Below are positions 1 through 64,000 of a stretch of DNA of 64,000 nucleotides, one piece after another. The notes beneath the pieces were generated by a model. It saw only the letters and a program-made list of their open reading frames with translations. It searched no databases and was not told the origin of the DNA. Location: the NCBI RefSeq assembly GCF_000975115.1, contig NZ_BBRE01000001.1, positions 186,001-250,000 on the forward strand. The letters run 5' to 3'. Each line of letters opens with the position of its first letter. Positions within the stretch are counted from its first letter, which is position 1. This DNA is from Demequina oxidasica. Its GTDB lineage: Bacteria > Actinomycetota > Actinomycetes > Actinomycetales > Demequinaceae. Made by a program: the position numbers and the translations under genes.

Positions 1-218
1 TGAACCTCCCCGGCATCGTCCGTCCACACCACGCGGAAGGTAATAATGCGCTCGGGCTCGATCATGCGGTCGAGGATCTTTTCAGTGACGAACTCCGGGT
101 GCCTCTCCAGGACCAGTTCTAGAGACTCCACGGTCTCCTCGACCGCCTGTCGGAACTCGACTTCACCAGGGTCCTTAGCAGTGACGGTGGCGAGTAGTCG
201 TGCGGCGTAATCGCTCAT
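1..218 (-). CDS. gdhA: NADP-type glutamate dehydrogenase, N-terminal part (cut by window edge)
   Basis: The first 72 codons of a glutamate dehydrogenase that continues beyond the left edge. The visible residues run from MSDYAARLLATV through a region ending PERIITFRVVWTDD, which is the characteristic N-terminal block of hexameric GdhA (E. coli GdhA has PERVIQFRVVWVDD at the same place). The enzyme makes glutamate from 2-oxoglutarate and ammonium in the cytoplasm. The ATG at 218 is preceded by GAAGGA at suitable distance. It lies upstream-out of the trmD end with about 80 bp between. I saw no GlnR-type box in front of it. The substrate-binding and nucleotide-binding domains are not in the window. 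Confidence 0.9.
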   Translation of the reverse strand, partial: MSDYAARLLATVTAKDPGEVEFRQAVEETVESLELVLERHPEFVTEKILDRMIEPERIITFRVVWTDDAGEV

Positions 219-298
219 GTGAATCCTTCGGTGTGCGTGCCCCTGTGGCGAACGTAAATTCCACCGAGCCTACACAGGGTGGGCAGGGGATATTTGCC

Positions 299-988
299 TT
301 AGTCGAGTGGCGGGAGTAGGTCGGGGCGACGCTCACGCGTGCGCTCACGTTGCTGTTCGTGGCGCCACTGCTCGATCTTGCCGTGGTGGCCGCTGAGCAG
401 GATCTCCGGGACCTCGAGGTCGCGCCAAGACGCGGGTCGCGTGTAACTCGGGTACTCGAGCAGTCCGTCGGAATGCGACTCCTCGACAATGCTCTCGGCA
501 TTGCCCATGAAGCCGGGAATGAGACGCGTGATGGCCTCGATCATCGCGAAGGCTGCCACCTCTCCCCCGTTGAGCACGTAATCACCGAGTGACACCTCGG
601 TGACGGCGAAGCCGGCCGCCGCATAGTGCTCGGCGACCCGTGCATCGATGCCCTCGTAGCGACCGCACGCGAAGGCAATCTGCGGTGCCTGGGCGAGTTC
701 CGCCGCCATCGCCTGGGTGAAAGGCACGCCCGCGGGACTGGGCACCAGAAGGTGACCACCTGGCTGGAGCACATCGTCGAGCGCCCTACCCCACACATCG
801 GCCTTCATGACCATGCCGGCACCTCCGCCAAAGGGCGAGTCGTCCACGGTCTTGTGATTGTCAGTGGTCCAACTGCGCAGGTCGTGAACGTAGGTTTCGA
901 CAAGGTCCGCCTGGCGTGCCTTGCCTAGCAAGGACACGTCGAGGACGCCAAAGAATTCCGGGAAGATCGTGACGACGTCAATGCGCAT
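299..988 (-). CDS. trmD: tRNA (guanine-N1)-methyltransferase TrmD
   Basis: A 229-residue protein of normal TrmD length. It methylates G37 of tRNAs next to the anticodon using S-adenosylmethionine and prevents +1 frameshifting. Visible family blocks are [14 protein letters not shown] near residues 49-62, GRYEGIDAR near 109-117 and [11 protein letters not shown] near 133-143, which form the trefoil-knot SAM site. The C-terminal block has [15 protein letters not shown], typical of the family. Its ATG overlaps the TAA stop of rimM by one base (TAATG), so the two genes are very likely translationally coupled. It is the last gene of the minus-strand rimM-trmD unit. Confidence 0.97.
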
Positions 989-1545
989 TAGTTGTCACCG
1001 TCGCCGGTGGCGGTGCCGTGGGTCTCACCGGTCGCCTCGGGCTCCTCGCCCGCCAGCAGTCCATACGGCGGCGTGATGACGACGCGACCGCCGTCGATGT
1101 CCACCTCCGGCACAAACTCGTCAACGAACGGAATCATGGCTCGTTCACCGCTGGACTGCTTCACGATGAGCAAATCTTGGGCGGGCATCGTCTGCAGGTC
1201 CACGACTTTTCCAACCTCGGTGCCGTCGAGTCGCACCACTGCGAGCCCCACAAGTTCATGGATGTACCAGGCGTCATCCTCGTCGGACTCCTCGCCCTCA
1301 ATGACGAGTTCCGCGCCACGTGCGGCGTCGGCGAGCTCGCGGGAGGTGATCTCCTTGAACACGACGTACCAGCGGCCGGCCTGCGTGCGAGTCTTGACCA
1401 CCGTCAGCGGCCCTGACGCGGCGGGTTCCGTGTCGAACCTCGCGCCCGCCGTCAGGCGCTCCTCGGGGATGTCGGTATGCAACTCGACAGTTACCTCGCC
1501 CTTGAGTCCGTGCGCTCGGCCAATGCGGGCAACAGTAAGTTTCAT
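988..1545 (-). CDS. rimM: 16S rRNA processing protein RimM
   Basis: A 185-residue RimM, the assembly factor for the 30S head that binds S19. The N-terminal RimM domain begins [18 protein letters not shown] (residues about 5-22) and the C-terminal PRC-barrel carries [16 protein letters not shown] and the DLLIVKQ and [13 protein letters not shown] strands expected of the family. A short Gly/Glu/Thr-rich tail follows. It overlaps trmD by one base. In most actinobacteria it follows khpA directly; here a gene on the opposite strand and about 240 bp of intergenic DNA separate it from khpA, so it must have its own promoter in 1546-1631. Confidence 0.96.
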
Positions 1546-1631
1546 GACTCAAGCCTAAATCACCCGCGCACGGAGGCGTTGCGCGCACTACTATCGAAAA
1601 AACGTCAACGTGCCTGAAAATGGGGAGAGTC

Positions 1632-2027
1632 ATGAGTTCGACAGCAGTCCGTCCAGGTAGTGTCACCCTCGTCGTCGTGCTGATGTGGCTCTCCGCGCTC
1701 GGCAGCGCCGTGGGTGGCGGACTCCTCCTGTGGGCAGTCGCCAACCCCAGTAGCGCAACCGCGGACGGCGATGGCGCCCTCTACGGCTGGATATCGCTCG
1801 GCATCGGACTGTTCATGGCGATCCTCGCCGTCGCGCTGTCCGGCGGGTCACGTCTGGTGCGCTTCCTGGTCATCCTCACCATGACTATCCGGGCCGTGCT
1901 CGATATCTATGCGCTGGTCAAGGTCGACGACGCCAACGTTCCGATGCTCGTCGCCTCGTTGCTCTTCGCACTCGGCATCATCGCGTTGCTGACCACCAAG
2001 CGAGCCTCAGCGTTCTTCCGCCGCTAG
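1632..2027 (+). CDS. Small four-helix membrane protein, function unknown
   Basis: About 131 residues with four hydrophobic segments (roughly 11-37, 50-72, 77-98 and 104-123) and a basic C-terminus (KRASAFFRR). I do not recognise a characterised family. The start is placed at the ATG at 1632 because GGGGAGAG lies at 1622-1629; the in-frame ATG at 1620 overlaps that ribosome-binding site and is less likely. The gene is on the opposite strand to, and inserted inside, the otherwise conserved rpsP-khpA-rimM-trmD block. It could have been acquired there or moved locally; its base composition is similar to neighbours. Confidence 0.7.
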   Translation: MSSTAVRPGSVTLVVVLMWLSALGSAVGGGLLLWAVANPSSATADGDGALYGWISLGIGLFMAILAVALSGGSRLVRFLVILTMTIRAVLDIYALVKVDDANVPMLVASLLFALGIIALLTTKRASAFFRR

Positions 2028-2051
2028 CTGGCACTCTGATCTGCGGGACTC

Positions 2052-2109
2052 ACCCAATAGCGGTCCCAAACTGCGCGTATTTTGCCGCCAGATTTTTCTG
2101 GCGGTCCCA
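2052..2109 (+). repeat. Paired-box intergenic element, copy 1 (41-bp spacing)
   Basis: Two boxes in direct orientation, TAGCGGTCCCAA with GGTCC at 2062-2066 and CTGGCGGTCCCAT with GGTCC at 2103-2107, offset by exactly 41 bp. The spacer contains a perfect 8-bp hairpin (CCGCCAGA / TCTGGCGG with a TTTT loop, 2085-2104). It lies between two convergent genes and could also help end transcription. See the inverted partner at 2167-2224 and five further copies in the window. Confidence 0.7.
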
Positions 2110-2166
2110 TTGTGCGCGTTGGCCCGCGCGGTTCGCCATCCCGAGCCGAACTGGTCCCGTACATTT

Positions 2167-2224
2167 GCGGACCGCCAGATTAAATCAGCCGCTCAAAACG
2201 TAGGTTTAGGGACCGCTACGGGGT
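2167..2224 (-). repeat. Paired-box intergenic element, copy 2 (41-bp spacing, inverted partner of copy 1)
   Basis: On the + strand it reads GGACC at 2169-2173 and again at 2210-2214, again offset 41 bp. The flanks GGACCGCCAGA and GGGACCGCTA match the reverse complement of copy 1 at the same relative positions over a 58-bp frame. It sits 45 bp downstream of the khpA stop. Confidence 0.7.
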
Positions 2225-2268
2225 TGGGCGCTGCGAACCCGGATTGGTGCTGGGGCGCGGGAAGCCGG

Positions 2269-2505
2269 TTAGCGCGGTGCTACGTCAACAATGTTGACCC
2301 TCACGTCGTCGCGGGCAATGGCCTCCACGACGGTGCGGATGGCGGACGCAGTACGTCCGCGACGACCAATCACGCGGGGAAGGTCGTCAGGGTGAACCAC
2401 CACGTTAAGGGTGGTTCCCCGACGCCCGGAGCGCTCGGTGACGCGCACGTCGTCCGGGTTGCGGACGATGCTACGGACCAGGTACTCCAGGGCGTCGAGG
2501 GTCAC
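2269..2505 (-). CDS. khpA: KH-domain RNA-binding protein KhpA
   Basis: A 78-residue single KH domain protein. The GxxG loop is visible in VIGRRGRTASAIRTVV in the second half, followed by VRVNIVDV. KhpA-type proteins bind RNA (in Firmicutes as a complex with KhpB/Jag); in actinobacteria the gene nearly always lies just downstream of rpsP. The start is a GTG at 2505, two bases after the rpsP stop, so it is in the same transcript. No oddity beyond the separation from rimM. Confidence 0.93.
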   Translation of the reverse strand: MTLDALEYLVRSIVRNPDDVRVTERSGRRGTTLNVVVHPDDLPRVIGRRGRTASAIRTVVEAIARDDVRVNIVDVAPR

Positions 2506-2507
2506 GG

Positions 2508-3047
2508 TTACTTCTCCTCGGCCTCTGCGGCGTCGGCGGCAGGTGCCTCTTCAGCGGCGGCGTCCTCGGCAGGAGCCTCCTCTGCGGGCTTCTCTGCCTC
2601 AGCGGCCTTAGCCTCTGCTGCGGCTGCCTCTTCAGCAGCCTTAGCTTCCGCTTCGGCTTCCTTCTTGGCCTTCTCGTTCTCTTCGGCCTTCGCAGCCTTG
2701 AGCTTCTCGGCGGCGTCAGCGTGAGCCTTGATCTGGTCCTCGGCGCTGACCTTGCCAGCTGCGAGCTCAACGGTGCTCTTGGCGTTCTTGTCACCCTGGT
2801 GGATGCCCATGTCGCCCGTGAGGGTCAGCAGCTTGCGCACCTGGTCGGAAGGCTGTGCGCCAACTGAGAGCCAGTAGAGCGCACGCTCGGAGTTGATCTC
2901 GATGATCGAGGGGTTGTTCAGCGGGTGGTAAATGCCGATCTCTTCGAGGGCCTTACCGTCGCGCTTCGCGCGGCCGTCCATGACGACGACGCGGTAGAAA
3001 GGCGCCTTCTTCTTACCAAAACGCTTCAGACGAATCTTGACAGCCAT
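2508..3047 (-). CDS. rpsP: 30S ribosomal protein S16 with long Ala/Glu-rich tail
   Basis: The first ~85 residues are a clear S16 ([20 protein letters not shown], then [18 protein letters not shown] and [17 protein letters not shown]). The remaining ~90 residues are low-complexity Ala, Glu and Lys, ending [14 protein letters not shown], so the protein is about twice the length of enterobacterial S16. Such acidic, disordered tails are known on S16 of other actinobacteria. AAAGGAGAT sits just before the ATG at 3047. The first gene of the rpsP-khpA transcript. Confidence 0.97.
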
Positions 3048-3339
3048 AGCTGTATCTCCTTTTATATTCGGTGTGAGCCTGCACCCAGCGTTCGGGGATA
3101 TCGAACGATGCTGCTGGCAAGACGAATTGGTTCATGCGGGTTAGAGGGCCGCAATCACCAGCGCCCTATTGTGCCAGATCGCGCGGACCATGGGCAACCA
3201 CAGCAATCATGCCGGCCGATGCCGTGGCTGGCTTCCCGCCTCCGCACACTACTCGAAGGCGCCCCGCACCTCGGCATCGAGCTTGAAGCTGGTCTCGTGG
3301 ACGTCCGACAGCGTCACCTTCACGCCTTATTGGACCGAG
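3048..3339. other. Intergenic region between the ApbE and rpsP genes
   Basis: 292 bp. The half nearest rpsP holds its leader and the candidate promoter. In the half nearest apbE (3198-3339) I see no clear gene. A 24-codon open frame on the minus strand (3249-3323, GTG start, no ribosome-binding site) has codon use like a coding region but no recognisable product; it is not called as a gene. Confidence 0.5.
3168..3197 (-). promoter_or_regulatory. Candidate housekeeping promoter of rpsP
   Basis: Read on the minus strand: TTGCCC (3192-3197), an 18-bp gap, then CACAAT (3168-3173) followed by AGGGC. It lies about 120 bp upstream of the rpsP start. Chosen by eye from -35/-10 resemblance only. Confidence 0.4.
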
Positions 3340-4125
3340 TCACTCTCGACCAGCATTCTGCATCCGCGGCCAGCCGGGGCTACGTTCCGCGAAGACCTTG
3401 CCCTCACGCACCGCGCAGGTCAGCACGTGTAGCCCCTCGGCCTGCGCCGCGAGCGCCACCTTGCGCCCGCCCGCCATGATGGCCGTGGCCCACGCATCGC
3501 ACTGCACCAGGTCGCTGCCGGCGACCGAGGCCTGGGCGAAGTGAGTGTCCGCGCGTCCCTTTCGCGGATCCCAGATGTGCTCACCACTGTGAGCGGTACC
3601 CGAGGTCGCGATTGCCTCGACGGCGCCGAGCTCGACCGCGTCGACAGTCGCGCCGCCAGCACGCGGGTCGGCGATGCCGACGCGCCACGGCCCCACAGCA
3701 TCTGGACGTCCCTGCGCCGTCACGTCGCCGGCACATCCCCACAGCCACGCCGATGCCCCCAGTAATTGGAAACGCCACCGCACCCGTTCCATGGCCCACG
3801 TCTTGACGATTCCCGTGGGATCGATAACTCCGTCGGGCCTGCGGGCATCGAACGCTCCGCTCGTCTCTTCGCGGTACTTCTCACAGAGGTCGAGGACCTC
3901 GGCAACAGCGGGCACGCATTCGCCGATGCTCGCCTCGCCACGACCTAGACGCGACAGTTGGGAATCAGGCTGGTAGAGACTAAAAATGGCATCCGCCCAC
4001 TGCAGGTCGGACTCGATGTACGGCATCACCGTGTCCAGTGCACTATCCGAGACGGACTCCGGCACGTCCAGCGTGAAGTCCATCGCCATCGCCGTCACCG
4101 TGCGGCGCTTGAGTGGTTTCCTCAT
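3340..4125 (-). CDS. apbE: FAD:protein FMN transferase (ApbE family)
   Basis: A 261-residue ApbE-family protein. ApbE uses FAD to attach FMN covalently to a Ser/Thr in FMN-binding domain proteins. Visible blocks are MAMDFTLDV near residues 13-21, SLYQPDSQLSRLG near 49-61, SGAFDARRPDGVIDPTGIVK near 88-107 (substrate-binding and Mg site region), WLWGCAGDV near 127-135 and ATSGTAHSGEHIWDPRKG near 173-190. It starts 3 bp after the stop of the FMN-binding protein, which is its obvious substrate. Third gene of the operon. It is shorter than many ApbE proteins (usually 300-340 residues) because it lacks an N-terminal signal peptide, implying cytoplasmic action before export, or a start further in an overlapping frame (not seen). 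Confidence 0.9.
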   Translation of the reverse strand: MRKPLKRRTVTAMAMDFTLDVPESVSDSALDTVMPYIESDLQWADAIFSLYQPDSQLSRLGRGEASIGECVPAVAEVLDLCEKYREETSGAFDARRPDGVIDPTGIVKTWAMERVRWRFQLLGASAWLWGCAGDVTAQGRPDAVGPWRVGIADPRAGGATVDAVELGAVEAIATSGTAHSGEHIWDPRKGRADTHFAQASVAGSDLVQCDAWATAIMAGGRKVALAAQAEGLHVLTCAVREGKVFAERSPGWPRMQNAGRE

Positions 4126-4128
4126 GGC

Positions 4129-4626
4129 CTACAAGCCAGCGTCATCGAAGGCACCGTGGGCCGACTCGACCATCGCGGGCGAGGTGAACGAGGCGCCGCT
4201 GACGTAGTCCACGTCCCAATCCTGCGCCTCCAGGATCTCCTCGCGAAGAACTGGAAGTGCCATCGCGTTGATAGACACCGACTCAGCGGCCTCAGTGCCC
4301 GCCGCGAGGAACTCGACGTCGGTCACGACGCCGTCGGCAACCACGATCTGCAGTTGGTAGTCACCACGAATGTTGGAGACGACTGGGCCCGGGTAGGTCC
4401 CGTCCGTCGCTCCCGCACTGACGTCCGGAGTCGTAGAGGCCTCGGGCACCGGCATCTCGTCTGGAACCGCCGTGGGGGTGGGAGCCGGTGGGGGTGTGAC
4501 TCCCGAGGGGCTATCCGCACCCGGGTCTGCGAGTTCCAGCACGGCCGCCTCGGGCGCAGCAGCAAAGCCCGCACCAAGAATCACTACGGAAGCTCCGCCC
4601 ACCATCAGCTTTCTTGAAGTCCTCAT
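4129..4626 (-). CDS. Exported FMN-binding domain protein
   Basis: 165 residues. It has a basic N-terminus and one hydrophobic segment (about residues 8-27), a Pro/Thr/Ala-rich linker to about residue 70, then an FMN-binding domain like that of NqrC/RnfG ending with SGASFTSPAM; Thr in this SGAxxTS motif is the residue that receives FMN. The start is set at 4626, two bases after the stop of the upstream ferric-reductase-like gene; a longer frame to 4725 overlaps that gene. With ApbE next to it, it is inferred to be a covalently flavinylated electron carrier outside the membrane. Confidence 0.88.
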   Translation of the reverse strand: MRTSRKLMVGGASVVILGAGFAAAPEAAVLELADPGADSPSGVTPPPAPTPTAVPDEMPVPEASTTPDVSAGATDGTYPGPVVSNIRGDYQLQIVVADGVVTDVEFLAAGTEAAESVSINAMALPVLREEILEAQDWDVDYVSGASFTSPAMVESAHGAFDDAGL

Positions 4627-4628
4627 TG

Positions 4629-5987
4629 CTACCACCCAAATTCTTCGCGATGAATGGCCTCGGCGGGTATGCCGGCCGCGGCAGCATCGGCCGCAACGGC
4701 TGTCGCCCAACCGGGCGGGCCGCACACATAGACATCTGTGGACGCGGCATCGGCGACAAACTGGCCGATGGTCACGGGCGCGTGCTCAGTGCCCCAGGTC
4801 TCGCCGCGCCGACCCTCAAGCACGTGCAACGTGGCGCCCTTGGTTTCCGCCAGTGCCTCAACCTCGTCGAGCAAGGGCGCGTTGGCACGCGAGCGCACGC
4901 GCACCACCACGGTGCAGTCATCACCAGGCTCGACGGCCTCAAGCATCGACCGCACTGGGGTGATGCCGATGCCGGCGCTGACCAACAGGAGCGCTGACTT
5001 CGCGCGGCGCGAGTGGGTGAAGATGCCCAGTGGCCCCTCGGTCATCACCCGCGTGCCCACGGGCACGTGGGCCACGCGGCCTGAGCCGTCGCCCGAGTCC
5101 TTCACCGTGATGCGCAGGCGGTTACCCGGCGCCGCGGACAGTGAGTACGGGTGGGACTGCCAGCGCATCCCCGGGCTGAGGAAGCGCCACAGGAAGAACT
5201 GCCCGGCCTGCGCACGCAGTCTGTCGACGTCACGCCCGGCGATCGTGAGCGTCGTCGAGCCGTCGCCCCGAGTGTCGACGGACTCGACCACTAGGCGGTG
5301 CCGGCCAGCAAGGACTGCTGGACGCACCAGGCGAAAAACGATAAATGAGCCGATGCTTACAGTCCACAGCGCTGCCCAGAACCACCACGCGACACCACCG
5401 CCAACAAAGGTGCTGCCTTCGAGGAACTGGTGCGGGACCGCGGAGGCCACCCCAACGTAGACCAGCAGGTGAACGGCATGCCAGCGCTCGTAGCGCCAGC
5501 GCAAGCGGACTGCGGCGAGCGACGTCGCCAACACCACTAGGAAGCTCACGGCAGCAATCTGTGCGAACAGCATGAACCAGCCGTAGTTCTGCCATTGGAT
5601 GGTCTGCTCGACAAAGGATCGGCCGTCAAAGGCGGCGGTGGTCGCCGTCATCAAGATCAGGTGCACGAACATCAACAGGATCGCGACCTTGCCCAGGCGA
5701 GTGTGCTTGGCGATGGCGCGGTCGTGACCAATGACCTTCTCTATCCACGGCGCACGCGAGGCCAACAGCACCTGCGTCATCATCATCACCGCGGCAACAA
5801 TGCCGATGGACCGTCCCAACGTATTCCACCAGTTCGCGGCCGTCGCAGTACTAAATCCCCCGCTGGCGATCATGAATGCGATGCCGGCGACCGCCGCGAG
5901 CCACATCGCGGCCTCGAGCGCATCAGACCACAGGCTGCGCCGTGCCGCGCGAGAGGCGCGATCACGCGCCACGTCTATCACGGTCAT
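4629..5987 (-). CDS. Membrane ferric-reductase-like flavocytochrome with FAD/NAD domain
   Basis: 452 residues. The N-terminal ~210 residues hold about six membrane helices of the ferric-reductase-like domain with paired histidines suited to haem b binding (in HTRLGKVAILLMFVH and WHAVHLLVYVG). The C-terminal half is a ferredoxin-reductase module: SHPYSLSAAPG (FAD, about 300), SAGIGITPVRS (nucleotide binding, about 335), VYVCGPPGW and a terminal HREEFGW aromatic end. It likely passes electrons from NAD(P)H across the membrane to the FMN-binding partner encoded next. First gene of a three-gene operon with the FMN-binding protein and ApbE. This arrangement is known from surveys of flavin-based extracytosolic electron transfer; the terminal acceptor here is unknown. 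Confidence 0.85.
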   Translation of the reverse strand: MTVIDVARDRASRAARRSLWSDALEAAMWLAAVAGIAFMIASGGFSTATAANWWNTLGRSIGIVAAVMMMTQVLLASRAPWIEKVIGHDRAIAKHTRLGKVAILLMFVHLILMTATTAAFDGRSFVEQTIQWQNYGWFMLFAQIAAVSFLVVLATSLAAVRLRWRYERWHAVHLLVYVGVASAVPHQFLEGSTFVGGGVAWWFWAALWTVSIGSFIVFRLVRPAVLAGRHRLVVESVDTRGDGSTTLTIAGRDVDRLRAQAGQFFLWRFLSPGMRWQSHPYSLSAAPGNRLRITVKDSGDGSGRVAHVPVGTRVMTEGPLGIFTHSRRAKSALLLVSAGIGITPVRSMLEAVEPGDDCTVVVRVRSRANAPLLDEVEALAETKGATLHVLEGRRGETWGTEHAPVTIGQFVADAASTDVYVCGPPGWATAVAADAAAAGIPAEAIHREEFGW

Positions 5988-6048
5988 GTGGCCCTCCTAG
6001 GTATAAGAACTGTTCGCGTGCCGGCGTCGTGTGGATTGCGTCGGCCCA

Positions 6049-7182
6049 CTAGGTCGCGGTTCCGGAACTCGCCACTACGTTGCCGCGCAGCACGATGGCG
6101 GAAGGCTCCCGCAGGACGGTGATGTCCTCACGTGGATCTCGCGGGTACACCACGAAGTCCGCGCTAGCGCCCTCACTGAGGCCCTGTGCGCCCAGGAAAT
6201 CCCTGGCGGACCAGGAGGCCGCCGCAACTACCTCGGGGGCGGGAATGCCCGCCTGGACCATAAGTTCCGCCTCCTCGGCGATCGCGCCGTGGCCGATGGT
6301 CCCGCCCGCGTCCGTGCCCACCAGCAGCGTCAGCCCGGCTTCGCGGAAGGCCCGCACCTGCGCGAAGCGGTTGTCGTACATGCGCTGCATGCGCTCGGCG
6401 TAGGCGGGGAACTTCTCCCTCCCCTGCGCCGCGTAACCCTCAAAGTTGGCGACCTGCAGCAGCGTGGGCACCACCGGCACCCCGGCGGCCGCCGCCCGAT
6501 CCATCTGCGCGCGATTCATGCCCGTGCCGTGCTCGATGCAGTCGATGCGCGCGTCCAGGAGCGGGTCGATACTCTCTGCGGCGAACGTGTGTGCCGTGAC
6601 ACGAACCCCCAATGCATGGGCGGCCGCGATGGCCTCTCCCAGCACTTCCGCGGGCCACAGCGGCTCCAGGTCCCCGGTCTCGCGGTCAATCCAGTCGGCG
6701 ATGATCTTGACCCAGCCGTCGCCGCGCCTGGCCTCCTCAACCACCACTCGCACCAGGTCAGCTACCTCGATCTCACGGCCGTACCCGCGCAGGTAGCGCT
6801 TGGGACGGGCGATGAACCGGCCAGCGCGAATCAGGCGAGGAAGTTCGTCGTGCGCCTGGACAAAGGAGTTGTCGATTGGCGAGCCCGCATCGCGGATGAG
6901 CAGGGTGCCTGCGTCGCGGTCCACCACGGCCTGCTTCAAGGCAATCTCCGGGTCCACGGCGCCACCAGAGTCGAGCCCAATGTGACAATGCACGTCCACC
7001 AGCCCGGGAAGGACGACCCCGGAAATCTCTTCCCAGGAATCGTCGCCCGTCGAATCGCCATCGGCGGTAGCATCGGCCACCACCGGCCGCGTCAAGGTGA
7101 TGCGGCCATCGACCACCCACGCCTCACCGTGCTGCGTGGCGGCGTCGACCACCACGGTACCGGTGAGGTGCAGGCGAGCCAT
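6049..7182 (-). CDS. Amidohydrolase family protein (imidazolonepropionase-like)
   Basis: 377 residues of the metal-dependent amidohydrolase superfamily. The HxH motif is VHCHIGLDSG (about residue 63), further ligands appear in VTAHTFAAES and IDCIEHGTGMN, and the catalytic Asp in LLVGTDAGGTIGHG. N-terminal and C-terminal strands form the usual composite beta-sandwich. Substrate cannot be told from sequence; relatives include prolidase-like and imidazolonepropionase-like enzymes. It begins 8 bp after the ffh stop and so is likely cotranscribed with it. Confidence 0.88.
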   Translation of the reverse strand: MARLHLTGTVVVDAATQHGEAWVVDGRITLTRPVVADATADGDSTGDDSWEEISGVVLPGLVDVHCHIGLDSGGAVDPEIALKQAVVDRDAGTLLIRDAGSPIDNSFVQAHDELPRLIRAGRFIARPKRYLRGYGREIEVADLVRVVVEEARRGDGWVKIIADWIDRETGDLEPLWPAEVLGEAIAAAHALGVRVTAHTFAAESIDPLLDARIDCIEHGTGMNRAQMDRAAAAGVPVVPTLLQVANFEGYAAQGREKFPAYAERMQRMYDNRFAQVRAFREAGLTLLVGTDAGGTIGHGAIAEEAELMVQAGIPAPEVVAAASWSARDFLGAQGLSEGASADFVVYPRDPREDITVLREPSAIVLRGNVVASSGTAT

Positions 7183-7190
7183 AGGGGCGC

Positions 7191-8786
7191 CTAACGTCCC
7201 AGGTACTTGCCGAGGTCGGCGTTCAACTGGGCGGGATCCACATCCTTGGGCTCCTGCGCGCCGCTGAGTCCGAACGCGCTGCCCGCTGGCGCCGCACTCG
7301 CACCCGTCTTGGCTGCCGCCTCCTGCTGCGCACGCTTGGCGGGGTTGCCGCTCTTGCCCTTGACCTTGCGCTGCGGAGCCTGCTTGCCGCGTGACTTTTT
7401 GCCTCCGGGCATTCCGCCGTAAGCACCAGGACCGCCGCCGGCGCCGGGCATCTGCGGCATGCCGCCGCCCTGGCCAATCGCACGCATCATCTGCTGGGCG
7501 TCGCCAAAGCGCTTGACCAGAGTGTTGATCTGGGCGACCGAGGTTCCGGAACCCTTGGCGATACGCAGGCGGCGCGAGCCGTTGAGGATCTTGGGGTTGT
7601 CACGCTCGGCGGGCGTCATCGACTGAATCATCGCCTCGGTGCGCACCAACTCGGCCTCATCGAAGTTGTCTATTTGGTCGCGCATCTGTCCCATGCCCGG
7701 AAGCATGGTCAGCATCTTCTTCATCGAGCCCATGTTCTTGAGCTGCTGCATCTGGCTGAGGAAGTCGCTGAGGGTGAAGTCCTCTCCCTTCGCGACCTTG
7801 TCGGCCATGCGCTTGGACTCGTCCTCATCGAACGCCTTCTCGGCCTGCTCGATGAGCGACAACACGTCTCCCATGTCGAGGATGCGCGAGGCCATGCGGT
7901 CGGGGTGGAAGACTTCGAACTCGTCGAGCTTCTCGCCCGTGGAGGCAAACATGATGGGCCGGCCGGTGATCTCCGCGACGGACAACGCCGCGCCACCGCG
8001 GGCGTCACCGTCGAGCTTGGTAAGCACCACACCGGTGAAGTCCACGCCGTCCTGGAACGCCTTGGCCGTGTTGACCGCGTCCTGGCCAATCATGGAGTCA
8101 ATGACGAACAAGACCTCGTTGGGCTCAATAGCCTTACGAATATCCCCCGCCTGCTTCATGAGCTCGGCGTCGACACCAAGGCGTCCGGCGGTGTCAACGA
8201 TCACCACTGAGTGCTGCTTGGCCTGAGCCTCCTTGAGGCCCTTCTTGGCGACCTTGACGGGGTTGCCGCGCTGCTTCTCTCCCTCGCGGGTGACGCCCGG
8301 CTCGGGCGCAAACACGGGCACGCCGGCGCGCTCGCCGACTACCTGTAGCTGCGTCACGGCATTGGGGCGCTGAAGGTCGGCGGCCACGAGCAGCGGCGTC
8401 TGGCCCTGCTGCTTGAGGTAGTGCGCGAGCTTACCGGCCAGGGTGGTCTTACCGGCACCCTGCAAACCCGCGAGCATGATGACCGTGGGCCCATTCTTCG
8501 CGAACTTGAGGTTGCGGGTCTCGCCACCCAGGATTGCGACGAGCTCCTCGTTGACGATCTTGACGACCTGCTGGCCCGGGTTGAGGGCCTCGGAGACCTC
8601 CATGCCGAGCGCGCGCTCGCGGATGTTGCCCGTGAACGTACGGACTACGGGGACGGCGACGTCGGCGTCGAGCAGGGCGCGACGAATTTCACGTATGGTG
8701 CCGTCGATGTCGGCCTCGGAGAGGCGTCCCTTGCCGCGGAGGTTGCGGAAGGTCGATGTCAGACGGTCGGAGAGGTTTGCGAACAC
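7191..8786 (-). CDS. ffh: Signal recognition particle protein Ffh
   Basis: 531 residues. N domain, then the GTPase G domain with GLQGAGKTTLAGKLA (about 108), DTAGRLGVD (about 198) and TKLDGDARGG, then the Met-rich M domain (residues about 310-440) that binds 4.5S RNA and signal sequences. A Gly/Met and then Lys/Ala-rich tail of ~90 residues follows, usual in actinobacteria. The start is a GTG at 8786 preceded by GAAAGGGC. With ftsY (13.4 kb) both protein halves of the SRP targeting system are in the window; the SRP RNA was not found here. Confidence 0.97.
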   Translation of the reverse strand: MFANLSDRLTSTFRNLRGKGRLSEADIDGTIREIRRALLDADVAVPVVRTFTGNIRERALGMEVSEALNPGQQVVKIVNEELVAILGGETRNLKFAKNGPTVIMLAGLQGAGKTTLAGKLAHYLKQQGQTPLLVAADLQRPNAVTQLQVVGERAGVPVFAPEPGVTREGEKQRGNPVKVAKKGLKEAQAKQHSVVIVDTAGRLGVDAELMKQAGDIRKAIEPNEVLFVIDSMIGQDAVNTAKAFQDGVDFTGVVLTKLDGDARGGAALSVAEITGRPIMFASTGEKLDEFEVFHPDRMASRILDMGDVLSLIEQAEKAFDEDESKRMADKVAKGEDFTLSDFLSQMQQLKNMGSMKKMLTMLPGMGQMRDQIDNFDEAELVRTEAMIQSMTPAERDNPKILNGSRRLRIAKGSGTSVAQINTLVKRFGDAQQMMRAIGQGGGMPQMPGAGGGPGAYGGMPGGKKSRGKQAPQRKVKGKSGNPAKRAQQEAAAKTGASAAPAGSAFGLSGAQEPKDVDPAQLNADLGKYLGR

Positions 8787-8814
8787 TGGTGCCCTTTCAG
8801 AAAAGACTTGCGTT

Positions 8815-10707
8815 CTAGCCTACCCGGGGCGGCAACTTCCTAGGTTCCGGAGCACTTCCGTCCAGGATGCCCGGGTCCACGGCCGGCGGATCAAGATCGG
8901 CCGATGCTGGGGGAAGGCTTTCGCCATCCAGGTGGCCCTGGGCGAGGGCCTGCTTGGCACGGTTGGTGAGATCAGAGATGAGCGTCTCGCGCCAGGCGGT
9001 CCACGCCTTAGGGCCCGCGGCTCTAGCGTCCGCCTCGGTGAGGGCGCGGAGCACCTCGAGCAGGTCCTCGCGTCCTTCCACGGCGGCCAGCAGGTCGGCT
9101 ACTGTCTGCGGGTCGTCAAGGTCACGCGTAGTGGCAAATTGCGCGAGGGTCAGGTGCTGACGCACCAGCACCTCGATGTCGTGAGCGAAGGCTTCCGACA
9201 GTCCCAAGCGGTTTGCAATGCTCGGAATCAGATCTGCGCCGTCGAGCGAGTGATTTTTCGCGCCCGGGCGTTTGCCGATGTCGTGCAACCACGCGGTGAA
9301 TAGCAGCAGGTCCGCATCCTCGACGTGCCGTCGCGCCTTGCCGGCAAGCACTACGGCCTCGATCGAATGCCTGTCCACGGTGTAGCGGTGCACGGGGCTG
9401 CGCTGCGGGCGGTTGCGCACTCCGGCCCACTCGGGGAGCCATCGCACCGCGAGTCCCGCGAGGTCGATCGCCTCCCACACGGACACCAGGTGGGCGCTCG
9501 CGCCCAGCAGGTCACGGAGATGTTCGAGGGCCTCGTGGGGCCACCGCTCCGGCAGATCCGGGCAGGTCTCCAAGGTTGCCAACAGGTTGGGCGTGAAGGT
9601 AAGCCCGGTCTGCGCGGCGGTCGCGGCGGCGCGCAACGGCAACAGGGCGTCGGACTTCGCATCGTAGTGAGGGGCGAGGGCCAGCTCACCATCCACGTCG
9701 ATCAGTCCGGTAGCGACCGGCACGTGGCGAGGCGGGCCACCGCGGCGGCGGGCCTTCCAGCCTCGCGAGCCGATGCCGGAGCGCTCGAGTGAGCGGCGCG
9801 CCCCTCGTTCGGTGGTGTCGAGGGCGTACGCAATGGTGCGGCCGGCCTCGGCAAGTTTGGCCAGCACTTCATCGGGATCGACCTCGCCCAACAGGTCCGC
9901 GACGTCGCCGGCGATGTGTCGGCCCAGCACGTTCTGCGGCCGTTCCGTCACCGTCTGAATCGCGTCGCGAACGTCGAGCAGGTAGTTGCCTGCAGCATCG
10001 ACCGCACCGTGGGGCTTGTCGGTGAGCCAGGTGGCGGACAGCGCCTTGAGGCTCATCCAGTCGCGCAGACCGCCACGGGACTCCTTGAGATGCGGTTCGA
10101 TCAAGTAGGCAAGCTCACCGTGACGTTCGGCACGTGCGCGGGAGTTGCTGAGAAGTTCAGGGAAGCGCTGACGGGCGGCGGAACGCCAGTCCTGGTAGAT
10201 CGCGGCACGCGCGTGCTTGGCGAGCGCGTCATCGCCAGCGATAGCCTGCAGGTCGAGTAGCCCGGCCGCGGCGGCCAGGTCCTTGGACGCCACCTGGCGA
10301 CACTCGGTGATGGAGCGCATCGAGTAGTCGAGCTCGAGGCCCGCATCCCAGATGGGATACCAAAGACGCTCTGCGAGGTCGGCCAACTCTTCCTTCGAGA
10401 AGGTGCTGCCGTCGTGAATCAGCACTAAGTCGAGGTCTGATTCAGGTCCGGCGTCGCCGCGTCCGATGCTGCCGACGGCGCCGAGTGTCGCCCCCTCGGT
10501 CAGGCCGTCGGTGATCAGGTTCCAGTGCTCGGCGAGGCGGGTGAACGCAAGGCCGGACAGCGCGAGCCGCCGCGACGGGCCGGGCACCTTGTCGCGGTAG
10601 AGCTGTGCGGCAAGTTCGCGCCGCTCACGCTTGAGGTCCCGCACCCCAGGGGGATGCGGGACCTCAGCGTGGGAGTCATCGCGAGCGTCGCTAGCGTGGG
10701 GCTCCAT
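8815..10707 (-). CDS. glnD: PII nucleotidyltransferase GlnD, short form without ACT domains
   Basis: 630 residues. The nucleotidyltransferase motif GSIGRGDAGPESDLDLVL (about 79-96) and the HD-domain HDIGKR (about 470) are present, with the GlnD-family middle region between. E. coli GlnD has about 890 residues with two C-terminal ACT domains that sense glutamine; here the protein ends soon after the HD domain with a Pro/Asp-rich tail and no ACT domain is recognisable. It modifies GlnK (encoded 24 bp upstream, in the same operon). In Corynebacterium the equivalent enzyme adenylylates GlnK, so the group transferred is uncertain. Confidence 0.9.
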   Translation of the reverse strand: MEPHASDARDDSHAEVPHPPGVRDLKRERRELAAQLYRDKVPGPSRRLALSGLAFTRLAEHWNLITDGLTEGATLGAVGSIGRGDAGPESDLDLVLIHDGSTFSKEELADLAERLWYPIWDAGLELDYSMRSITECRQVASKDLAAAAGLLDLQAIAGDDALAKHARAAIYQDWRSAARQRFPELLSNSRARAERHGELAYLIEPHLKESRGGLRDWMSLKALSATWLTDKPHGAVDAAGNYLLDVRDAIQTVTERPQNVLGRHIAGDVADLLGEVDPDEVLAKLAEAGRTIAYALDTTERGARRSLERSGIGSRGWKARRRGGPPRHVPVATGLIDVDGELALAPHYDAKSDALLPLRAAATAAQTGLTFTPNLLATLETCPDLPERWPHEALEHLRDLLGASAHLVSVWEAIDLAGLAVRWLPEWAGVRNRPQRSPVHRYTVDRHSIEAVVLAGKARRHVEDADLLLFTAWLHDIGKRPGAKNHSLDGADLIPSIANRLGLSEAFAHDIEVLVRQHLTLAQFATTRDLDDPQTVADLLAAVEGREDLLEVLRALTEADARAAGPKAWTAWRETLISDLTNRAKQALAQGHLDGESLPPASADLDPPAVDPGILDGSAPEPRKLPPRVG

Positions 10708-10731
10708 TTTTATGTCGTTGCGGCGGTGCGA

Positions 10732-12305
<1,574 letters not shown>

Positions 12306-12365
12306 GTTCCGTATTCTCCTTTTCCCAGCCACTCGGCTAGTCAAGAAACAGAGTCGCGTAGAACT

Positions 12366-12403
12366 GTTTCGCGCGAACGGCCCCAATGTTTCGGGAGCGT
12401 TAC
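12366..12403 (-). promoter_or_regulatory. GlnR-type nitrogen box upstream of amt
   Basis: On the minus strand: GTAAC, 6 bp, GAAAC, 6 bp, GCCGT, 6 bp, GAAAC. This is the a1-b1-a2-b2 layout of the actinobacterial GlnR box (GTnAC-n6-GAAAC twice) with three good half-sites and one degenerate (GCCGT). It ends about 60 bp before the amt start, an activator position. GlnR itself is not in the window. Confidence 0.75.
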
Positions 12404-12494
12404 AAAGGAGCCACTGCGGTAAAAGGTGTGTTGCGAGGGGTGCGAAATACGGACATTCCGCCGGTTTGTCACCATTGACGCCGCCAGCAGACGG

Positions 12495-13385
12495 CTAGTC
12501 CTCCGGGTACTCGAGAGAGTCGAACAGCCACTCGCCGTCGACGTTCACGAGGGTGTACACGGCCTCGCCGCCATAGAACTCGCCGTCGAGCGAGTACGTC
12601 TCATAGGCACTTAGGGTGGCTCGATTGCCCGTGATGCTGCCCGACTCGGGGGTTCCCTCAAACCCAGTCTCCGCCTCATCGAGGCTGAATACACCGACAC
12701 ATGACGTGGGGTCGAGCCCAAGCGATTCAAAGTAGTTGGGCGTAGTGACTTCCTGAAGGCTTGTACACGAGTCGTTGCGGTACGCAGCGTCGAGCTCCCA
12801 GTACACGTGCTCGAGTTCGTACGGCACTGTCGCCGCGTAAGGATCCTCGAAGTCGCTAAAGACCGAGTCGTTGAAGTCTGCCGCGCCGCGGACCGCATTC
12901 ACGATCAGCATTACGACACCGACAATGACGCCAAGAATTACCAGGACACCCACGATGATCAGCGCGAGCCCCCAACCGGGTAGCTTCTTTCGCGGCGCCG
13001 ATGCCGCGGCCCGATTAGCATCGTGACGCGGAGGCATGGCGAACGGGTCGTCGTAGTCACCAACCCGACCCTCCGCGTACGCAGGCGAGTACTGTTCCTG
13101 AGTGCCTGGGGCATCAGCCCACGACTGAGGCGCGTAGCCCTGCGGAGCCGCAGCCGCCGATGGCTGAGCGGGGCCGAACCCCTGCGAGGCCTGGGGGTCC
13201 TGGTGGGAGTATGGGGCCTGCTGGTAATGCTGCGCCTGCTGCGCGGGTGGCGCCTGACCGGCAGGGGGCGCAGCAGGGGCCGGAGGCACGTACGTGTCCG
13301 CGAAGTGCTCGGTCCAGGCTTGGCCATCCCAGTAACGCAGGCGCCCCGAACCATCGTCGTACCAATTGGCAGGCGTCTCAGGCAT
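12495..13385 (-). CDS. DUF2510 domain membrane protein
   Basis: 296 residues. The first ~30 residues are a DUF2510 module (NWYDDGSGRLRYWDGQAW). A Gln/Ala/Pro-rich cytoplasmic linker follows to about 130, then one membrane helix (about 135-160), then an extracellular domain of ~130 residues with two Cys that resembles DUF4878-like lumenal domains. Function unknown. It lies 9 bp upstream of ftsY on the same strand in reverse order (ftsY is transcribed first). Two other DUF2510 proteins are at 26.0 and 27.1 kb. Confidence 0.8.
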   Translation of the reverse strand: MPETPANWYDDGSGRLRYWDGQAWTEHFADTYVPPAPAAPPAGQAPPAQQAQHYQQAPYSHQDPQASQGFGPAQPSAAAAPQGYAPQSWADAPGTQEQYSPAYAEGRVGDYDDPFAMPPRHDANRAAASAPRKKLPGWGLALIIVGVLVILGVIVGVVMLIVNAVRGAADFNDSVFSDFEDPYAATVPYELEHVYWELDAAYRNDSCTSLQEVTTPNYFESLGLDPTSCVGVFSLDEAETGFEGTPESGSITGNRATLSAYETYSLDGEFYGGEAVYTLVNVDGEWLFDSLEYPED

Positions 13386-13394
13386 GATGATCCT

Positions 13395-14555
13395 CTACTC
13401 GCCTAGGAGGCCGTCGACGAACTGCCGCGGGTCGAATGGTGCCAGGTCGTCGACGCCCTCGCCCAGCCCCAGGAATTTCACGGGAACTCCGAGCTCGCGC
13501 TGCACGGCAATAACAATGCCACCCTTTGCTGTGCCGTCCATCTTGGTCAGGATGATGCCGGTCAGCGGCGCCACCTCACCAAAGATGCGCGCCTGGCTGA
13601 GGCCGTTCTGTCCAGTAGTCGCATCGAGCACCAACAACACCTCGCTAGGCGGACGAACTTTGGAGACCACACGGACGATCTTGCCCAGCTCGTCCATGAG
13701 CCCGGCCTTATTCTGCAAGCGGCCGGCGGTGTCGACGAGGAGCACGTCCGCGCCATCGGCCCGGGTCTTGTCGGCAGCTTCGAAGGCGACCGACGCGGGA
13801 TCCGCGCCTTCCTTGTGGGAGCGGACGACGGGCACGCCTACGCGCGAGCCCCAGGTCTCAAGTTGGTCCGCGGCCGCGGCGCGGAACGTGTCCGCCGCGC
13901 CAAGTACCACCGAGTAGTTCTCGGCGACCAGCACGCGAGCGATCTTGCCCACGGTGGTGGTCTTGCCCACGCCATTGACTCCCACCACGATGGCCGTGGT
14001 GCCCTCCCCCGCCCCGGGAGTGCCGAGCGAGAGTGACCGGTCCAGCGTGGGGTCGACGATATCCAGGAGCGCGTCGTGCAGAGCCTGCTTTGGCTCCACG
14101 TCCGGCTCACGTGACAGGCGGGCCTTGAGTGCCGCAAGGATGTCATCCGTGGCCGCCGGTCCTACGTCCGCGAGGAGTAGCGTCTCTTCAAGTTCGTCCC
14201 AAGCGTTGGCGTCGAGCTTGCCGCGTCCAAAGATGGAGAGGAGACCGGCTCCTAGGCCACCGCCAAGGCGCGATCGCAGTCGCGCGAAGCGGGCGTCGGG
14301 ATCTTCTGGACGGTCACCCTTTGCTGCCGGAGGCTGGACCTCTGGCTGTGCTGGCGCGGTGCCTGAGGCGGTCTCGGAACCCGCCGGGGGTGTGGTGGCA
14401 TCATCACTCGGCTTGGCCGGCGGTGTGAAGGTATCGAGATCTCGGCGGTCACGACTCTTCGTGACGAAGACCGCGGCACCCGCGACAAGAATGGCGACGC
14501 CGGCAATTGCGGCGACGATTGCGTCCTGGTCACCAGGAATCCATGAAATATCCAC
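13395..14555 (-). CDS. ftsY: Signal recognition particle receptor FtsY
   Basis: 386 residues. One N-terminal hydrophobic segment (about 11-32), a Pro/Thr/Ala-rich acidic linker, then the NG GTPase domain: VGVNGVGKTTTVGKIA (about 190), DTAGRLQNKAGLM and TKMDGTAKGG. It docks SRP-ribosome complexes to the membrane translocon. The N-terminal helix makes this a membrane-anchored FtsY, as in Streptomyces. It is transcribed toward the DUF2510 gene with a 9-bp gap. Confidence 0.96.
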   Translation of the reverse strand: MDISWIPGDQDAIVAAIAGVAILVAGAAVFVTKSRDRRDLDTFTPPAKPSDDATTPPAGSETASGTAPAQPEVQPPAAKGDRPEDPDARFARLRSRLGGGLGAGLLSIFGRGKLDANAWDELEETLLLADVGPAATDDILAALKARLSREPDVEPKQALHDALLDIVDPTLDRSLSLGTPGAGEGTTAIVVGVNGVGKTTTVGKIARVLVAENYSVVLGAADTFRAAAADQLETWGSRVGVPVVRSHKEGADPASVAFEAADKTRADGADVLLVDTAGRLQNKAGLMDELGKIVRVVSKVRPPSEVLLVLDATTGQNGLSQARIFGEVAPLTGIILTKMDGTAKGGIVIAVQRELGVPVKFLGLGEGVDDLAPFDPRQFVDGLLGE

Positions 14556-14599
14556 GGCGTCAGTGTGTCAGGTGCGGGTGGTCTGCGTCACGTCGACGC

Positions 14600-14896
14600 T
14601 CAGGCGGCGGCGTTTCCCTTGCCGCGCTTGAGTTCCGCGTCAATCGCTGCCGACACTTCAATCTCGGTGGTGTCGCGGCTGAATTCTTCAAGGCGTGACA
14701 TGTCCGTCACGAGTCGAAGGTTATTGTCCTGGCGGTCAACGTCGGCGAAGAGCTGTTCCTTGCCACGGTCGCCCTCGAGCCCAAGCATGATCCTTAGCAG
14801 GTGCTGGCCGCGCCCCTCGGCGGCGACAGCCGCGATGAAGACGATGGCAGACAGGATGAACGCGATGGTGAGCGTTGACTCCATGTTCGAGAACAT
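14600..14896 (-). CDS. Small membrane protein, function unknown
   Basis: 98 residues: one hydrophobic helix (about 8-28), then a charged soluble part (MLGLEGDRGKEQLFADVDRQ region and a C-terminal Lys/Ala tail). No recognised family. GGAGTGGTAA lies just before the ATG at 14896. It is located between smc and ftsY on the same strand, about 45 bp upstream of ftsY, so may be in its transcript. Confidence 0.6.
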   Translation of the reverse strand: MFSNMESTLTIAFILSAIVFIAAVAAEGRGQHLLRIMLGLEGDRGKEQLFADVDRQDNNLRLVTDMSRLEEFSRDTTEIEVSAAIDAELKRGKGNAAA

Positions 14897-15285
14897 TTAC
14901 CACTCCTTCAAAACTAGACACTTCTCATATAGGACAAATCGTCTCTCGCGATCAGTCCTTGCGCAAGCCCCCCAAAAGGGTGGCATGGGAGCACCGACTT
15001 CCCGGCAGCCGTCAACCGGCATTGCCTGGTGGGGCAACGCGGGCGGTGTCTACTCAATTCCATCCACGCAGTCGGGTGTCCCCTGCGGCTTTGGTGAGTG
15101 GTTCTCGCGGACGCGGCGTGGTGGCTACCGGATCGGTTGCGTGAAACGAGCGATCAGAGCGCGCTCACCGCGACGGTGAACGGCGACGGCTGCGACGACG
15201 TCGGGAGCGAGTCTATCGGGTTTGCCCCACAAACATAAGGGGATATCCGCAACTTACGCCCCTACCAGCCCAATAACTCAGAGCA
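14897..15285. other. Long intergenic region between smc and the small membrane protein gene
   Basis: About 390 bp (plus the repeat element at 15286-15343). No frame shows start signal and coding character together. On the minus strand a 41-codon frame ends at the TAA that abuts the downstream ATG, without a ribosome-binding site; I do not call it. No tRNA, tmRNA, RNase P, SRP RNA or known riboswitch core was recognised. It could be a long 5' leader. Confidence 0.4.
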
Positions 15286-15343
15286 CCGTTCTATTGGTCC
15301 GATTTCGCACGGTCTGACGCTTGTGTGTGCGCTGGTGGTCCGA
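15286..15343 (+). repeat. Paired-box intergenic element, copy 3 (41-bp spacing)
   Basis: CTATTGGTCCGATTTCGCAC (GGTCC at 15296-15300) and CTGGTGGTCCGATC (GGTCC at 15337-15341), offset exactly 41 bp. It lies 13 bp after the smc stop codon. Its reverse complement matches copy 4 beyond the other end of smc, including the block TGCGAAATCGGACCAATAG. Confidence 0.75.
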
Positions 15344-15356
15344 TCTGGATCGGAAC

Positions 15357-18300
15357 CTACTCAGACTCCTTGAGCCTTTGACTGATCACCGTGGTGACCC
15401 CGTCCCCGCGCATGGTCACGCCGTACAGCGCATCCGCAATCTCCATGGTGCGCTTCTGGTGCGTGATGACGATCAGCTGGCTGTCTTCTTGTAGTTCCGT
15501 GAAGATCTCCAGCAGCCGGCCCAGGTTGACGTCGTCTAGCGCCGCCTCGACCTCGTCCATCACGTAGAACGGACTGGGGCGCGCCTTGAAGATCGACACC
15601 AGCATCGCGACCGCGGTCAGCGATCGCTCGCCGCCGGACAGCAGCGACAACCGCTTGACCTTCTTGCCGGCCGGACGCGCCTCGACCTCGAGGCCCGTCG
15701 TGAGCATATTCGCCGGGTCGGTGAGGATCAGTTTGCCCTCACCTCCTGGGAACAGACGCGGGAAGATCCGCTCGAACTGCGCGGCGGTGTCGTTGTACGC
15801 CTCGACAAAGATCTGCTCGACTCGCTCGTCGATCTCACGAACGATCTCCATGAGGTCCTCGCGCGACTTCTTGACATCCGCGAGCTGGTCGGTGAGGAAC
15901 TTGTGTCGCTCCTCGAGCGCCGCGAATTCCTCGAGCGCGAGTGGATTCACTCGGCCCAGCTGGTTCATCGCACGCTCGGCCTGCCGCAGCCGCTTCTCCT
16001 GCTGCTCGCGCACATACGGCACGCCCGATACTTCAGTTTCCTCGGTGTCCCCGTCGCCTTCCGTGCCCTCGACGCCGGAGTCAACCGCAGCATCGTCCCG
16101 TCGGCGCGGCACGGGTAGGTGCGGCCCGAACTCTTCGATCAGCTGCTTGGGGTCCACTCCGAGCTCGTCGATGGCGCGCTGCTCGAGCTGCTCGAGGCGC
16201 ACCTTCTGCTGAGCGCGAGCTACCTCGTCCTTGTGGGCGTCGTCAGTCAGGCGGCGGTACTCCTCGGCGTACTCCTCGACCCCGCGCCGCACCTCGGACA
16301 GCTGCCCGGAGCGTTCGGTTCGTGCCTGCTCGGCGGCCGCCCGCGCATCGTCCGCCCGTTGGACAGAGACATCAATCTGGGCGAGCGTGTCGTTGGCGCC
16401 CTGAATGACCTCGCGCGCGGCCTGAGATTGACGCTCGCGGCGCTTGGCCGCCTCCTCGGCGCGGGCGCGGGCGTCGCGCTCGGCGGTGGCGGCGCGCTCG
16501 AGTGACTCGGCGCGGGCGGTCAGGGCACGTGCACGCTCCTCGGCGGTGCGCAGCGCGAGCCGGGCCTCGGTCTCTCGGGCACGGGCCGCAACCGCATCCT
16601 GTGCGTGAGTATCGCGCTGCGCCTGGGCCGCGATGGTGTCCGTCTCGGTCTGCTCAGGTGCTGCCTGCGCGGCCGCGAGCCGTTCGGTGAGACCAGTGAG
16701 TGTCTCCTGGTCCCCTGCGATGCGTACCGCAGCCTCCTCGAGCTGCACGGTGAGCCGCTCGGCCTCGCCCTTCGCGGCCCGGGCCTGGGCGCCAAAGTGT
16801 CCCAACTGTTCTGCGACTGCGGCCATGCGCGCGTCGGACTCGTTCAGGCGCTCCATGGTGATGCCATGGTGCGAGCGGGCCGCGGATTCGCGCTCCTCGG
16901 CCGCGCGGGTCTCGAACTGAGTGGCCTCGACTACGACGGTCGCGGCGGCGCGCTTGGTCTTCGCCTCGTCGAGCGCGGCCTGCATGTGCAGCACGGAGGG
17001 TGCATCCCCGGCGCCACCGGAGGCGTTGCGTGAGCCCAGGATGTCTCCGCGGCGAGTGGCCGCCGTGACCTCGGGGTGCTCGTTGACAACCGCGCGGGCG
17101 GCGGCCAGGTCGTCCACGACCACGACGCCAGAGACGAATGCACGCACCGTATCGACGATGCCCGCGGCGCCGCTGACCAGGTCCGATGCCCAGGCCGCGC
17201 CGTGAGGAAGGGAGATGGTGGGATTGGTGACAACGGCATCGACGTTGGCGACCACAAACCTGGCGCGGCCGGCATCCTCGTCGCGCAGCCAGCGGATCGC
17301 GTCGACGGCGTCCTCCACCGAGTTCACGGCGAGCGCGTCGGCGAGCGGCCCCATGGCCGCGGCGATCGCATCCTCAGCATCCGCGTGGACCTCGATCTGG
17401 GAGGCCACGGTGCCGCGAACGGAGCGCACGTTCGCGCCCAGCAGCGCGCCGGCGCCGTCCTTGCGGGCCAGCGACAGTTCGAGCGCCTCAGCCTTGGCGG
17501 ACCAAGTATCGCGCTCGCGCATCGCGGTGTTGAGCTTGTCTTTGAGATCGCTGAGGGCGCTCTTAGCGTCCTCCCACTCCTCGGTGGCGGCCTCGTGTGC
17601 CTCGTCGAGGTCTTCCTCGCCGTCCTCGACGGAGGCGACAGAAGTCTCGAGGTGCTGAAATTCGGTGGTGGCGTCGTTGCCGCGCTTGATGGCTGCGGCG
17701 AGCGCCTCGTTGAGGCGGCCAATCTCGGCCTCAGCGGCCTCCACGCGCGAGCGCCGGGCGGCAACGTCTCCCGCGATGCGGGCCACCCCCTCGCGCCGGT
17801 CCGCGACAGAGCGCAAGAGGTTCGCCAAGTGGCGCTCGGAGGTCTCCGCTACGGCTTCCGCGTCGGTGCGACCGGCCTCGGCGACGGTGAGTGCCTCCGC
17901 GGCGGCGACGACCTCGGCCGCGAGTTCCTCGCCTGCTGCGCGCGCACGCTCGAGCTGCTCGTCCAGGTCCACCAGGTCGGTGGGCGGCGAGTGATCGATG
18001 GTGGAGCCCAGCATCCGCACGCGCTCGTCGGCGAGTGCCGCGAGGTTGCGCAACCGCTCGCGAATCGAACTGAGCCGGTAGTACGTGTCGTTGGCCTTGG
18101 TCAGGGCGGGCGTCGCCTCAGCCGATGCTCGCTCCAACTCGGCGAGGCGGTCGCGCATCTCGGCAAGGGACTTCTCGACCGCAGCACGGCGCTCGAGTAG
18201 CGCGGTCTCGTCGGCCTGCTCCTGCTCGAGTGAATTGCCCAACTGCGACAGATCATCGGCGAGCAGTCGTGACTTGGCGTCTCGAGCATCGGCTTGAATG

Positions 18301-18950
18301 GTCTGCGCCTGGCGCGCGACCTCCGCCTGCTTGCCCAAGGGGCCGAGCTGACGGCGAATCTCACCCGTGAGGTCCTGCACGCGCGTGAGGTTGGCCTGCA
18401 TCGCGTCGAGCTTGCGAAGCGCCTTGTCCTTGCGCTTGCGGTGCTTGAGGATGCCGGCAGCCTCCTCGATAAAGTGGCGGCGCTCCTCGGGGGTCGCCCG
18501 CAGCACGGCGTCGAGCTGGCCCTGGCCCACGATCACGTGCATCTCGCGGCCCAGCCCCGAGTCGCTCAGCAGGTCCTGGATGTCGAGCAGCCGGCATGAC
18601 GTGCCGTTGATGGCGTACTCGGAGCCTCCCGAGCGGAACAGCGTGCGGCTGATCGTGACCTCGGTGTAATCGATAGGTAGCGCGCCGTCGGTGTTGTCGA
18701 TGGTGAGCGCGACCTCGGCGCGGCCCAGCGGCGCGCGGCCTGAGGTGCCAGCGAAGATGACGTCGTCCATCTTGCCGCCGCGAAGTGTCTTGGCGCCCTG
18801 CTCGCCCATCACCCATGCGAGCGCGTCCACGACATTGGACTTGCCCGAGCCGTTGGGACCCACCACGCAGGTGACTCCTGGCTCGAACTCCAGCGTGGTC
18901 GCCGAGGCAAAGGACTTGAAGCCCCTAAGCGTCAGCGTCTTGAGATACAC
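15357..18950 (-). CDS. smc: Chromosome segregation ATPase SMC
   Basis: 1197 residues, full SMC length. Walker A GPNGSGKSN at 31-39, a first coiled coil, a hinge around 510-650 with Gly-rich turns, the returning coiled coil, then the ABC signature LLSGGERSL and Walker B FYVMDEVEAALDD near the C-terminus. SMC dimers with ScpA/ScpB load at parS and arrange the chromosome. Upstream is ndk (minus strand) with ~177 bp between, carrying repeat copy 4; downstream is copy 3. The start ATG at 18950 gives the conserved MYLKTLTLRGFKSFA opening. Confidence 0.97.
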   Translation of the reverse strand: MYLKTLTLRGFKSFASATTLEFEPGVTCVVGPNGSGKSNVVDALAWVMGEQGAKTLRGGKMDDVIFAGTSGRAPLGRAEVALTIDNTDGALPIDYTEVTISRTLFRSGGSEYAINGTSCRLLDIQDLLSDSGLGREMHVIVGQGQLDAVLRATPEERRHFIEEAAGILKHRKRKDKALRKLDAMQANLTRVQDLTGEIRRQLGPLGKQAEVARQAQTIQADARDAKSRLLADDLSQLGNSLEQEQADETALLERRAAVEKSLAEMRDRLAELERASAEATPALTKANDTYYRLSSIRERLRNLAALADERVRMLGSTIDHSPPTDLVDLDEQLERARAAGEELAAEVVAAAEALTVAEAGRTDAEAVAETSERHLANLLRSVADRREGVARIAGDVAARRSRVEAAEAEIGRLNEALAAAIKRGNDATTEFQHLETSVASVEDGEEDLDEAHEAATEEWEDAKSALSDLKDKLNTAMRERDTWSAKAEALELSLARKDGAGALLGANVRSVRGTVASQIEVHADAEDAIAAAMGPLADALAVNSVEDAVDAIRWLRDEDAGRARFVVANVDAVVTNPTISLPHGAAWASDLVSGAAGIVDTVRAFVSGVVVVDDLAAARAVVNEHPEVTAATRRGDILGSRNASGGAGDAPSVLHMQAALDEAKTKRAAATVVVEATQFETRAAEERESAARSHHGITMERLNESDARMAAVAEQLGHFGAQARAAKGEAERLTVQLEEAAVRIAGDQETLTGLTERLAAAQAAPEQTETDTIAAQAQRDTHAQDAVAARARETEARLALRTAEERARALTARAESLERAATAERDARARAEEAAKRRERQSQAAREVIQGANDTLAQIDVSVQRADDARAAAEQARTERSGQLSEVRRGVEEYAEEYRRLTDDAHKDEVARAQQKVRLEQLEQRAIDELGVDPKQLIEEFGPHLPVPRRRDDAAVDSGVEGTEGDGDTEETEVSGVPYVREQQEKRLRQAERAMNQLGRVNPLALEEFAALEERHKFLTDQLADVKKSREDLMEIVREIDERVEQIFVEAYNDTAAQFERIFPRLFPGGEGKLILTDPANMLTTGLEVEARPAGKKVKRLSLLSGGERSLTAVAMLVSIFKARPSPFYVMDEVEAALDDVNLGRLLEIFTELQEDSQLIVITHQKRTMEIADALYGVTMRGDGVTTVISQRLKESE

Positions 18951-19021
18951 GGTGTCAGCCTAGGGGAATTTGCGCCCGATGCGACGCAAGCCAGGGGTTT
19001 CGGGCGCGAGCGTGTACCAAA

Positions 19022-19079
19022 ACGGACCACCAGCGCGCCAGCGGCGCTCAGCGTGTGCGAAATCGGACCAATAGCGGGC
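19022..19079 (-). repeat. Paired-box intergenic element, copy 4 (inverted partner of copy 3)
   Basis: On the + strand GGACCACCAGCGCGC (GGACC 19024-19028) and TGCGAAATCGGACCAATAG (GGACC 19065-19069), 41 bp apart. It aligns without gaps to the reverse complement of copy 3 over 58 bp, with both boxes and the TGCGAAATCGGACCAATAG block conserved and the spacer diverged. It lies ~50 bp downstream of ndk and ~70 bp upstream of smc. Confidence 0.75.
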
Positions 19080-19127
19080 GGGGCCGCGGTGCGAGCGCGC
19101 GTGCGCCGACCACACCGCCCCGCGGGA

Positions 19128-19547
19128 CTACAGGCTGGGGAACCAGATGCCGATCTCGCGCGCCGAGCTCTCCTCGGAGTCCGAGCCATGCACCAGGTTC
19201 TGCATAACCTTGAGGCCCCAGTCGCGGCCCAGGTCTCCACGGATGGTGCCGGGCGCCGCGGAGGTGGGGTTGGTAGTTCCCGCGAGGGAGCGGAAGCCCT
19301 CGATGACGCCGTTGCCCTCGGCGACGATCGCCAGCGTCGGGCCCTCCATCATGAAGTCGACCAGCGGCTGGTAAAACGGCTTGCCCACGTGCTCGGCGTA
19401 GTGCTCGGAGAGCAACTCGGGAGTGGCCTGCCGGAGCTCGACGGCGACGAGCGAGTACCCCTTGGCCTCCACGCGGCGCAGGATTTCTCCGGACAGTCCA
19501 CGGCGGACTCCATCGGGCTTGACAAGGATCAGAGTGCGTTCAGTCAT
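19128..19547 (-). CDS. ndk: Nucleoside diphosphate kinase
   Basis: 139 residues, normal length. The opening TERTLILVKPDGV and the active-site block NLVHGSDSEESS (His is the phosphorylated residue) are intact, as is the EIGIWFPSL ending. It transfers phosphate from ATP to other nucleoside diphosphates. The start is set at the ATG at 19547 (MTERTLI); a longer frame to 19568 lacks support. It is divergent from apt. In many actinobacteria folC, a DUF4233 gene and ndk are consecutive; here apt and a membrane protein gene intervene. Confidence 0.96.
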   Translation of the reverse strand: MTERTLILVKPDGVRRGLSGEILRRVEAKGYSLVAVELRQATPELLSEHYAEHVGKPFYQPLVDFMMEGPTLAIVAEGNGVIEGFRSLAGTTNPTSAAPGTIRGDLGRDWGLKVMQNLVHGSDSEESSAREIGIWFPSL

Positions 19548-19607
19548 GCCCGCGAGCCTACTAGCCAAGCAAGTATTTACGGTCCTCGGCCGCAGTCTCC
19601 CCCTCCA

Positions 19608-19667
19608 GCGTTCAGCAAATGGTTGAATTTTCTGCTCGCGGAGGCGCCATGTTCACCTCGTGGTTAC
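19608..19667 (+). repeat. Paired-box intergenic element, copy 5 (GTTCA / TGGTT subtype)
   Basis: GCGTTCAGCAAATGGTTGAA (GTTCA 19610-19614) and GTTCACCTCGTGGTTAC (GTTCA 19651-19655). Both GTTCA and TGGTT recur at exactly 41 bp. It lies in the divergent ndk/apt promoter region. No inverted partner of this copy was found near it. Confidence 0.7.
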
Positions 19668-19688
19668 TTTTGTCGCGGCAATGGGAGG

Positions 19689-20204
19689 ATGGAGCCCGTG
19701 ATTACTCTCGCCGACTTCGACACGTACCCCGACTTCCCCGTCCCGGGAATCCTTTTCTACGACATCTCGCCTATTCTGGCGAGCCCCGACAAGTTCCGCG
19801 AGGCATGCGACGCGCTTAAGCCCGCCGCCGGCACCCAGGTGGACATCGTGGCCGGCGTCGACGCGCGTGGCTTCATCTTCGCCCCGGTGGTCGCACAGGA
19901 CCTCGGAGTGGGCATGACAATGATTCGCAAGAAGGGCAAGATGCCCGGCGAACTCCTCGAGGCCGATGCCACGATCGAGTATGGCGCAAGCGAACTAGTC
20001 ATGAATCCGGCCGGAATTGCGGGCAAGCACGTCCTAGTCGTGGACGACGTGCTCGCGACTGGCGGCACGGCGACCGCAGTCGCCAAGATGCTGCTCACGG
20101 CCGGCGCGGCTAGCGTGCGTTTCAGTTTCCTCATGGAGATCGAGGCGCTGCCGGGTCGTGGCGTCCTCGCGGACTATGACGTGGAGTCCGTGGTCCTGGT
20201 CTAG
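19689..20204 (+). CDS. apt: Adenine phosphoribosyltransferase
   Basis: About 171 residues (168 if the GTG at 19698 is used). The PRPP-binding motif VLVVDDVLATGGTATAVA is at about 115-132 and DFPVPGILFYDISPIL at 13-28 is the usual Apt opening. It makes AMP from adenine and PRPP. GGGAGG at 19683-19688 touches the ATG but is 9 bp from the GTG, so the GTG start may be the real one. I give the longer form. It is divergent from ndk. Confidence 0.93.
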   Translation: MEPVITLADFDTYPDFPVPGILFYDISPILASPDKFREACDALKPAAGTQVDIVAGVDARGFIFAPVVAQDLGVGMTMIRKKGKMPGELLEADATIEYGASELVMNPAGIAGKHVLVVDDVLATGGTATAVAKMLLTAGAASVRFSFLMEIEALPGRGVLADYDVESVVLV

Positions 20205-20220
20205 CTCAGCAGAATCGGAC

Positions 20221-20697
20221 TTAGATCTCGCTGATTGGCCGCTTGTACCCGGGCGCCCAGCGCACCCCCACGAGCACGAGCGGGATCAGTACCAGCGCGC
20301 CCATCACGACTTCATAGAGGATGAGACCCTCATTGACAGTCACCGGCACGGGGTCCTGGTCATTGAGCCAGGCGGCGTGAATCGCGATGCCGGCGATCAG
20401 CGCGCTGGCCGCGACGACCACGATGATGATCGCGAGCCATAGTGGCATCTGGCTGGTGTTGGGGTGCTCTCGCAGGAACCTCGACCACCGCACCACGGCA
20501 AAAAACAGTGAGAAGTTGATCAGCAGCAGTCCCGCGAACAGCACCAGATACACGGAGAACGGCGCACGCGCGGTCTCTGCGTTGCCCCCGTCCGCGAGCG
20601 CCGTCAGCGAGGTCTTCTCGAGCGCCCAAAACAACATGCTCATTCCGATGAGCCCGGCGACCAACGCGCCAGCCATCTTCCATATGAACGCGCTCAT
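20221..20697 (-). CDS. Four-helix membrane protein, function unknown
   Basis: About 158 residues with four hydrophobic segments (roughly 7-27, 48-68, 87-110 and 126-147) separated by short polar loops. No family recognised. The start is set at the ATG at 20697, 3 bp after the DUF4233 stop and next to GGGGAG; a GTG at 20703 overlapping that stop is the alternative. It is the last gene of the folC-DUF4233 transcript. Confidence 0.7.
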   Translation of the reverse strand: MSAFIWKMAGALVAGLIGMSMLFWALEKTSLTALADGGNAETARAPFSVYLVLFAGLLLINFSLFFAVVRWSRFLREHPNTSQMPLWLAIIIVVVAASALIAGIAIHAAWLNDQDPVPVTVNEGLILYEVVMGALVLIPLVLVGVRWAPGYKRPISEI

Positions 20698-20699
20698 TG

Positions 20700-21218
20700 T
20701 CACTCCCCTGTCGCGTCGGCGTCCTCGCCGTCTCGCGTGCCCCCGACTGTAGCCTCACCTTGCGCCTCGATCCGCTCGGCGCGCTCACGGTCAATGCGAC
20801 CGCCGATGCGCAGGCCCATGATCCACAGCACCAGGAACATCACGCCGATGACTGCGATAGCGGGGAGGATGACTCCCGCGGCGATCATGGGGATCTGCAG
20901 GATCCAGCCTGCGACGCGACCCCAGCGTTGCTTCTGCTTGCCGGCGACGTAGAACAGCGCCACCATCAGCACGGCGCCGCCGGCCCAAATCCATCCGGCG
21001 GTGAGCGAGACCTCGGTGGTGCGCGACAGTCCCCACGTGACGAGGGTGGCGAACAGCGCCGCAAGTGCCTGCAGTCCCAAGACCGCCTGGGTGAAGGTCA
21101 GGGTCGCGGGACGCTGCGGCTTCACCGCACCTTCCGGCGCCTGTTCGGCCGATGCCGAGGCCGGGTTAGTCGTGTCAGCCTCACCGATGGGCTGGGTGGG
21201 CTCAGTCGAGTCGGTCAC
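20700..21218 (-). CDS. DUF4233 family membrane protein
   Basis: 172 residues. A Thr/Ala/Glu-rich N-terminus of ~40 residues, then about four hydrophobic helices (43-63, 72-92, 104-124 and 124-140) and an acidic tail. Length, layout and position directly behind folC match the actinobacterial DUF4233 family; the family assignment comes partly from this context. It overlaps folC by 4 bp (start 21218, folC stop at 21215). Function unknown. Confidence 0.7.
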   Translation of the reverse strand: MTDSTEPTQPIGEADTTNPASASAEQAPEGAVKPQRPATLTFTQAVLGLQALAALFATLVTWGLSRTTEVSLTAGWIWAGGAVLMVALFYVAGKQKQRWGRVAGWILQIPMIAAGVILPAIAVIGVMFLVLWIMGLRIGGRIDRERAERIEAQGEATVGGTRDGEDADATGE

Positions 21219-22624
21219 CGGGCGCGCCCCGTTCCTTTGCGATTGTCCGCCCCGAGCAGCACGCGGGCCTCGGCGATCACCGTGACGGACCCGACGACGA
21301 GCACGCCTGCGCCCATGTCGTGCTCCGCCTCGGCAAGTTGTACTGCCTGGTCCAGGGCATCGGGCAGTGATTCTGACCTACGCACGCGGTCCTCGCCGAA
21401 CAACTTCTCGGCGATCTCGGCGAGCTCATCTACGGGGATGGCTCGCGCGGACGCCGATGCGGTGAGGACCACCTCGTCGAGCAACGGTTCCAGCCCGGCC
21501 AAGATGCCCTCCGCGTCCTTGTCGCTCAGGATGCCGACCACGCCGACGAGCGCCTCGAACGCGAAGGACTCCTCGATCGCGCCCACGAGCGCGTCGATAC
21601 CCGCGGGGTTGTGAGCTGCGTCCACCAGGATCATGGGTGAGGTACGCACGGCCTCGAGTCGGCCGGGCGAAGTCACGGCGGCGAAGCCGGCCTCGAGCGT
21701 CTCGCCGTTCAGGGCTGAAAGTGGGCCACCGTCGGCGAGCAGCGACTCGACCGCGACGACTGCCAGCAGCGCGTTGTGTGCCTGGTACTCGCCGTACAGG
21801 GGCACAAACAGTTCCTCGTAGCGCGCGGCGGGAGTGCGTAGGGTCACCAGTTGGCCACCTACTCCCGGCTGGCGGTCGACGACCTCCATGTCATCGCCCT
21901 CCCACAGCGCGCGGGCCTCACGTTCGGCGGCGGCCTTGATGAGCACCGGCGCGACGGATTCGGACTGCTCGGCGATGACCGCGGTGGCGTGGGGCTTGAT
22001 GATGCCGGACTTTTCTAGCGCGATGCCCGCGAGGTCATCGCCCAGCCATTGCTGGTGGTCAAGAGCGACGCGAGTGATGACACTGACGTCACCGTCGGCG
22101 ACGTTGGTCGCATCCCATGCCCCGCCCATGCCCACCTCGATCACGGCGACGTCGATGGGCGCGTCGGCGAACGCGGCGTACGCGAGCACCGTCAGCACCT
22201 CAAAGAAGCTCAGGCGCGGCCCATCCTTTTCAGCGGACCTCGCGTCGACCATATGAATGATGGGCGCGACGTCCCGCCACAGGCGCACAAACTCGTCCTG
22301 TGCGATGGGCTCGCCGTCAATCTGGATGCGCTCGCGCACGCTCGAGAGGTGCGGGGACGTGAAAAGCCCCGTGCGCAGCCCGTGCTCACGCACCAGGGAC
22401 TCGACCATGCGCGCTGTCGACGTCTTGCCATTGGTCCCCGTGAGGTGGATCACCTTAAAGGCACGCTGCGGGTCGCCGAGCAGTTCGACAGCCTCGCGCA
22501 CGCGCGAGATCTTGGGGTCGAAGTCGTGCTCGGGGTTGCGGGACAGGATGTGGGAGTAGATTTCGCGTTCGGCCTCGTCGAGGGTGAGGCCGCCGAGCGC
22601 GAGGTCGGCATTGGGGTCAGTCAT
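21215..22624 (-). CDS. folC: Folylpolyglutamate / dihydrofolate synthase FolC, copy 1
   Basis: 469 residues. The ATP-binding P-loop LTGTNGKTSTARM is at about 61-73, FEVLTVLAYAAFAD and VGMGGAWDATNV mark the Mur-ligase centre, and LVDAAHNPAGIDAL the C-terminal domain. It adds glutamate to dihydropteroate and folates. The start is set at the ATG at 22624 (MTDPNADL) rather than the longer frame at 22666. This copy has the conserved DUF4233 neighbour and is taken as the ancestral locus. A second folC lies at 24318-25829. Confidence 0.95.
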   Translation of the reverse strand: MTDPNADLALGGLTLDEAEREIYSHILSRNPEHDFDPKISRVREAVELLGDPQRAFKVIHLTGTNGKTSTARMVESLVREHGLRTGLFTSPHLSSVRERIQIDGEPIAQDEFVRLWRDVAPIIHMVDARSAEKDGPRLSFFEVLTVLAYAAFADAPIDVAVIEVGMGGAWDATNVADGDVSVITRVALDHQQWLGDDLAGIALEKSGIIKPHATAVIAEQSESVAPVLIKAAAEREARALWEGDDMEVVDRQPGVGGQLVTLRTPAARYEELFVPLYGEYQAHNALLAVVAVESLLADGGPLSALNGETLEAGFAAVTSPGRLEAVRTSPMILVDAAHNPAGIDALVGAIEESFAFEALVGVVGILSDKDAEGILAGLEPLLDEVVLTASASARAIPVDELAEIAEKLFGEDRVRRSESLPDALDQAVQLAEAEHDMGAGVLVVGSVTVIAEARVLLGADNRKGTGRAR

Positions 22625-22838
22625 GGCGTCAAGTCTCCCATGACCTCCCGCGCGCGCCCCACTCACCGCCGTGCCCTTGTCTCCCCAAAGCGGCGGAGCG
22701 CCGAGATCGGGCCAGGATCCGCACGTAAGTACTCCCAGCGCGCTGGGGCGTTGGTGGGGCGAAGCGGGGCGAGATGCGGTGGGGCGAGGACCCGTGCGCG
22801 CCCCTAAACAATGCGGGCGCGTGCCTTCGCCTTCGCTT

Positions 22839-23483
22839 CTACTCGAGTTGGAAAAGGTATGCCCACGCCCGCTTGGTGTAGGAGAGCCCGCGCCCGTCCG
22901 CGCGGATCAAGTCCGCGTCGGCCAGTGCGGGCTTCTTAGGGATTAAGTACTCGTCGAGCGCCGAGTCAGACAGGGTCCAGACGCCGTCCCGATGCTGCAC
23001 GACGCCCACCAACGTCAACCGGGGGTCGAGCGCCGCGATGCTGGCGTCCCCGTGGCTCGTGTTGGCGAGCAACAGCCCGCCAGAAACGAGATATTGCTGG
23101 CAGTGGTCCCATACCGGGCCTGCATACAGTGAGATCAACAAGTCGAACCCCTGCTCCGGCACGTCGAGCGGCGCGGTGTAGACGCCCTGCACAAAATCCA
23201 CCTCCGGAGTCTGCTTCGGCGCAACGCGGCCCTCGAGCTCTGACGCGACGAGGTCGCTCTCGGCAAAATACTTTGCGGCGCGACGGTCCATGTCCAGAAA
23301 CGTCACCGCGGGAATTGCGGTGGCGGGCGACAGGTCCACATAGCTTCCCGCATACAGTGCACGCTTGGGCGCCCACGCCCGCGCCACCTCCGCAAATAGC
23401 GGCGACCTGTCCCCGATCGACTCGCGGTACGTCGCCCATGAGACTTTGACCGCTCGCCTGTTGCCCTGCGATGAAGTTGCCAT
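22839..23483 (-). CDS. Probable SAM-dependent methyltransferase-like protein
   Basis: 214 residues from the ATG at 23483 (MATSSQGNRRAVKV); the frame extends to 23711 but would overlap the cyclase gene on the other strand. A Rossmann-like order is visible: ALYAGSYVDLSP with FLDMDRRAAKYF (motif I and II region, about 45-75), and FDLLISLYAGPVWDHCQQYL then SGGLLLANTS (motifs IV-V, about 115-145). The glycine-rich loop is atypical, so SAM binding is uncertain. No target suggested by context; it is divergent from the cyclase gene. Confidence 0.55.
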   Translation of the reverse strand: MATSSQGNRRAVKVSWATYRESIGDRSPLFAEVARAWAPKRALYAGSYVDLSPATAIPAVTFLDMDRRAAKYFAESDLVASELEGRVAPKQTPEVDFVQGVYTAPLDVPEQGFDLLISLYAGPVWDHCQQYLVSGGLLLANTSHGDASIAALDPRLTLVGVVQHRDGVWTLSDSALDEYLIPKKPALADADLIRADGRGLSYTKRAWAYLFQLE

Positions 23484-23618
23484 GCTCGAACCGTACCCAC
23501 CTTGCGCCGTCACCGCTTTGTACCAGTACATGACCGCGGATATCCAGCCAGATCTCGCACTCATGTACCACCAGCGCGCGTGAGAGTCGGGCAGGCCCGC
23601 TGGCGCTAGCATCGGGGC

Positions 23619-24272
23619 ATGCCCGTTGCCGATCTCAGCCACCGCATTGCCGATGCCACCGTCACCACGCCCGGCCAGCCCGGCCCGCGCATCGGTTTCT
23701 GGAAGACCCATGCCGACACGCGCGGACTCTACGCGGAGGGCACCACGTTCTCGTTTTCACACCTGGACATGATCGGCGGCACCGGCACCTACCTGGATGC
23801 GCCGCTACACCGCTTCGAGGACGGCGCAGATATCGCATCGCTCCCGCTCGAGCGGCTCGTCAACGTTCCAGGGGTTGTCATCGACGCGCCTTGGGAGCAA
23901 GGCGTCGTGCTCGCGGCCGATGCGGTGGCCGGCTTGGACGTGCGCGGCAAGGCCGTGGTGGTCCGCACCGGTTGGGACACTCGCTTCGGCACCGCCGAGT
24001 ACCTGGGCGGCCACCCGCACCTCTCCGTCGGCGCCGCGACAGCCTTGGTAGACGGCGGTGCCTCGATCGTGGGGATCGATTCGGTGAACATTGACTCGAC
24101 TGAGGGCAACGAGCGCCCTATTCACACTGCGTTGCTGTCCGCAGGAATCCCGATCGTCGAGCACCTGCGCGGACTTGAACAGTTGCCACGGGATGGCTTC
24201 CTGTTTACCGCGACGCCACTTAACTTTGAGGGGCTCGCGACCTCGCCGGTGAGGGCCGTCGCGACCTGGTGA
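23619..24272 (+). CDS. Cyclase / kynurenine formamidase family protein with altered metal motif
   Basis: 217 residues of the cyclase family (Pfam PF04199 type). The family motif HxGTHxDxPxH appears here as GTGTYLDAPLH (about residues 54-64): the first His is Gly and the second is Tyr, while Asp and the last His remain. Downstream blocks (VVIDAPW, VRTGWDTRFG, GIDSVNIDS, IVEHLRGLEQL) are well conserved. Two of the usual metal ligands are thus missing and activity may be altered or lost. Single gene between two minus-strand genes. Confidence 0.85.
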   Translation: MPVADLSHRIADATVTTPGQPGPRIGFWKTHADTRGLYAEGTTFSFSHLDMIGGTGTYLDAPLHRFEDGADIASLPLERLVNVPGVVIDAPWEQGVVLAADAVAGLDVRGKAVVVRTGWDTRFGTAEYLGGHPHLSVGAATALVDGGASIVGIDSVNIDSTEGNERPIHTALLSAGIPIVEHLRGLEQLPRDGFLFTATPLNFEGLATSPVRAVATW

Positions 24273-24317
24273 CGACCACCGGACCTTGCCCCGCCTCGCA
24301 TTCCTCAGATCCGAGCG

Positions 24318-25829
24318 CTACGCGGGCTGGGGCTCCGTCTCCGATGTGCCCGACGCGTCAGTGGTGTCTCCGGACTTGGGCTCGCCGTGCTTCAGCAAGG
24401 CGGACGCAACGGCCACTGGCAGATCGGCAGCGTTCGCGACATCGGCGGCCCCGAGGGCATTTGCCGCGCTGTGTACGTGGCGCCGGGCCTCCCCTACCAG
24501 CGTGATCGACCCCGCCACCACTACCCCGTTGTTGTTGCCCTGAGCGTCCGTCGCCAACTGCGTCGCCAAGCGCATCGCAGCGGGCACGTCCGCGGTCTCG
24601 CTGACGCGTGAGCTGCCAAAGACCACCCGCGCGGCTGCGGCGAGTTCGGTAACGTCCATGGCACGCACCGACTCGGTACGCGTGATGACCACGTGATCGA
24701 TCACTGGCTCGAGCCCGGCGAGTATCCCATCGGAGTCCTTGTCAGCAAGGACGGCCACCACTCCCACCGCCGTGTCGAAGACGAACGTCTCACCGAGCGC
24801 CGCCACGAGCGCCGCCACGCCATGCGGGTTGTGCGCCGCGTCCACCAGGACGGTGGGGTGCTGCGCGAGTACCTCGAGGCGTCCCGGGCTAGTTGCCGCC
24901 GCAAAACCCCGCGAGACGGCGGCCAGGTCAAGCGAACGCGGAATTCCCTGGCCTAGAAACACCTCGCACGCCGCGAGTGCTACCAATGCGTTTTGTGCTT
25001 GAAACTCGCCGTGCAGCGGCACGAAGGCATCGACGTAGGTACACGCAGCGGTCCGCAGAGTCACCACTTGCCCACCGGTCACCACCCGGCAGTCGTCCAC
25101 GGACATGTGGCCACCCTCCCAGAACACCGAAGCGGAGCGCGACGCCGCATGGCCGGAGATCACGTGGGCCGCAACGTCGTCTTGAAGCGCGCTGACCACC
25201 GCGGCACCGTGCTTAATGATCCCGGACTTTTCTGCGGCAATGCCAGGCAACCCCCCGATGAAGTAGTCGGAGTGGTCCTCTGCCATGGGTGTCAGAACCG
25301 CGACCTCACCCGTCACCACGTTGGTCGCATCCCGCAGACCCCCAATGCCCACCTCGATGACCGCGACGTCAACACTTGCATCGGCGTAGGCGACCATGCC
25401 CAGCACGGTGAGCACCTCAAAGAAACTCATCCGTGGACCGCCCGCCTGGATCGAGGCGGAGTCGACGGCGTGAATGGCAGGCGCAACTCGTTGCCACAGT
25501 CGCACCAACGCCTCCTGCTGCATCGGAGCTCCCCCGATCATGATGCGTTCACGCAAGGTGGTCAGGTGAGGCGAAGTGAATAGCCCGGTGCGCAACCCGC
25601 TCGCGCGCAAAAGCGACTCGATCATGCGACTGGTTGAGGTTTTGCCATTAGTGCCGGTCACATGGATGACACGGAGCCGCTCGTGAGGATTTCCTAGTTG
25701 GGTCAGGGCCTGGGCGACGCGGTGGAGCTTAGCGTCGTGGTCCTGCTCGGGAGTGCGGGAGAAAATGTGTGCGTGGATCTCACGCTCAGCGTCATCCAGG
25801 CTCAGCCCGGGGAAAACTGCGGGGGTCAT
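24318..25829 (-). CDS. FolC paralogue, copy 2
   Basis: 503 residues, about half-identical by eye to copy 1 over its whole length: shared LSLDDAEREIHAHIFSRTPEQ, HVTGTNGKTSTSRMIESLL (about 56-74), SFFEVLTVLGMVAYAD, VGIGGLRDATNVVTG and LVDAAHNPHGVAALVAALG. The P-loop, the Mur-ligase Lys/His region and the C-terminal domain are intact, so it is probably an active Mur-ligase type enzyme. It is ~1.7 kb upstream of copy 1 in the same orientation. It could split dihydrofolate and folylpolyglutamate activities with copy 1, or glutamylate another pterin. Confidence 0.88.
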   Translation of the reverse strand: MTPAVFPGLSLDDAEREIHAHIFSRTPEQDHDAKLHRVAQALTQLGNPHERLRVIHVTGTNGKTSTSRMIESLLRASGLRTGLFTSPHLTTLRERIMIGGAPMQQEALVRLWQRVAPAIHAVDSASIQAGGPRMSFFEVLTVLGMVAYADASVDVAVIEVGIGGLRDATNVVTGEVAVLTPMAEDHSDYFIGGLPGIAAEKSGIIKHGAAVVSALQDDVAAHVISGHAASRSASVFWEGGHMSVDDCRVVTGGQVVTLRTAACTYVDAFVPLHGEFQAQNALVALAACEVFLGQGIPRSLDLAAVSRGFAAATSPGRLEVLAQHPTVLVDAAHNPHGVAALVAALGETFVFDTAVGVVAVLADKDSDGILAGLEPVIDHVVITRTESVRAMDVTELAAAARVVFGSSRVSETADVPAAMRLATQLATDAQGNNNGVVVAGSITLVGEARRHVHSAANALGAADVANAADLPVAVASALLKHGEPKSGDTTDASGTSETEPQPA

Positions 25830-26023
25830 GGCAATTATTGTGAGGCAAGAGTTGCCGTGCTGACGACCGAAATCGGAACAAATTTTCTAAGGCTGCAGGC
25901 CTCGCGAAAAGCCCCTGATAAATGGCCAGTGACCGACCAACCCGACGATCCCTTCACGCGCCTCTATGCACACGCGCCGCAACCAACTAAGGTCAGACAA
26001 AACGGGGGCCTGAGGGAGGCAAC

Positions 26024-26434
26024 ATGTCAGACGTCGCATCACCACGATCGGGTTGGTACTTAGACCCCGAAAACCAGGAGCTTCAGCGCTACTGGGACGG
26101 AGCCGCGTGGACCACTAGGACGGCGCCCGCGCCGGGAATCACCCCGGTCACCGCCGCCGAGCACCAAGCAGCCGGGTCTGCGACATCCTCCATGACAACT
26201 GAGGCCGTAGCGCCAGCAGCAGCCACAGCCGCCACAGCCGCCACAGCACCGAGCGAACCACCTGCGCCGGCCCAGGCGTCGAGTGACCTGTTCCCCACTT
26301 CCGAGCAGCGGGCTCCTGCGCCCGAGCGTCCCAGCCGCCGGATTGGCCGGGGCACCATTGTGCTGATCTTTGTGGGCGCCATTGTGATCGCCATTGGCGG
26401 CAGCATGCTGCTCACGGGCGGCTTGCCCAGCTAG
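26024..26434 (+). CDS. Small DUF2510 membrane protein
   Basis: 136 residues: DUF2510 module at the N-terminus (SGWYLDPENQELQRYWDGAA), a 70-residue Ala/Thr/Pro-rich linker, and one C-terminal membrane helix (about 110-132), so it has almost no extracellular part. GAGGGAGG is just before the ATG. Its upstream region (ACTAAGGTCAGAC) resembles that of the DUF2510 gene at 27078 (ACTAGGGTCGGAC), suggesting duplication of gene plus promoter. It is convergent, 1 bp apart, with the next gene. Confidence 0.75.
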   Translation: MSDVASPRSGWYLDPENQELQRYWDGAAWTTRTAPAPGITPVTAAEHQAAGSATSSMTTEAVAPAAATAATAATAPSEPPAPAQASSDLFPTSEQRAPAPERPSRRIGRGTIVLIFVGAIVIAIGGSMLLTGGLPS

Positions 26435-26435
26435 C

Positions 26436-26927
26436 TCATTCGTTGCCGATGAGGCGGAAATGCTTGGCCTCCTGAAACTTGCGCGCGGCTTCCGGGTCCA
26501 CCTTGAGGTTCACGATCTCGGTGCTGTCATCCGCATACCGGATTTCCACCGCTAACACGTGGCGCCAATCGACTTCGAGGTTGCGTTCGAGCGCCTCGAT
26601 GTCGAGTTGCAACCGGTGCTTGTCACTGCTCGAGACCGCCAGGTCCATGGCGCATTCGTAGAGCATGAGTGCGCGCATCAGCGCCATCCGGTACGCGGCG
26701 GTCGTCACGTTCAGAGACGTGACCTCGCGGAGGGCAGCACCCGCGTGCTGCCATGCGACGCCAAAGCTGGAGGTGACGGATTCCGCTGGCAGTCTGGCGT
26801 GTGTCGAGCGACCCGAGAACACCGGATGGGCGGAGGCGACGACGCGCGCCGCGTCACACTCTCCCCCTACACCGGAGAGGCGACGCGGGGTGCTGAGGCT
26901 GTGGTGGTTGAACCGACGACCGTTCAT
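26436..26927 (-). CDS. Hypothetical protein
   Basis: 163 residues from the ATG at 26927 (MNGRRFNHHSL), preceded by GAGAGGAGAG. The frame reaches 27011 but without a better start. The body looks like a soluble alpha/beta protein (regions SLNVTTAAYRMALMRALMLYE and LAVEIRYADDSTEIVNLK). No domain recognised. It sits between the two DUF2510 genes and is divergent from the second one, so an association with them is possible. Confidence 0.6.
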   Translation of the reverse strand: MNGRRFNHHSLSTPRRLSGVGGECDAARVVASAHPVFSGRSTHARLPAESVTSSFGVAWQHAGAALREVTSLNVTTAAYRMALMRALMLYECAMDLAVSSSDKHRLQLDIEALERNLEVDWRHVLAVEIRYADDSTEIVNLKVDPEAARKFQEAKHFRLIGNE

Positions 26928-27077
26928 GGATGACTCTCCTCTCGAGCCACCCTCAATATTCCACCTGGGTCTGACACGACCACGCGTTGTACCGAATGCC
27001 GAGTTCATCACACAGTGCTTCCCGCATCGCGGGTGCCAGCACTAGGGTCGGACGCAATAGTCCCGAGGAGGAAACAC

Positions 27078-27932
27078 GTGTCCGACGCGTCTCAAGCACC
27101 GTCGGGTTGGTACCTCGACCCCGACCAACCGAGATTCCAACGCTATTGGGACGGCTCAGCGTGGACAACACGGAGGGCTCCAGCGCTATTAGCGGCGCCT
27201 CCCGCGCCCCCGGCGCCGGCGTTCAACGCGCGGGCGCACCCCGTGCACCCTGGCGAAGCGACGCCGCTCCCGTCGAGCACCCCCGGCTCCTTTGAGAGGC
27301 AGAGCTTCATACCCATTGACCTCCATATGAGTCAGGAGTTCACGTCGGCACCACTGACCCAGTACGCCGCTGCACAGAGTTCGCCCTCCACGGACGCGAA
27401 TCCCTCCTACGTCTCGACCTCCGCGGACTACGAGATGCCGGCTCTCACGGCACCCGTCAGGTACACGGCGCCCGCCCCCACCCGCTCGTCGCGAATCGGC
27501 AGCGGCACTGTCGCTGCCATCGTCCTCGGTGCCGTGGCACTCGCTATTGGTGGCAGCCTGCTGCTGACCTCCCTCAACGCCAGCGACGACCTCAACACGA
27601 GTGCCGACTCCCCGGTGACGGCGGCCACGGGCGGAGGCCAGACTGCGGACAGAGCGGCTCACGCAGACGTGCGCAACTTCGGGAGTGAGGTGGCGCTATA
27701 TGAGATCGAGAACCGCGAGATTGCCACGGTGACGGCCGAGGGCCGTGAATATGTGTTGAGCAGTCCCCAGGGCGAACACGCACGGCTAGCCATCACGGAT
27801 GGCGTGGAGTTCGGAGGATGGACCTCGTCGAGCTATGACCAATGGTGCATGTGGGTCACCGCGCCCTCAGGTGACATCAAGGACTTTCAGATGTCGAGCG
27901 CGCGTGGGTCCGGGCCCGGTAACTGTTCCTGA
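27078..27932 (+). CDS. DUF2510 membrane protein with extracellular domain
   Basis: 284 residues from a GTG at 27078, preceded by GAGGAGGAAACAC. N-terminal DUF2510 module (SGWYLDPDQPRFQRYWDGSA), a Pro/Ala/Thr-rich linker of ~125 residues, one membrane helix (about 145-168), then ~115 residues outside with two Cys (WCMWV and GNCS). The start upstream of this (27015) has no ribosome-binding site. The helix segment (AIVLGAVALAIGGSLLLTS) is closely similar to that of the 26024 protein, so they are paralogues. Confidence 0.75.
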   Translation: MSDASQAPSGWYLDPDQPRFQRYWDGSAWTTRRAPALLAAPPAPPAPAFNARAHPVHPGEATPLPSSTPGSFERQSFIPIDLHMSQEFTSAPLTQYAAAQSSPSTDANPSYVSTSADYEMPALTAPVRYTAPAPTRSSRIGSGTVAAIVLGAVALAIGGSLLLTSLNASDDLNTSADSPVTAATGGGQTADRAAHADVRNFGSEVALYEIENREIATVTAEGREYVLSSPQGEHARLAITDGVEFGGWTSSSYDQWCMWVTAPSGDIKDFQMSSARGSGPGNCS

Positions 27933-27984
27933 ACTGAGCCGTGGCCACGAGTCGGAAGGATTGCGCAGTGAGGCGAGGCCACCG

Positions 27985-28920
27985 TTATCCGGTCTCGTCG
28001 TCAAAGATTCCCGTGGACAGGTAGCGGTCCCCGCGGTCACACGCGATGAACGCGACGGTGGCGCCAGCGTTTTCACGGGCAATGTCGAGCGCGATCGCGG
28101 CCGCGCCGCCCGAGCTCACACCGAGGAGCAGCCCCTCGTGACGCGCGAGGTCGCGGGTGGTCGCAACGGCTCGTTCTTGGCTGACGGTCCGGATCTCGTC
28201 GATGTGCGTCGGGTCGTAGATCGCAGGCAAGTACCCTGGTGACCAGGCACGAATTCCGGCGATCTGCGAGCCGGGCGCGGGCTGAACCCCAATCACCTTC
28301 ACCTGCGGTGACAACGTCTTGAGCGACTTGGACAGCCCCGTGATGGTGCCCGTGGTCCCCATCGAGGACACCACGTGTGTCAGTGTTCCGCCGGTCTGCT
28401 GCCATAGCTCGGGCCCGGTGGTCGCCTGGTGCACCGCCGGATTCGCGGGATTCGCGAACTGGTCAAGGCGAAGCGCCGATTGTTCCGACGCGATTTGCTC
28501 TGCGACGTCCCGAGCATGCTCGATCCCCCGGTCCCGGTCGGTCTCCACGATCTCGGCCCCATAGGCGCGCATGGTCGAAAACCTCTCGCGCGACGACCCC
28601 GCGGGCATCACCAAGATCATGCGATAACCCTTGACGGCCGCAGCGGCCGCGAGCGCGATTCCAGTGTTGCCGCTGGTCGCCTCGACAAGGGTCGCGCCCG
28701 GAAGCAACGCGCCGGCGGCCTCCGCCGCTGCAATCATCGCGAACGCTGGACGGTCCTTCACCGAGCCCGCAGGATTGTTGCCCTCGAGTTTGGCGAGCAC
28801 CAGCGAGCCCCCGTCGCCGGATACGAGCCGCTGGAGCCGCACCAGTGGCGTATTGCCCACCACCGACTCGACCGTCGCGTATCGGCTCGGGTCGGGATTC
28901 TCGCTCGCCACGACAACCAA
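27985..28920 (-). CDS. cysM: Cysteine synthase B (O-acetylserine sulfhydrylase)
   Basis: 311 residues, PLP-dependent. The CysM-type motif EGNNPAGSVKDRP holds the Schiff-base Lys55. Further blocks are EATSGNTGIALA (about 82), MPAGSSRERFSTMRAYGAE, MGTTGTITGLSK (PLP phosphate loop) and GVSSGGAAAIAL. It makes cysteine from O-acetylserine or O-phosphoserine and sulfide (or another sulfur donor). Four bases separate it from the ileS end; the same strand suggests read-through from ileS. Confidence 0.94.
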   Translation of the reverse strand: MVVVASENPDPSRYATVESVVGNTPLVRLQRLVSGDGGSLVLAKLEGNNPAGSVKDRPAFAMIAAAEAAGALLPGATLVEATSGNTGIALAAAAAVKGYRMILVMPAGSSRERFSTMRAYGAEIVETDRDRGIEHARDVAEQIASEQSALRLDQFANPANPAVHQATTGPELWQQTGGTLTHVVSSMGTTGTITGLSKSLKTLSPQVKVIGVQPAPGSQIAGIRAWSPGYLPAIYDPTHIDEIRTVSQERAVATTRDLARHEGLLLGVSSGGAAAIALDIARENAGATVAFIACDRGDRYLSTGIFDDETG

Positions 28921-28924
28921 CTCG

Positions 28925-31900
28925 CTATCGCGCGTTGCTCTTGGTCACGGAAACTGCCAATACTTCGCCCGATGCCACGGTCACCTGAGCGGCGCCCGTC
29001 ACCGGATCCTGGGCCAGGGTCTCCCCCGCGATCAGCTCCGTGTGAGCCTCGACGGCCGCGACGCGGGCGGCGGGAACGGTGAGCTGCAGGCGAATGCGGT
29101 CCGACACGTTGAGCCCCGCGTTCTTGCGCTCGTCCTGGACGGCGCGCACGATGTCGCGGGCGTAGCCCTCGGCCTCGAGTTCCGGCGTCAGCTCCGTGTT
29201 GAGCAGCACGAAGCCGCCGGAGGGCAAAACTGCGGCCGCGGACGGGCCTACTTGCGCATCGTCCGCCGCACCGATCACGGTGGCCAGATCGTACTCACCC
29301 TCGACCAGAGCGATGCCGCCCGAGGTGACCACACCATCGGCCGAAACCGACCAGTCGCCAGTCTTGGAGCCCTTGATGGCCGCCTGCACCGACTTGCCGA
29401 TGCGGGGGCCTGCGGCGCGCGCGTTGACGTTCAGGCGCTGCTCCACGGGGTGCGCGGCGGTGAACTCTTCCGCGGTCACCCAGCGCACGGCCTTGACGTT
29501 GAGCTCGGACGCGACCAGCTCGCCGTAGGGTGCCATCGAGTCAGTGTCGGCGACGGCGACCTCGAGAGACGACAGCGGCTGACGCACGCGGATCTGCTCC
29601 TTCTTGCGCAGCGCGTGAGCGGTCGAGACCACCTCGCGCACCTGGTCCATCGCGTCCTTGAGAGATACGCCACCCAGCGACGAGTCACTCCACGCCGCGG
29701 GCGCCGTGGGGAAGTCCGTCAGGTGCACGGAGCGCCCGCCGGTCAGCCCGCGCCAGATCTCCTCGGTCAGCAGCGGCAGCAACGGCGCGCTCAGGCGCAT
29801 GAGCGTCTCGAGCACGGTGAACAGCGTGTCGAACGCGTCGGTGTCCTCATCCCAGAAGCGGTCGCGCTGCGTGCGTACGTACCAGTTGGTGAGCAGGTCA
29901 AAGAAGACGCGGATCGACTCGGAGGCGCCCGGGATGTCGAACTCCTCCATCTGGCGCGTCACGTCCGCGACCAGCTCGGAGGCCTTGGCCAGCACATACC
30001 GGTCCATGACGGGCAAGCCGGCTGCGGCTCCGTCCGCCACGGCCTTGGCGACGTAGCCGACGCCACCATTGGCGGCACCCGCGTACATCGTGAAGAAGTA
30101 GTACGTGCTCCACATGGGCAGCATGACCTGGCGCACACCCTCGCGGATGCTTTCCTCGGTGACCACCAGGTTGCCGCCGCGCAGGATGGGGCTGGACATC
30201 AGGAACCAACGCATCGCGTCGGAGCCGTCGCGGTCGAACACGTCCTGCACATCCGGGTAGTTCTGCAGCGACTTGGACATCTTGCGGCCGTCCGAGCCCA
30301 GCACGATTCCGTGGCTGATGCATGTGGTGAACGCCGGGCGGTCGAACAGCCCGGTGGACAAGGCATGCATCACGTAGAACCAGCCACGCGTCTGGCCGAT
30401 GTACTCCACGATGAAGTCGGCGGGGTTGTGGCTCTCAAACCACTCACGGTTCTCAAACGGGTAGTGGACCTGGGCAAACGGCATGGAGCCCGAGTCGAAC
30501 CACACGTCAAACACGTCGGTGATGCGGCGCATCGTCGACTTGCCGGAGGGGTCGTCAGGGTTGGGCCGCGTGAGGTCATCGATGTACGGGCGATGCAGGT
30601 CGGGCTCGCCGTCCTCGTTGAGCGGCAGGCGGCCAAAGTCGCGCTTGATCTCCTCGAGCGAGCCGTACACGTCGGTGCGCGGGAACTCGGGGTTGTCGCT
30701 GACCCACACGGGGATCGGCGTGCCGAAGTAACGGTTGCGGCTGATGGACCAGTCGCGCGCGTTCGAGATCCAGTTACCGAACTGACCCTCCTTGATGTGC
30801 TCGGGAACCCACGTGATTTCCTCGTTCAGCTCGACCATGCGGTCGCGGTACTCGGTGACGCGGACAAACCACGAGCCGATCGCGCGGTAGATCAACGGAT
30901 TGCGGCAGCGCCAGCAGTGCGGGTAGCTGTGGTCGTAGGTCTCGTGACGCAGCACCACGCCGCCGGCCTTCAGGTCCGTGATGATCTGCGTGTTCGCCTC
31001 GAACACCTGCTGTCCCTGGTACGGCGGCACCTCGTGCGTGAAGCGGCCGCGCGAGTCGATGGGGATGACTGGCTCGATTCCTGCGGCGAGGCAGACGTTC
31101 ATGTCGTCCTCACCGAACGCGGGGGCGAGGTGGACGATTCCGGTGCCGTCCTCGGTGGTCACGAAGTCCGCGACCAGCACCTGGTGGGCGTTGTCGCGGC
31201 CTCGGAACTCGCCGAACGGGGGCAGGTACCGCTTGCCTTCCAGTTCGCGTCCCAGGACGGTGCGCACGACCACGGCGTTTGCGGCCGATGCTTCGACGCC
31301 TTCCGCGGCCAGCTCGCCGATTTCGCGGGCATAGGCACCAATACGGGCGGTGGCCAAGATGACTCGCTGGCCGGAGAAGTCCGACTCGGAGCCAGGCTCG
31401 ACCACCGAGTACTCGATGTCCGGGCCCACGGCGGTCGCGAGGTTGGACGGCAGGGTCCACGGTGTGGTGGTCCAGATGATGAGCGACTCCTGCCTGCCGT
31501 CCACCACGGCGCGGTCGCCCTGGTCGTCGAGCAGCGGCAGCAGCACCGTCAGCGCGGGGTCCTGGCGCATCTGATAGACGTCGTCGTCCATCTTCAGCTC
31601 GTGGTTGGACAGCGGGGTCTCGTCGCGCCAGCAGTAAGGCAGCACGCGGTGCCCCTCGTACGCCAGGCCCTTGTCGTGCAGGGACTTGAACGCCCAGATG
31701 ACGGACTCCATGTACGTCACGTCGAGCGTCTTGTAGTCGTTCTCGAAGTCCACCCAACGCGCCTGGCGCGTGACGTAGGTCTCCCACTCGTCGGTGTACT
31801 TCAGGACGGAGTCGCGGCATGCCTTGTTGAAGGCGGCGATCCCCATCTCCTCGATCTGGCTCTTGTCGGTGATACCTAGGATGCGCTCGGCCTCGAGTTC

Positions 31901-32248
31901 TGCGGGAAGACCGTGCGTGTCCCAGCCGAACCGGCGCTCCACGCGCTTGCCGCGCATCGTTTCGAAGCGAGGCACCACGTCCTTGGCGTAACCCGTCAGC
32001 AGGTGGCCGTAGTGCGGCAGTCCGTTCGCAAAGGGCGGGCCGTCGTAGAAGACGAACTCATTGTCGCCCTCCTCGCCGCCGTCGGAGGTCACGGGACGGT
32101 TGTCGATGGACGCCTGGAACGTGTCGTCGGCCTTCCAGTACGCGAGGACCTCCTCCTCGAGCGCGGGGAAGCTGGGCGAGGGGCTGATCGCGGCGGCGTC
32201 TCCGGTGGCGGAGGTACGGTGCAGCGGGTAGCGAGCGTCGTGGGTCAC
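28925..32248 (-). CDS. ileS: Isoleucyl-tRNA synthetase
   Basis: 1107 residues from a GTG at 32248 ([10 protein letters not shown]), preceded by AAAGGACT. The HIGH motif is PHYGHLLTG near residue 80 and KMSKS is [13 protein letters not shown] near 655; the editing CP1 domain lies between. The overall layout ([31 protein letters not shown]) is that of the IleS2 type, common in actinobacteria and linked in other bacteria to low mupirocin sensitivity; the latter is inference. Preceded by a T-box leader. A long open frame antisense to it (28631-31879) is a codon-bias shadow. Confidence 0.97.
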
Positions 32249-32261
32249 GGCGGCAGTCCTT

Positions 32262-32531
32262 TGGTGGCGCGGCCAGTTCGGGTACGAACTGGCCTGGGTG
32301 GAACGGGCAACTACTCTGCGCGACTCAATTCCCGAATCGGGAAATCTAGCCTCGCTGCGAGGACGCCTGCCGGAAAAACCAGCCGCGCGGTACCACCCCG
32401 CTTGCCCGGCGCATCGGCGCCGCACCACTCTGCTCTCGCTATGACGGGCTGCCCGTCCGGTTCTACTGGGCATCAACGTTCGACGCCGTTCTTCCGGAAG
32501 CTCGCCGGTGATAGCCGGGTCTGCGCTGTGC
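32262..32531 (-). ncRNA. T-box riboswitch (isoleucine, translational type) ahead of ileS
   Basis: The conserved T-box sequence GGGTGGTACCGCG is at 32386-32399 on the minus strand. The Stem I specifier is ATC (isoleucine codon) at 32510-32512, followed by A as expected. Downstream are two hairpins: TTCCCGATTCGGGAA at ~32329-32345 and a perfect 10-bp stem GGCCAGTTCG / CGAACTGGCC at 32271-32294 just before the ribosome-binding site. No U-run follows, which fits translational control as described for actinobacterial ileS T-boxes. A likely -10 (TACACT) is at 32538-32543. Confidence 0.85.
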
Positions 32532-32543
32532 GCACCAGTGTAT

Positions 32544-32867
32544 CCGCGATTGCTGAGCATCCCCAGACGCGCCCGCCGTGGGCCCCTAAACCGCCACAGT
32601 TTGGCCAACGTTTGGTATGGGAAACGAGGGCAAATTTGGGACAACTTTTAGGCCGCACACGAGAACGATTCTGTCGGGCGGGACGTTGTACAGATAGTGA
32701 CAATGGGACTCGCGTGCGCGGGCCCAGTAGTGCTTGTCTTTTCGAGGCCAAACACCTCATACTGAGCACATATCTCGACCCCGGGCGGCGCCGCCCCACG
32801 CATCGCGCGCCGCGACCATCGGCGTGCGACACACCTCCTGACCTGACCTAGTTTTTGGATTGCTGCT
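32544..32867. other. Divergent upstream region of ileS and the MFS gene
   Basis: About 320 bp with the promoter of the ileS leader at one end. No coding frame or structured RNA is recognised in it. The near-palindrome CCAACGTTTGG at ~32607 is noted but not assigned. Confidence 0.4.
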
Positions 32868-34601
32868 TTGTCGCCCCTCACGCAAACGCTGGAACTGCCG
32901 ATTCCCGCACTCGCCGCCTCTGACGTAGACGCGGAACCCGAAACCGACGCACTTGCGGAGGCGTTCGGCGTCGACTCGACCCACGAAACTTGGTACGACC
33001 CCGAGCCCACGACGATGTCAATTCCGATGGCCGGCGGCATGGAGACCCTGGTCGTCGACGAGTCGGTCACTGCCGAGCGGTCGTTCGAGTCGCTCACCAT
33101 CACCCCGCGCCGCGCCAAGCTCGCGCTGGCGGCACTTGCGGTTGGTGCGTTTGCCATGGGTGCTAACGAGGCTGCCGTCGTGGCCCTCAGCCCGCAGATC
33201 GCCACTGGTCTAGGCATTCCCGTCGCGACCATCGGACTGCTGGCCACCGCCTTCGCGCTGACGATTGTTGCCGCGACCCTGCCGCTGACGATGCTCACGC
33301 AGCGCCTCAGCCGCCGCCTCACCCTGACCTCGACGCTTGGCCTCTGGACCGCTGGCGTCGTCGTCGCGGCGACGGCTAGCAGCGTCGCACACCTCGCCAC
33401 AGGGCGAGTCCTGTCCGCCGCCGCACACGCCCTCTTCTGGGCGATCGTCGCCCCCACGGCCGCCCGACTCTTCGCCCCGCACCTGCGCGGTCGTAGTGTG
33501 ACCCGCATCCTGGTGGGCGCCGCCGCCGCCGGTGTGGTCGGCACTCCCCTGGTCACCGTGGCCGGCAAGAGCATCGGCTGGCAGGCGCCCTTCTGGGCGC
33601 TCGCGGTCTTTGGCGTCGTCCTGACTGTTGCCATGGCCCTCACGATGCCGGGCAAGCACCACATCACGGCCGATGCCGCGGAACAGTTTGCCGCCCCGCC
33701 CACCGACGAGCCCTCCCCGACCGCGCCCATCGCGCGTGGTGACCTACCCTCGAAGAGCGCCTTCGCGCGGGTACTCGCGGTCGCATTCCTGGCTTCCATG
33801 GCAATGAGCGGCACCTGGACGTACATCGTGCCGTTCTACACGGGCGAGGCCCGAGTCACCTCCGGTTCCGTGCCGCTGATGTTCGCGCTGGGAGGCGTGC
33901 TCGCCGTGGGTGCGACGCTGGCCGTCTCGCCGTACCTCGCCCGTCGTGCCGTGCGCACCGTAGCGGTCGGCATCCTCGCCCTCATGCTGGGCTGGTCGCT
34001 TCTCGCTCTCGCGCAACAGTGGAGCGCGATTGCCGCACAGGTAGTGCTGTCTACCGGCTGGGCCATCCTGCTCGCCGCGCTGCTGAACTGGGCCATGCGA
34101 CACACGCCATGGCGCACCGAGATTGGCGCCGGCGCGTACACGATGACCATGAATGCCGGCGCTGCCGCCGGGCCGATGCTGGGGGCGGCGATCGTCGCAC
34201 TCTGGGGCATCGCATGGCTCCCGGTGGTTTCGTTCGGACTCACATTCGCCGCGGCAGTGGTGACTCTTGGCGCGGACAAGTCCATGCGCCGCCGCTTGCA
34301 CGTAGAGCGACGCATCCGCATGGCCCGGCAGGAGCGCGACGCACTGCGTGCCCGCCGCCGCGAGTGGAAGCGCCGTTCGGAGGAGAAGTTCGAGCGTCCC
34401 AAGTGGAAGGCCAGTTCGGTCAAGACCGCTAGCCGCGACGTCGCCAAGCGCGCCGGAGCGGGGGCTGCGCGCGCCGGAGCGGGGGCTGCGCGGGTGGTCA
34501 AGCGCAAGCCGCAGTCGAACCGCCACGCCGATCCCACTGGCACCACGGGGCCCGGGACGAGCCGCCCGACCAGACAGCACACCGATTTCGACGCAGAATA
34601 G
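32868..34601 (+). CDS. MFS transporter (DHA1-like) with long basic tail
   Basis: 577 residues with a TTG start at 32868; an ATG at 33015 (MSIPMAGGMETL) is an alternative that removes the first 49 residues. Twelve membrane helices are visible between about residues 80 and 465, with the MFS loop motif TQRLSRRLTL after helix 2. Substrate unknown; similar proteins export sugars or drugs. The ~110-residue C-terminal tail is strongly basic (RRRLHVERRIRMARQERDA and so on) and carries a duplicated AGAGAAR unit encoded by a 21-bp tandem repeat near 34449-34490. No regulator gene adjoins it. Confidence 0.85.
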   Translation: MSPLTQTLELPIPALAASDVDAEPETDALAEAFGVDSTHETWYDPEPTTMSIPMAGGMETLVVDESVTAERSFESLTITPRRAKLALAALAVGAFAMGANEAAVVALSPQIATGLGIPVATIGLLATAFALTIVAATLPLTMLTQRLSRRLTLTSTLGLWTAGVVVAATASSVAHLATGRVLSAAAHALFWAIVAPTAARLFAPHLRGRSVTRILVGAAAAGVVGTPLVTVAGKSIGWQAPFWALAVFGVVLTVAMALTMPGKHHITADAAEQFAAPPTDEPSPTAPIARGDLPSKSAFARVLAVAFLASMAMSGTWTYIVPFYTGEARVTSGSVPLMFALGGVLAVGATLAVSPYLARRAVRTVAVGILALMLGWSLLALAQQWSAIAAQVVLSTGWAILLAALLNWAMRHTPWRTEIGAGAYTMTMNAGAAAGPMLGAAIVALWGIAWLPVVSFGLTFAAAVVTLGADKSMRRRLHVERRIRMARQERDALRARRREWKRRSEEKFERPKWKASSVKTASRDVAKRAGAGAARAGAGAARVVKRKPQSNRHADPTGTTGPGTSRPTRQHTDFDAE

Positions 34602-34607
34602 TGGAAG

Positions 34608-34626
34608 GCGCCGAGCCTCGGCGCAG
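34608..34626 (+). terminator. Hairpin after the MFS gene
   Basis: GCGCCGAG C CTCGGCGC, a short stable stem directly after the MFS stop codon and ahead of the VOC gene. No U-run follows, so it may be a weak terminator or a processing site. Confidence 0.4.
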
Positions 34627-34644
34627 TCACGAAAGGGCGTCGTC

Positions 34645-35034
34645 ATGTTCGGTTCAAACTCAGGGTTCGCGAGCTTCTCCACCAACGACCTCCCCGCCAC
34701 CTGGGACTTCTACAAGGGCAAACTAGGACTTCAGGTCCACGCCGTGGGGGACGACCTCAACATCACGTTTGCCAACGGCACTCACGTGTTGATCTACGGC
34801 AAAGAAGACCACGTGCCGGCGAGCCACACTGTGCTCAACATCATGGTGGAGGACATCACTGAGGCGGCGGCGATGCTCAAGCACGCTGGCATCGAACTCG
34901 AAAGGATTCTGGATTCCGGCGCGGACGGCATCTCGCGCTCGCCGGGACAGGGCATGCCAAATATCGGCTGGTTCAAGGACCCCGCGGGCAACTGGCTGTC
35001 GATCATCGAAACCACGGACGAGGCGATCTCGTAA
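34645..35034 (+). CDS. VOC (glyoxalase/bleomycin-resistance fold) protein
   Basis: 129 residues with the paired beta-alpha-beta-beta-beta modules of the vicinal oxygen chelate superfamily (ATWDFYKGKLGLQVHAVGDD, then HTVLNIMVEDITEAAAML and PNIGWFKDPAGNWLSIIE). The terminal DPAGNWLSIIE strand is typical. Function within the superfamily cannot be assigned. GAAAGGGCG precedes the ATG. Confidence 0.85.
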   Translation: MFGSNSGFASFSTNDLPATWDFYKGKLGLQVHAVGDDLNITFANGTHVLIYGKEDHVPASHTVLNIMVEDITEAAAMLKHAGIELERILDSGADGISRSPGQGMPNIGWFKDPAGNWLSIIETTDEAIS

Positions 35035-35045
35035 CGAAGAGCGCG

Positions 35046-35333
35046 TCACCACCCCGCGTGCGCAGCCGCTGCGCTCGCGATCGCCGATGCCGTCGAGGTA
35101 GGCACGCCCGCCGGCACGGAATCGTCTCCCGAGGCGACGAGCCACCACACGATCCCGCCCAAAGCGAGAAGTGCGATCACCACCCAGAACGCGATCCAGC
35201 TGCCCTTGCCGCTGGGGTCTTCGCCGCTGGATGGGGGCAGCGCGCCGCCATCCTCGTTAGGGTGCTGCATGCCACTCGGGTCGCTGGTGTTGCGGCCCAC
35301 ATTCGCGTTCGATTCCGGCTGTATTCCTGACAT
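35046..35333 (-). CDS. Small membrane protein with cytoplasmic disordered part
   Basis: 95 residues: ~45 polar residues rich in Ser, Pro, Asn and Gly, one membrane helix (WIAFWVVIALLALGGIVWWLV, about 46-66), then ~28 Ala/Ser-rich residues. No family recognised. Convergent with the VOC gene. Confidence 0.6.
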   Translation of the reverse strand: MSGIQPESNANVGRNTSDPSGMQHPNEDGGALPPSSGEDPSGKGSWIAFWVVIALLALGGIVWWLVASGDDSVPAGVPTSTASAIASAAAAHAGW

Positions 35334-35527
35334 GGTGTGCTCCTCACGCTCAATCTACTGACAGGCACGTCCGCGGTACTCACTTTCCAACTTACGCCTG
35401 TTACCCCTGGTGGAGGGTAGGCAATGGGATAAATTACGCAAACCAGCCCGCTCTTCGGGATCTTCACGCATATTTCGTATCGATTCGCAACTTTGTCTTG
35501 ACTCAAAACCGTACGTAGCATTAACAA

Positions 35528-36748
35528 GTGATGACTATTCGCAAAACAGCAGTTGTAGTGGCGACGCTTGCCTCCCTCATCGCTGTGACGGGTTGCTCGT
35601 CGGATGATCCCGACACCTCAAGCTCCGCCACCGCGTCGCAGCCCAGCACCACCTCGCAACCCAGCATCTCCGCATCGGGGTCGCTTGCCCCCATCCCTGT
35701 GCCAAGCGTCGTCATCGAGGGCGCCCCCACCGCGACGGTCCTCTCCCAGTCCAAGGTAGTGAGCGGACTCGCCGCCCCTTGGGACATCGAGCCCATGCCT
35801 GATGGATCGATGCTTGTCTCGGAGCGCGATACCGGTTCCATCAAGCGCCTCCGCGCCGGCTTCGCGACGGCGCTGAATGGTCCGGGTGCGGAGGCATTAC
35901 GCAACTCCGTCGACGCGGAGGGTGAGGGCGGGTTACTCGGCCTCGCCATCAGCCCCGCGGACCCCACCTCGGTCTATGCCTACCTCACCCGTGCGGACGG
36001 CAACGCGGTGGTGCGAATGACGCTCACAGGTGAGCTGCTGTCGTCCCCGGTCGATGTCCTCACTGGCATTCCGCACGCGGCGAACCACGACGGCGGGCGA
36101 ATCGCTTTTGGCCCGGACGGCTACCTTTACATCGCGACTGGCGATGCCAGCGACAGCGGCCTCGCGCAGGACAAGGGCTCGCTCGCGGGCAAGATCTTGC
36201 GGGTGATCGCTGACGGGACTGAGGCCGACGGCACCGCCCCCCAGGGCAACCCGTTCGATTCGCTCGTGTGGTCCATGGGACACCGCAACGTCGAGGGCCT
36301 GGCATGGACTGCCGATGGTCGCATGTACGCCACCGAGTTTGGCCACAATACGACGGACGAACTCAATCTCATCGTGGCCGGCAACAACTACGGCTGGCCC
36401 GGCGTCGAGGCTCGCGAGGGCGCACCCAAGGGAACTGAGCTCGGAGAGACTGTCGACGGAATCACGTATCCCGTGGCCGAATGGCCCGTCGCCGATGCGT
36501 CACCTTCCGGCATGACTATCTCATCCGACGCGATCTATGTTGCGGCACTACGCGGCGAGGACGTGTGGCGGATTCCGCTTACTCAGGACGGCATCGGCAC
36601 TCCCGCAAAGCTCGGCATCGACTTAGGCCGCATTCGGTCTGTCGCGCTGGGCCCCGACGGCTCGATCTACGTAGTCACCAATAACACCGACGGCCGCGGC
36701 GAACCGCGCGACGAGGACGACCACGTGTATCAGTTGGAGCTGTCCTAA
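35528..36748 (+). CDS. PQQ-dependent sugar dehydrogenase-like lipoprotein
   Basis: 406 residues. A lipoprotein signal (KTAVVVATLASLIAVTGCSS, lipid-modified Cys at about 23), a Ser/Thr/Pro linker, then a six-bladed glucose/sorbosone dehydrogenase beta-propeller: APWDIEPMPDGSMLVSERDT, GGLLGLAISPADPTSVYAY, RIAFGPDGYLYIATGDASD, WSMGHRNVEGLAW and YGWPGVE. It would oxidise sugars or aldose outside the membrane; whether it uses PQQ here is unknown and no PQQ synthesis genes are in the window. TTGACT lies 30 bp upstream of the start as a possible -35. Confidence 0.88.
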   Translation: MMTIRKTAVVVATLASLIAVTGCSSDDPDTSSSATASQPSTTSQPSISASGSLAPIPVPSVVIEGAPTATVLSQSKVVSGLAAPWDIEPMPDGSMLVSERDTGSIKRLRAGFATALNGPGAEALRNSVDAEGEGGLLGLAISPADPTSVYAYLTRADGNAVVRMTLTGELLSSPVDVLTGIPHAANHDGGRIAFGPDGYLYIATGDASDSGLAQDKGSLAGKILRVIADGTEADGTAPQGNPFDSLVWSMGHRNVEGLAWTADGRMYATEFGHNTTDELNLIVAGNNYGWPGVEAREGAPKGTELGETVDGITYPVAEWPVADASPSGMTISSDAIYVAALRGEDVWRIPLTQDGIGTPAKLGIDLGRIRSVALGPDGSIYVVTNNTDGRGEPRDEDDHVYQLELS

Positions 36749-36805
36749 CTTCGAGCCAGTGGGTTCGCACGTCTATCTCAAACGGCGTCCCAGCCGGTCT
36801 CGTCG

Positions 36806-37549
36806 TTAGCGCCGGACCAACTTGTTGGCGCCACCCTGCTCGCGAGGGCGCACCACCATCTGGTCAATGTTGACGTGGTGCGGGCGAGTGAGCGTCCAGG
36901 CAATCGCGTCGGCAACATCGGCCGCGATGAGCGGCTCGATTCCCTGATAGACGGCGTCGGCCCTCGCCTGGTCGCCTTCAAAGCGGTTCAGTGAGAATTC
37001 TTCGGTGTGCACCATGCCGGGCGCAATCTCGATCACGCGAACGCCGGTGCCGGTGAGCTCCAGGCGCAGCGTACGAGCCATGGCAACCTCGGCGGTTTTG
37101 GCAGCGACGTATCCCCCTCCGTTCTCGTAGGCCTCGTGGCCGGCGGTGGACGTCACGATCACGACGTCACCGCGCCCCGAGTCCTGCAGCGCGGGCAATA
37201 ACGCCTGCGTGACGCGAACGGTGCCGACCACGTTGGTCGCGTACTGCTGCGTCCACGTATCTAGCTCCGATGCCGCAATGGTGTCCATGCCGATTGCGCC
37301 TCCGGCGTTGTTCACCAGGGCGTGCACGGGGCCGCGTGCGGTGAGTTCGGCGGCGAGTGCCGCAACATCCTCGTCGCTGGTGATGTCTGCGGTGAAGGTC
37401 GCGCAGCCCACATCCTTAGCAAGCTCCGCAAGGCGTTCGGTGCGGCGCGCGACGGCGGTCACGTCCCAGCCCTCGGCGACAAGGCGCCGGACGGTCGCTG
37501 CACCGATTCCTGACGAGGCCCCGGTCACAACAGCGTGCAACTCGGTCAT
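36806..37549 (-). CDS. Short-chain dehydrogenase/reductase (SDR)
   Basis: 247 residues of classical SDR type: TGASSGIGAATVRRL (cofactor loop, 9-23), NNAGGAIGMD (about 83), SSTAGHE-like strand with VIVTSTAGHEAYENGGGYVAAK giving the catalytic Ser, Tyr and Lys. It resembles YdfG-like 3-hydroxy acid dehydrogenases. It is 17 bp downstream of the DUF952 gene on the same strand. Confidence 0.9.
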   Translation of the reverse strand: MTELHAVVTGASSGIGAATVRRLVAEGWDVTAVARRTERLAELAKDVGCATFTADITSDEDVAALAAELTARGPVHALVNNAGGAIGMDTIAASELDTWTQQYATNVVGTVRVTQALLPALQDSGRGDVVIVTSTAGHEAYENGGGYVAAKTAEVAMARTLRLELTGTGVRVIEIAPGMVHTEEFSLNRFEGDQARADAVYQGIEPLIAADVADAIAWTLTRPHHVNIDQMVVRPREQGGANKLVRR

Positions 37550-37566
37550 GGTTGAGTTCCTTTGAA

Positions 37567-37938
37567 CTAGACGGGAAGCAACTGGTCGAGGAGCAGCAAG
37601 CCGTCCTCGTCGAGCTGCACACGGTCGGTATGAATGACCGCACGCTGCATGATGGGGCCGAACAGGTGGGGAAACGGCAGTTCGTGGTCGGGAGACTTCT
37701 CGAACTCGACTCGCGAGTCCAGCAGTTCGGAGTCGATGGTCAGCAGGATGACGTCCTCGCGGCCCTTGTAGAACTTGTCCGCGACGTGCCTCACCTGGCT
37801 GGCACGCGACAGGTGGATGTAGCCCTCCTGCTGAAGGGTGGAGTCGATGGTCGACTGCTCGTAGGGCTCACCCGGTGCTGGCGGCCAGAACTCAGCGAGC
37901 GCCAGGTGGTAGTAGTACTCGCGGTTCTCGAGATTCAT
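37567..37938 (-). CDS. DUF952 family protein
   Basis: 123 residues. The family features are YYHLALAEFW near the start, EGYIHLSRASQVRHVADKFY (about 39-58) and LLTIDSELLDSRVEFE; many DUF952 members have this YIHLS strand and are remotely related to glutathione-transferase or ADP-ribose folds, but the function is unknown. Its start overlaps the stop of the upstream gene by 4 bp (ATGA). Confidence 0.85.
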   Translation of the reverse strand: MNLENREYYYHLALAEFWPPAPGEPYEQSTIDSTLQQEGYIHLSRASQVRHVADKFYKGREDVILLTIDSELLDSRVEFEKSPDHELPFPHLFGPIMQRAVIHTDRVQLDEDGLLLLDQLLPV

Positions 37939-38318
37939 GAATTGGGCGCCTTCTTGATTCCATACGATTGCATGCGCTTGAGTTCGCGACGCGACAGTAT
38001 CTGTAACGGGTCAGGATCGGACGCCCGGCGGGCATCCTCGAGTACCAGACTAGCGATTTTCAGATCGATGTCTCCATCCGGATCGTGCAGGCTGACGGTG
38101 GGTGGCTCGGTCAGCGAGGTAAGACCAAAATCCGCGATGAGTTCGCGCGCGATGAGGTGGGCGTGGGAACGCAGCGACTGGGTCCCGCCAAGCGTGGTCG
38201 AGAAGACCACGCGCCACCCCAGGATGCTCTGATACAACTCGTATCCGGCGGCCTCAAGGCGAGCGGCCACGTCCGCGGACGGGCGCGCTACCTCGATGGA
38301 CAGTTCAATGGTCGCCAT
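37935..38318 (-). CDS. Hypothetical protein upstream of DUF952 gene
   Basis: 127 residues. No domain recognised; the pattern (LSIEVARPSADVAARLEAAGYE, then GTQSLRSHAHLIARELIADFG) suggests a soluble alpha/beta protein. It overlaps the DUF952 start by 4 bp, so the three genes 38318 to 36806 form one transcript. Confidence 0.65.
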   Translation of the reverse strand: MATIELSIEVARPSADVAARLEAAGYELYQSILGWRVVFSTTLGGTQSLRSHAHLIARELIADFGLTSLTEPPTVSLHDPDGDIDLKIASLVLEDARRASDPDPLQILSRRELKRMQSYGIKKAPNS

Positions 38319-38398
38319 GTCTCTATCGTGGCACTGCGTACGGGAAACGTCACGCGATGCGCGGTGACCGCGGGCCCGCAGGCTTGACGCTGCTCGTG

Positions 38399-38869
38399 CT
38401 AAGCGCGCCGCTTGCCCACACCCGGCAGGAACTTGCCGGTCTGTGACGCGTACTCTGCGTAGCCGTCATAGACGTTGACCAGATATCTCTCCTCGGAGCG
38501 GGTCTTGACCTCAAAGAAGACTACGAGCGCAAGCACCACGACGTACACCTGGATCTTGCCCGCTCCGACCGCGACACCCAGACAGATCAGCAGGATGGCG
38601 GTGTACATGGGGTGGCGCGCGTACTTATAGATGCCCTTCGCGGCGAGACCCTTGCCGTTCGGTACAGGCAAAGGCGTCAGAGAGTCTCCCAGGTCGCGAC
38701 CCGACCAGAGCATCCCAGCGGCGCCCACAAGAATCAAGACGATGCTGAGAGGAAGCGACTCCCCCACCGACGGACCGATGGTCGGCACTAGGGCCGCCAC
38801 CACCACCAGAAGGAAGAGCAGTCCTTGCAGGGCAACCATGGCCCATGCACCTAAAGATTTGTCAGCCAT
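38399..38869 (-). CDS. Isoprenylcysteine / phospholipid methyltransferase-like membrane protein
   Basis: 156 residues with four to five membrane helices and the C-terminal ICMT/PEMT signature YARHPMYTAILLICLG followed by SEERYLVNVYDGYAEYASQT, where the Arg-His-Pro and Glu-Glu groups bind SAM. The substrate in bacteria is generally unknown. Stands alone in front of the PlsC-patatin pair on the same strand. Confidence 0.82.
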   Translation of the reverse strand: MADKSLGAWAMVALQGLLFLLVVVAALVPTIGPSVGESLPLSIVLILVGAAGMLWSGRDLGDSLTPLPVPNGKGLAAKGIYKYARHPMYTAILLICLGVAVGAGKIQVYVVVLALVVFFEVKTRSEERYLVNVYDGYAEYASQTGKFLPGVGKRRA

Positions 38870-38905
38870 GCCGCCAGCGTATGCCCCTCTGGAGGGGTTG
38901 TCGGA

Positions 38906-40114
38906 CTAGGTCGCGCGGGACGAGCCGTCGAGGGACTTGGGTTCGTGCTCGTCGATCCAGTGATCTACTCGCTCCCACCACGAGTACAGCCATTCCTCGC
39001 GCGCATCGCGTCCCGCGGGGATGTCGTCTGGGTCGGCGAGCCAACCTCTGAGCGTGATTGCCTTATCGGTAGGTAGCTCGCGCCAGATGTCGCGCACGGT
39101 GGACAGTTGCTCGAGCCCGGTGTGGGCGACCACCACCACGGCGGCCTCGGGGCACGCCTCCATCGCGGACAGCACTCCCCCTGGGTGTGGCGGCATCACG
39201 TGTGGCATGGACTCGGCCCGATCGGCGAGTGCGCCGTGACCGGCTGCGCGAAGGTCCGCAATGCGCTTGGTCCGGCGCTTGGGCGTAGCGTTCGCACCCT
39301 CGGGGAAAATCAGCAGCGCGTCCTCTGGGCCAAGCCCCGAGGCCAGCCCTGCGATCGCCTCGGTGCCCCCAGGGGCTCCGGCCTTGCGGCGCCGGTAGGG
39401 CGTGACGAACTGAGTGGGAACCCTGTTGAGCAGGGTGTCAACGGCTGGGTCCCACTGCAGGGTGTCCTTGAGGACGATGGCCGGGTGGCGCTTGAACTTG
39501 TTGATGAGCGCTTCCACGATAATGAACGAATCGGCAGGACCGGCGTGACGCGACACCACGATGATGGGCCGACCGGGTGCCATCGCGTCCAGGTCGACGT
39601 CCTGGAAGTTGATCTCGAGGCGCAGAGTCCACTTGGCTGCGGTGAACAGCGACCTCAGCATGCGTCCTGCGAGGCGATAGTGCGCGCGTTGGAACACGGG
39701 TGCGTGAATCTTCCAGCCGAAGCCGGAACTCACCCACATGATCCACATCCACACCAGCGCCAACGCATCCCACATCAAGTAGACGCCCGCAATGAACAGG
39801 ACGCGCAGGATTCGGGCACGGCCGGGGAGCGCCACGCTCACGATTCCTGCCACGATTACGGCAAGCCACGCGGCGAGCGGCAGCCAGACAAACGCCGCTA
39901 ACACAATCAGCGGAGCAATGACGCAGCGGCGTACCCAAACCGGAGGGATGACCCAAGAGATTCTGCGTGCTCGGCGACGCTGCGCGTGGGTGCCGTGCGG
40001 ATCGGGGTGGGGAGCCGTATCTCCGGCCGCTGCTGTCGCGCCCGCTCGAGTATCACCCATCGATCTGCCCTCTTCTGGTGCCTGGCGGGTACCGTCGTGC
40101 TGCGGTTCGGTCAC
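38906..40114 (-). CDS. 1-acyl-sn-glycerol-3-phosphate acyltransferase-like protein
   Basis: 402 residues from a GTG at 40114. Membrane helices lie at about 60-125. The PlsC-type motifs are RHAGPADSF (catalytic His and Asp, about 190) and FPEGANATPKRR (about 275). The central region is longer than canonical PlsC (about 240 residues), so this is a large actinobacterial form. It overlaps the patatin gene stop by 4 bp, which suggests a phospholipid-remodelling pair. Confidence 0.82.
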   Translation of the reverse strand: MTEPQHDGTRQAPEEGRSMGDTRAGATAAAGDTAPHPDPHGTHAQRRRARRISWVIPPVWVRRCVIAPLIVLAAFVWLPLAAWLAVIVAGIVSVALPGRARILRVLFIAGVYLMWDALALVWMWIMWVSSGFGWKIHAPVFQRAHYRLAGRMLRSLFTAAKWTLRLEINFQDVDLDAMAPGRPIIVVSRHAGPADSFIIVEALINKFKRHPAIVLKDTLQWDPAVDTLLNRVPTQFVTPYRRRKAGAPGGTEAIAGLASGLGPEDALLIFPEGANATPKRRTKRIADLRAAGHGALADRAESMPHVMPPHPGGVLSAMEACPEAAVVVVAHTGLEQLSTVRDIWRELPTDKAITLRGWLADPDDIPAGRDAREEWLYSWWERVDHWIDEHEPKSLDGSSRAT

Positions 40115-40941
40115 CGTCCGACCCCTGCCTCGGCGAGGTATGCCACCGACGCCTGGTACCCCGCCTCGATGCGCCGATGCGTCTGGTCGAGTCGCTTGAA
40201 GGCGCCTAGTTTCTCGTCGCCCTCCTGCCTGCCGCCGTACGGCAGGATATGGACCACGACCCCCTCGGGAACGCGGGCAAGTTCGCGGGCAAAGCGGTGA
40301 CGACGGGAAATCTCGAACGCAATCTTGGCGACGTCAGAGGGCTTGGCGGGCGCCACAAGTGGCTCTTCGATACGCCCTACCTGAAGCACGTAGACCTCGT
40401 CGGCGCCGCGTGAGATGGCTTCACCCAGCGGAATCGAGTTGACCACACCGCCGTCGATGTAGTGCTCGCCCTCAATCACCGTGGGAGGCAGCGCCGCTGG
40501 CACCGAGGCGGAGGCAAGCACGGCGTCCATGATGGGTCCGGAGTCGAACCAGGTCTCGGCGGCTCGCTCGATGCTCGCCGCGCACACGGCGAGCGGCACG
40601 GCAAGGTCCTCGAAGCGCGCGTCCGCGCCGACGACTTGGGCGATGAGGTCACGAAGTGGGCCTGGGTCGTTGAGGTGGGTGCGCGAGCGTGCAAGTCGAC
40701 GCAACTGGCGCGTCCAGCTTTCGCCGTAGATGGCTCCTGCGGCGGGCGATGACCAGGCCGCCTCCATGGTCTCGACCACCGAGGGCGTCGGGTTCGCCGC
40801 CACGGCCGCGCCGTTGATGGCGCCTATCGAGGTGCCGACTATCACGTCAGGCTTCACCCCGGCCTCGAACAGCGCGCGCACCATTCCCACTTCAACCGCG
40901 CCACGAACGCCGCCACCGCCAAGTACAAGGCCTACTGTCAT
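40111..40941 (-). CDS. Patatin-like phospholipase (RssA/YchK type)
   Basis: 276 residues. The oxyanion loop GGGGVRGAVE (8-17), nucleophile elbow GTSIG with Ser38, and the DGG of the Ser-Asp dyad (YIDGGVVNSIPL, about 168) are all intact. It would release fatty acids from phospholipids or lysophospholipids in the cytoplasm. First gene of the pair with the acyltransferase; start ATG at 40941. Confidence 0.9.
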   Translation of the reverse strand: MTVGLVLGGGGVRGAVEVGMVRALFEAGVKPDVIVGTSIGAINGAAVAANPTPSVVETMEAAWSSPAAGAIYGESWTRQLRRLARSRTHLNDPGPLRDLIAQVVGADARFEDLAVPLAVCAASIERAAETWFDSGPIMDAVLASASVPAALPPTVIEGEHYIDGGVVNSIPLGEAISRGADEVYVLQVGRIEEPLVAPAKPSDVAKIAFEISRRHRFARELARVPEGVVVHILPYGGRQEGDEKLGAFKRLDQTHRRIEAGYQASVAYLAEAGVGR

Positions 40942-40978
40942 GACCCCAGGCTAGCGGGGCAAGTGTCCGCGAGATGGA

Positions 40979-43900
40979 CTAAACGCGGCGCACGCGGTCA
41001 GGTCCATGCCGCACTCGCCACACAGCGAGGACGATGAGCCCGCCCAGTGCCACCAAGATGGCAGAGATCGTCGCCGCCAACGCCACGTCGGCGCCTGTTC
41101 CAGATAGCCCACCCGACGGCCCGTCGGGACCTGGCGCTGGAGGCGGTGTGAACTCCGGCCCAGGCACTACGGGAGTGACGACTGGCGTGACGGTCATTGC
41201 ACAGGGCAGCCCATTTGCCATGTCTCCGTCGGCGCACGTGTCGACGGGTGGAGCCGGCGCGCACTGTTCGCCCTCAATGCAGTCGGACAGGGATCCGTCA
41301 AAGGCAACGTTGTCGAGCGTGCTATCGCCCCACGCATGCACGGTCACCGAATATGTCAGGGTCACCGAATCTCCCACTGGCAGCGGCCCCGTCCAGCGGA
41401 TCCATGGCTCCGAAATGTCGAGCACTCCGCCGTCGCGATCGACGGTTGCCCCGCTGTCCAAGGTCGAGTCATCCAGGACATACGAGAGGTCGTCGATCAA
41501 TACCGCCGGGTGCGACTCGGAGTAGTCCGCCTGCCCCACGTTCGTCGCCACCACGGTGTAAGTCACGCGATTACCAGCCTTGACGGAGCCGGGCGCCTCG
41601 ACGGCTTTGGATATCTCTAACGAAGAACCAGTCACCGGCGTACTTGTCGAGCACGCAGGGTTAAATTCCTGGAGCAGGACAGGCAACGGGAAGGGTGACA
41701 TGCGCGGTGCGCTCATCGACGAGTTCACCGCACAAACAGACTCGGGAGGTCCAGTCACAGTGTTATTGAGCTGAGCGTTGCCCGTGGCAGGGTCCTTCAC
41801 CGTGACCGAATACTCGATGGTGGCCGTCTCCCCCGGCTCGAGGGTGCCGCTCCACGAGAGTTGCCGACCGGCAACAGTTACCGTGACGGTGCCGCTCGTC
41901 GCAGTCGCGTCATCCGCATAGGTAGCGTCGTCCAGCACATCTGAAAGATCGTCACTGATGCGCGCGAGATCCGCCCCGGCATACGGGTACGTGCCCGTGT
42001 TCGTCACGTCAACCGTGTAGTGGACCGTATCGCTCGGGTCAACCGTCGCCCCAGCATCGGAGGTCTTCTTGATGCCTAGCGCGCGAATTGGCGTCACCGT
42101 GCTACAGCCGGCGCCGGGGGCTACCCCAGGGTCACAATTGGACTCTGGCGGACCACTCACCACGTTATCCAAGCGGGCACCTGAAGGTGGCGGATCCAGC
42201 ACGCGCACTTCGTACGTGACGGCTACTGACTCCCCTGCGACCAGCGTGCCGGACCACGTGAGTGTGTCGCCACTGACCCCCACCGTGCCCGTGCTGGCGA
42301 CCGGCGTCCCCTCGAGCTCCGCGTCGTCCAGCACTCCTGACAGGTCGTCAGTGATCTGGGCGGGGGCATCCGCCGTGTAGTCGACCGTGCCGGTATTAGT
42401 CACGGTCACGGTGTATTGCTGCACCTGGTGCGGCCCAATCCAGTCCGTGACGGTGGCCCGCTTGTCGATGTGGAGTTGCCGAATGGGCAACTCATTCACG
42501 CACTCCGCGGGCAACTGATCGTTGGCGACGACGCAATTGGATACTGGTTGGCCAAGCACAGTGTTGACGAGGCTCACACCTGCCGGGATGGTGTCATGGA
42601 GTCGCACCGTATAGCGCAGGACCACCTCGGCGCCCGGGTCCAGTTCGCCGTTCCACTGCAGTTTGCGCTCGCCCACGAGATGCTCGAGGACACCTTGGGT
42701 CGGCACATCGAATCCCACCCACGTCGCGTAGTCCAGCACGCCGGAGAGGTCGTCGACCACGTTGGCCGGGCTCGCAACTCCGAACGGCACGGGGCTCGGG
42801 TTAGTGACGGTCAGCTCGTAGGTAACCTCATCCCCCGGCGAAGCCTCGGTCGTGGTCGTGGACTTCACGATGTTCACTTGACGCTGGGGGATGTCGACGC
42901 GGCAACCATCGCCCGGCGTCTGACCCTCGGGACACGTGGACTCCGGCGGCCCGGTGACGGTGTTGACCATCTCCCCGTCTCCCTGACCATCAACAAGTTC
43001 GAACTCGTAGACCAAGGTCACGGTGTCCCCGGAATCGATGGGCCCGCTCCACGTGAGCGTGTCCCCGGAGGCATTGAGGTCGAAGCCACCTACGCCGGCC
43101 GGTTCTGTCACCGGCCCCGGGGTAGCCACCAGATCGGCGTCATCGATCATCGCAGATAGGTCGTCCTTTACGATCGCGGGCTCGGTGGTCGTGTAATCGG
43201 CGCCGCCGGTGTTGATCACCTCGACCCTGTAGCGGACAAGTCCTGTCGCGGCGATATCCGCGACGTCGTTCCGGGTCTTGATGATGCTCAACCCCTTGAC
43301 CGGTGTCTCGGTCTGGCAGCCCGACTCGTCTCCATTCGCGCACGTGGACTCAGGCGGACCGGATACCGAGTTGCTCAGGGTGGTGCCGTCAGCTACCGCA
43401 TCCTTGACTGTCACGCTATAGACCACTGTCACGGTCTCGCCGACCGCGAGCGGACCCTCCCACACAAGCGTGGGTGCGTCGACATTGGGCTCAGCAATCT
43501 CCCCCGCCCTGTCTGCCGTCACGGAGCCGGTCGCAGAGTCGAGCCCAACAAAGGTCGCGTCCTGCAGCACATCGGCAAGATTGTCCTCGATACGCGCGGG
43601 GGCTTCGGAAGGATACACAGCGCCTCCCGTGTTGGTGATTGCAACCGTGTAGCGCACCAGACCTCCCGGGCTCACGGAACTCACAGCCGCGGACTTGGCG
43701 ATCGCGAGGCCGCGTACGGGTGTGGTGGTCGCGCACTCGGCCACACACGTGAAGCCAGCTGGCGCGGTGACCGCGTTGACCAGCACGGCACCGTCGGCAA
43801 CGGGGTCGTCAACCGTCACCGTGTAGATCAGCGTTACTGTCTCGCCCACCGCTAACTCGCCCTCCCACCTAAGCGTGGGTGCGGCGTCAGTTGGCTCAGT

Positions 43901-46900
43901 GATTTCCCCTGCCCGGTCTGCGACCACCGAGCCGACCGCGGAGTCGAGTCCCCCAAAGGCCGCAAAGTCGAGCACGCCGGCCAGATCATCGTTGACCAAG
44001 GCAGGAGCCGCGGCATCGTAAGAAATTCCGCCGATGTTCTGAATAGTTACCGTGTACGTCACGGCGTCACCGGCCGTCGCCTGTGCGACGGAGGCCACCT
44101 TGCTCAACGCGAGCGCGCGCACCGGGGTGTCGGTGCTGCAGCCAGGCTCGTCGCTCACGACGCAGTTGGACGTGGGCGGGCCGGTCACGGAATTGGACAG
44201 CACCGCGTCATCGCTCACAGTGTCTGACACGGTCACGGCGTAGGTGATGATGAGCGACTGACCCACTGCTAGGTCGCCAACCCAGGTGAGCGTCGACCCG
44301 GTGACGTCTGACATCGCCACCTCACCCACGCGCGAGACGGCGTTCGAGTCGATAGCGTCCGTGAGGATCACCTCATCGGCCCCGGCGAGGACGTCGGACA
44401 GATCGTCACGGACTGTCGTATCCAGATACGCGACGGCGCCGGTGTTCCTGATCGTCAGCGTGTAGTTGACCGTGCCACCCAAGGCAGTTTCATCAACGTC
44501 CGCCACCTTGTCGATACTCATAGAGCGCACCGGCGTTGCCGTGCCGCAGCCCGGCTCGTCGCCCGCGTCACAGTTTGACTCGGGAGGGCCGGTCACCACA
44601 TTCGTCAAGATCCCGTCGCTCACCGAGGACAGCGTGTCGTTGACCGTGACCCTGTACACCAGCGTGACCGTGTCGTCGATCGCCAACGGCCCAGTCCACG
44701 ACAGTTGCGGCGCTGTCGCGCTGGGCGGCGTCACTTCCCCACTGCGGTCGGCATCGGCACCATCACGTGCGGAGACGACCTCCACAAACGTGGCATCCGA
44801 CAGCACATCACTCAAGTCGTCCTCAAAGCTGGCCGGCAGTGCGGGAACCAGGTAGTCCACGGCGCCCGTGTTTGTCACGGTGACGGTGTACGTCACGCCG
44901 CCGCCCGGTGCAGTCTCATCCACGTCCACACTCTTCGCGATCGCCAGCGAACGGATGGGCGTCACGGTGCGGCATTCGTCCACGCAGGCGGCTTCCGGCG
45001 GCCCGGACACGGTGTTGACCATGATTGCTCCGGGGTCGCCGGGGTCCTTCACGCGGACGGTGTAGGTGATGGCCAGCGAGTCCTTGACGGACAGCGGCCC
45101 CGTCCAATAGATGTCGGTTCCACCGCCGCTGGGAGTGGTGACCTCGCCGATGCGGTTCGCGCCGTCCGAATCGACGGCGGAGTCGAGCGAGACCCACGCG
45201 GCGTGCGCCAATACGCCGCCCAGGTCGTCGACAATCTTCAGTGGGGCGGCCCTGGTGTAGTCCACACCTCCGGAATTGGTCACCGTAACCGAGTAGTGCA
45301 CCAGCTCGCCCGGCGCGGCGTTGGCGACGCTCACGGACTTCTCGAGCAGCGCGGTGCGCACGGGGGTGGCGGTGGCGCACGTGGGGTCGCACGTCGCCTC
45401 GGGCGGCCCCTGAAGCGAATTGACGAGCACGCCGTCACTCACGGGCGACAACGCATCATTTACGGTCACGGCGTACACGAGTTCCAGCACCTCACCGGGC
45501 TCCAGCGCCCCGGTCCAAGTCAGCACAGTGCCTGATTCAGTCACCTCGGAGTCGCGGTTGGTTGTGGTGCCACCTGTCGTGACGGCCGATGCCGAGACCA
45601 GGCCCCCATACGCCGCGTCGGCGAGCACGTCGCTCAGGTCGTCAGTAATCGTCGCGGGCAGGGCGGACGTGTAAGGCTGCGACCCCGAATTCGTTACCGT
45701 GACCGTGTAGTGGACCGTGGCGCCGGGAACCACCGAGGCGACGTCTACCGACTTGCCGAGGGTGAGCTGGCGCCCTGGGACGGTGACCGTGCAACCGTCA
45801 GCGCAGTTGGATTCGGGTGGCCCGGTCACGGTGTTGGCGAGAATGCCGTCGGATCCCGGCGACAGCGGCGTACTCACCACGACCCAGTATTGAATGGTGA
45901 CGGTCTCGCCCACCGCGAGCGGCCCCGCCCATTCCAGGGTGTCGCCCACCTGCGTGATCTCGTCGGCAACAGTCCGCGTCCCGCTGTCGGAGCCCTCAAG
46001 CGAGGTGACCGAGCCGAAGTCCGCATCCGTCAGCAGATCACTCATGTCGTCGGTAAGGGTGGCGAGGTGCGTCGCGTCATAGGCTGCGCCGCCCACATTC
46101 GTGACCTCAATGGTGTACATCATGGTCGCGCCTGGCGTGACCTCATCCGTGTCGACAGTCTTCATGATCGTCATCGCTCGAACCGGCGTGCTGGTGACAC
46201 ACGTGACGCAGGTGGTCTCGGGCGGGCCAGTCACTGAGTTGTCGAGCACTCCGTCCGAGGAGACCTGCAACACATCGTCAACCCGAACGGTGTACGTCAC
46301 GTCCACGCTCTGCCCTGCGGCCAGCGGACCGGTCCACGTCAGGGTGGTGTCCGCGAGTCTGACTTGGGATGTGCGGTTCGCCCCGTCAGAATCCAGCGCC
46401 GATGCAGCGACCAGATTGGCATCGGCCAGCACGTCGGACAGGTCATCGGACATGGTTGCCAGCGGCCCGGGCACGGCATAGTCCGCGCCGCCGGTGTTGG
46501 TCACCGTCACCGTGTAGGTGAGTTCCTCGCCCACGAGCACCTCAGCCACACTCGCTTGCTTGTCGATGGTCAGCGACCGCACTGGAGTGGTCGTGGCGCA
46601 GCCGGTCTCGTCCCCGTCGACGCATGTCGACTCCGGAGGCCCAGTCACCGAGTTCACCAGGATCGCACCAGCGGCGACGGGATCGGGCACATCAACGGAG
46701 TACATCAGCGTCAGCGTCTCGCCCACACCCAGCTCACCGCTCCACGAGAGTTTCTGCCCGGCGAGGTCAACGTCAACGTCGGCGCTCACGTCGCCAGCAT
46801 CGGTCGCGACCGCGCTGACGAGGTCAAAGTTCTCGGTGTACGCAAGGACCTCGGCGAGGTCATCTTCGAAGTACGCCGGGGTCGCTCCGTCGTATGCGAT

Positions 46901-49900
46901 TGCACCGCTGTTAGTCAGAGTCAGTGTGTAGGTGACGGTGTCACCAGGCGCCGCCACCGCGAGGCTTACCCGCTTGGCCATCTCAAGTTGGCGGACGGGC
47001 GTGGCGGTCGTGCAGTGGTCACACGTGCTCTCAGGCGGGCCGCTGACGGTATTGACCAGTGTTGCATTGTCGACGACCTCCGCATCGACCGTCACTGCGT
47101 ACTCGATGGTTACGGTGTGGCCGGCAACGAGGCTTCCGGTCCACGTCAGCGCACTCGCACTGGTCGCGACCTCGGCAAGGCGATTGGCGCCCTCGCTGTC
47201 GGTGGCGGCGATGTTCGCCAGCGTCGCGTGGGTCAGCACTGCGGACAGGTCATCAGTCACCACAGCGGGGTCTGCCGGAAGTACGTAATCAACTGCGCCC
47301 GTGTTCGTGATGGTAAGCGTGTAATTGACAGTCCCACCGGGCACGGTCTCTGTGACATCGGCCTGCTTGACGATCTCCAAGGCGCGCAACGGCGTTGAGG
47401 TGGTGCACGAGTCGATGCACGTGGACTCTGGCGGCCCCGTCACGGAGTTCACGAGTGTCACATCCCCTGAGGCATCGGCCGGCACGGTGACGGTATAGAC
47501 CAGGGTGAGCGAGTTCCCCGTCGCGAGCGGTCCCTCCCACACCAACGATGGCGTTCCGGACGTCGGCTCCGTGACCTCGGATGTGGGGTGCGCGCCGCCC
47601 TCGTCGCTGAGCGACAACACGCCACCCCACTCGGCGACATCGAGCACGTCAGTCAGGTCGTCCTCAATTCGAGCGGGGCTAGCGGCGTTGTAATCCACTC
47701 CGCCGTTGTTCTCAACCAGCACGGTGTAGGTGAGCGTGTCCCCGGGCGCGACCTGCGTCTGGTCCACGAACTTGGAGACCTCGAGCGCGCGCACCGGCGT
47801 AGAGGTGGAACAGTCGTCCACGCAGGTCGACTCGGGAGGCCCCGTGACCACGTTGACCAGCATTCCATCGGTGGTGGCGCTGAGTGAATCCTTCACGGTC
47901 ACGGTGTAGACAATGGTGACCACCTCATCAGCCGCGAGCGGCCCGGTCCAGGTCAACGTGTTACCCGCCAACGCCGCCTCGCCCACGCGGGACCCGGCGT
48001 CCCCGGTGACGGAGACAATCTGCCCAAAGACGGCATCGGCGAGCACGTCAGCAAGGTCGTCCGTCACGGAGGCGAGCGGTTCAGGCGCGGCGTAGTCAAC
48101 GTCGCCGGTGTTCTCCACGGAGATCGTGTAGGTGAGCACCTGACCGGGAACCGCCTCGGCCGCGTCGACGCTCTTGTCGATGGTGAACTGGCGGTCGGGA
48201 ACCGTGACCGTGCACCCCACGTCACACGGGGACTCCGGTGGCCCGAACACCGTATTGGCGAGCACGGCATCGGGGGCAATGGGATCGTTGACCACGACCG
48301 TGTACGCGATCGTTACCGACTCGCCGACCACGAGCGGCCCCTCCCACACGAGTTCGTCACTGGAGGCGTCCGGGAGTTGAAGCTCGGCGTCACGATCTCC
48401 CGCCACGCTCACGGTGGCGGTGGAGCCTGGCTGGAACGCGGCATCGGCGAGCACGTCGCCGAGGTCATCGGTGATTCGAGCCGGACTGCTCGCCGTGTAG
48501 TCAACCCCACCGGTGTTGGTGACGGTGACGGTGTAATTGATCACGCCGCCCGCCACCACCGTGTCGACATCAGCAGCCTTCACCACATCGAGGGCACGCA
48601 CGGGAGTTGAGGTGGTGCAGCCCGACTCGGATCCGGTGTCGCAGGGCGACTCGGGAGGACCCGTCACCGAGTTGACGATCACACCATCGCTGCCTGAGGA
48701 GAGCGGGTTGGCGAGGGTCACCACATAGATGACATCCACGTAGACGCCCGCGGCGAGCGAGCCGCTCCAGACCAGTTCCGCGCCGTTCATCGACACTTGG
48801 CCGATGCGGTCAGCGCCGGTCGAGTCGACGGCGGTGACCGTGCCCACCGCGCCGTCCGCGAGCACGTCGCTCAGGTCGTCAGTCACGGTGGCCGGCGTGC
48901 CGGGTGCCACGTAGTCCACCGTTCCGATGTTGGTGATACGTAGCCGGTATGTGATGTCGCCGCCAGCCGTCAGGATGCCCGAGGTGGTAGTTGACTTGAC
49001 GATGTCCAGCGCCCGGACGGGCGTGGTAGTGGTGCAGCCGTCGATGCACGTGGTCTCTGGCGGACCAACCACTGAGTTGGTGAGTTCCGCGCCCACCGTG
49101 ACCTCGTCAAGGACCCGCACCGTGTATTGCAGGGTGACGGTTTCCCCGATTCCGAGTTCGCCTTCCCATTGGAGTTGACGTGACGTAGCCGATGGCACGG
49201 TTACCTCGGGAGCGCGCGCCAGGTCGCCGGCAGCCGCTCCCGCAGTGTCCAGACTCACGAATTCGGCGTTCGCGAGCACGTCGGTGAGGTCGTCCGTGGC
49301 GGTGGCCAGGGCATCGGCGGCCGTGTATGCCACGCTGCCGGTGTTCGCAATAACGACCGTGTACTGCAGGGTCTCCCCGGCAAGTACCTCACCGGCGCTC
49401 GCCATTTTCTCCATGGTGAGCGAACGCACCGGCGTGGTGGTCTCGCAACCATCGATGCACGTCGACTCGGGAGGTCCGGTCACCACGTTGTTGAGGGTGG
49501 CGCCTGCCGTGACGGCGGTGTCGACGAGGACGGAATACGTGATGGTGACGGACTGGCCGGAAAGGAGGGGGCCAGACCACGTGATGGAGTTCGCGGCGGC
49601 GGAGAGCTCTGCGGCGCGGTCACCACCGGTGGAGTCGATCGCTCGGACCTGCTGCACCTGAGAGTCATCAACCACGTCGGTAAGGTCGTCGGTGATCGTG
49701 GCGGGCGTGCCGGGCAGTAGATAGTCTGCCTCCCCGATGTTTTCCACCAACACCTCGTACGTCACGATGCTGCCGGGGGCCGTCTCAGTCACATCGACGC
49801 TCTTGGTGATCTGCAACTGGCGATCGGGCAGGGTGACAGAACAGCCGGCCTCACAATTAGACTCGGGCGGCCCGAAGACGGTGTTAGTGGGGTTCGCCTC

Positions 49901-52900
49901 ACCATCCAGCGGGTCGTTGATCGTGACGGCGTAAGTCACCTTGACGAAGTCGCCCGCCGCCAAGGGTCCGGTCCACGTCAACTCCGTGTCCCCGGGCGCC
50001 GCAGCACCGGGGTCGGGCTCGGTCACCTCGCCAGCACGGTTTGCGCCGTTCGAGTCCTGCGCTGAAACCAGCCCATCGAAGGTCGCATCGGCAAGCAATT
50101 CGGCCATGTCGTCTCGGATGGCGGCCGGCGCGCCGGCCGTGTAGTCGGCTGCTCCGGTATTGCGCACCGTCACCGTGTACTCCACGGATGCGCCGGGCGT
50201 CACCTCGGTGACGTTGGCCTCCTTGGCTATCTCCAGCGCTGCGACGTCGGTGCTTGTGGTGCAGCCAGGCTGCGCGCCCGTCACGCACGACGACTCCGGG
50301 GGCCCGGTCACCGAGTTCACCAGCGTGCCATCGGAGGTAGCGGAGAGCGTCTGGTCGATGTCGACGGTGTACGTGATGGTGACGGTCTCGCCAATTGCCA
50401 ACTCGCCCGTCCAGGCCAGCTCGGTGCCGCCCCCTGCGGGGGCGGTGACCTCGCCGACGCGGTCCACGGTCGTGGTTCCAATGGCGGACACGACGGTGCC
50501 GAACGCGGCATCCGCGAGCACGTCCGCGAGGTTGTCCGTCACGGTGGCCAACGTGTCGGGGGCTGCGTACGGGGCGCCGCCGGTGTTCGTGATCACGAGC
50601 TGGTACGAGACCTGGCCACCGGCCGCGGCCTGACCCGTCGACGTCACTGTCTTGGTGACGTCGAGCGACCGTATGGGAGTATCCGTGGTGCAGGTGGGGT
50701 CGCAGGTCGCCTCGGGTGGCCCAGAGACAACATTGGTGAGAGTGGCGGGAGCAGTCAGCGCCTCATTTGAGTTGACGACCAGTGTGTAGGAAATCGTGAC
50801 AGTCTCCCCCACCGCCAGAGGTCCCTCCCACGTGAGTGTCGCAAGGGCGCCGCCTGCATCAGTAGGGGCGAGCACCTCGGCGCGGCGGTCAGCTCCGCCG
50901 CCGTCCTCCGCGCGAGTAACTTCTCCGAAACTCGCATTGGCAAGTACTCCGGACAAGTCGTCCGCGATGCTCGCCGGCGCACTTCCGGCCTCGTAATCAG
51001 CCGCACCGCTGTTGGTGATCGCGACGGTGTAGGTCACAGTGTCTCCTGGCAATGCTTCAGCCAGGTCCGCGCTCTTTCTCATCACCATCTGACGTATCGG
51101 GGTGCTCGTAACGCACTCGGTACACGCGGACTCCGGAGGTCCGGTGACGGCGTTCACCAGGCTCGCGCCGTCGACCACCGAGGCATCGACGACCACGGAG
51201 TATGTAATCTCCACGACATCACCGGGATCCAGCGGCCCGGACCACACCAGCGAGGTCTCGCCCGCAACCTCGTCAGGCACGGACAGCGTCCCCACGTTGG
51301 CACCCGTGCCTTGCAGAAGCGCGGTGGGAGTTCCCGTCAGCGTCGAGTGCGCCAACACGCCGGCCAAGTTGTCCTCAATCCTCGCGGGCAGCTCTGGATC
51401 GGTATACGCCACGGACCCGGTGTTCTCCACCGTAATGGTGTAGGTGACGGTGCCGCCCGGGATCACCTCGGAGACGTCCGCACTCTTGACGACGGCGAGC
51501 GCACGTTCGGGGACCGTCACCGTGCAGCCGTCCGCGCACGTGGACTCGGGCGGGCCCGTCACCGTGTTTGCGAGCACTGCGGTGGAATCTACGGGGTCAT
51601 TCACCTGCACGCTGTAGACCAGGGTGACCGTCTCACCCACCGCGAGGCCGCCCTGCCAAACCAAGTTATCGGAACCCGTCGTGGGCTCGGTCACCTCACC
51701 TGCGCGGTCCCCCGTCACATCGCCGGTAGCCGAAGAAAGCCCCTGGTAGGTTGCATTCTGAAGCACGTCCGACAGGTCATCCGTAACGACCGCCGTGCTG
51801 CCGGGGTCGGTGTACTCAATGCCTCCCGTGTTTGTGATCTCGACCGTGTACTCGATGATGCCGCCAGCCGTAATCTCCGCGACGCTCGCGGACTTCTCGA
51901 TGCCTAGCGAACGCACGGGGGTGGTGGTGGAGCAGGTCACGTCGCACACAGATTCCGGCGGGCCCGTTACTGAATTCACTAGCACGGCGCCTGGTGGCAC
52001 TGGATCCTTCACGGTCACCGTGTACGAGATTACGATGCGCTGACCTGCCGCAAGCGGACCGGTCCAGGACAGGTCCGTGTCGCCGAGGCCGGCATTCGGC
52101 GCGTCTACGGTGCCGACGGGCGCGCTGGTGTCCGCGTCGATCGCGGTAGGCGTTCCCACAAGCGTTGAGTAGGCGAGCACGTCACTGAGGTCGTCCGTCA
52201 TTGAGGCCGGACTTGCGGGCAGCACGTAGTCAATTGCCCCCGTGTTCTCCAGCGTGATCGTGTAGGTGACGTCCTCGCCGGGCAGGACTTCGGCGACGCT
52301 GGCCTGCTTGTCGATGGTAAAGCTGCGCAGGGGGGTGGCAGTGCCACAGTCCGTGCAGGAGGCGCCCGGCGGCAGGACGAGCGCGTTGATCAGCGTGCCG
52401 GGGGCGACCACGTCGTCGTTCACGACCACGGTGTAGACAATCCTTACGCTCTCCCCCACGTCAAGCGGGCCGGTCCAGGTGATCCCCTGGTCGGGGGACG
52501 CGGACGGCACGACCTCCCCGGTGCGGTCGGCCAGAACCGTACCCGTAGCGGAGACGATCTCACCGAAGCTCGCATTAGTGAATATGCCGGACATGTCGTC
52601 ACTCAACGTGGCAAGTTCCGTCGCCGCGGAGAACTCCGCGGTGCCGGTGTTAACGACATCGACCGTGTAGGTGACGGTATCGCCGGGCGCGGCCTCGGTG
52701 ACGTTCACGGACTTCGCCAGCGTCATCTGGCGTACGGGGACGGTCACGGTGCAGTCGTCGCAGGCGGTCTCCGGCGGACCGGTCACCGCGTTGACTAGCG
52801 TGATCCCCGCGGCCACTGGATCGTCTACCTCGACCGAATAGGCGATCTCGACGACCTCGCCTGGCGCCAGGGGTCCCGTCCACACGAGCCCGGTCTCGCC

Positions 52901-55900
52901 CGCGCTCTCATCCGGAATGGTCAGGGTGCCGACACTGGTGGTGGTGCCTTGCTGGACTGCCGTGGGCGTGCCCGTCAGCGAGGAGTGGGCGAGCACTCCG
53001 GTGAGGTCGTCCTCAATGACTGCCGAGGAGGACGGGTCGGCATACGCGACAGATCCGGTGTTTTCCACCGTGACCGTGTACTCGACGGTGCCACCGGGAA
53101 CCACACTGGTGACGTCTGCGGACTTGGAGACATCGAGCGCCCGCACCTCGGTTGACGTGAAGCAATCGGGTGCAAGAGTGCCACTCGGGTCGCACTCACT
53201 TCCTGGGGCCGAGACGACGTTTCCGAGCGTTCCATCTCCCGTGATCTCATCGTTGACCATGAAGCTGTAGGTAATCGTGGCTGTCTCCAGCGGGGGAAGA
53301 TCACCGCTCCACGTCAGCGTGTCCCCCGCTACTGCCGCGGTACCGATGTTCGCGTCCACGTCACCCTGGTAGACCGCATCCTCGGCGAGGTCGCTGAGGT
53401 CGTCCGCGAGCGCTGCGCCCACGTAAACCGTGTTGCCGACATTGCGTACCGTGATCTGGTACTGAAGCAGCGTGCCCGGCGTCACCGGGCTGGCCGGGGC
53501 GACCGTCTTGACGACCTCGAGTCCCTGAATCGGCGACGATGTGCGGCAGTCGGGGTCGGCGGGAGAGAACGGGCCGCAATTCGACCCAGGTGGGCCAACG
53601 ACGACATTGACGAGTTCACCATCGCCAGTGGGAGGAGTCCCCACTACTACCGCGTAGGTCAACACCACGCCCTCGCCGGCCGCGAGGGGCCCGGACCATT
53701 CGAACTCCTTGGCTACGTCCCTGTACACCGTGGCGCCATCGGACACCGTGCTGTCGGACACGACGTCGACGTCGAAGCCCCAGTCCGCGTCGTCGAGCAC
53801 TCCGGACAGGTCGTCAATGATCTTCGCGGGGTCGGCCTCGGTGTAGTCGCCGTTGCCCACGTTCTCGATCTCGACCTGGTACGTCACGGTGTCACCCGGT
53901 TCAACGACGGCGGCACCCCCCACCACCGTCTTGGTGATGTCAAGTTCGGGCACCTTTGGCGTAGGCTCCAGCAGGTGGTCCTCGACCTCGCCACCGCGCG
54001 CGGCACCCGCTATCGCAGGCGCGGCCACCGTTCCCGGGTAGAGGCGAAGGCGCAAGGCGATGGAGTCTTCATCCACCGAGGGCGCACCGAACGGCACCGT
54101 CACGGACGTCGCTCCATCGGGTACGGAAACTACGACTCGTTCGCCGGGCTCAAAGGTTCCTGAGTTGTCCAGATCCAACCACGCGGCGAGCGTCGCTGCA
54201 CCTCCGGTCTCGTTCGTCACTGCAATGTCGAGGGAGAACGTGGAGAAGTCGTCCGGGTAGTACGTGCCGGGTGCAATGCCGTCCTCATCAGCCTCATCAC
54301 GAGCATCGTCCGCGTCGGCGGCCACCGAGTTCTCGCCGTCGATCTCCGAGTCGACGGAGGTGCCGATCATGAGCGGCGCGTAGCTGTTGCCTTCGTCGAA
54401 GTCGCGCAACGAGTGGCGGGCGCCGTCCTCGGCAAGTGACACCGGGAAGCCTGCCGGCGCGTCCCCAAAGTCGAGGAAAACTGGCGCGGTCGCGCAGCGC
54501 GCCCCGTCGTTCAAGGACGAGGCGGGGCCATACGCGAGAAACGACGCCTCCCCGGTCGCGACATCGACTCGCCAGATCTGACCTGTCGTATTGCTCGACC
54601 CGTAGAGATAGCCGTCAGGGTCCGAATAGACGGCACCAAAGCCCGCCTGGAACGCCCCGTTGAGGCGCCCCGCAGGCACGCCGTTGGGGGCAGTCATGCT
54701 GCCCATGCTCGCGACCACCGAGAAGTTGCCAGCGGCCGTGTCGAACTCAATCAAATCGAAGGTGCCATTCGCCCGGGGGCCCAGCGCGTAAAGGTTGCCC
54801 GAGACGATGTCGAACGCCCAGTCGGAAATGTTCTGAATGCCAGCCGGAAGTGACGCGGAACTAGCCTGTACCAGGGTGTTGAATGTGGGCGACGCTGGAT
54901 CGAGGTCGATCCGGGCGACTTGAGTGTTCGCAAAGTTCCCGCGGGTGATCCACAGCTGGCCGTTAGCATCGATGTCCCCCGAGTTCCAGGCCGTCGTGGG
55001 CAGCGAAACTCCGGTGGTGTTGACAGCCACCCCCAGGGAGGTGAAGCTGCCGTCGCTACCCATCCTGACGGTGCGCCGCGCGTCGTCGATGCCGTAGATA
55101 TACCCGTCAAGGGGATTGAAGCCGGCGGCATTGAGGGCCGCATAGACGTTCGAGAATATTTCTTCAGTTTGCCCCGAGCCCAAGTCCACCGCGAAGACGT
55201 CAAGTGGGTTGCCCTGCAACAGGAAGCCGTCGCTCGGACATTCGAACGGAGGCGGCGTGAGTGTTACCGCCCAATCCTCGACCTCACCATCCTTGACGCC
55301 GCCACCATTTGCCGCGGTGTTGCTCGGCATCGCGGATTCGGGTTCGGTTGAGACTCGCAGACGCATATACGTGTCGAGCAGCACTGTGTCATTGGGGGCC
55401 GTCCACGTGAGCGTCACCGTGTCACTGGTGGCGCCGGCGCTCACGAAGGCGCGCTCGTTATCCTCGAACTTTCCATTGCGGTCGAAGTCGATCCAGCCCA
55501 CCACGGTGGCCTCGTCGCCACTCGTGTTGGAGACCGGGACCTGGACGGACACATCCTCACCGACCGATGCGACGATCACCGGATCGGCAGCGAACGCGTC
55601 GTCGTCGTCCAGTGAGGCGCCCACCCCCGGCTGACCGTCGCGCCCGGCAGTCACAGACGCTCCGAGCATCAAGTTGGGCTCGCCGTTGGTGTCGCGCACT
55701 ATGCCATGGAACGGTCCACCTTGGTTCAGGGTGGTGGTGTATTGGTGGGTCAGGGGCGCGGAGGCCGTGTGCGGCGCATCCGCGAAGTCGGCCTCGACGA
55801 CCGCGCTCGCACATCTAGCGCCGTCGTTGTTGGTGGCAGCCGGGCCGGTTGCGACAAAGTCTGCAGCTCGCGAGCCCGTGAGATCGACCCGCCAAATGTG

Positions 55901-57937
55901 CCCCGAACCATTGAACGACGCGTAGACGTTCCCCACCGAGTCCAAGTAGGTGGCTCCCGCGGTGTTCTGATTGCCGTCGTAGTTCCCGCGCTGAGTGTAG
56001 GACAGGTCCGGCGCCCTCAACCTACCCAGCCCAAACTGGAAGACCGCTCCATTGGGGCCGTCCGGGTTGACCGCAAAGATTCCGGCGCTGTGGTTAGTAG
56101 TATGCGAGCCGACTGAGTACAACAACCCGTTGTAATACACCCAGTCCGCGCCGGTATTCCAGTTCGCCGGCCCGTTGGCGGTTCCCCAGTCGACGGCCTT
56201 GAGGTAGTCCGCAGAGCCCGGGCGCACATCTACCTTGAGCCAACGAAAGCTGACCCCATCACGGATGTAATAAAAGCCGTCGGGAGACACGTCGCCAGCG
56301 ACGAGTCCGTTCGAAAAGTGAGACTCATTGAACGGAGACAGGCTCAGGTCGATCTTGCCCAGCTCAATGACGCTGGTGAGATCCGACGACACCCCGATGA
56401 CGTCCAGCGGAGACGTGCCCGTGGTCAGGAAATCACGGCGCATCGCATAGTAGAAGCCGTCCAACTCGTTGAATCCCACCGCGTTCACCGTGACGCCGCC
56501 CAAATCGCCAATCACCGAGTCTTCGCCACTGAAGAGGTTCACTGACTGCACCGCGGTGCCGGCGTTGACAGTGGCGCTTTGCCAGAGAGTCGCCTCGGGC
56601 GGGCAGAAGGCGCCGTCGGAGTACGTGACGTCCGCATCGGCCGGGAGTTGGAGGCCGACTACAGTGACGTCGTCTGCCGCGTTAGTAAACGTGCCGCCGA
56701 CTGCCGACACCACATCGATCGAAAGTGTGCAGCCCTCGATAGAGGATCCAGACAGGTTCCCAGTACCTGAAACAACGCCCCCGGTTCCGGAAATCGATCC
56801 CGAATCACAGTCAGTGGTCGCGTTCGGGATTGGCGCCACCACCAGGTCGCCCGGGAGTTTATCATCGAAGGACCACCCCTTCTTGGGGCCGCTGGGGACG
56901 GTTGGCTGACCAGGTGAGTGCGTGTTCGTGACGGTAAAGGTGAGGCGCACCGGCAAGCCGGGCGTGTGCACGCGCTGGGCGAACTCCTTGTCGAGTTGAG
57001 GTGTGGTGTCAACAACCACCGGATTATCAAAGGCGCCATTCGCAGATCCCGCTGGAGAGTTGACATCGAGAATCTGCTCCGTCTGATCCAGTCGATAGCT
57101 GAGCGGGGAGCCGTCGGAGAGAACTGCGGTGTCGCCCACGAAGGTTCGTGCACGTGTCATCCGGTTGTCGTTGCCATTCCCTGCCTGCACTCCGATGCCG
57201 TCGCGGCAGGTGTCGGGCACGTCACTGAACGTGCTGGTGCCGACTCCCCCTTGAGTCAAGGTGATCTGTGGGTCTAGGCCGTAGTAGCCGGTGTTCTGGC
57301 AGGTCATGGTGGCGAAGTCGATGGAGCCCTGGTAGTAGTGACCTGCCTGGGTGGGGATGGTCGCGGGGGTTTCAAAGAGCGTCCCGGCAGCCGTGCTGTC
57401 GCTCCCGGGGACCGAGACTATGTAGTTTGCGAGACCGCTGCCGGCGGAGGGAATCTCTGCGGCATACGGGTAGCTCGCCTGGCGCTGCCACGTTCCCGTG
57501 TGCGCCGCCATATAGCGGTAGCGGTTCCAGTTGTTGCTTGGCCCACAGGCGCCCAAGACCGACACTGCGGGAGCCGCAGTGTCGTTTCCCGTGCCCAGGG
57601 ACACGGCGGTCTGGGCCTGCAGCAGCAGGCCGTTGCAGCCGCTGCCGAGTGCGTATTGAGGCGACTGCGTATAGGCATCACCGGAGGTACTGGTGTAACC
57701 AGGCGTGACGGGAGTTTCATCGGGCCCTGGAATCAGGGTGTTGACAAATGCTTGCGATTGGGGCGTGGTCACGTTCGAGAAGTCTTCGTACCAGGCAACG
57801 GTGGGCGTCTGCATCACGCCCGGGGTGCCGGGGGCTGCAGCGACGGGGGCTGGGGTGGCGATCACCGCACCAACGCTGGTGGTCGCTACCAGTGCGCCGA
57901 TCAATAAACCGGCGACAGGGCCGCCACGGTTCCTCAC
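40979..57937 (-). CDS. Giant wall-anchored repeat protein (DUF11/DUF7507-type repeats)
   Basis: 5652 residues from a GTG at 57937, chosen because GGGAGG lies 8 bp before it; the frame also opens at 57967 and 57976. A signal peptide (helix GLLIGALVATTSVGAVIA, cleavage after about residue 38) leads to an N-terminal region of ~400 residues including a DUF11/DUF7933-like stretch, then two DUF6923-like propeller segments each followed by a GEVED domain (DGEVEDWA and GEVEDHLL), up to about residue 1325. From there to about 5550 I count 31 tandem repeats of ~136 residues, each opening with a Lys strand (for example DVVKAADV), a DDLS block, a GPL..GE turn and a linker GPPESxC....C.T.TPVR with two Cys. 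The end has a Pro-rich linker, LSGTG, a helix and RVRRV: a sorting signal of the LAxTG/class E kind. No sortase is in the window. Likely an adhesin or surface fibre. Confidence 0.92.
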   Translation of the reverse strand: MRNRGGPVAGLLIGALVATTSVGAVIATPAPVAAAPGTPGVMQTPTVAWYEDFSNVTTPQSQAFVNTLIPGPDETPVTPGYTSTSGDAYTQSPQYALGSGCNGLLLQAQTAVSLGTGNDTAAPAVSVLGACGPSNNWNRYRYMAAHTGTWQRQASYPYAAEIPSAGSGLANYIVSVPGSDSTAAGTLFETPATIPTQAGHYYQGSIDFATMTCQNTGYYGLDPQITLTQGGVGTSTFSDVPDTCRDGIGVQAGNGNDNRMTRARTFVGDTAVLSDGSPLSYRLDQTEQILDVNSPAGSANGAFDNPVVVDTTPQLDKEFAQRVHTPGLPVRLTFTVTNTHSPGQPTVPSGPKKGWSFDDKLPGDLVVAPIPNATTDCDSGSISGTGGVVSGTGNLSGSSIEGCTLSIDVVSAVGGTFTNAADDVTVVGLQLPADADVTYSDGAFCPPEATLWQSATVNAGTAVQSVNLFSGEDSVIGDLGGVTVNAVGFNELDGFYYAMRRDFLTTGTSPLDVIGVSSDLTSVIELGKIDLSLSPFNESHFSNGLVAGDVSPDGFYYIRDGVSFRWLKVDVRPGSADYLKAVDWGTANGPANWNTGADWVYYNGLLYSVGSHTTNHSAGIFAVNPDGPNGAVFQFGLGRLRAPDLSYTQRGNYDGNQNTAGATYLDSVGNVYASFNGSGHIWRVDLTGSRAADFVATGPAATNNDGARCASAVVEADFADAPHTASAPLTHQYTTTLNQGGPFHGIVRDTNGEPNLMLGASVTAGRDGQPGVGASLDDDDAFAADPVIVASVGEDVSVQVPVSNTSGDEATVVGWIDFDRNGKFEDNERAFVSAGATSDTVTLTWTAPNDTVLLDTYMRLRVSTEPESAMPSNTAANGGGVKDGEVEDWAVTLTPPPFECPSDGFLLQGNPLDVFAVDLGSGQTEEIFSNVYAALNAAGFNPLDGYIYGIDDARRTVRMGSDGSFTSLGVAVNTTGVSLPTTAWNSGDIDANGQLWITRGNFANTQVARIDLDPASPTFNTLVQASSASLPAGIQNISDWAFDIVSGNLYALGPRANGTFDLIEFDTAAGNFSVVASMGSMTAPNGVPAGRLNGAFQAGFGAVYSDPDGYLYGSSNTTGQIWRVDVATGEASFLAYGPASSLNDGARCATAPVFLDFGDAPAGFPVSLAEDGARHSLRDFDEGNSYAPLMIGTSVDSEIDGENSVAADADDARDEADEDGIAPGTYYPDDFSTFSLDIAVTNETGGAATLAAWLDLDNSGTFEPGERVVVSVPDGATSVTVPFGAPSVDEDSIALRLRLYPGTVAAPAIAGAARGGEVEDHLLEPTPKVPELDITKTVVGGAAVVEPGDTVTYQVEIENVGNGDYTEADPAKIIDDLSGVLDDADWGFDVDVVSDSTVSDGATVYRDVAKEFEWSGPLAAGEGVVLTYAVVVGTPPTGDGELVNVVVGPPGSNCGPFSPADPDCRTSSPIQGLEVVKTVAPASPVTPGTLLQYQITVRNVGNTVYVGAALADDLSDLAEDAVYQGDVDANIGTAAVAGDTLTWSGDLPPLETATITYSFMVNDEITGDGTLGNVVSAPGSECDPSGTLAPDCFTSTEVRALDVSKSADVTSVVPGGTVEYTVTVENTGSVAYADPSSSAVIEDDLTGVLAHSSLTGTPTAVQQGTTTSVGTLTIPDESAGETGLVWTGPLAPGEVVEIAYSVEVDDPVAAGITLVNAVTGPPETACDDCTVTVPVRQMTLAKSVNVTEAAPGDTVTYTVDVVNTGTAEFSAATELATLSDDMSGIFTNASFGEIVSATGTVLADRTGEVVPSASPDQGITWTGPLDVGESVRIVYTVVVNDDVVAPGTLINALVLPPGASCTDCGTATPLRSFTIDKQASVAEVLPGEDVTYTITLENTGAIDYVLPASPASMTDDLSDVLAYSTLVGTPTAIDADTSAPVGTVDAPNAGLGDTDLSWTGPLAAGQRIVISYTVTVKDPVPPGAVLVNSVTGPPESVCDVTCSTTTPVRSLGIEKSASVAEITAGGIIEYTVEITNTGGIEYTDPGSTAVVTDDLSDVLQNATYQGLSSATGDVTGDRAGEVTEPTTGSDNLVWQGGLAVGETVTLVYSVQVNDPVDSTAVLANTVTGPPESTCADGCTVTVPERALAVVKSADVSEVIPGGTVTYTITVENTGSVAYTDPELPARIEDNLAGVLAHSTLTGTPTALLQGTGANVGTLSVPDEVAGETSLVWSGPLDPGDVVEITYSVVVDASVVDGASLVNAVTGPPESACTECVTSTPIRQMVMRKSADLAEALPGDTVTYTVAITNSGAADYEAGSAPASIADDLSGVLANASFGEVTRAEDGGGADRRAEVLAPTDAGGALATLTWEGPLAVGETVTISYTLVVNSNEALTAPATLTNVVSGPPEATCDPTCTTDTPIRSLDVTKTVTSTGQAAAGGQVSYQLVITNTGGAPYAAPDTLATVTDNLADVLADAAFGTVVSAIGTTTVDRVGEVTAPAGGGTELAWTGELAIGETVTITYTVDIDQTLSATSDGTLVNSVTGPPESSCVTGAQPGCTTSTDVAALEIAKEANVTEVTPGASVEYTVTVRNTGAADYTAGAPAAIRDDMAELLADATFDGLVSAQDSNGANRAGEVTEPDPGAAAPGDTELTWTGPLAAGDFVKVTYAVTINDPLDGEANPTNTVFGPPESNCEAGCSVTLPDRQLQITKSVDVTETAPGSIVTYEVLVENIGEADYLLPGTPATITDDLTDVVDDSQVQQVRAIDSTGGDRAAELSAAANSITWSGPLLSGQSVTITYSVLVDTAVTAGATLNNVVTGPPESTCIDGCETTTPVRSLTMEKMASAGEVLAGETLQYTVVIANTGSVAYTAADALATATDDLTDVLANAEFVSLDTAGAAAGDLARAPEVTVPSATSRQLQWEGELGIGETVTLQYTVRVLDEVTVGAELTNSVVGPPETTCIDGCTTTTPVRALDIVKSTTTSGILTAGGDITYRLRITNIGTVDYVAPGTPATVTDDLSDVLADGAVGTVTAVDSTGADRIGQVSMNGAELVWSGSLAAGVYVDVIYVVTLANPLSSGSDGVIVNSVTGPPESPCDTGSESGCTTSTPVRALDVVKAADVDTVVAGGVINYTVTVTNTGGVDYTASSPARITDDLGDVLADAAFQPGSTATVSVAGDRDAELQLPDASSDELVWEGPLVVGESVTIAYTVVVNDPIAPDAVLANTVFGPPESPCDVGCTVTVPDRQFTIDKSVDAAEAVPGQVLTYTISVENTGDVDYAAPEPLASVTDDLADVLADAVFGQIVSVTGDAGSRVGEAALAGNTLTWTGPLAADEVVTIVYTVTVKDSLSATTDGMLVNVVTGPPESTCVDDCSTSTPVRALEVSKFVDQTQVAPGDTLTYTVLVENNGGVDYNAASPARIEDDLTDVLDVAEWGGVLSLSDEGGAHPTSEVTEPTSGTPSLVWEGPLATGNSLTLVYTVTVPADASGDVTLVNSVTGPPESTCIDSCTTSTPLRALEIVKQADVTETVPGGTVNYTLTITNTGAVDYVLPADPAVVTDDLSAVLTHATLANIAATDSEGANRLAEVATSASALTWTGSLVAGHTVTIEYAVTVDAEVVDNATLVNTVSGPPESTCDHCTTATPVRQLEMAKRVSLAVAAPGDTVTYTLTLTNSGAIAYDGATPAYFEDDLAEVLAYTENFDLVSAVATDAGDVSADVDVDLAGQKLSWSGELGVGETLTLMYSVDVPDPVAAGAILVNSVTGPPESTCVDGDETGCATTTPVRSLTIDKQASVAEVLVGEELTYTVTVTNTGGADYAVPGPLATMSDDLSDVLADANLVAASALDSDGANRTSQVRLADTTLTWTGPLAAGQSVDVTYTVRVDDVLQVSSDGVLDNSVTGPPETTCVTCVTSTPVRAMTIMKTVDTDEVTPGATMMYTIEVTNVGGAAYDATHLATLTDDMSDLLTDADFGSVTSLEGSDSGTRTVADEITQVGDTLEWAGPLAVGETVTIQYWVVVSTPLSPGSDGILANTVTGPPESNCADGCTVTVPGRQLTLGKSVDVASVVPGATVHYTVTVTNSGSQPYTSALPATITDDLSDVLADAAYGGLVSASAVTTGGTTTNRDSEVTESGTVLTWTGALEPGEVLELVYAVTVNDALSPVSDGVLVNSLQGPPEATCDPTCATATPVRTALLEKSVSVANAAPGELVHYSVTVTNSGGVDYTRAAPLKIVDDLGGVLAHAAWVSLDSAVDSDGANRIGEVTTPSGGGTDIYWTGPLSVKDSLAITYTVRVKDPGDPGAIMVNTVSGPPEAACVDECRTVTPIRSLAIAKSVDVDETAPGGGVTYTVTVTNTGAVDYLVPALPASFEDDLSDVLSDATFVEVVSARDGADADRSGEVTPPSATAPQLSWTGPLAIDDTVTLVYRVTVNDTLSSVSDGILTNVVTGPPESNCDAGDEPGCGTATPVRSMSIDKVADVDETALGGTVNYTLTIRNTGAVAYLDTTVRDDLSDVLAGADEVILTDAIDSNAVSRVGEVAMSDVTGSTLTWVGDLAVGQSLIITYAVTVSDTVSDDAVLSNSVTGPPTSNCVVSDEPGCSTDTPVRALALSKVASVAQATAGDAVTYTVTIQNIGGISYDAAAPALVNDDLAGVLDFAAFGGLDSAVGSVVADRAGEITEPTDAAPTLRWEGELAVGETVTLIYTVTVDDPVADGAVLVNAVTAPAGFTCVAECATTTPVRGLAIAKSAAVSSVSPGGLVRYTVAITNTGGAVYPSEAPARIEDNLADVLQDATFVGLDSATGSVTADRAGEIAEPNVDAPTLVWEGPLAVGETVTVVYSVTVKDAVADGTTLSNSVSGPPESTCANGDESGCQTETPVKGLSIIKTRNDVADIAATGLVRYRVEVINTGGADYTTTEPAIVKDDLSAMIDDADLVATPGPVTEPAGVGGFDLNASGDTLTWSGPIDSGDTVTLVYEFELVDGQGDGEMVNTVTGPPESTCPEGQTPGDGCRVDIPQRQVNIVKSTTTTEASPGDEVTYELTVTNPSPVPFGVASPANVVDDLSGVLDYATWVGFDVPTQGVLEHLVGERKLQWNGELDPGAEVVLRYTVRLHDTIPAGVSLVNTVLGQPVSNCVVANDQLPAECVNELPIRQLHIDKRATVTDWIGPHQVQQYTVTVTNTGTVDYTADAPAQITDDLSGVLDDAELEGTPVASTGTVGVSGDTLTWSGTLVAGESVAVTYEVRVLDPPPSGARLDNVVSGPPESNCDPGVAPGAGCSTVTPIRALGIKKTSDAGATVDPSDTVHYTVDVTNTGTYPYAGADLARISDDLSDVLDDATYADDATATSGTVTVTVAGRQLSWSGTLEPGETATIEYSVTVKDPATGNAQLNNTVTGPPESVCAVNSSMSAPRMSPFPLPVLLQEFNPACSTSTPVTGSSLEISKAVEAPGSVKAGNRVTYTVVATNVGQADYSESHPAVLIDDLSYVLDDSTLDSGATVDRDGGVLDISEPWIRWTGPLPVGDSVTLTYSVTVHAWGDSTLDNVAFDGSLSDCIEGEQCAPAPPVDTCADGDMANGLPCAMTVTPVVTPVVPGPEFTPPPAPGPDGPSGGLSGTGADVALAATISAILVALGGLIVLAVWRVRHGPDRVRRV

Positions 57938-58080
57938 GATGCGCCCTCCCGGCGTCGGCGAAATCACACAGCGCACTCTGGGCGTCGTTGCCCAAATACC
58001 CGCGCGCTCGACAACAAATGCGCGGGGACCACTGCTTCGAGTACACCCGACTTAGTCCGCAGGCGCAACCGCTCATCAAA

Positions 58081-58103
58081 TTGTCACTCCTCTCTTGTGA
58101 CAA
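58081..58103 (-). promoter_or_regulatory. Perfect inverted repeat upstream of the giant gene
   Basis: TTGTCAC, 9 bp, GTGACAA: a perfect 7-bp dyad about 145 bp before the giant gene start and 34 bp after the DUF6318 gene end. A possible operator; regulator unknown. It is not the CRP/GlxR site, which has TGTGA-n6-TCACA in the opposite half-site order. Confidence 0.5.
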
Positions 58104-58136
58104 ACTCGACAAAAATGGTCGCACTCACGGCCCACA

Positions 58137-58958
58137 TCACTCCGTCGTACTGACACCGATCACCTTCCACATCTCCCCGCGCCATACCAGTTGGATGTTG
58201 AGAGTCGAGGGACCCCCGTCGGTGCTGGTGCTGAGCGAGCCGTCCGTATTCCAGACGACCGTGGGCGCCTCTTCCACCGGAATATTGACCACCACCGATC
58301 CGTCGTCAGTACGGCCGCCATCAAAGGAGTCCCCCACCGCGGAAAAGGTTGCTCCCGTGACCCGCAGGTTTGAGGCCGCCGCCGCCCTTGCAGTGTCGAG
58401 GACCGACGCGCACCACCCGCACTCGTCCGCACTGATCGCCGCAAAGAACGAGAGCTCGCCAGGCTCATCGGCCGCGCTCGCGTAGACGTCGTCGGAGGTG
58501 TTCATGAGGGCGAAGGCAGTATGGAAGGCCGCCTCCTCAGTGTCCTCGAGCGGCACCGGCAACATCTCTGCCACGTCGGCGGCGGTGAGCGCGTCCTGCG
58601 TGACGGTGAGGAACGAGCCCTCGGCCATGGGGGCCGGAGCGTTGGCCTCCTCACCAAGCGCCTCCATCGCGGCGCTCGGCTCCGGCGATACCCATGGTTC
58701 CAGGTCGTCCGGCTCCGCCTTGGCTTCTACCTTCGCGTCTGCGCCAATTTCCGGCACCTCACCGCTCGCTTCGCCCGCATCCCCCTCGGGATCGGGAGTT
58801 GGGTTTGGCTCGGCACTTGGGCTCAGCATCGGGGACGCGCTTACCGCCCCCGAGCCCTCGCCACCGACTGCCTCGCCTTCTCCCGCACATCCAGTCATTG
58901 CCGTCACGAGCACCGCCACGCACACACTCGCCGCCGCCATCGTCACTCTTCTTCGCAT
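58137..58958 (-). CDS. DUF6318-like lipoprotein
   Basis: 273 residues. The start is placed at the ATG at 58958, 6 bp after GGAGAC; an ATG at 58967 is the alternative. Lipobox TAMTGC places the lipidated Cys at about residue 26. A long Glu/Ala/Pro/Ser-rich linker precedes a C-terminal domain (LTAADVAEMLPVPLEDTEEA onward, with CGWC and LVWRGEMWKVIGV) of DUF6318 type. Function unknown; secreted to the outer face of the membrane. It lies ahead of the giant gene on the same strand and could share its promoter region. Confidence 0.72.
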   Translation of the reverse strand: MRRRVTMAAASVCVAVLVTAMTGCAGEGEAVGGEGSGAVSASPMLSPSAEPNPTPDPEGDAGEASGEVPEIGADAKVEAKAEPDDLEPWVSPEPSAAMEALGEEANAPAPMAEGSFLTVTQDALTAADVAEMLPVPLEDTEEAAFHTAFALMNTSDDVYASAADEPGELSFFAAISADECGWCASVLDTARAAAASNLRVTGATFSAVGDSFDGGRTDDGSVVVNIPVEEAPTVVWNTDGSLSTSTDGGPSTLNIQLVWRGEMWKVIGVSTTE

Positions 58959-59092
58959 CGTCTCCATAAAGGCGACGCTATTGAACGAGCCAACCCCAGC
59001 ATCGGCCGCCAAAACAATCTGTGGATAACTCGCGGCGGCATCGGATTTGCACTGCGTCCCATCCCCTCGCGAGTTGGCGCCGAATAGTGGTT

Positions 59093-60784
59093 ATGTTCAC
59101 ACTCATACTCGTCGGGCTCGTGTCCGGCATCATCACCGCCATCAGCCCCTGCGTGCTGCCGGTACTACCCGCGATCCTCACCAGCTCCATCCAAGACGGG
59201 GCCGCGAATAAGCGCCGGCCATACGTCGTGGTGGGTGGACTGGTCGTGAGCTTCGCCGTCTTCACGCTCATCGGCGGAGTGCTCATCAGCCTGCTGGGCC
59301 TTCCCGATGACGTACTGCGCTGGGCGGGAATCATCACGCTCGCGATTGTGGGCCTCGGCCTCGCGGTTCCGGCTGTGGGACACATCCTGGAGAAGCCGTT
59401 CGTCAACACCAAGATCCCCACGCTCAACCGCGACGGTAACGGCTTCGTCATGGGGCTTGCATTGGGCCTCGTGTTCGTGCCGTGCGCCGGACCGATTCTG
59501 GCGTCCATCACTGTACTCGCCGCGACCAATGGCGTGAGCTGGGGTCTGATTGTTCTGACGATGTCCTTCTCCGTGGGTATTGCGATTCCGTTGCTGATGT
59601 TCGGCGTTGCTGGCCAGTCAATCGGCAAGCGCATCAAGGCCGTCCGCGAGCGCCTGCAGGCCATCCGCATCGCCTCCGGTGTGATCCTCATGCTCACCGC
59701 CCTAGTGATCGCCACCAACCTTGCAGAGCCGCTGCAGCGGTCAGTGCCCGGGTTCCTGGCGAACATCCAGGAGTCGATCGAGAACAACGGCAACGTGCAG
59801 GGTGAGCTCGACAACCTGGCGGGCCGCGAGGCCGCCGCGCCCGCTTCCGGCAACGCGCTGACGTTCGACGAGTGCGAGAAGGGCGACGCGACCGTACTGC
59901 AGAATTGCGGCCCCGCGCGCGACCTGCCTGGCATCCAGGAGTGGCTCAACACCCCCAACGGCGAGGCGATCGATCTGGACAACCTGGACGGGCCAGTACT
60001 GCTGGACTTCTGGACCTACTCCTGCATCAACTGCCAGCGCACTTTCCCGTACCTGACCGCCTGGGACGACCGCTACCGCGACGACGGCCTGACCATCATC
60101 GGTGTGCACTCTCCCGAGTTCAACTTCGAGAAGGTGGTGGGCAATGTTGAGGATGCCACCGAGCGCTACGGCATCGAGTACCCCGTCGCGATCGACAACG
60201 ACTTCACCACGTGGCGTGAATGGGATCAGCGTTTCTGGCCCGCGCACTACCTCATTGACCAGACGGGCACCGTGCGTCAGGTTCACTACGGCGAGGGCAA
60301 GTACGAGGCCACGGAGAAGCTGATCCAGCAGCTGCTCGATGCGCCGCCGCAGGAGGCCGTGGTGGCCGACACGGGCGGGCACACCGAGGGACGCACGCCG
60401 GAACTCTACGTGGGCAAAGGTCGGCTAGCGGCTGCAGACAATGACGAGATTGTCTCCGGCGAGGCCACCACCTACACCGGCAACGCCACTCCCGCAGAGG
60501 ACGAGTTCAGCTTTGGCGGCGAGTGGACGGTCGAGGGCGAATATTCGACGACCGGCGCCGATGCGACGCTAGACCTCAATTTCTATGCAGCCGACGTCCA
60601 CCTGGTCATGGCTGGCGAAGGAACTGTGACGGTCACCTTGGCGGGCGATTCCTCGTACAACGAAGTTGTCGAGATCGACGGCACGTCTGACTTGTACGAC
60701 CTGTACGTGGGTGAGCCCACCGACGACACCATGCACCTCGAGTTCTCGGAAGGCATTGAGGTCTACGCCTTTACGTTCGGATAG
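59093..60784 (+). CDS. DipZ-like cytochrome c biogenesis / thioredoxin fusion protein
   Basis: 563 residues from the ATG at 59093 (GTG at 59087 also in frame). An N-terminal CcdA/DsbD-like part with six membrane helices and the two half-motifs SPCVLPVLPAIL (about 18) and VPCAGPILAS (about 130); a thioredoxin domain with WTYSCINCQRTF (CxxC near 311); and a C-terminal beta-rich domain (about 420-563). It matches mycobacterial DipZ. It moves electrons from cytoplasmic thioredoxin to outer thiol partners. Followed by a strong terminator. No other cytochrome-maturation gene is adjacent. Confidence 0.9.
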   Translation: MFTLILVGLVSGIITAISPCVLPVLPAILTSSIQDGAANKRRPYVVVGGLVVSFAVFTLIGGVLISLLGLPDDVLRWAGIITLAIVGLGLAVPAVGHILEKPFVNTKIPTLNRDGNGFVMGLALGLVFVPCAGPILASITVLAATNGVSWGLIVLTMSFSVGIAIPLLMFGVAGQSIGKRIKAVRERLQAIRIASGVILMLTALVIATNLAEPLQRSVPGFLANIQESIENNGNVQGELDNLAGREAAAPASGNALTFDECEKGDATVLQNCGPARDLPGIQEWLNTPNGEAIDLDNLDGPVLLDFWTYSCINCQRTFPYLTAWDDRYRDDGLTIIGVHSPEFNFEKVVGNVEDATERYGIEYPVAIDNDFTTWREWDQRFWPAHYLIDQTGTVRQVHYGEGKYEATEKLIQQLLDAPPQEAVVADTGGHTEGRTPELYVGKGRLAAADNDEIVSGEATTYTGNATPAEDEFSFGGEWTVEGEYSTTGADATLDLNFYAADVHLVMAGEGTVTVTLAGDSSYNEVVEIDGTSDLYDLYVGEPTDDTMHLEFSEGIEVYAFTFG

Positions 60785-60805
60785 GCGCTCACTTCGGTCG
60801 CGCCG

Positions 60806-60842
60806 GCCGGCCCGTTCCCTACGAGGGGGCGGGCCGGCTTTT
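60806..60842 (+). terminator. Rho-independent terminator of the DipZ gene
   Basis: GCCGGCCCG, a 15-base loop region, CGGGCCGGC, then TTTT: a 9-bp GC-only stem with a short U-run starting 21 bp after the stop codon. Confidence 0.9.
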
Positions 60843-60882
60843 GCGTTCCCAGGGCCGACACGTACTCCTGGCCCACGCTCCA

Positions 60883-60942
60883 ACGTTCAGATATTGGTTG
60901 AAATACCTGCCCCTGTTGCTCCAGCGTTCACCTCGTGGTTGG
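60883..60942 (+). repeat. Paired-box intergenic element, copy 6 (GTTCA / TGGTT subtype)
   Basis: CTCCAACGTTCAGATATTGG (GTTCA 60885-60889) and CTCCAGCGTTCACCTCGTGG (GTTCA 60926-60930), 41 bp apart; TGGTT also recurs at 41 bp. Ends ~24 bp before the DUF1304 start. Confidence 0.75.
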
Positions 60943-60965
60943 TTCACCGGTGTTAGCGTCTCTGC

Positions 60966-61337
60966 ATGACAACAGTTGCAGTGATCTTCGCGGCCTTTGC
61001 CGGGCTCATGCACGTAGGCATCTTCCTCGCGGAGAGCGTGTTCTGGAAACGACCCGCCGTCTACAAGACCTTTGGTGCGGGCGACGCTGAGACTGCCCGC
61101 ATCCAGGCGACGGTTTTCTACAACATCGGCTTCTACAACCTGTTCTTGGGCCTCGGCACGCTCGCGGGCGCGTGGATGCTCGCGGACTCGGGCGCCATCG
61201 CGCTCGTGGTGTTCCCTTGCCTCTTCATGGTGGGCGCGGGGCTCGTGCTCGTCACGAAGAATCCGGAGATGTGGCGCGCCGCACTGGGCCAGGCCATCCC
61301 GCCGGCGATCGCACTTTTGGCCCTGCTGCTGAGCTAG
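60966..61337 (+). CDS. DUF1304 family membrane protein
   Basis: 123 residues, four hydrophobic helices (about 3-23, 45-66, 71-90 and 97-121). The Pfam-type pattern FAAFAGLMHVGIFLAESVFW and YNIGFYNLFLGLGT is clear. Function unknown. It is flanked on both sides by inverted copies of the 41-bp paired-box element (copies 6 and 7). Confidence 0.88.
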   Translation: MTTVAVIFAAFAGLMHVGIFLAESVFWKRPAVYKTFGAGDAETARIQATVFYNIGFYNLFLGLGTLAGAWMLADSGAIALVVFPCLFMVGAGLVLVTKNPEMWRAALGQAIPPAIALLALLLS

Positions 61338-61352
61338 CGGTAAACCCTGGAG

Positions 61353-61414
61353 ATCAACCACCAGGTGAACGCAGGGCCGAGAGACCCCTGGATTTCAACC
61401 AAACCCTGAACGCA
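61353..61414 (-). repeat. Paired-box intergenic element, copy 7 (inverted partner of copy 6)
   Basis: On the minus strand: CTGCGTTCAGGGTTTGGTTG (GTTCA complement at 61407-61411) and CTGCGTTCACCTGGTGGTTG (61366-61370), 41 bp apart. It begins 15 bp after the DUF1304 stop. Confidence 0.75.
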
Positions 61415-61624
61415 GGGGGGCGAACTCAGGTCAAGGACACCTGAGTCCACACCAAGCATCGACCAAAGCACGCCCTAGAGACGTCCGCGCATCACACGTG
61501 CGTCCGGCAAAATCTTGGCAAAACCTCCCCAAATCTTGCCGATGTCCGGAACATACCTTTTGCGCCAAGGCGTTCTCTCTCACAGCGGGCCGAGTGGCCC
61601 GTCCAGTGAACAAGGAGGCACCAG
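61415..61624. promoter_or_regulatory. Upstream region of the first small lipoprotein gene
   Basis: About 210 bp. It contains an imperfect inverted repeat around 61505-61541 (CGGCAAAATCTTGG and CCAAATCTTGCCG). A weak sigma-factor-like site is CTCCCC, 15 bp, CCGGAA (61525-61551 region), which has the same spacing as the better promoter at 61865-61891. Alternatively GGAAC (61548-61552) and CGTT (61571-61574) fit a general ECF promoter. Confidence 0.35.
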
Positions 61625-61786
61625 ATGAACATCCGTCATGCTGCAGTTCCCGCCCTGATCCTCGTTGGAGGAGCACTGCTCGCCGGTTGCGGCGACACGA
61701 CCAGTGGCGACGGCTCCACGCCCGGCACCACCATGGAGTCAACAATGGCGCCCACGATGGACTCCACTATGGAGTCAGACAGCTAG
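61625..61786 (+). CDS. Small Met-containing lipoprotein
   Basis: 53 residues, below the usual gene-finder size. AAGGAGG lies 8 bp before the ATG. A signal peptide (AVPALILVGGALLAGC) ends at lipidated Cys22; the 32-residue mature part is GDTTSGDGSTPG then TMEST-like units (MEST, MAPT, MDST, MESD) with Met every fourth position. It is a short relative of the 90-residue lipoprotein encoded next, and is followed by its own terminator. Confidence 0.75.
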   Translation: MNIRHAAVPALILVGGALLAGCGDTTSGDGSTPGTTMESTMAPTMDSTMESDS

Positions 61787-61805
61787 ACAGCCCTCAACGT
61801 CTCAC

Positions 61806-61847
61806 AAGGGACGGTCCGCCACTGATGGCGGGCCGTCCCTTTCTTTG
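61806..61847 (+). terminator. Rho-independent terminator after the small lipoprotein
   Basis: AAGGGACGG and CCGCCA pair with TGGCGG and CCGTCCCTTT around a CTGA loop, followed by CTTT. A ~15-bp stem with U-run, ending the lipoprotein transcript. Confidence 0.92.
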
Positions 61848-61864
61848 CGTTCACACCCTCGCAC

Positions 61865-61891
61865 CCATCCCTCTCCACGAGGACTCCGAAT
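61865..61891 (+). promoter_or_regulatory. SigK-type promoter ahead of the Met-rich lipoprotein
   Basis: CCATCC (61865-61870), 15 bp, CCGAAT (61886-61891). This equals the -35 and -10 consensus given for mycobacterial SigK promoters. It lies 50 bp before the lipoprotein ATG, and the sigma gene follows with no other promoter, so the sigma factor may control its own operon. Confidence 0.65.
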
Positions 61892-61940
61892 AGTCACATG
61901 TAGGGGCAACCGGCCCCGTGCCGACAATCACGGAGGAATC

Positions 61941-62213
61941 ATGAAGACCATCACCAAGCTTGCAGTACCCGCCCTCATCGCGATCTCCGGGTTCGCCCTG
62001 GCAGGATGTGGCGACTCCAATGACGACAGCGGCACCACGCCGGAATCCACCATGGAGTCGACGATGGAGTCCACGATGGAGCACTCCATGGAGCCCGACG
62101 CCATGATGAGCGACGACGCTATGACGGACGACGAGAAGATGGAAGACGATTCCATGGAGAAGACCGACGACGATGCGATGATGGAAGACGACAAGATGGA
62201 AGACGAAGGCTAA
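61941..62213 (+). CDS. Met- and Asp-rich lipoprotein
   Basis: 90 residues. Signal peptide with LAGC, lipidated Cys at 23. The mature 67 residues contain 12 Met, nearly all at 4- to 5-residue spacing in an acidic background (MEST repeats, then DAMMSDDAMTDDEKMEDDSM and similar), and no other Cys or aromatic residue. Such Mxx(x)M patterns are known in copper/silver-binding proteins, but acidic spacing and disorder also suit a methionine-oxidation sink; neither is proven. It is first gene of the sigma/anti-sigma operon. Confidence 0.8.
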   Translation: MKTITKLAVPALIAISGFALAGCGDSNDDSGTTPESTMESTMESTMEHSMEPDAMMSDDAMTDDEKMEDDSMEKTDDDAMMEDDKMEDEG

Positions 62214-62264
62214 GCCGACACTGACGCAGGGGGGGCGAGAACCACGGAGACGGAGGACGACGAC

Positions 62265-62912
62265 ATGAGCACAGCGCGACACTTGCACGCGGTGTCCTCT
62301 CCCGTCGACCCCGCGATCAATGACGGCGAGGCAAAGCAACCCGCATCACTGTCGCCAACCCGCATGGATCTCGCCCCACTGCTCACGGCCACCGGTCGTG
62401 GCTCAGCAGTCGCCTATGAACAGCTGTACAACGAGGTGGCCGGCGCCGTCTACGGCGTCGCCTTGCGCGTGGTCCGCGACGCCCAAATGGCCGAGGACAT
62501 CGCCCAGGAGGCGCTGATCGAGGTCTGGCGTCACGCCGCTCGCTACCGGGCCGATGCCGGGTCCGCCCGGTCATGGATCCTCACCATCGCGCAGCGCCGG
62601 GCCGTGGACCGCGTCCGGTCCGAGCAGTCACACACGGACCGCGTCCTCAAGCACGCACCGCGAGACGAGGTCACACCCGCAGAGCAGGACAAGGTGGTCG
62701 ACACCATGTTCGCAGAGTGGCAGGCGGCCCGCGTCCGCGCCGGAATGGAGTTCCTCACGGACCGCCAGCGCGAGGCGCTCGAACTCACATACTTCAAGGG
62801 ATACACACACCGCGAGGTGTCCCAGGCATTAGACATCCCGCTCGGCACCGCCAAGGCGCGCGTGCGCGACGGGCTCATCAAACTACGCGACGCATGGGAG
62901 GCAGGAGCATGA
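62265..62912 (+). CDS. ECF sigma factor, SigK-like
   Basis: 215 residues. Region 2 (AYEQLYNEVAGAVYGVALRV, AEDIAQEALIEVWRHA) and region 4 (LTDRQREALELTYFKGYTHREVSQALDIPLGTAKARV) match SigK-type ECF sigma factors. It contains no Cys, unlike M. tuberculosis SigK where a disulfide has been proposed to sense redox state. It overlaps the anti-sigma start by 4 bp (ATGA) and begins 52 bp after the lipoprotein stop. Confidence 0.88.
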   Translation: MSTARHLHAVSSPVDPAINDGEAKQPASLSPTRMDLAPLLTATGRGSAVAYEQLYNEVAGAVYGVALRVVRDAQMAEDIAQEALIEVWRHAARYRADAGSARSWILTIAQRRAVDRVRSEQSHTDRVLKHAPRDEVTPAEQDKVVDTMFAEWQAARVRAGMEFLTDRQREALELTYFKGYTHREVSQALDIPLGTAKARVRDGLIKLRDAWEAGA

Positions 62913-63757
62913 ACGACAACGTGCACTCGCTGCTAGGCCCGTACCTGGTCAACGCCGTCTCTCCCGCTGAGCGTGACGACTTCGAATCCCACTTGGCCAC
63001 GTGCGAGGACTGCCGCGACGAGGTTGCCTCACTGCGCGACGTGACCACCACACTCGCCGAGGCCGAGGCCGTCTCTCCCCCCGCGTCACTTCGCGCTCGG
63101 GTGATGGCCGAGGCCTCTCGCACCGCGCAATTACCGCCGCTGGCCGACACCACTGATGCCAACGACGTCGCTGCCACAGACAACACCGCCACAGCCATCA
63201 CGGCCGATGCCGCGGCCGCCCAGTCTTCTTCGACGCCCGAGCCCGTCCCGGCATCGGCGTCCGTTACCCACATCTCCGACGCGAAGCGCAGCCGTCCAGC
63301 ACGCCGGCGCAACGCCTTCATCGGGGTTGCCGCGGCGTCCGTGCTGATCCTGGGTGCGGCGGGCATCGGCCTGTCGACGCAAAACTCGCGCGACGAGCAC
63401 GCCCAGGAGCTCGCCGTGGAGAAGGAACTGATGATGGTCACGACGGCGCCCGACGCGTACTCGATGGACCTGGACCTGGGCGCCTCGCACCTGGTCATGA
63501 GCGCCAAGATGGACGGCGTGGTCGCCATGGGCCACGACGCACCCATGCCGGACAAGGGCATGGAGTATCAGCTGTGGCTGATGATGGACGACGGCAAGTC
63601 GATGCCCGGCCCCACGTTCATGCCCGAGGGCGACGGCGAGTTCGTCACCATGATGCACTCCAGCTTTGACGACGTGGAGATGATCTACGTCACGCAGGAA
63701 CCCATGGGCGGATCCGACGCCCCTACGTCCGCACCCCTAACTGAGGTACATCTGTAA
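62909..63757 (+). CDS. Anti-sigma factor, RskA-like
   Basis: 282 residues. The zinc anti-sigma motif His28-x3-Cys32-x2-Cys35 is at the cytoplasmic N-terminus, a Ser/Thr/Ala linker follows, one membrane helix (about 133-154), and an extracytoplasmic RskA-like domain (YQLWLMMDDGK pattern) with 16 Met in the last ~110 residues, many at the surface turns (MDGVVAMGHDAPMPDKGM). Such anti-sigma factors release their sigma after staged proteolysis. Translationally coupled to the sigma gene. Confidence 0.88.
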   Translation: MNDNVHSLLGPYLVNAVSPAERDDFESHLATCEDCRDEVASLRDVTTTLAEAEAVSPPASLRARVMAEASRTAQLPPLADTTDANDVAATDNTATAITADAAAAQSSSTPEPVPASASVTHISDAKRSRPARRRNAFIGVAAASVLILGAAGIGLSTQNSRDEHAQELAVEKELMMVTTAPDAYSMDLDLGASHLVMSAKMDGVVAMGHDAPMPDKGMEYQLWLMMDDGKSMPGPTFMPEGDGEFVTMMHSSFDDVEMIYVTQEPMGGSDAPTSAPLTEVHL

Positions 63758-63853
63758 GCATCGTGCGTGTCCACGCCTCGACGGTGTCGATTGAGGGTGC
63801 GGACGTTCCGCGGATCCATGGCGATGCGGTGCAACAGTGCAGCGGCGCGGCGG
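63758..63853. other. Short intergenic region
   Basis: Convergent gap of 96 bp between the anti-sigma gene and the antiporter end. No hairpin with U-run stands out. Confidence 0.5.
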
Positions 63854-64000
63854 TTAGTCGTGGTCGTTGCGCAGTTCCGCGGAGATCTGGTCGGAGTCCA
63901 GCACCCGCAGGGCATGGCGGAGCGCATCGGTGCTGTGCGCCCCCACGGCACGCGCCTCCATCAGATACTCGCGTTGCTCGGCGATCACCTTGAGGCGTAG
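63854..64000 (-). CDS. C-terminal end of a CPA1-type Na+/H+ antiporter (cut by window edge)
   Basis: The last 48 codons: LRLKVIAEQREYLMEARAVG and then STDALRHALRVLDSDQISAE, ending ELRNDHD and TAA at 63854-63856. This helical end with a DxDQIS(x)ELR pattern is typical of the cytoplasmic tail of actinobacterial NhaP-like Na+/H+ antiporters. The membrane part lies beyond the right edge. Confidence 0.7.
   Translation of the reverse strand, partial: LRLKVIAEQREYLMEARAVGAHSTDALRHALRVLDSDQISAELRNDHD

What the first reader, a model, noticed from the sequence alone, without database searches (positions are those of the whole stretch)
15286..19079. Inverted 58-bp elements with paired boxes exactly 41 bp apart flank smc
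Copy 3 (15286-15343) and copy 4 (19022-19079) are reverse complements in frame over 58 bp, with GGTCC/GGACC boxes at fixed positions and a near-identical TGCGAAATCGGACCAATAG block, while the spacer differs. Position after smc and before smc, in opposite orientation, and conservation of the two boxes with 41-bp offset (about four DNA turns) point to a protein-binding element or a small mobile repeat, not a coding relic. I know of no described element of this form in actinobacteria.
Basis: seen in the sequence. Interest (0 to 1): 0.75.

Follow-up and report, generated by a model that had tools for sequence, protein, structure and literature searches.

The report
Nuclease-linked paired-box repeats in Demequina
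The repeats beside smc belong to a family of short paired DNA elements that also bracket an uncharacterised DNA-cutting enzyme gene, which looks like an actinobacterial counterpart, with an unrelated enzyme, of the REPIN/RAYT repeats of other bacteria.

Summary
In detail: 41 of 58 bases match and both copies keep a 41-bp box spacing. The genome (a Demequina) holds 18 such boxes, its sister D. aurantiaca 34, 42 other Demequina none. smc is incidental: 35 of 45 outer boxes checked face a gene's stop codon. The same double boxes bracket a gene for a ~310-aa protein with an AbiEi-like part and a Vsr-type (MTES_1575/DUF559) nuclease domain. Of 30 such genes from 8 Demequina genomes, 16 have strong inverted repeats in their flanks, against 1 of 202 control ORFs; box sequences differ between families. 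In one further family, box number follows the cognate nuclease: 90, 73 and 30 in the three genomes with a close orthologue, at most 5 in the other 41. In the window's genome the clpX-valS nuclease carries a second box type, expanded there (18 vs 4). I read this as a REPIN/RAYT-like system built on an unrelated nuclease; the smc copies are older members whose nuclease type I did not find in this genome. Binding, cutting and movement are inferred, not shown.

The parts
15291..15311 (-). outer type-1 box of copy 3 (CGTGCGAAATCGGACCAATAG)
   Evidence: 0 mismatches to the consensus
15332..15352 (-). inner type-1 box of copy 3, 41 bp from the outer one; 4 bp lie between it and the smc stop codon
   Evidence: 5 mismatches to the consensus
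19013..19033 (+). inner type-1 box of copy 4
   Evidence: 5 mismatches to the consensus; keeps CGGACCACCAG
19054..19074 (+). outer type-1 box of copy 4, 53 bp beyond the ndk stop codon
   Evidence: 1 mismatch
15357..18950 (-). smc, lying between the two outward-facing halves; not thought to be part of the system
   Evidence: Pfam SMC_N and SMC_hinge
19128..19547 (-). ndk, the gene whose stop codon copy 4 follows
   Evidence: Pfam NDK
2157..2219 (+). type-2 double box (2157-2178 and 2198-2219, 41-bp pitch) of the second family
   Evidence: 5 and 4 mismatches; (G000:C8:188198)
19607..19628 (-). single box of a third family, 2 mismatches to the box flanking the nuclease gene of L206
   Evidence: not followed further

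Best explanation
The elements are short dispersed repeats tied to a resident endonuclease, an arrangement like REPIN/RAYT but with an unrelated enzyme. Each half of a type-1 or type-2 element is two copies of a ~20-bp box four helical turns apart, so two protein units could sit on the same face of the DNA; other families have other spacings or hairpins. Halves come as outward-facing pairs or singly. SHOWN: such repeats bracket genes of a ~310-aa AbiEi-like plus Vsr-type (MTES_1575/DUF559) nuclease; different nuclease families carry different boxes; box numbers of three families follow the presence of the nuclease with the same flanks; one nuclease gene lies between clpX and valS in all 8 Demequina genomes first searched while its flanking boxes differ. 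INFERRED: the AbiEi-like part binds the box pair, the nuclease part nicks or cuts at the element, and elements are copied, rarely, into gaps between genes. The two copies beside smc are old type-1 elements in a genome whose clpX-valS nuclease carries type-2 boxes, so they are probably orphaned and slowly decaying. No effect on smc is implied.
For: Flanking inverted repeats score >=18 at 16 of 30 nuclease genes versus 1 of 202 control ORFs, and >=14 at 21 of 30 versus 7 of 202; the one strong control hit is the SDR gene L149:14307-15389, itself inside a type-1 pair. Cognate coupling, third family (box AGCGAAATGGAGCCATTTGGC, up to 2 mismatches): 90, 73 and 30 boxes in G037, G008 and G043, 5 in G030, 1 each in three genomes, 0 in 37, controls 0; a nuclease of 73% identity or more to L220 is in exactly those first three; Fisher 3/3 vs 0/41 p = 7.6e-5. 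Type 2: 18 boxes in G000, 4 in G036, 1 in G032, 0 in 41 others; type 1: 34 in G036, 18 in G000; the clpX-valS nuclease has type-1 flanks in G036 and type-2 flanks in G000. That gene pair is 50% identical, while two other nuclease pairs that kept their boxes are 87% and 92%. Boxes are conserved over their surroundings between species: 94.6% identity against 81.0% (spacer) and 72.7% (outside), 9 gaps. E209, Q228, D241, E252, D254, H259 and R271 are invariant in 30 of 30, as expected of an active nuclease.
Against: No movement was seen directly and no target-site duplication was found; the only clean filled/empty pair (L061 with a pair, L152 with 24 unaligned bp) is too diverged to define ends. 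9 of 30 nuclease genes score below 14 (L202, L204, L207, L210, L213, L215, L219, L224, L225); some show weaker repeats, some none. At the clpX-valS locus L202 and L204 show no paired repeats. The third-family match between nuclease and boxes rests on three genomes, whose kinship Fisher's test ignores; the half-complete genome G042 has nuclease fragments 57% identical to L220 over 115 residues and only 1 box. The decay claim is weak: 9 gaps worse in G000, 2 worse in G036, 6 ties (Wilcoxon p = 0.027, sign test p = 0.065), the 17 gaps were chosen by hand, and smc-ftsY itself goes the other way (0 mismatches in G000, 2 in G036). Many control ORFs are orthologues of one another, so the 202 are not independent. 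The single-sequence structure model failed (mean pLDDT 36.8). Whether a RAYT or a DDE transposase exists elsewhere in these genomes was not searched.
Confidence: 0.7

Rival explanations
1. The boxes are operators of an AbiEi-like regulator. The nuclease represses itself through the flanking boxes, and the scattered copies are regulatory or decoy sites at gene ends; nothing is mobile.
For: The N-terminal part resembles AbiEi (the best PADLOC AbiEi model hits 20 of 30 members; Pfam AbiEi_1 3 and AbiEi_4 4 of 30). AbiEi-type antitoxins autoregulate by binding inverted repeats in their promoter (PMC7319586, abstract).
Against: Boxes also lie just beyond the nuclease stop codon. Copy numbers reach 90. 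Whole gaps differ between sister species: type 1 in one, type 2 with other spacers in the other (L078/L162, L082/L156). Type-2 spacers are more alike than chance (0.50 vs 0.27), which points to copying.
Confidence: 0.15
2. They are miniature elements of a conventional DDE or HUH transposon, and the nuclease gene is a passenger.
For: Outward-facing inverted ends and presence/absence between species fit a MITE.
Against: The nuclease, not a transposase, is the gene that recurs between the ends, in different families with different ends, also outside Demequina (8 of 24 loci score >=18). The genes that I identified between halves are the nuclease, an SDR, a DUF1684 protein and smc. Genomes were not searched for transposases.
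Confidence: 0.08
3. They are transcription terminators or mRNA 3'-end elements.
For: 35 of 45 outer boxes face the stop codon of the neighbouring gene, median 54 bp away, and none of the 45 lies inside a called gene.
Against: At L066 an intrinsic-terminator-like hairpin precedes the box (read by eye). No Rfam family reaches its cut-off at the elements in the 14 loci and 7 kb of window scanned. Gaps beyond convergent genes also tolerate insertions best, so the position is expected of a mobile repeat. 10 of 45 do not face a stop in my gene calls.
Confidence: 0.05
4. They are smc- or segregation-related binding sites (parS-like).
For: Two halves flank smc in both species.
Against: The box is absent from 42 other Demequina, which have smc by general knowledge (not searched), and it occurs at many unrelated genes.
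Confidence: 0.01

Closest known systems
REPIN/RAYT systems (REP-associated tyrosine transposases)
   Same: A nuclease gene flanked by two inverted repeats, one close to the stop codon; non-autonomous inverted pairs dispersed between genes; more repeats where the cognate gene is present; vertical inheritance with diversifying repeats (PMC2817692 and PMC8049555, passages read).
   Different: The enzyme is an AbiEi-like plus Vsr-type PD-(D/E)XK nuclease, not an HUH tyrosine transposase; type-1 and type-2 halves are double boxes 41 bp apart; several paralogues per genome; Actinomycetota. PMC2817692 (2010) says no RAYT homologues were found in other major lineages; PMC3733652 lists further tyrosine transposases in other species.
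TIRtrons (RAYT-like genes flanked by long terminal inverted repeats)
   Same: A gene between long inverted repeats that also form dispersed repeat families (PMC3733652, passages read).
   Different: Again tyrosine transposases; the term actinobacter does not occur in that paper's main text.
AbiEi antitoxins (type IV AbiE systems)
   Same: Similar N-terminal DNA-binding region; binding to inverted repeats is known for AbiEi (PMC7319586, abstract).
   Different: A nuclease domain follows it; a partner toxin gene was not looked for; repeats are dispersed through the genome.
MTES_1575 / DUF559 Vsr-type nucleases
   Same: The C-terminal domain matches PF18741 in 30 of 30 and DUF559 in 28 of 30 members at E <= 0.01.
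   Different: The type protein MTES_1575 is a large multidomain HEPN protein (PMC3710099, passages); no link to repeats was found in the papers searched.
MITEs and insertion sequences with terminal inverted repeats
   Same: Outward-facing inverted ends around a gene, and gene-less short copies.
   Different: No transposase among the genes identified between ends; no target-site duplication found; ends are two boxes 41 bp apart.

Membership tests
REPIN/RAYT | cognate gene encodes an HUH/Y1 tyrosine transposase | tested here: not met
   30 of 30 members match PF18741, 28 DUF559; no Y1 transposase among the five Pfam families listed
REPIN/RAYT | cognate gene flanked by two inverted repeats | tested here: met
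   16 of 30 strong (>=18) vs 1 of 202 controls; 9 of 30 score below 14
REPIN/RAYT | dispersed doublets of inverted repeats | tested here: met
   in G037 21 of 31 neighbouring box pairs under 2 kb are 39 bp apart, and 30 of 31 are outward-facing (81 of the 90 boxes were typed in)
REPIN/RAYT | more repeats in genomes with the cognate gene | tested here: met
REPIN/RAYT | vertical inheritance of the gene | tested here: met
   for one lineage: clpX and valS neighbours at L197-L204, 8 of 8 genomes; these copies cluster on the tree, 2 changes vs 7.1 shuffled, though not as one clade
REPIN/RAYT | repeat carries a GTAG or CGTC tag | not tested
   not scanned for
AbiE toxin-antitoxin | AbiEi-like DNA-binding region | tested here: met
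AbiE toxin-antitoxin | adjacent AbiEii nucleotidyltransferase toxin | not tested
   the neighbours of the nuclease genes were not scanned for it
Vsr-type PD-(D/E)XK nuclease | conserved catalytic residues | tested here: met
   D241, E252, D254, H259 in 30 of 30; that these are the catalytic ones is recalled from the Vsr family
Vsr-type PD-(D/E)XK nuclease | fold | tested here: inconclusive
   model too poor; weak profile match to endonuclease-like protein 3hrl, E 0.00057
MITE/IS | target-site duplication | tested here: inconclusive
   none visible at L061/L152, but the flanks are diverged
Rfam RNA element | match to a known RNA family at the element | tested here: not met
   a part of the loci; above cut-off only tRNAs; two microRNA models far below cut-off at the L016 palindrome

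The most novel reading that the evidence does not exclude
AbiEi-Vsr nucleases are the resident mobilising enzymes of a previously undescribed class of bacterial repeat systems, present in several genera of the order. Each nuclease family recognises its own box pair, copies box pairs into gaps between genes and diverges together with them, so REPIN-like populations arose a second time on an unrelated enzyme.
Probability: 0.55. Interest if true: 0.92.

Novelty: categorically new. Interest (0 to 1): 0.84.

Why it matters
Dispersed short repeats with a domesticated nuclease are known mainly from REPIN/RAYT. A second, unrelated nuclease class with the same population pattern would show that such systems evolve repeatedly, give a function to test for a common uncharacterised gene family (profile matches in 72 of 79 genomes of the order), and provide natural pairs of DNA-binding domain and box, such as type 1 and type 2 in sister species, for studying how recognition changes.

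Tried and rejected
smc/parS function: rejected by distribution. Coding relic: none of 45 outer boxes lies inside a called gene. Known RNA: Rfam gave nothing above cut-off at the elements scanned. Recent transposition in G077 (two equal copies): they lie in stretches that are 100% identical over 4,976 bases in opposite orientation, so uninformative on element ends (whose script stopped with an index error after printing the BLAST table). Structure: a single-sequence prediction failed and no fold search was made. Viral contigs: no relative found. Family search PF18741 over the order: the best matches lay mostly in open frames of over 1,000 aa and its loci were not used. In one search, L201 and L210 were read on the wrong strand; corrected. 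The control (150 ORFs) missed loci L059-L099 through a naming slip; one search repeats it with 202 ORFs and the same hits. In one search a direct repeat at 39-43 bp lag (score >=9) after the nuclease stop is found at 6 of 30 against 8 of 202 controls; any lag 14 of 30 against 28 of 202; inverted 9 of 30 against 16 of 202: enriched, not universal. One search picked wrong reading frames in some loci, and no separate control was run for it.
Full report
OBSERVATION. The two 58-bp stretches around smc are as described: 41 of 58 bases match in inverted orientation and both copies hold two GGACC boxes 41 bp apart; the best of 200,000 random window 58-mer pairs reached 34. The paired pattern occurs twice in the window against 0.01 expected.

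GENOME-WIDE FAMILY. The window is G000:C8:186001-250000. Sister genome G036 has contigs of the same lengths as the D. aurantiaca records NZ_BBRF01000001.1 and NZ_BBRF01000002.1, so I take it to be D. aurantiaca. GTGCSAAATCGGACCA (up to 1 mismatch) is found 18 times in G000 and 34 times in G036, never in the other 42 Demequina, and once in the other 105 genomes searched; backwards controls hit once each in three genomes, none of them a carrier. The exact paired pattern hit only D. aurantiaca among the genome contigs; records of the window's own genome may be left out there. A looser pair, GGACC-N36/37-GGACCNNTAG, gives 12 places in G000, 18 in G036 and 0 in 42; its backwards control gives 2 and 5, and 0-4 in the others, and at least one of the 12 (G000:C7:322210) does not look like the family.

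ANATOMY. Outer box GTGCSAAATCGGACCAATAS, weaker inner box, 41 or 42 bp pitch, occasionally three boxes. Many halves form outward-facing pairs across a gap; others stand alone. Of 45 outer boxes, 35 face the stop codon of the neighbouring gene (median 54 bp), 10 do not, and none is inside a called gene. My simple gene caller missed small genes: at L064 and L077 the aligned sequence shows an uncalled ORF, which I read as an HSP15-like S4 protein from recall, ending beside the box. The copy after smc (15291-15352) is one of the 10 exceptions. Genes identified between two halves are the nuclease, an SDR (L149), a DUF1684 gene (L070) and smc.

SISTER SPECIES. Of 17 hand-picked gaps compared, the best box has on average 1.65 mismatches in G000 and 0.71 in G036; some G000 boxes have 3 or 4. 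In nine alignable gaps boxes are 227/240 identical, spacers 243/300, outside 272/374; the box columns were picked from the G000 sequence, which favours them slightly. One gap is filled in G000 (L061) and has only 24 unaligned bases in G036 (L152). The ispE-mscL gap (Pfam GHMP kinase and MscL; the name ispE is recalled) holds a pair in both sisters. In the other Demequina loci where the gap could be read it is short and I saw no type-1 box; L119, L124, L131, L138, L139, L143 and L146 were read on the wrong strand and L125 seems to have another neighbour.

SECOND BOX FAMILY. Where G036 has type-1 elements at L078 and L082, G000 has another double box, GGGACCGCTAG, again at 41 bp. Type-2 boxes (up to 3 mismatches): G000 18, G036 4, G032 1, 41 genomes 0; one backwards-control hit, in G008. 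Seventeen of the 18 G000 places were read out (the 18th is the inner box of one of them) and show the double box, with mean spacer identity 0.50 against 0.27 background; for type 1 in G036 it is 0.40 over 28 sites. This excess suggests common descent by copying.

NUCLEASE. In G036 the gap between clpX (Pfam zf-C4_ClpX) and a class I tRNA synthetase gene read as valS holds an outward type-1 pair around a 312-aa ORF (L071:4681-5619). In G000 the gene at the same place, 50% identical, has type-2 boxes on both sides. The protein has an AbiEi-like N-terminal part and an MTES_1575/DUF559 nuclease domain. A search of eight Demequina genomes gave 4-6 matches each, 37 in all. Of the 30 fetched, 16 have flanking inverted repeats scoring 18 or more, 21 score 14 or more; among 202 control ORFs, 1 and 7 (many of these are orthologues of one another). 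Repeat sequences differ between families. Matches to both clpX and valS flank L197-L204, one from each of the eight genomes, and also L261, L321, L326 and L328 (four more Demequina genomes) and L280 (G047, another family of the order); L258-L260 and L320 repeat places already counted; L263 matches clpX only. On the tree of 30 the eight clpX-valS copies are clustered (2 changes, 7.1 in shuffles, 0 of 500 shuffles as low) though not one clade, and the G000 and G036 copies are sisters on long branches. Two other sister pairs that kept their boxes are 87% and 92% identical. Outside Demequina, 8 of 24 fetched loci score 18 or more, without a separate control and with some wrong frames.

THIRD FAMILY, A FURTHER TEST. 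The box beside nuclease L220 of G037 (AGCGAAATGGAGCCATTTGGC) occurs 90 times in G037, 73 in G008, 30 in G043, 5 in G030, once each in G024, G034 and G042, and 0 times in 37 genomes; controls 0. L220 matches at 100, 78 and 73% identity are in G037, G043 and G008; the next best near-full-length match is 49%, and the half-complete G042 has fragments at 57% and 51%. Of 31 neighbouring pairs under 2 kb in G037 (81 of 90 boxes used), 21 are exactly 39 bp apart and 30 are outward-facing.

READING. The coupling of nuclease and boxes is shown by sequence. That the AbiEi-like part binds the boxes, that the nuclease cuts at them and that elements are copied is inferred. The smc copies are then old type-1 elements in a genome where I found no type-1-flanked nuclease: the loci of the four G000 nuclease genes listed (L292, L293, L295, L218) and of one weaker domain match (L297) were scanned, and only L292 has boxes of either type within 4 mismatches, all type 2. 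A fifth G000 match counted is not listed there.

LITERATURE. Searches: MTES_1575, DUF559 + inverted repeat + mobile (49, none), RAYT + REPIN + actinobacteria (53, none), REP/RAYT/REPIN (57), DUF559 (58, listing only), AbiEi + inverted repeat + Vsr (76, listing), REPIN + endonuclease + actinobacteria (77, listing), Demequina + repetitive element (78, none). Seen: passages of PMC3710099, PMC3733652, PMC8049555 and PMC2817692; abstract and outline of PMC7319586. No description of this association was seen; most subscription papers are not held, so it could be in print elsewhere.

Noticed in passing
window 41340-53900: Many families of imperfect repeats at roughly 400-420-bp spacing (up to 26 copies), which look coding; probably a large repeated surface-type protein.
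   Followed up: no
L156:12960-13397 and L163:3826-4502: A palindrome around TTGTTC..GAACAAGGAAAC is present in two G000 gaps that differ from the sister species; possibly another repeat family.
   Followed up: no
L163:3826-4502: Between gene ends lies an ORF that reads like an ArsR-type regulator (by eye), beside a type-2 box, where the sister has a type-1 pair.
   Followed up: no
L287, L288 (G077:C54): Two copies of a nuclease locus lie in stretches identical over 4,976 bases in opposite orientation, with hairpin-type flanks.
   Followed up: partly
L128, L129, L130, L132: The ispE-mscL gap of other Demequina carries different palindromes or short tandem repeats; by eye those of L132 and L128 resemble the flanks of nucleases L220 and L226.
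   Followed up: partly
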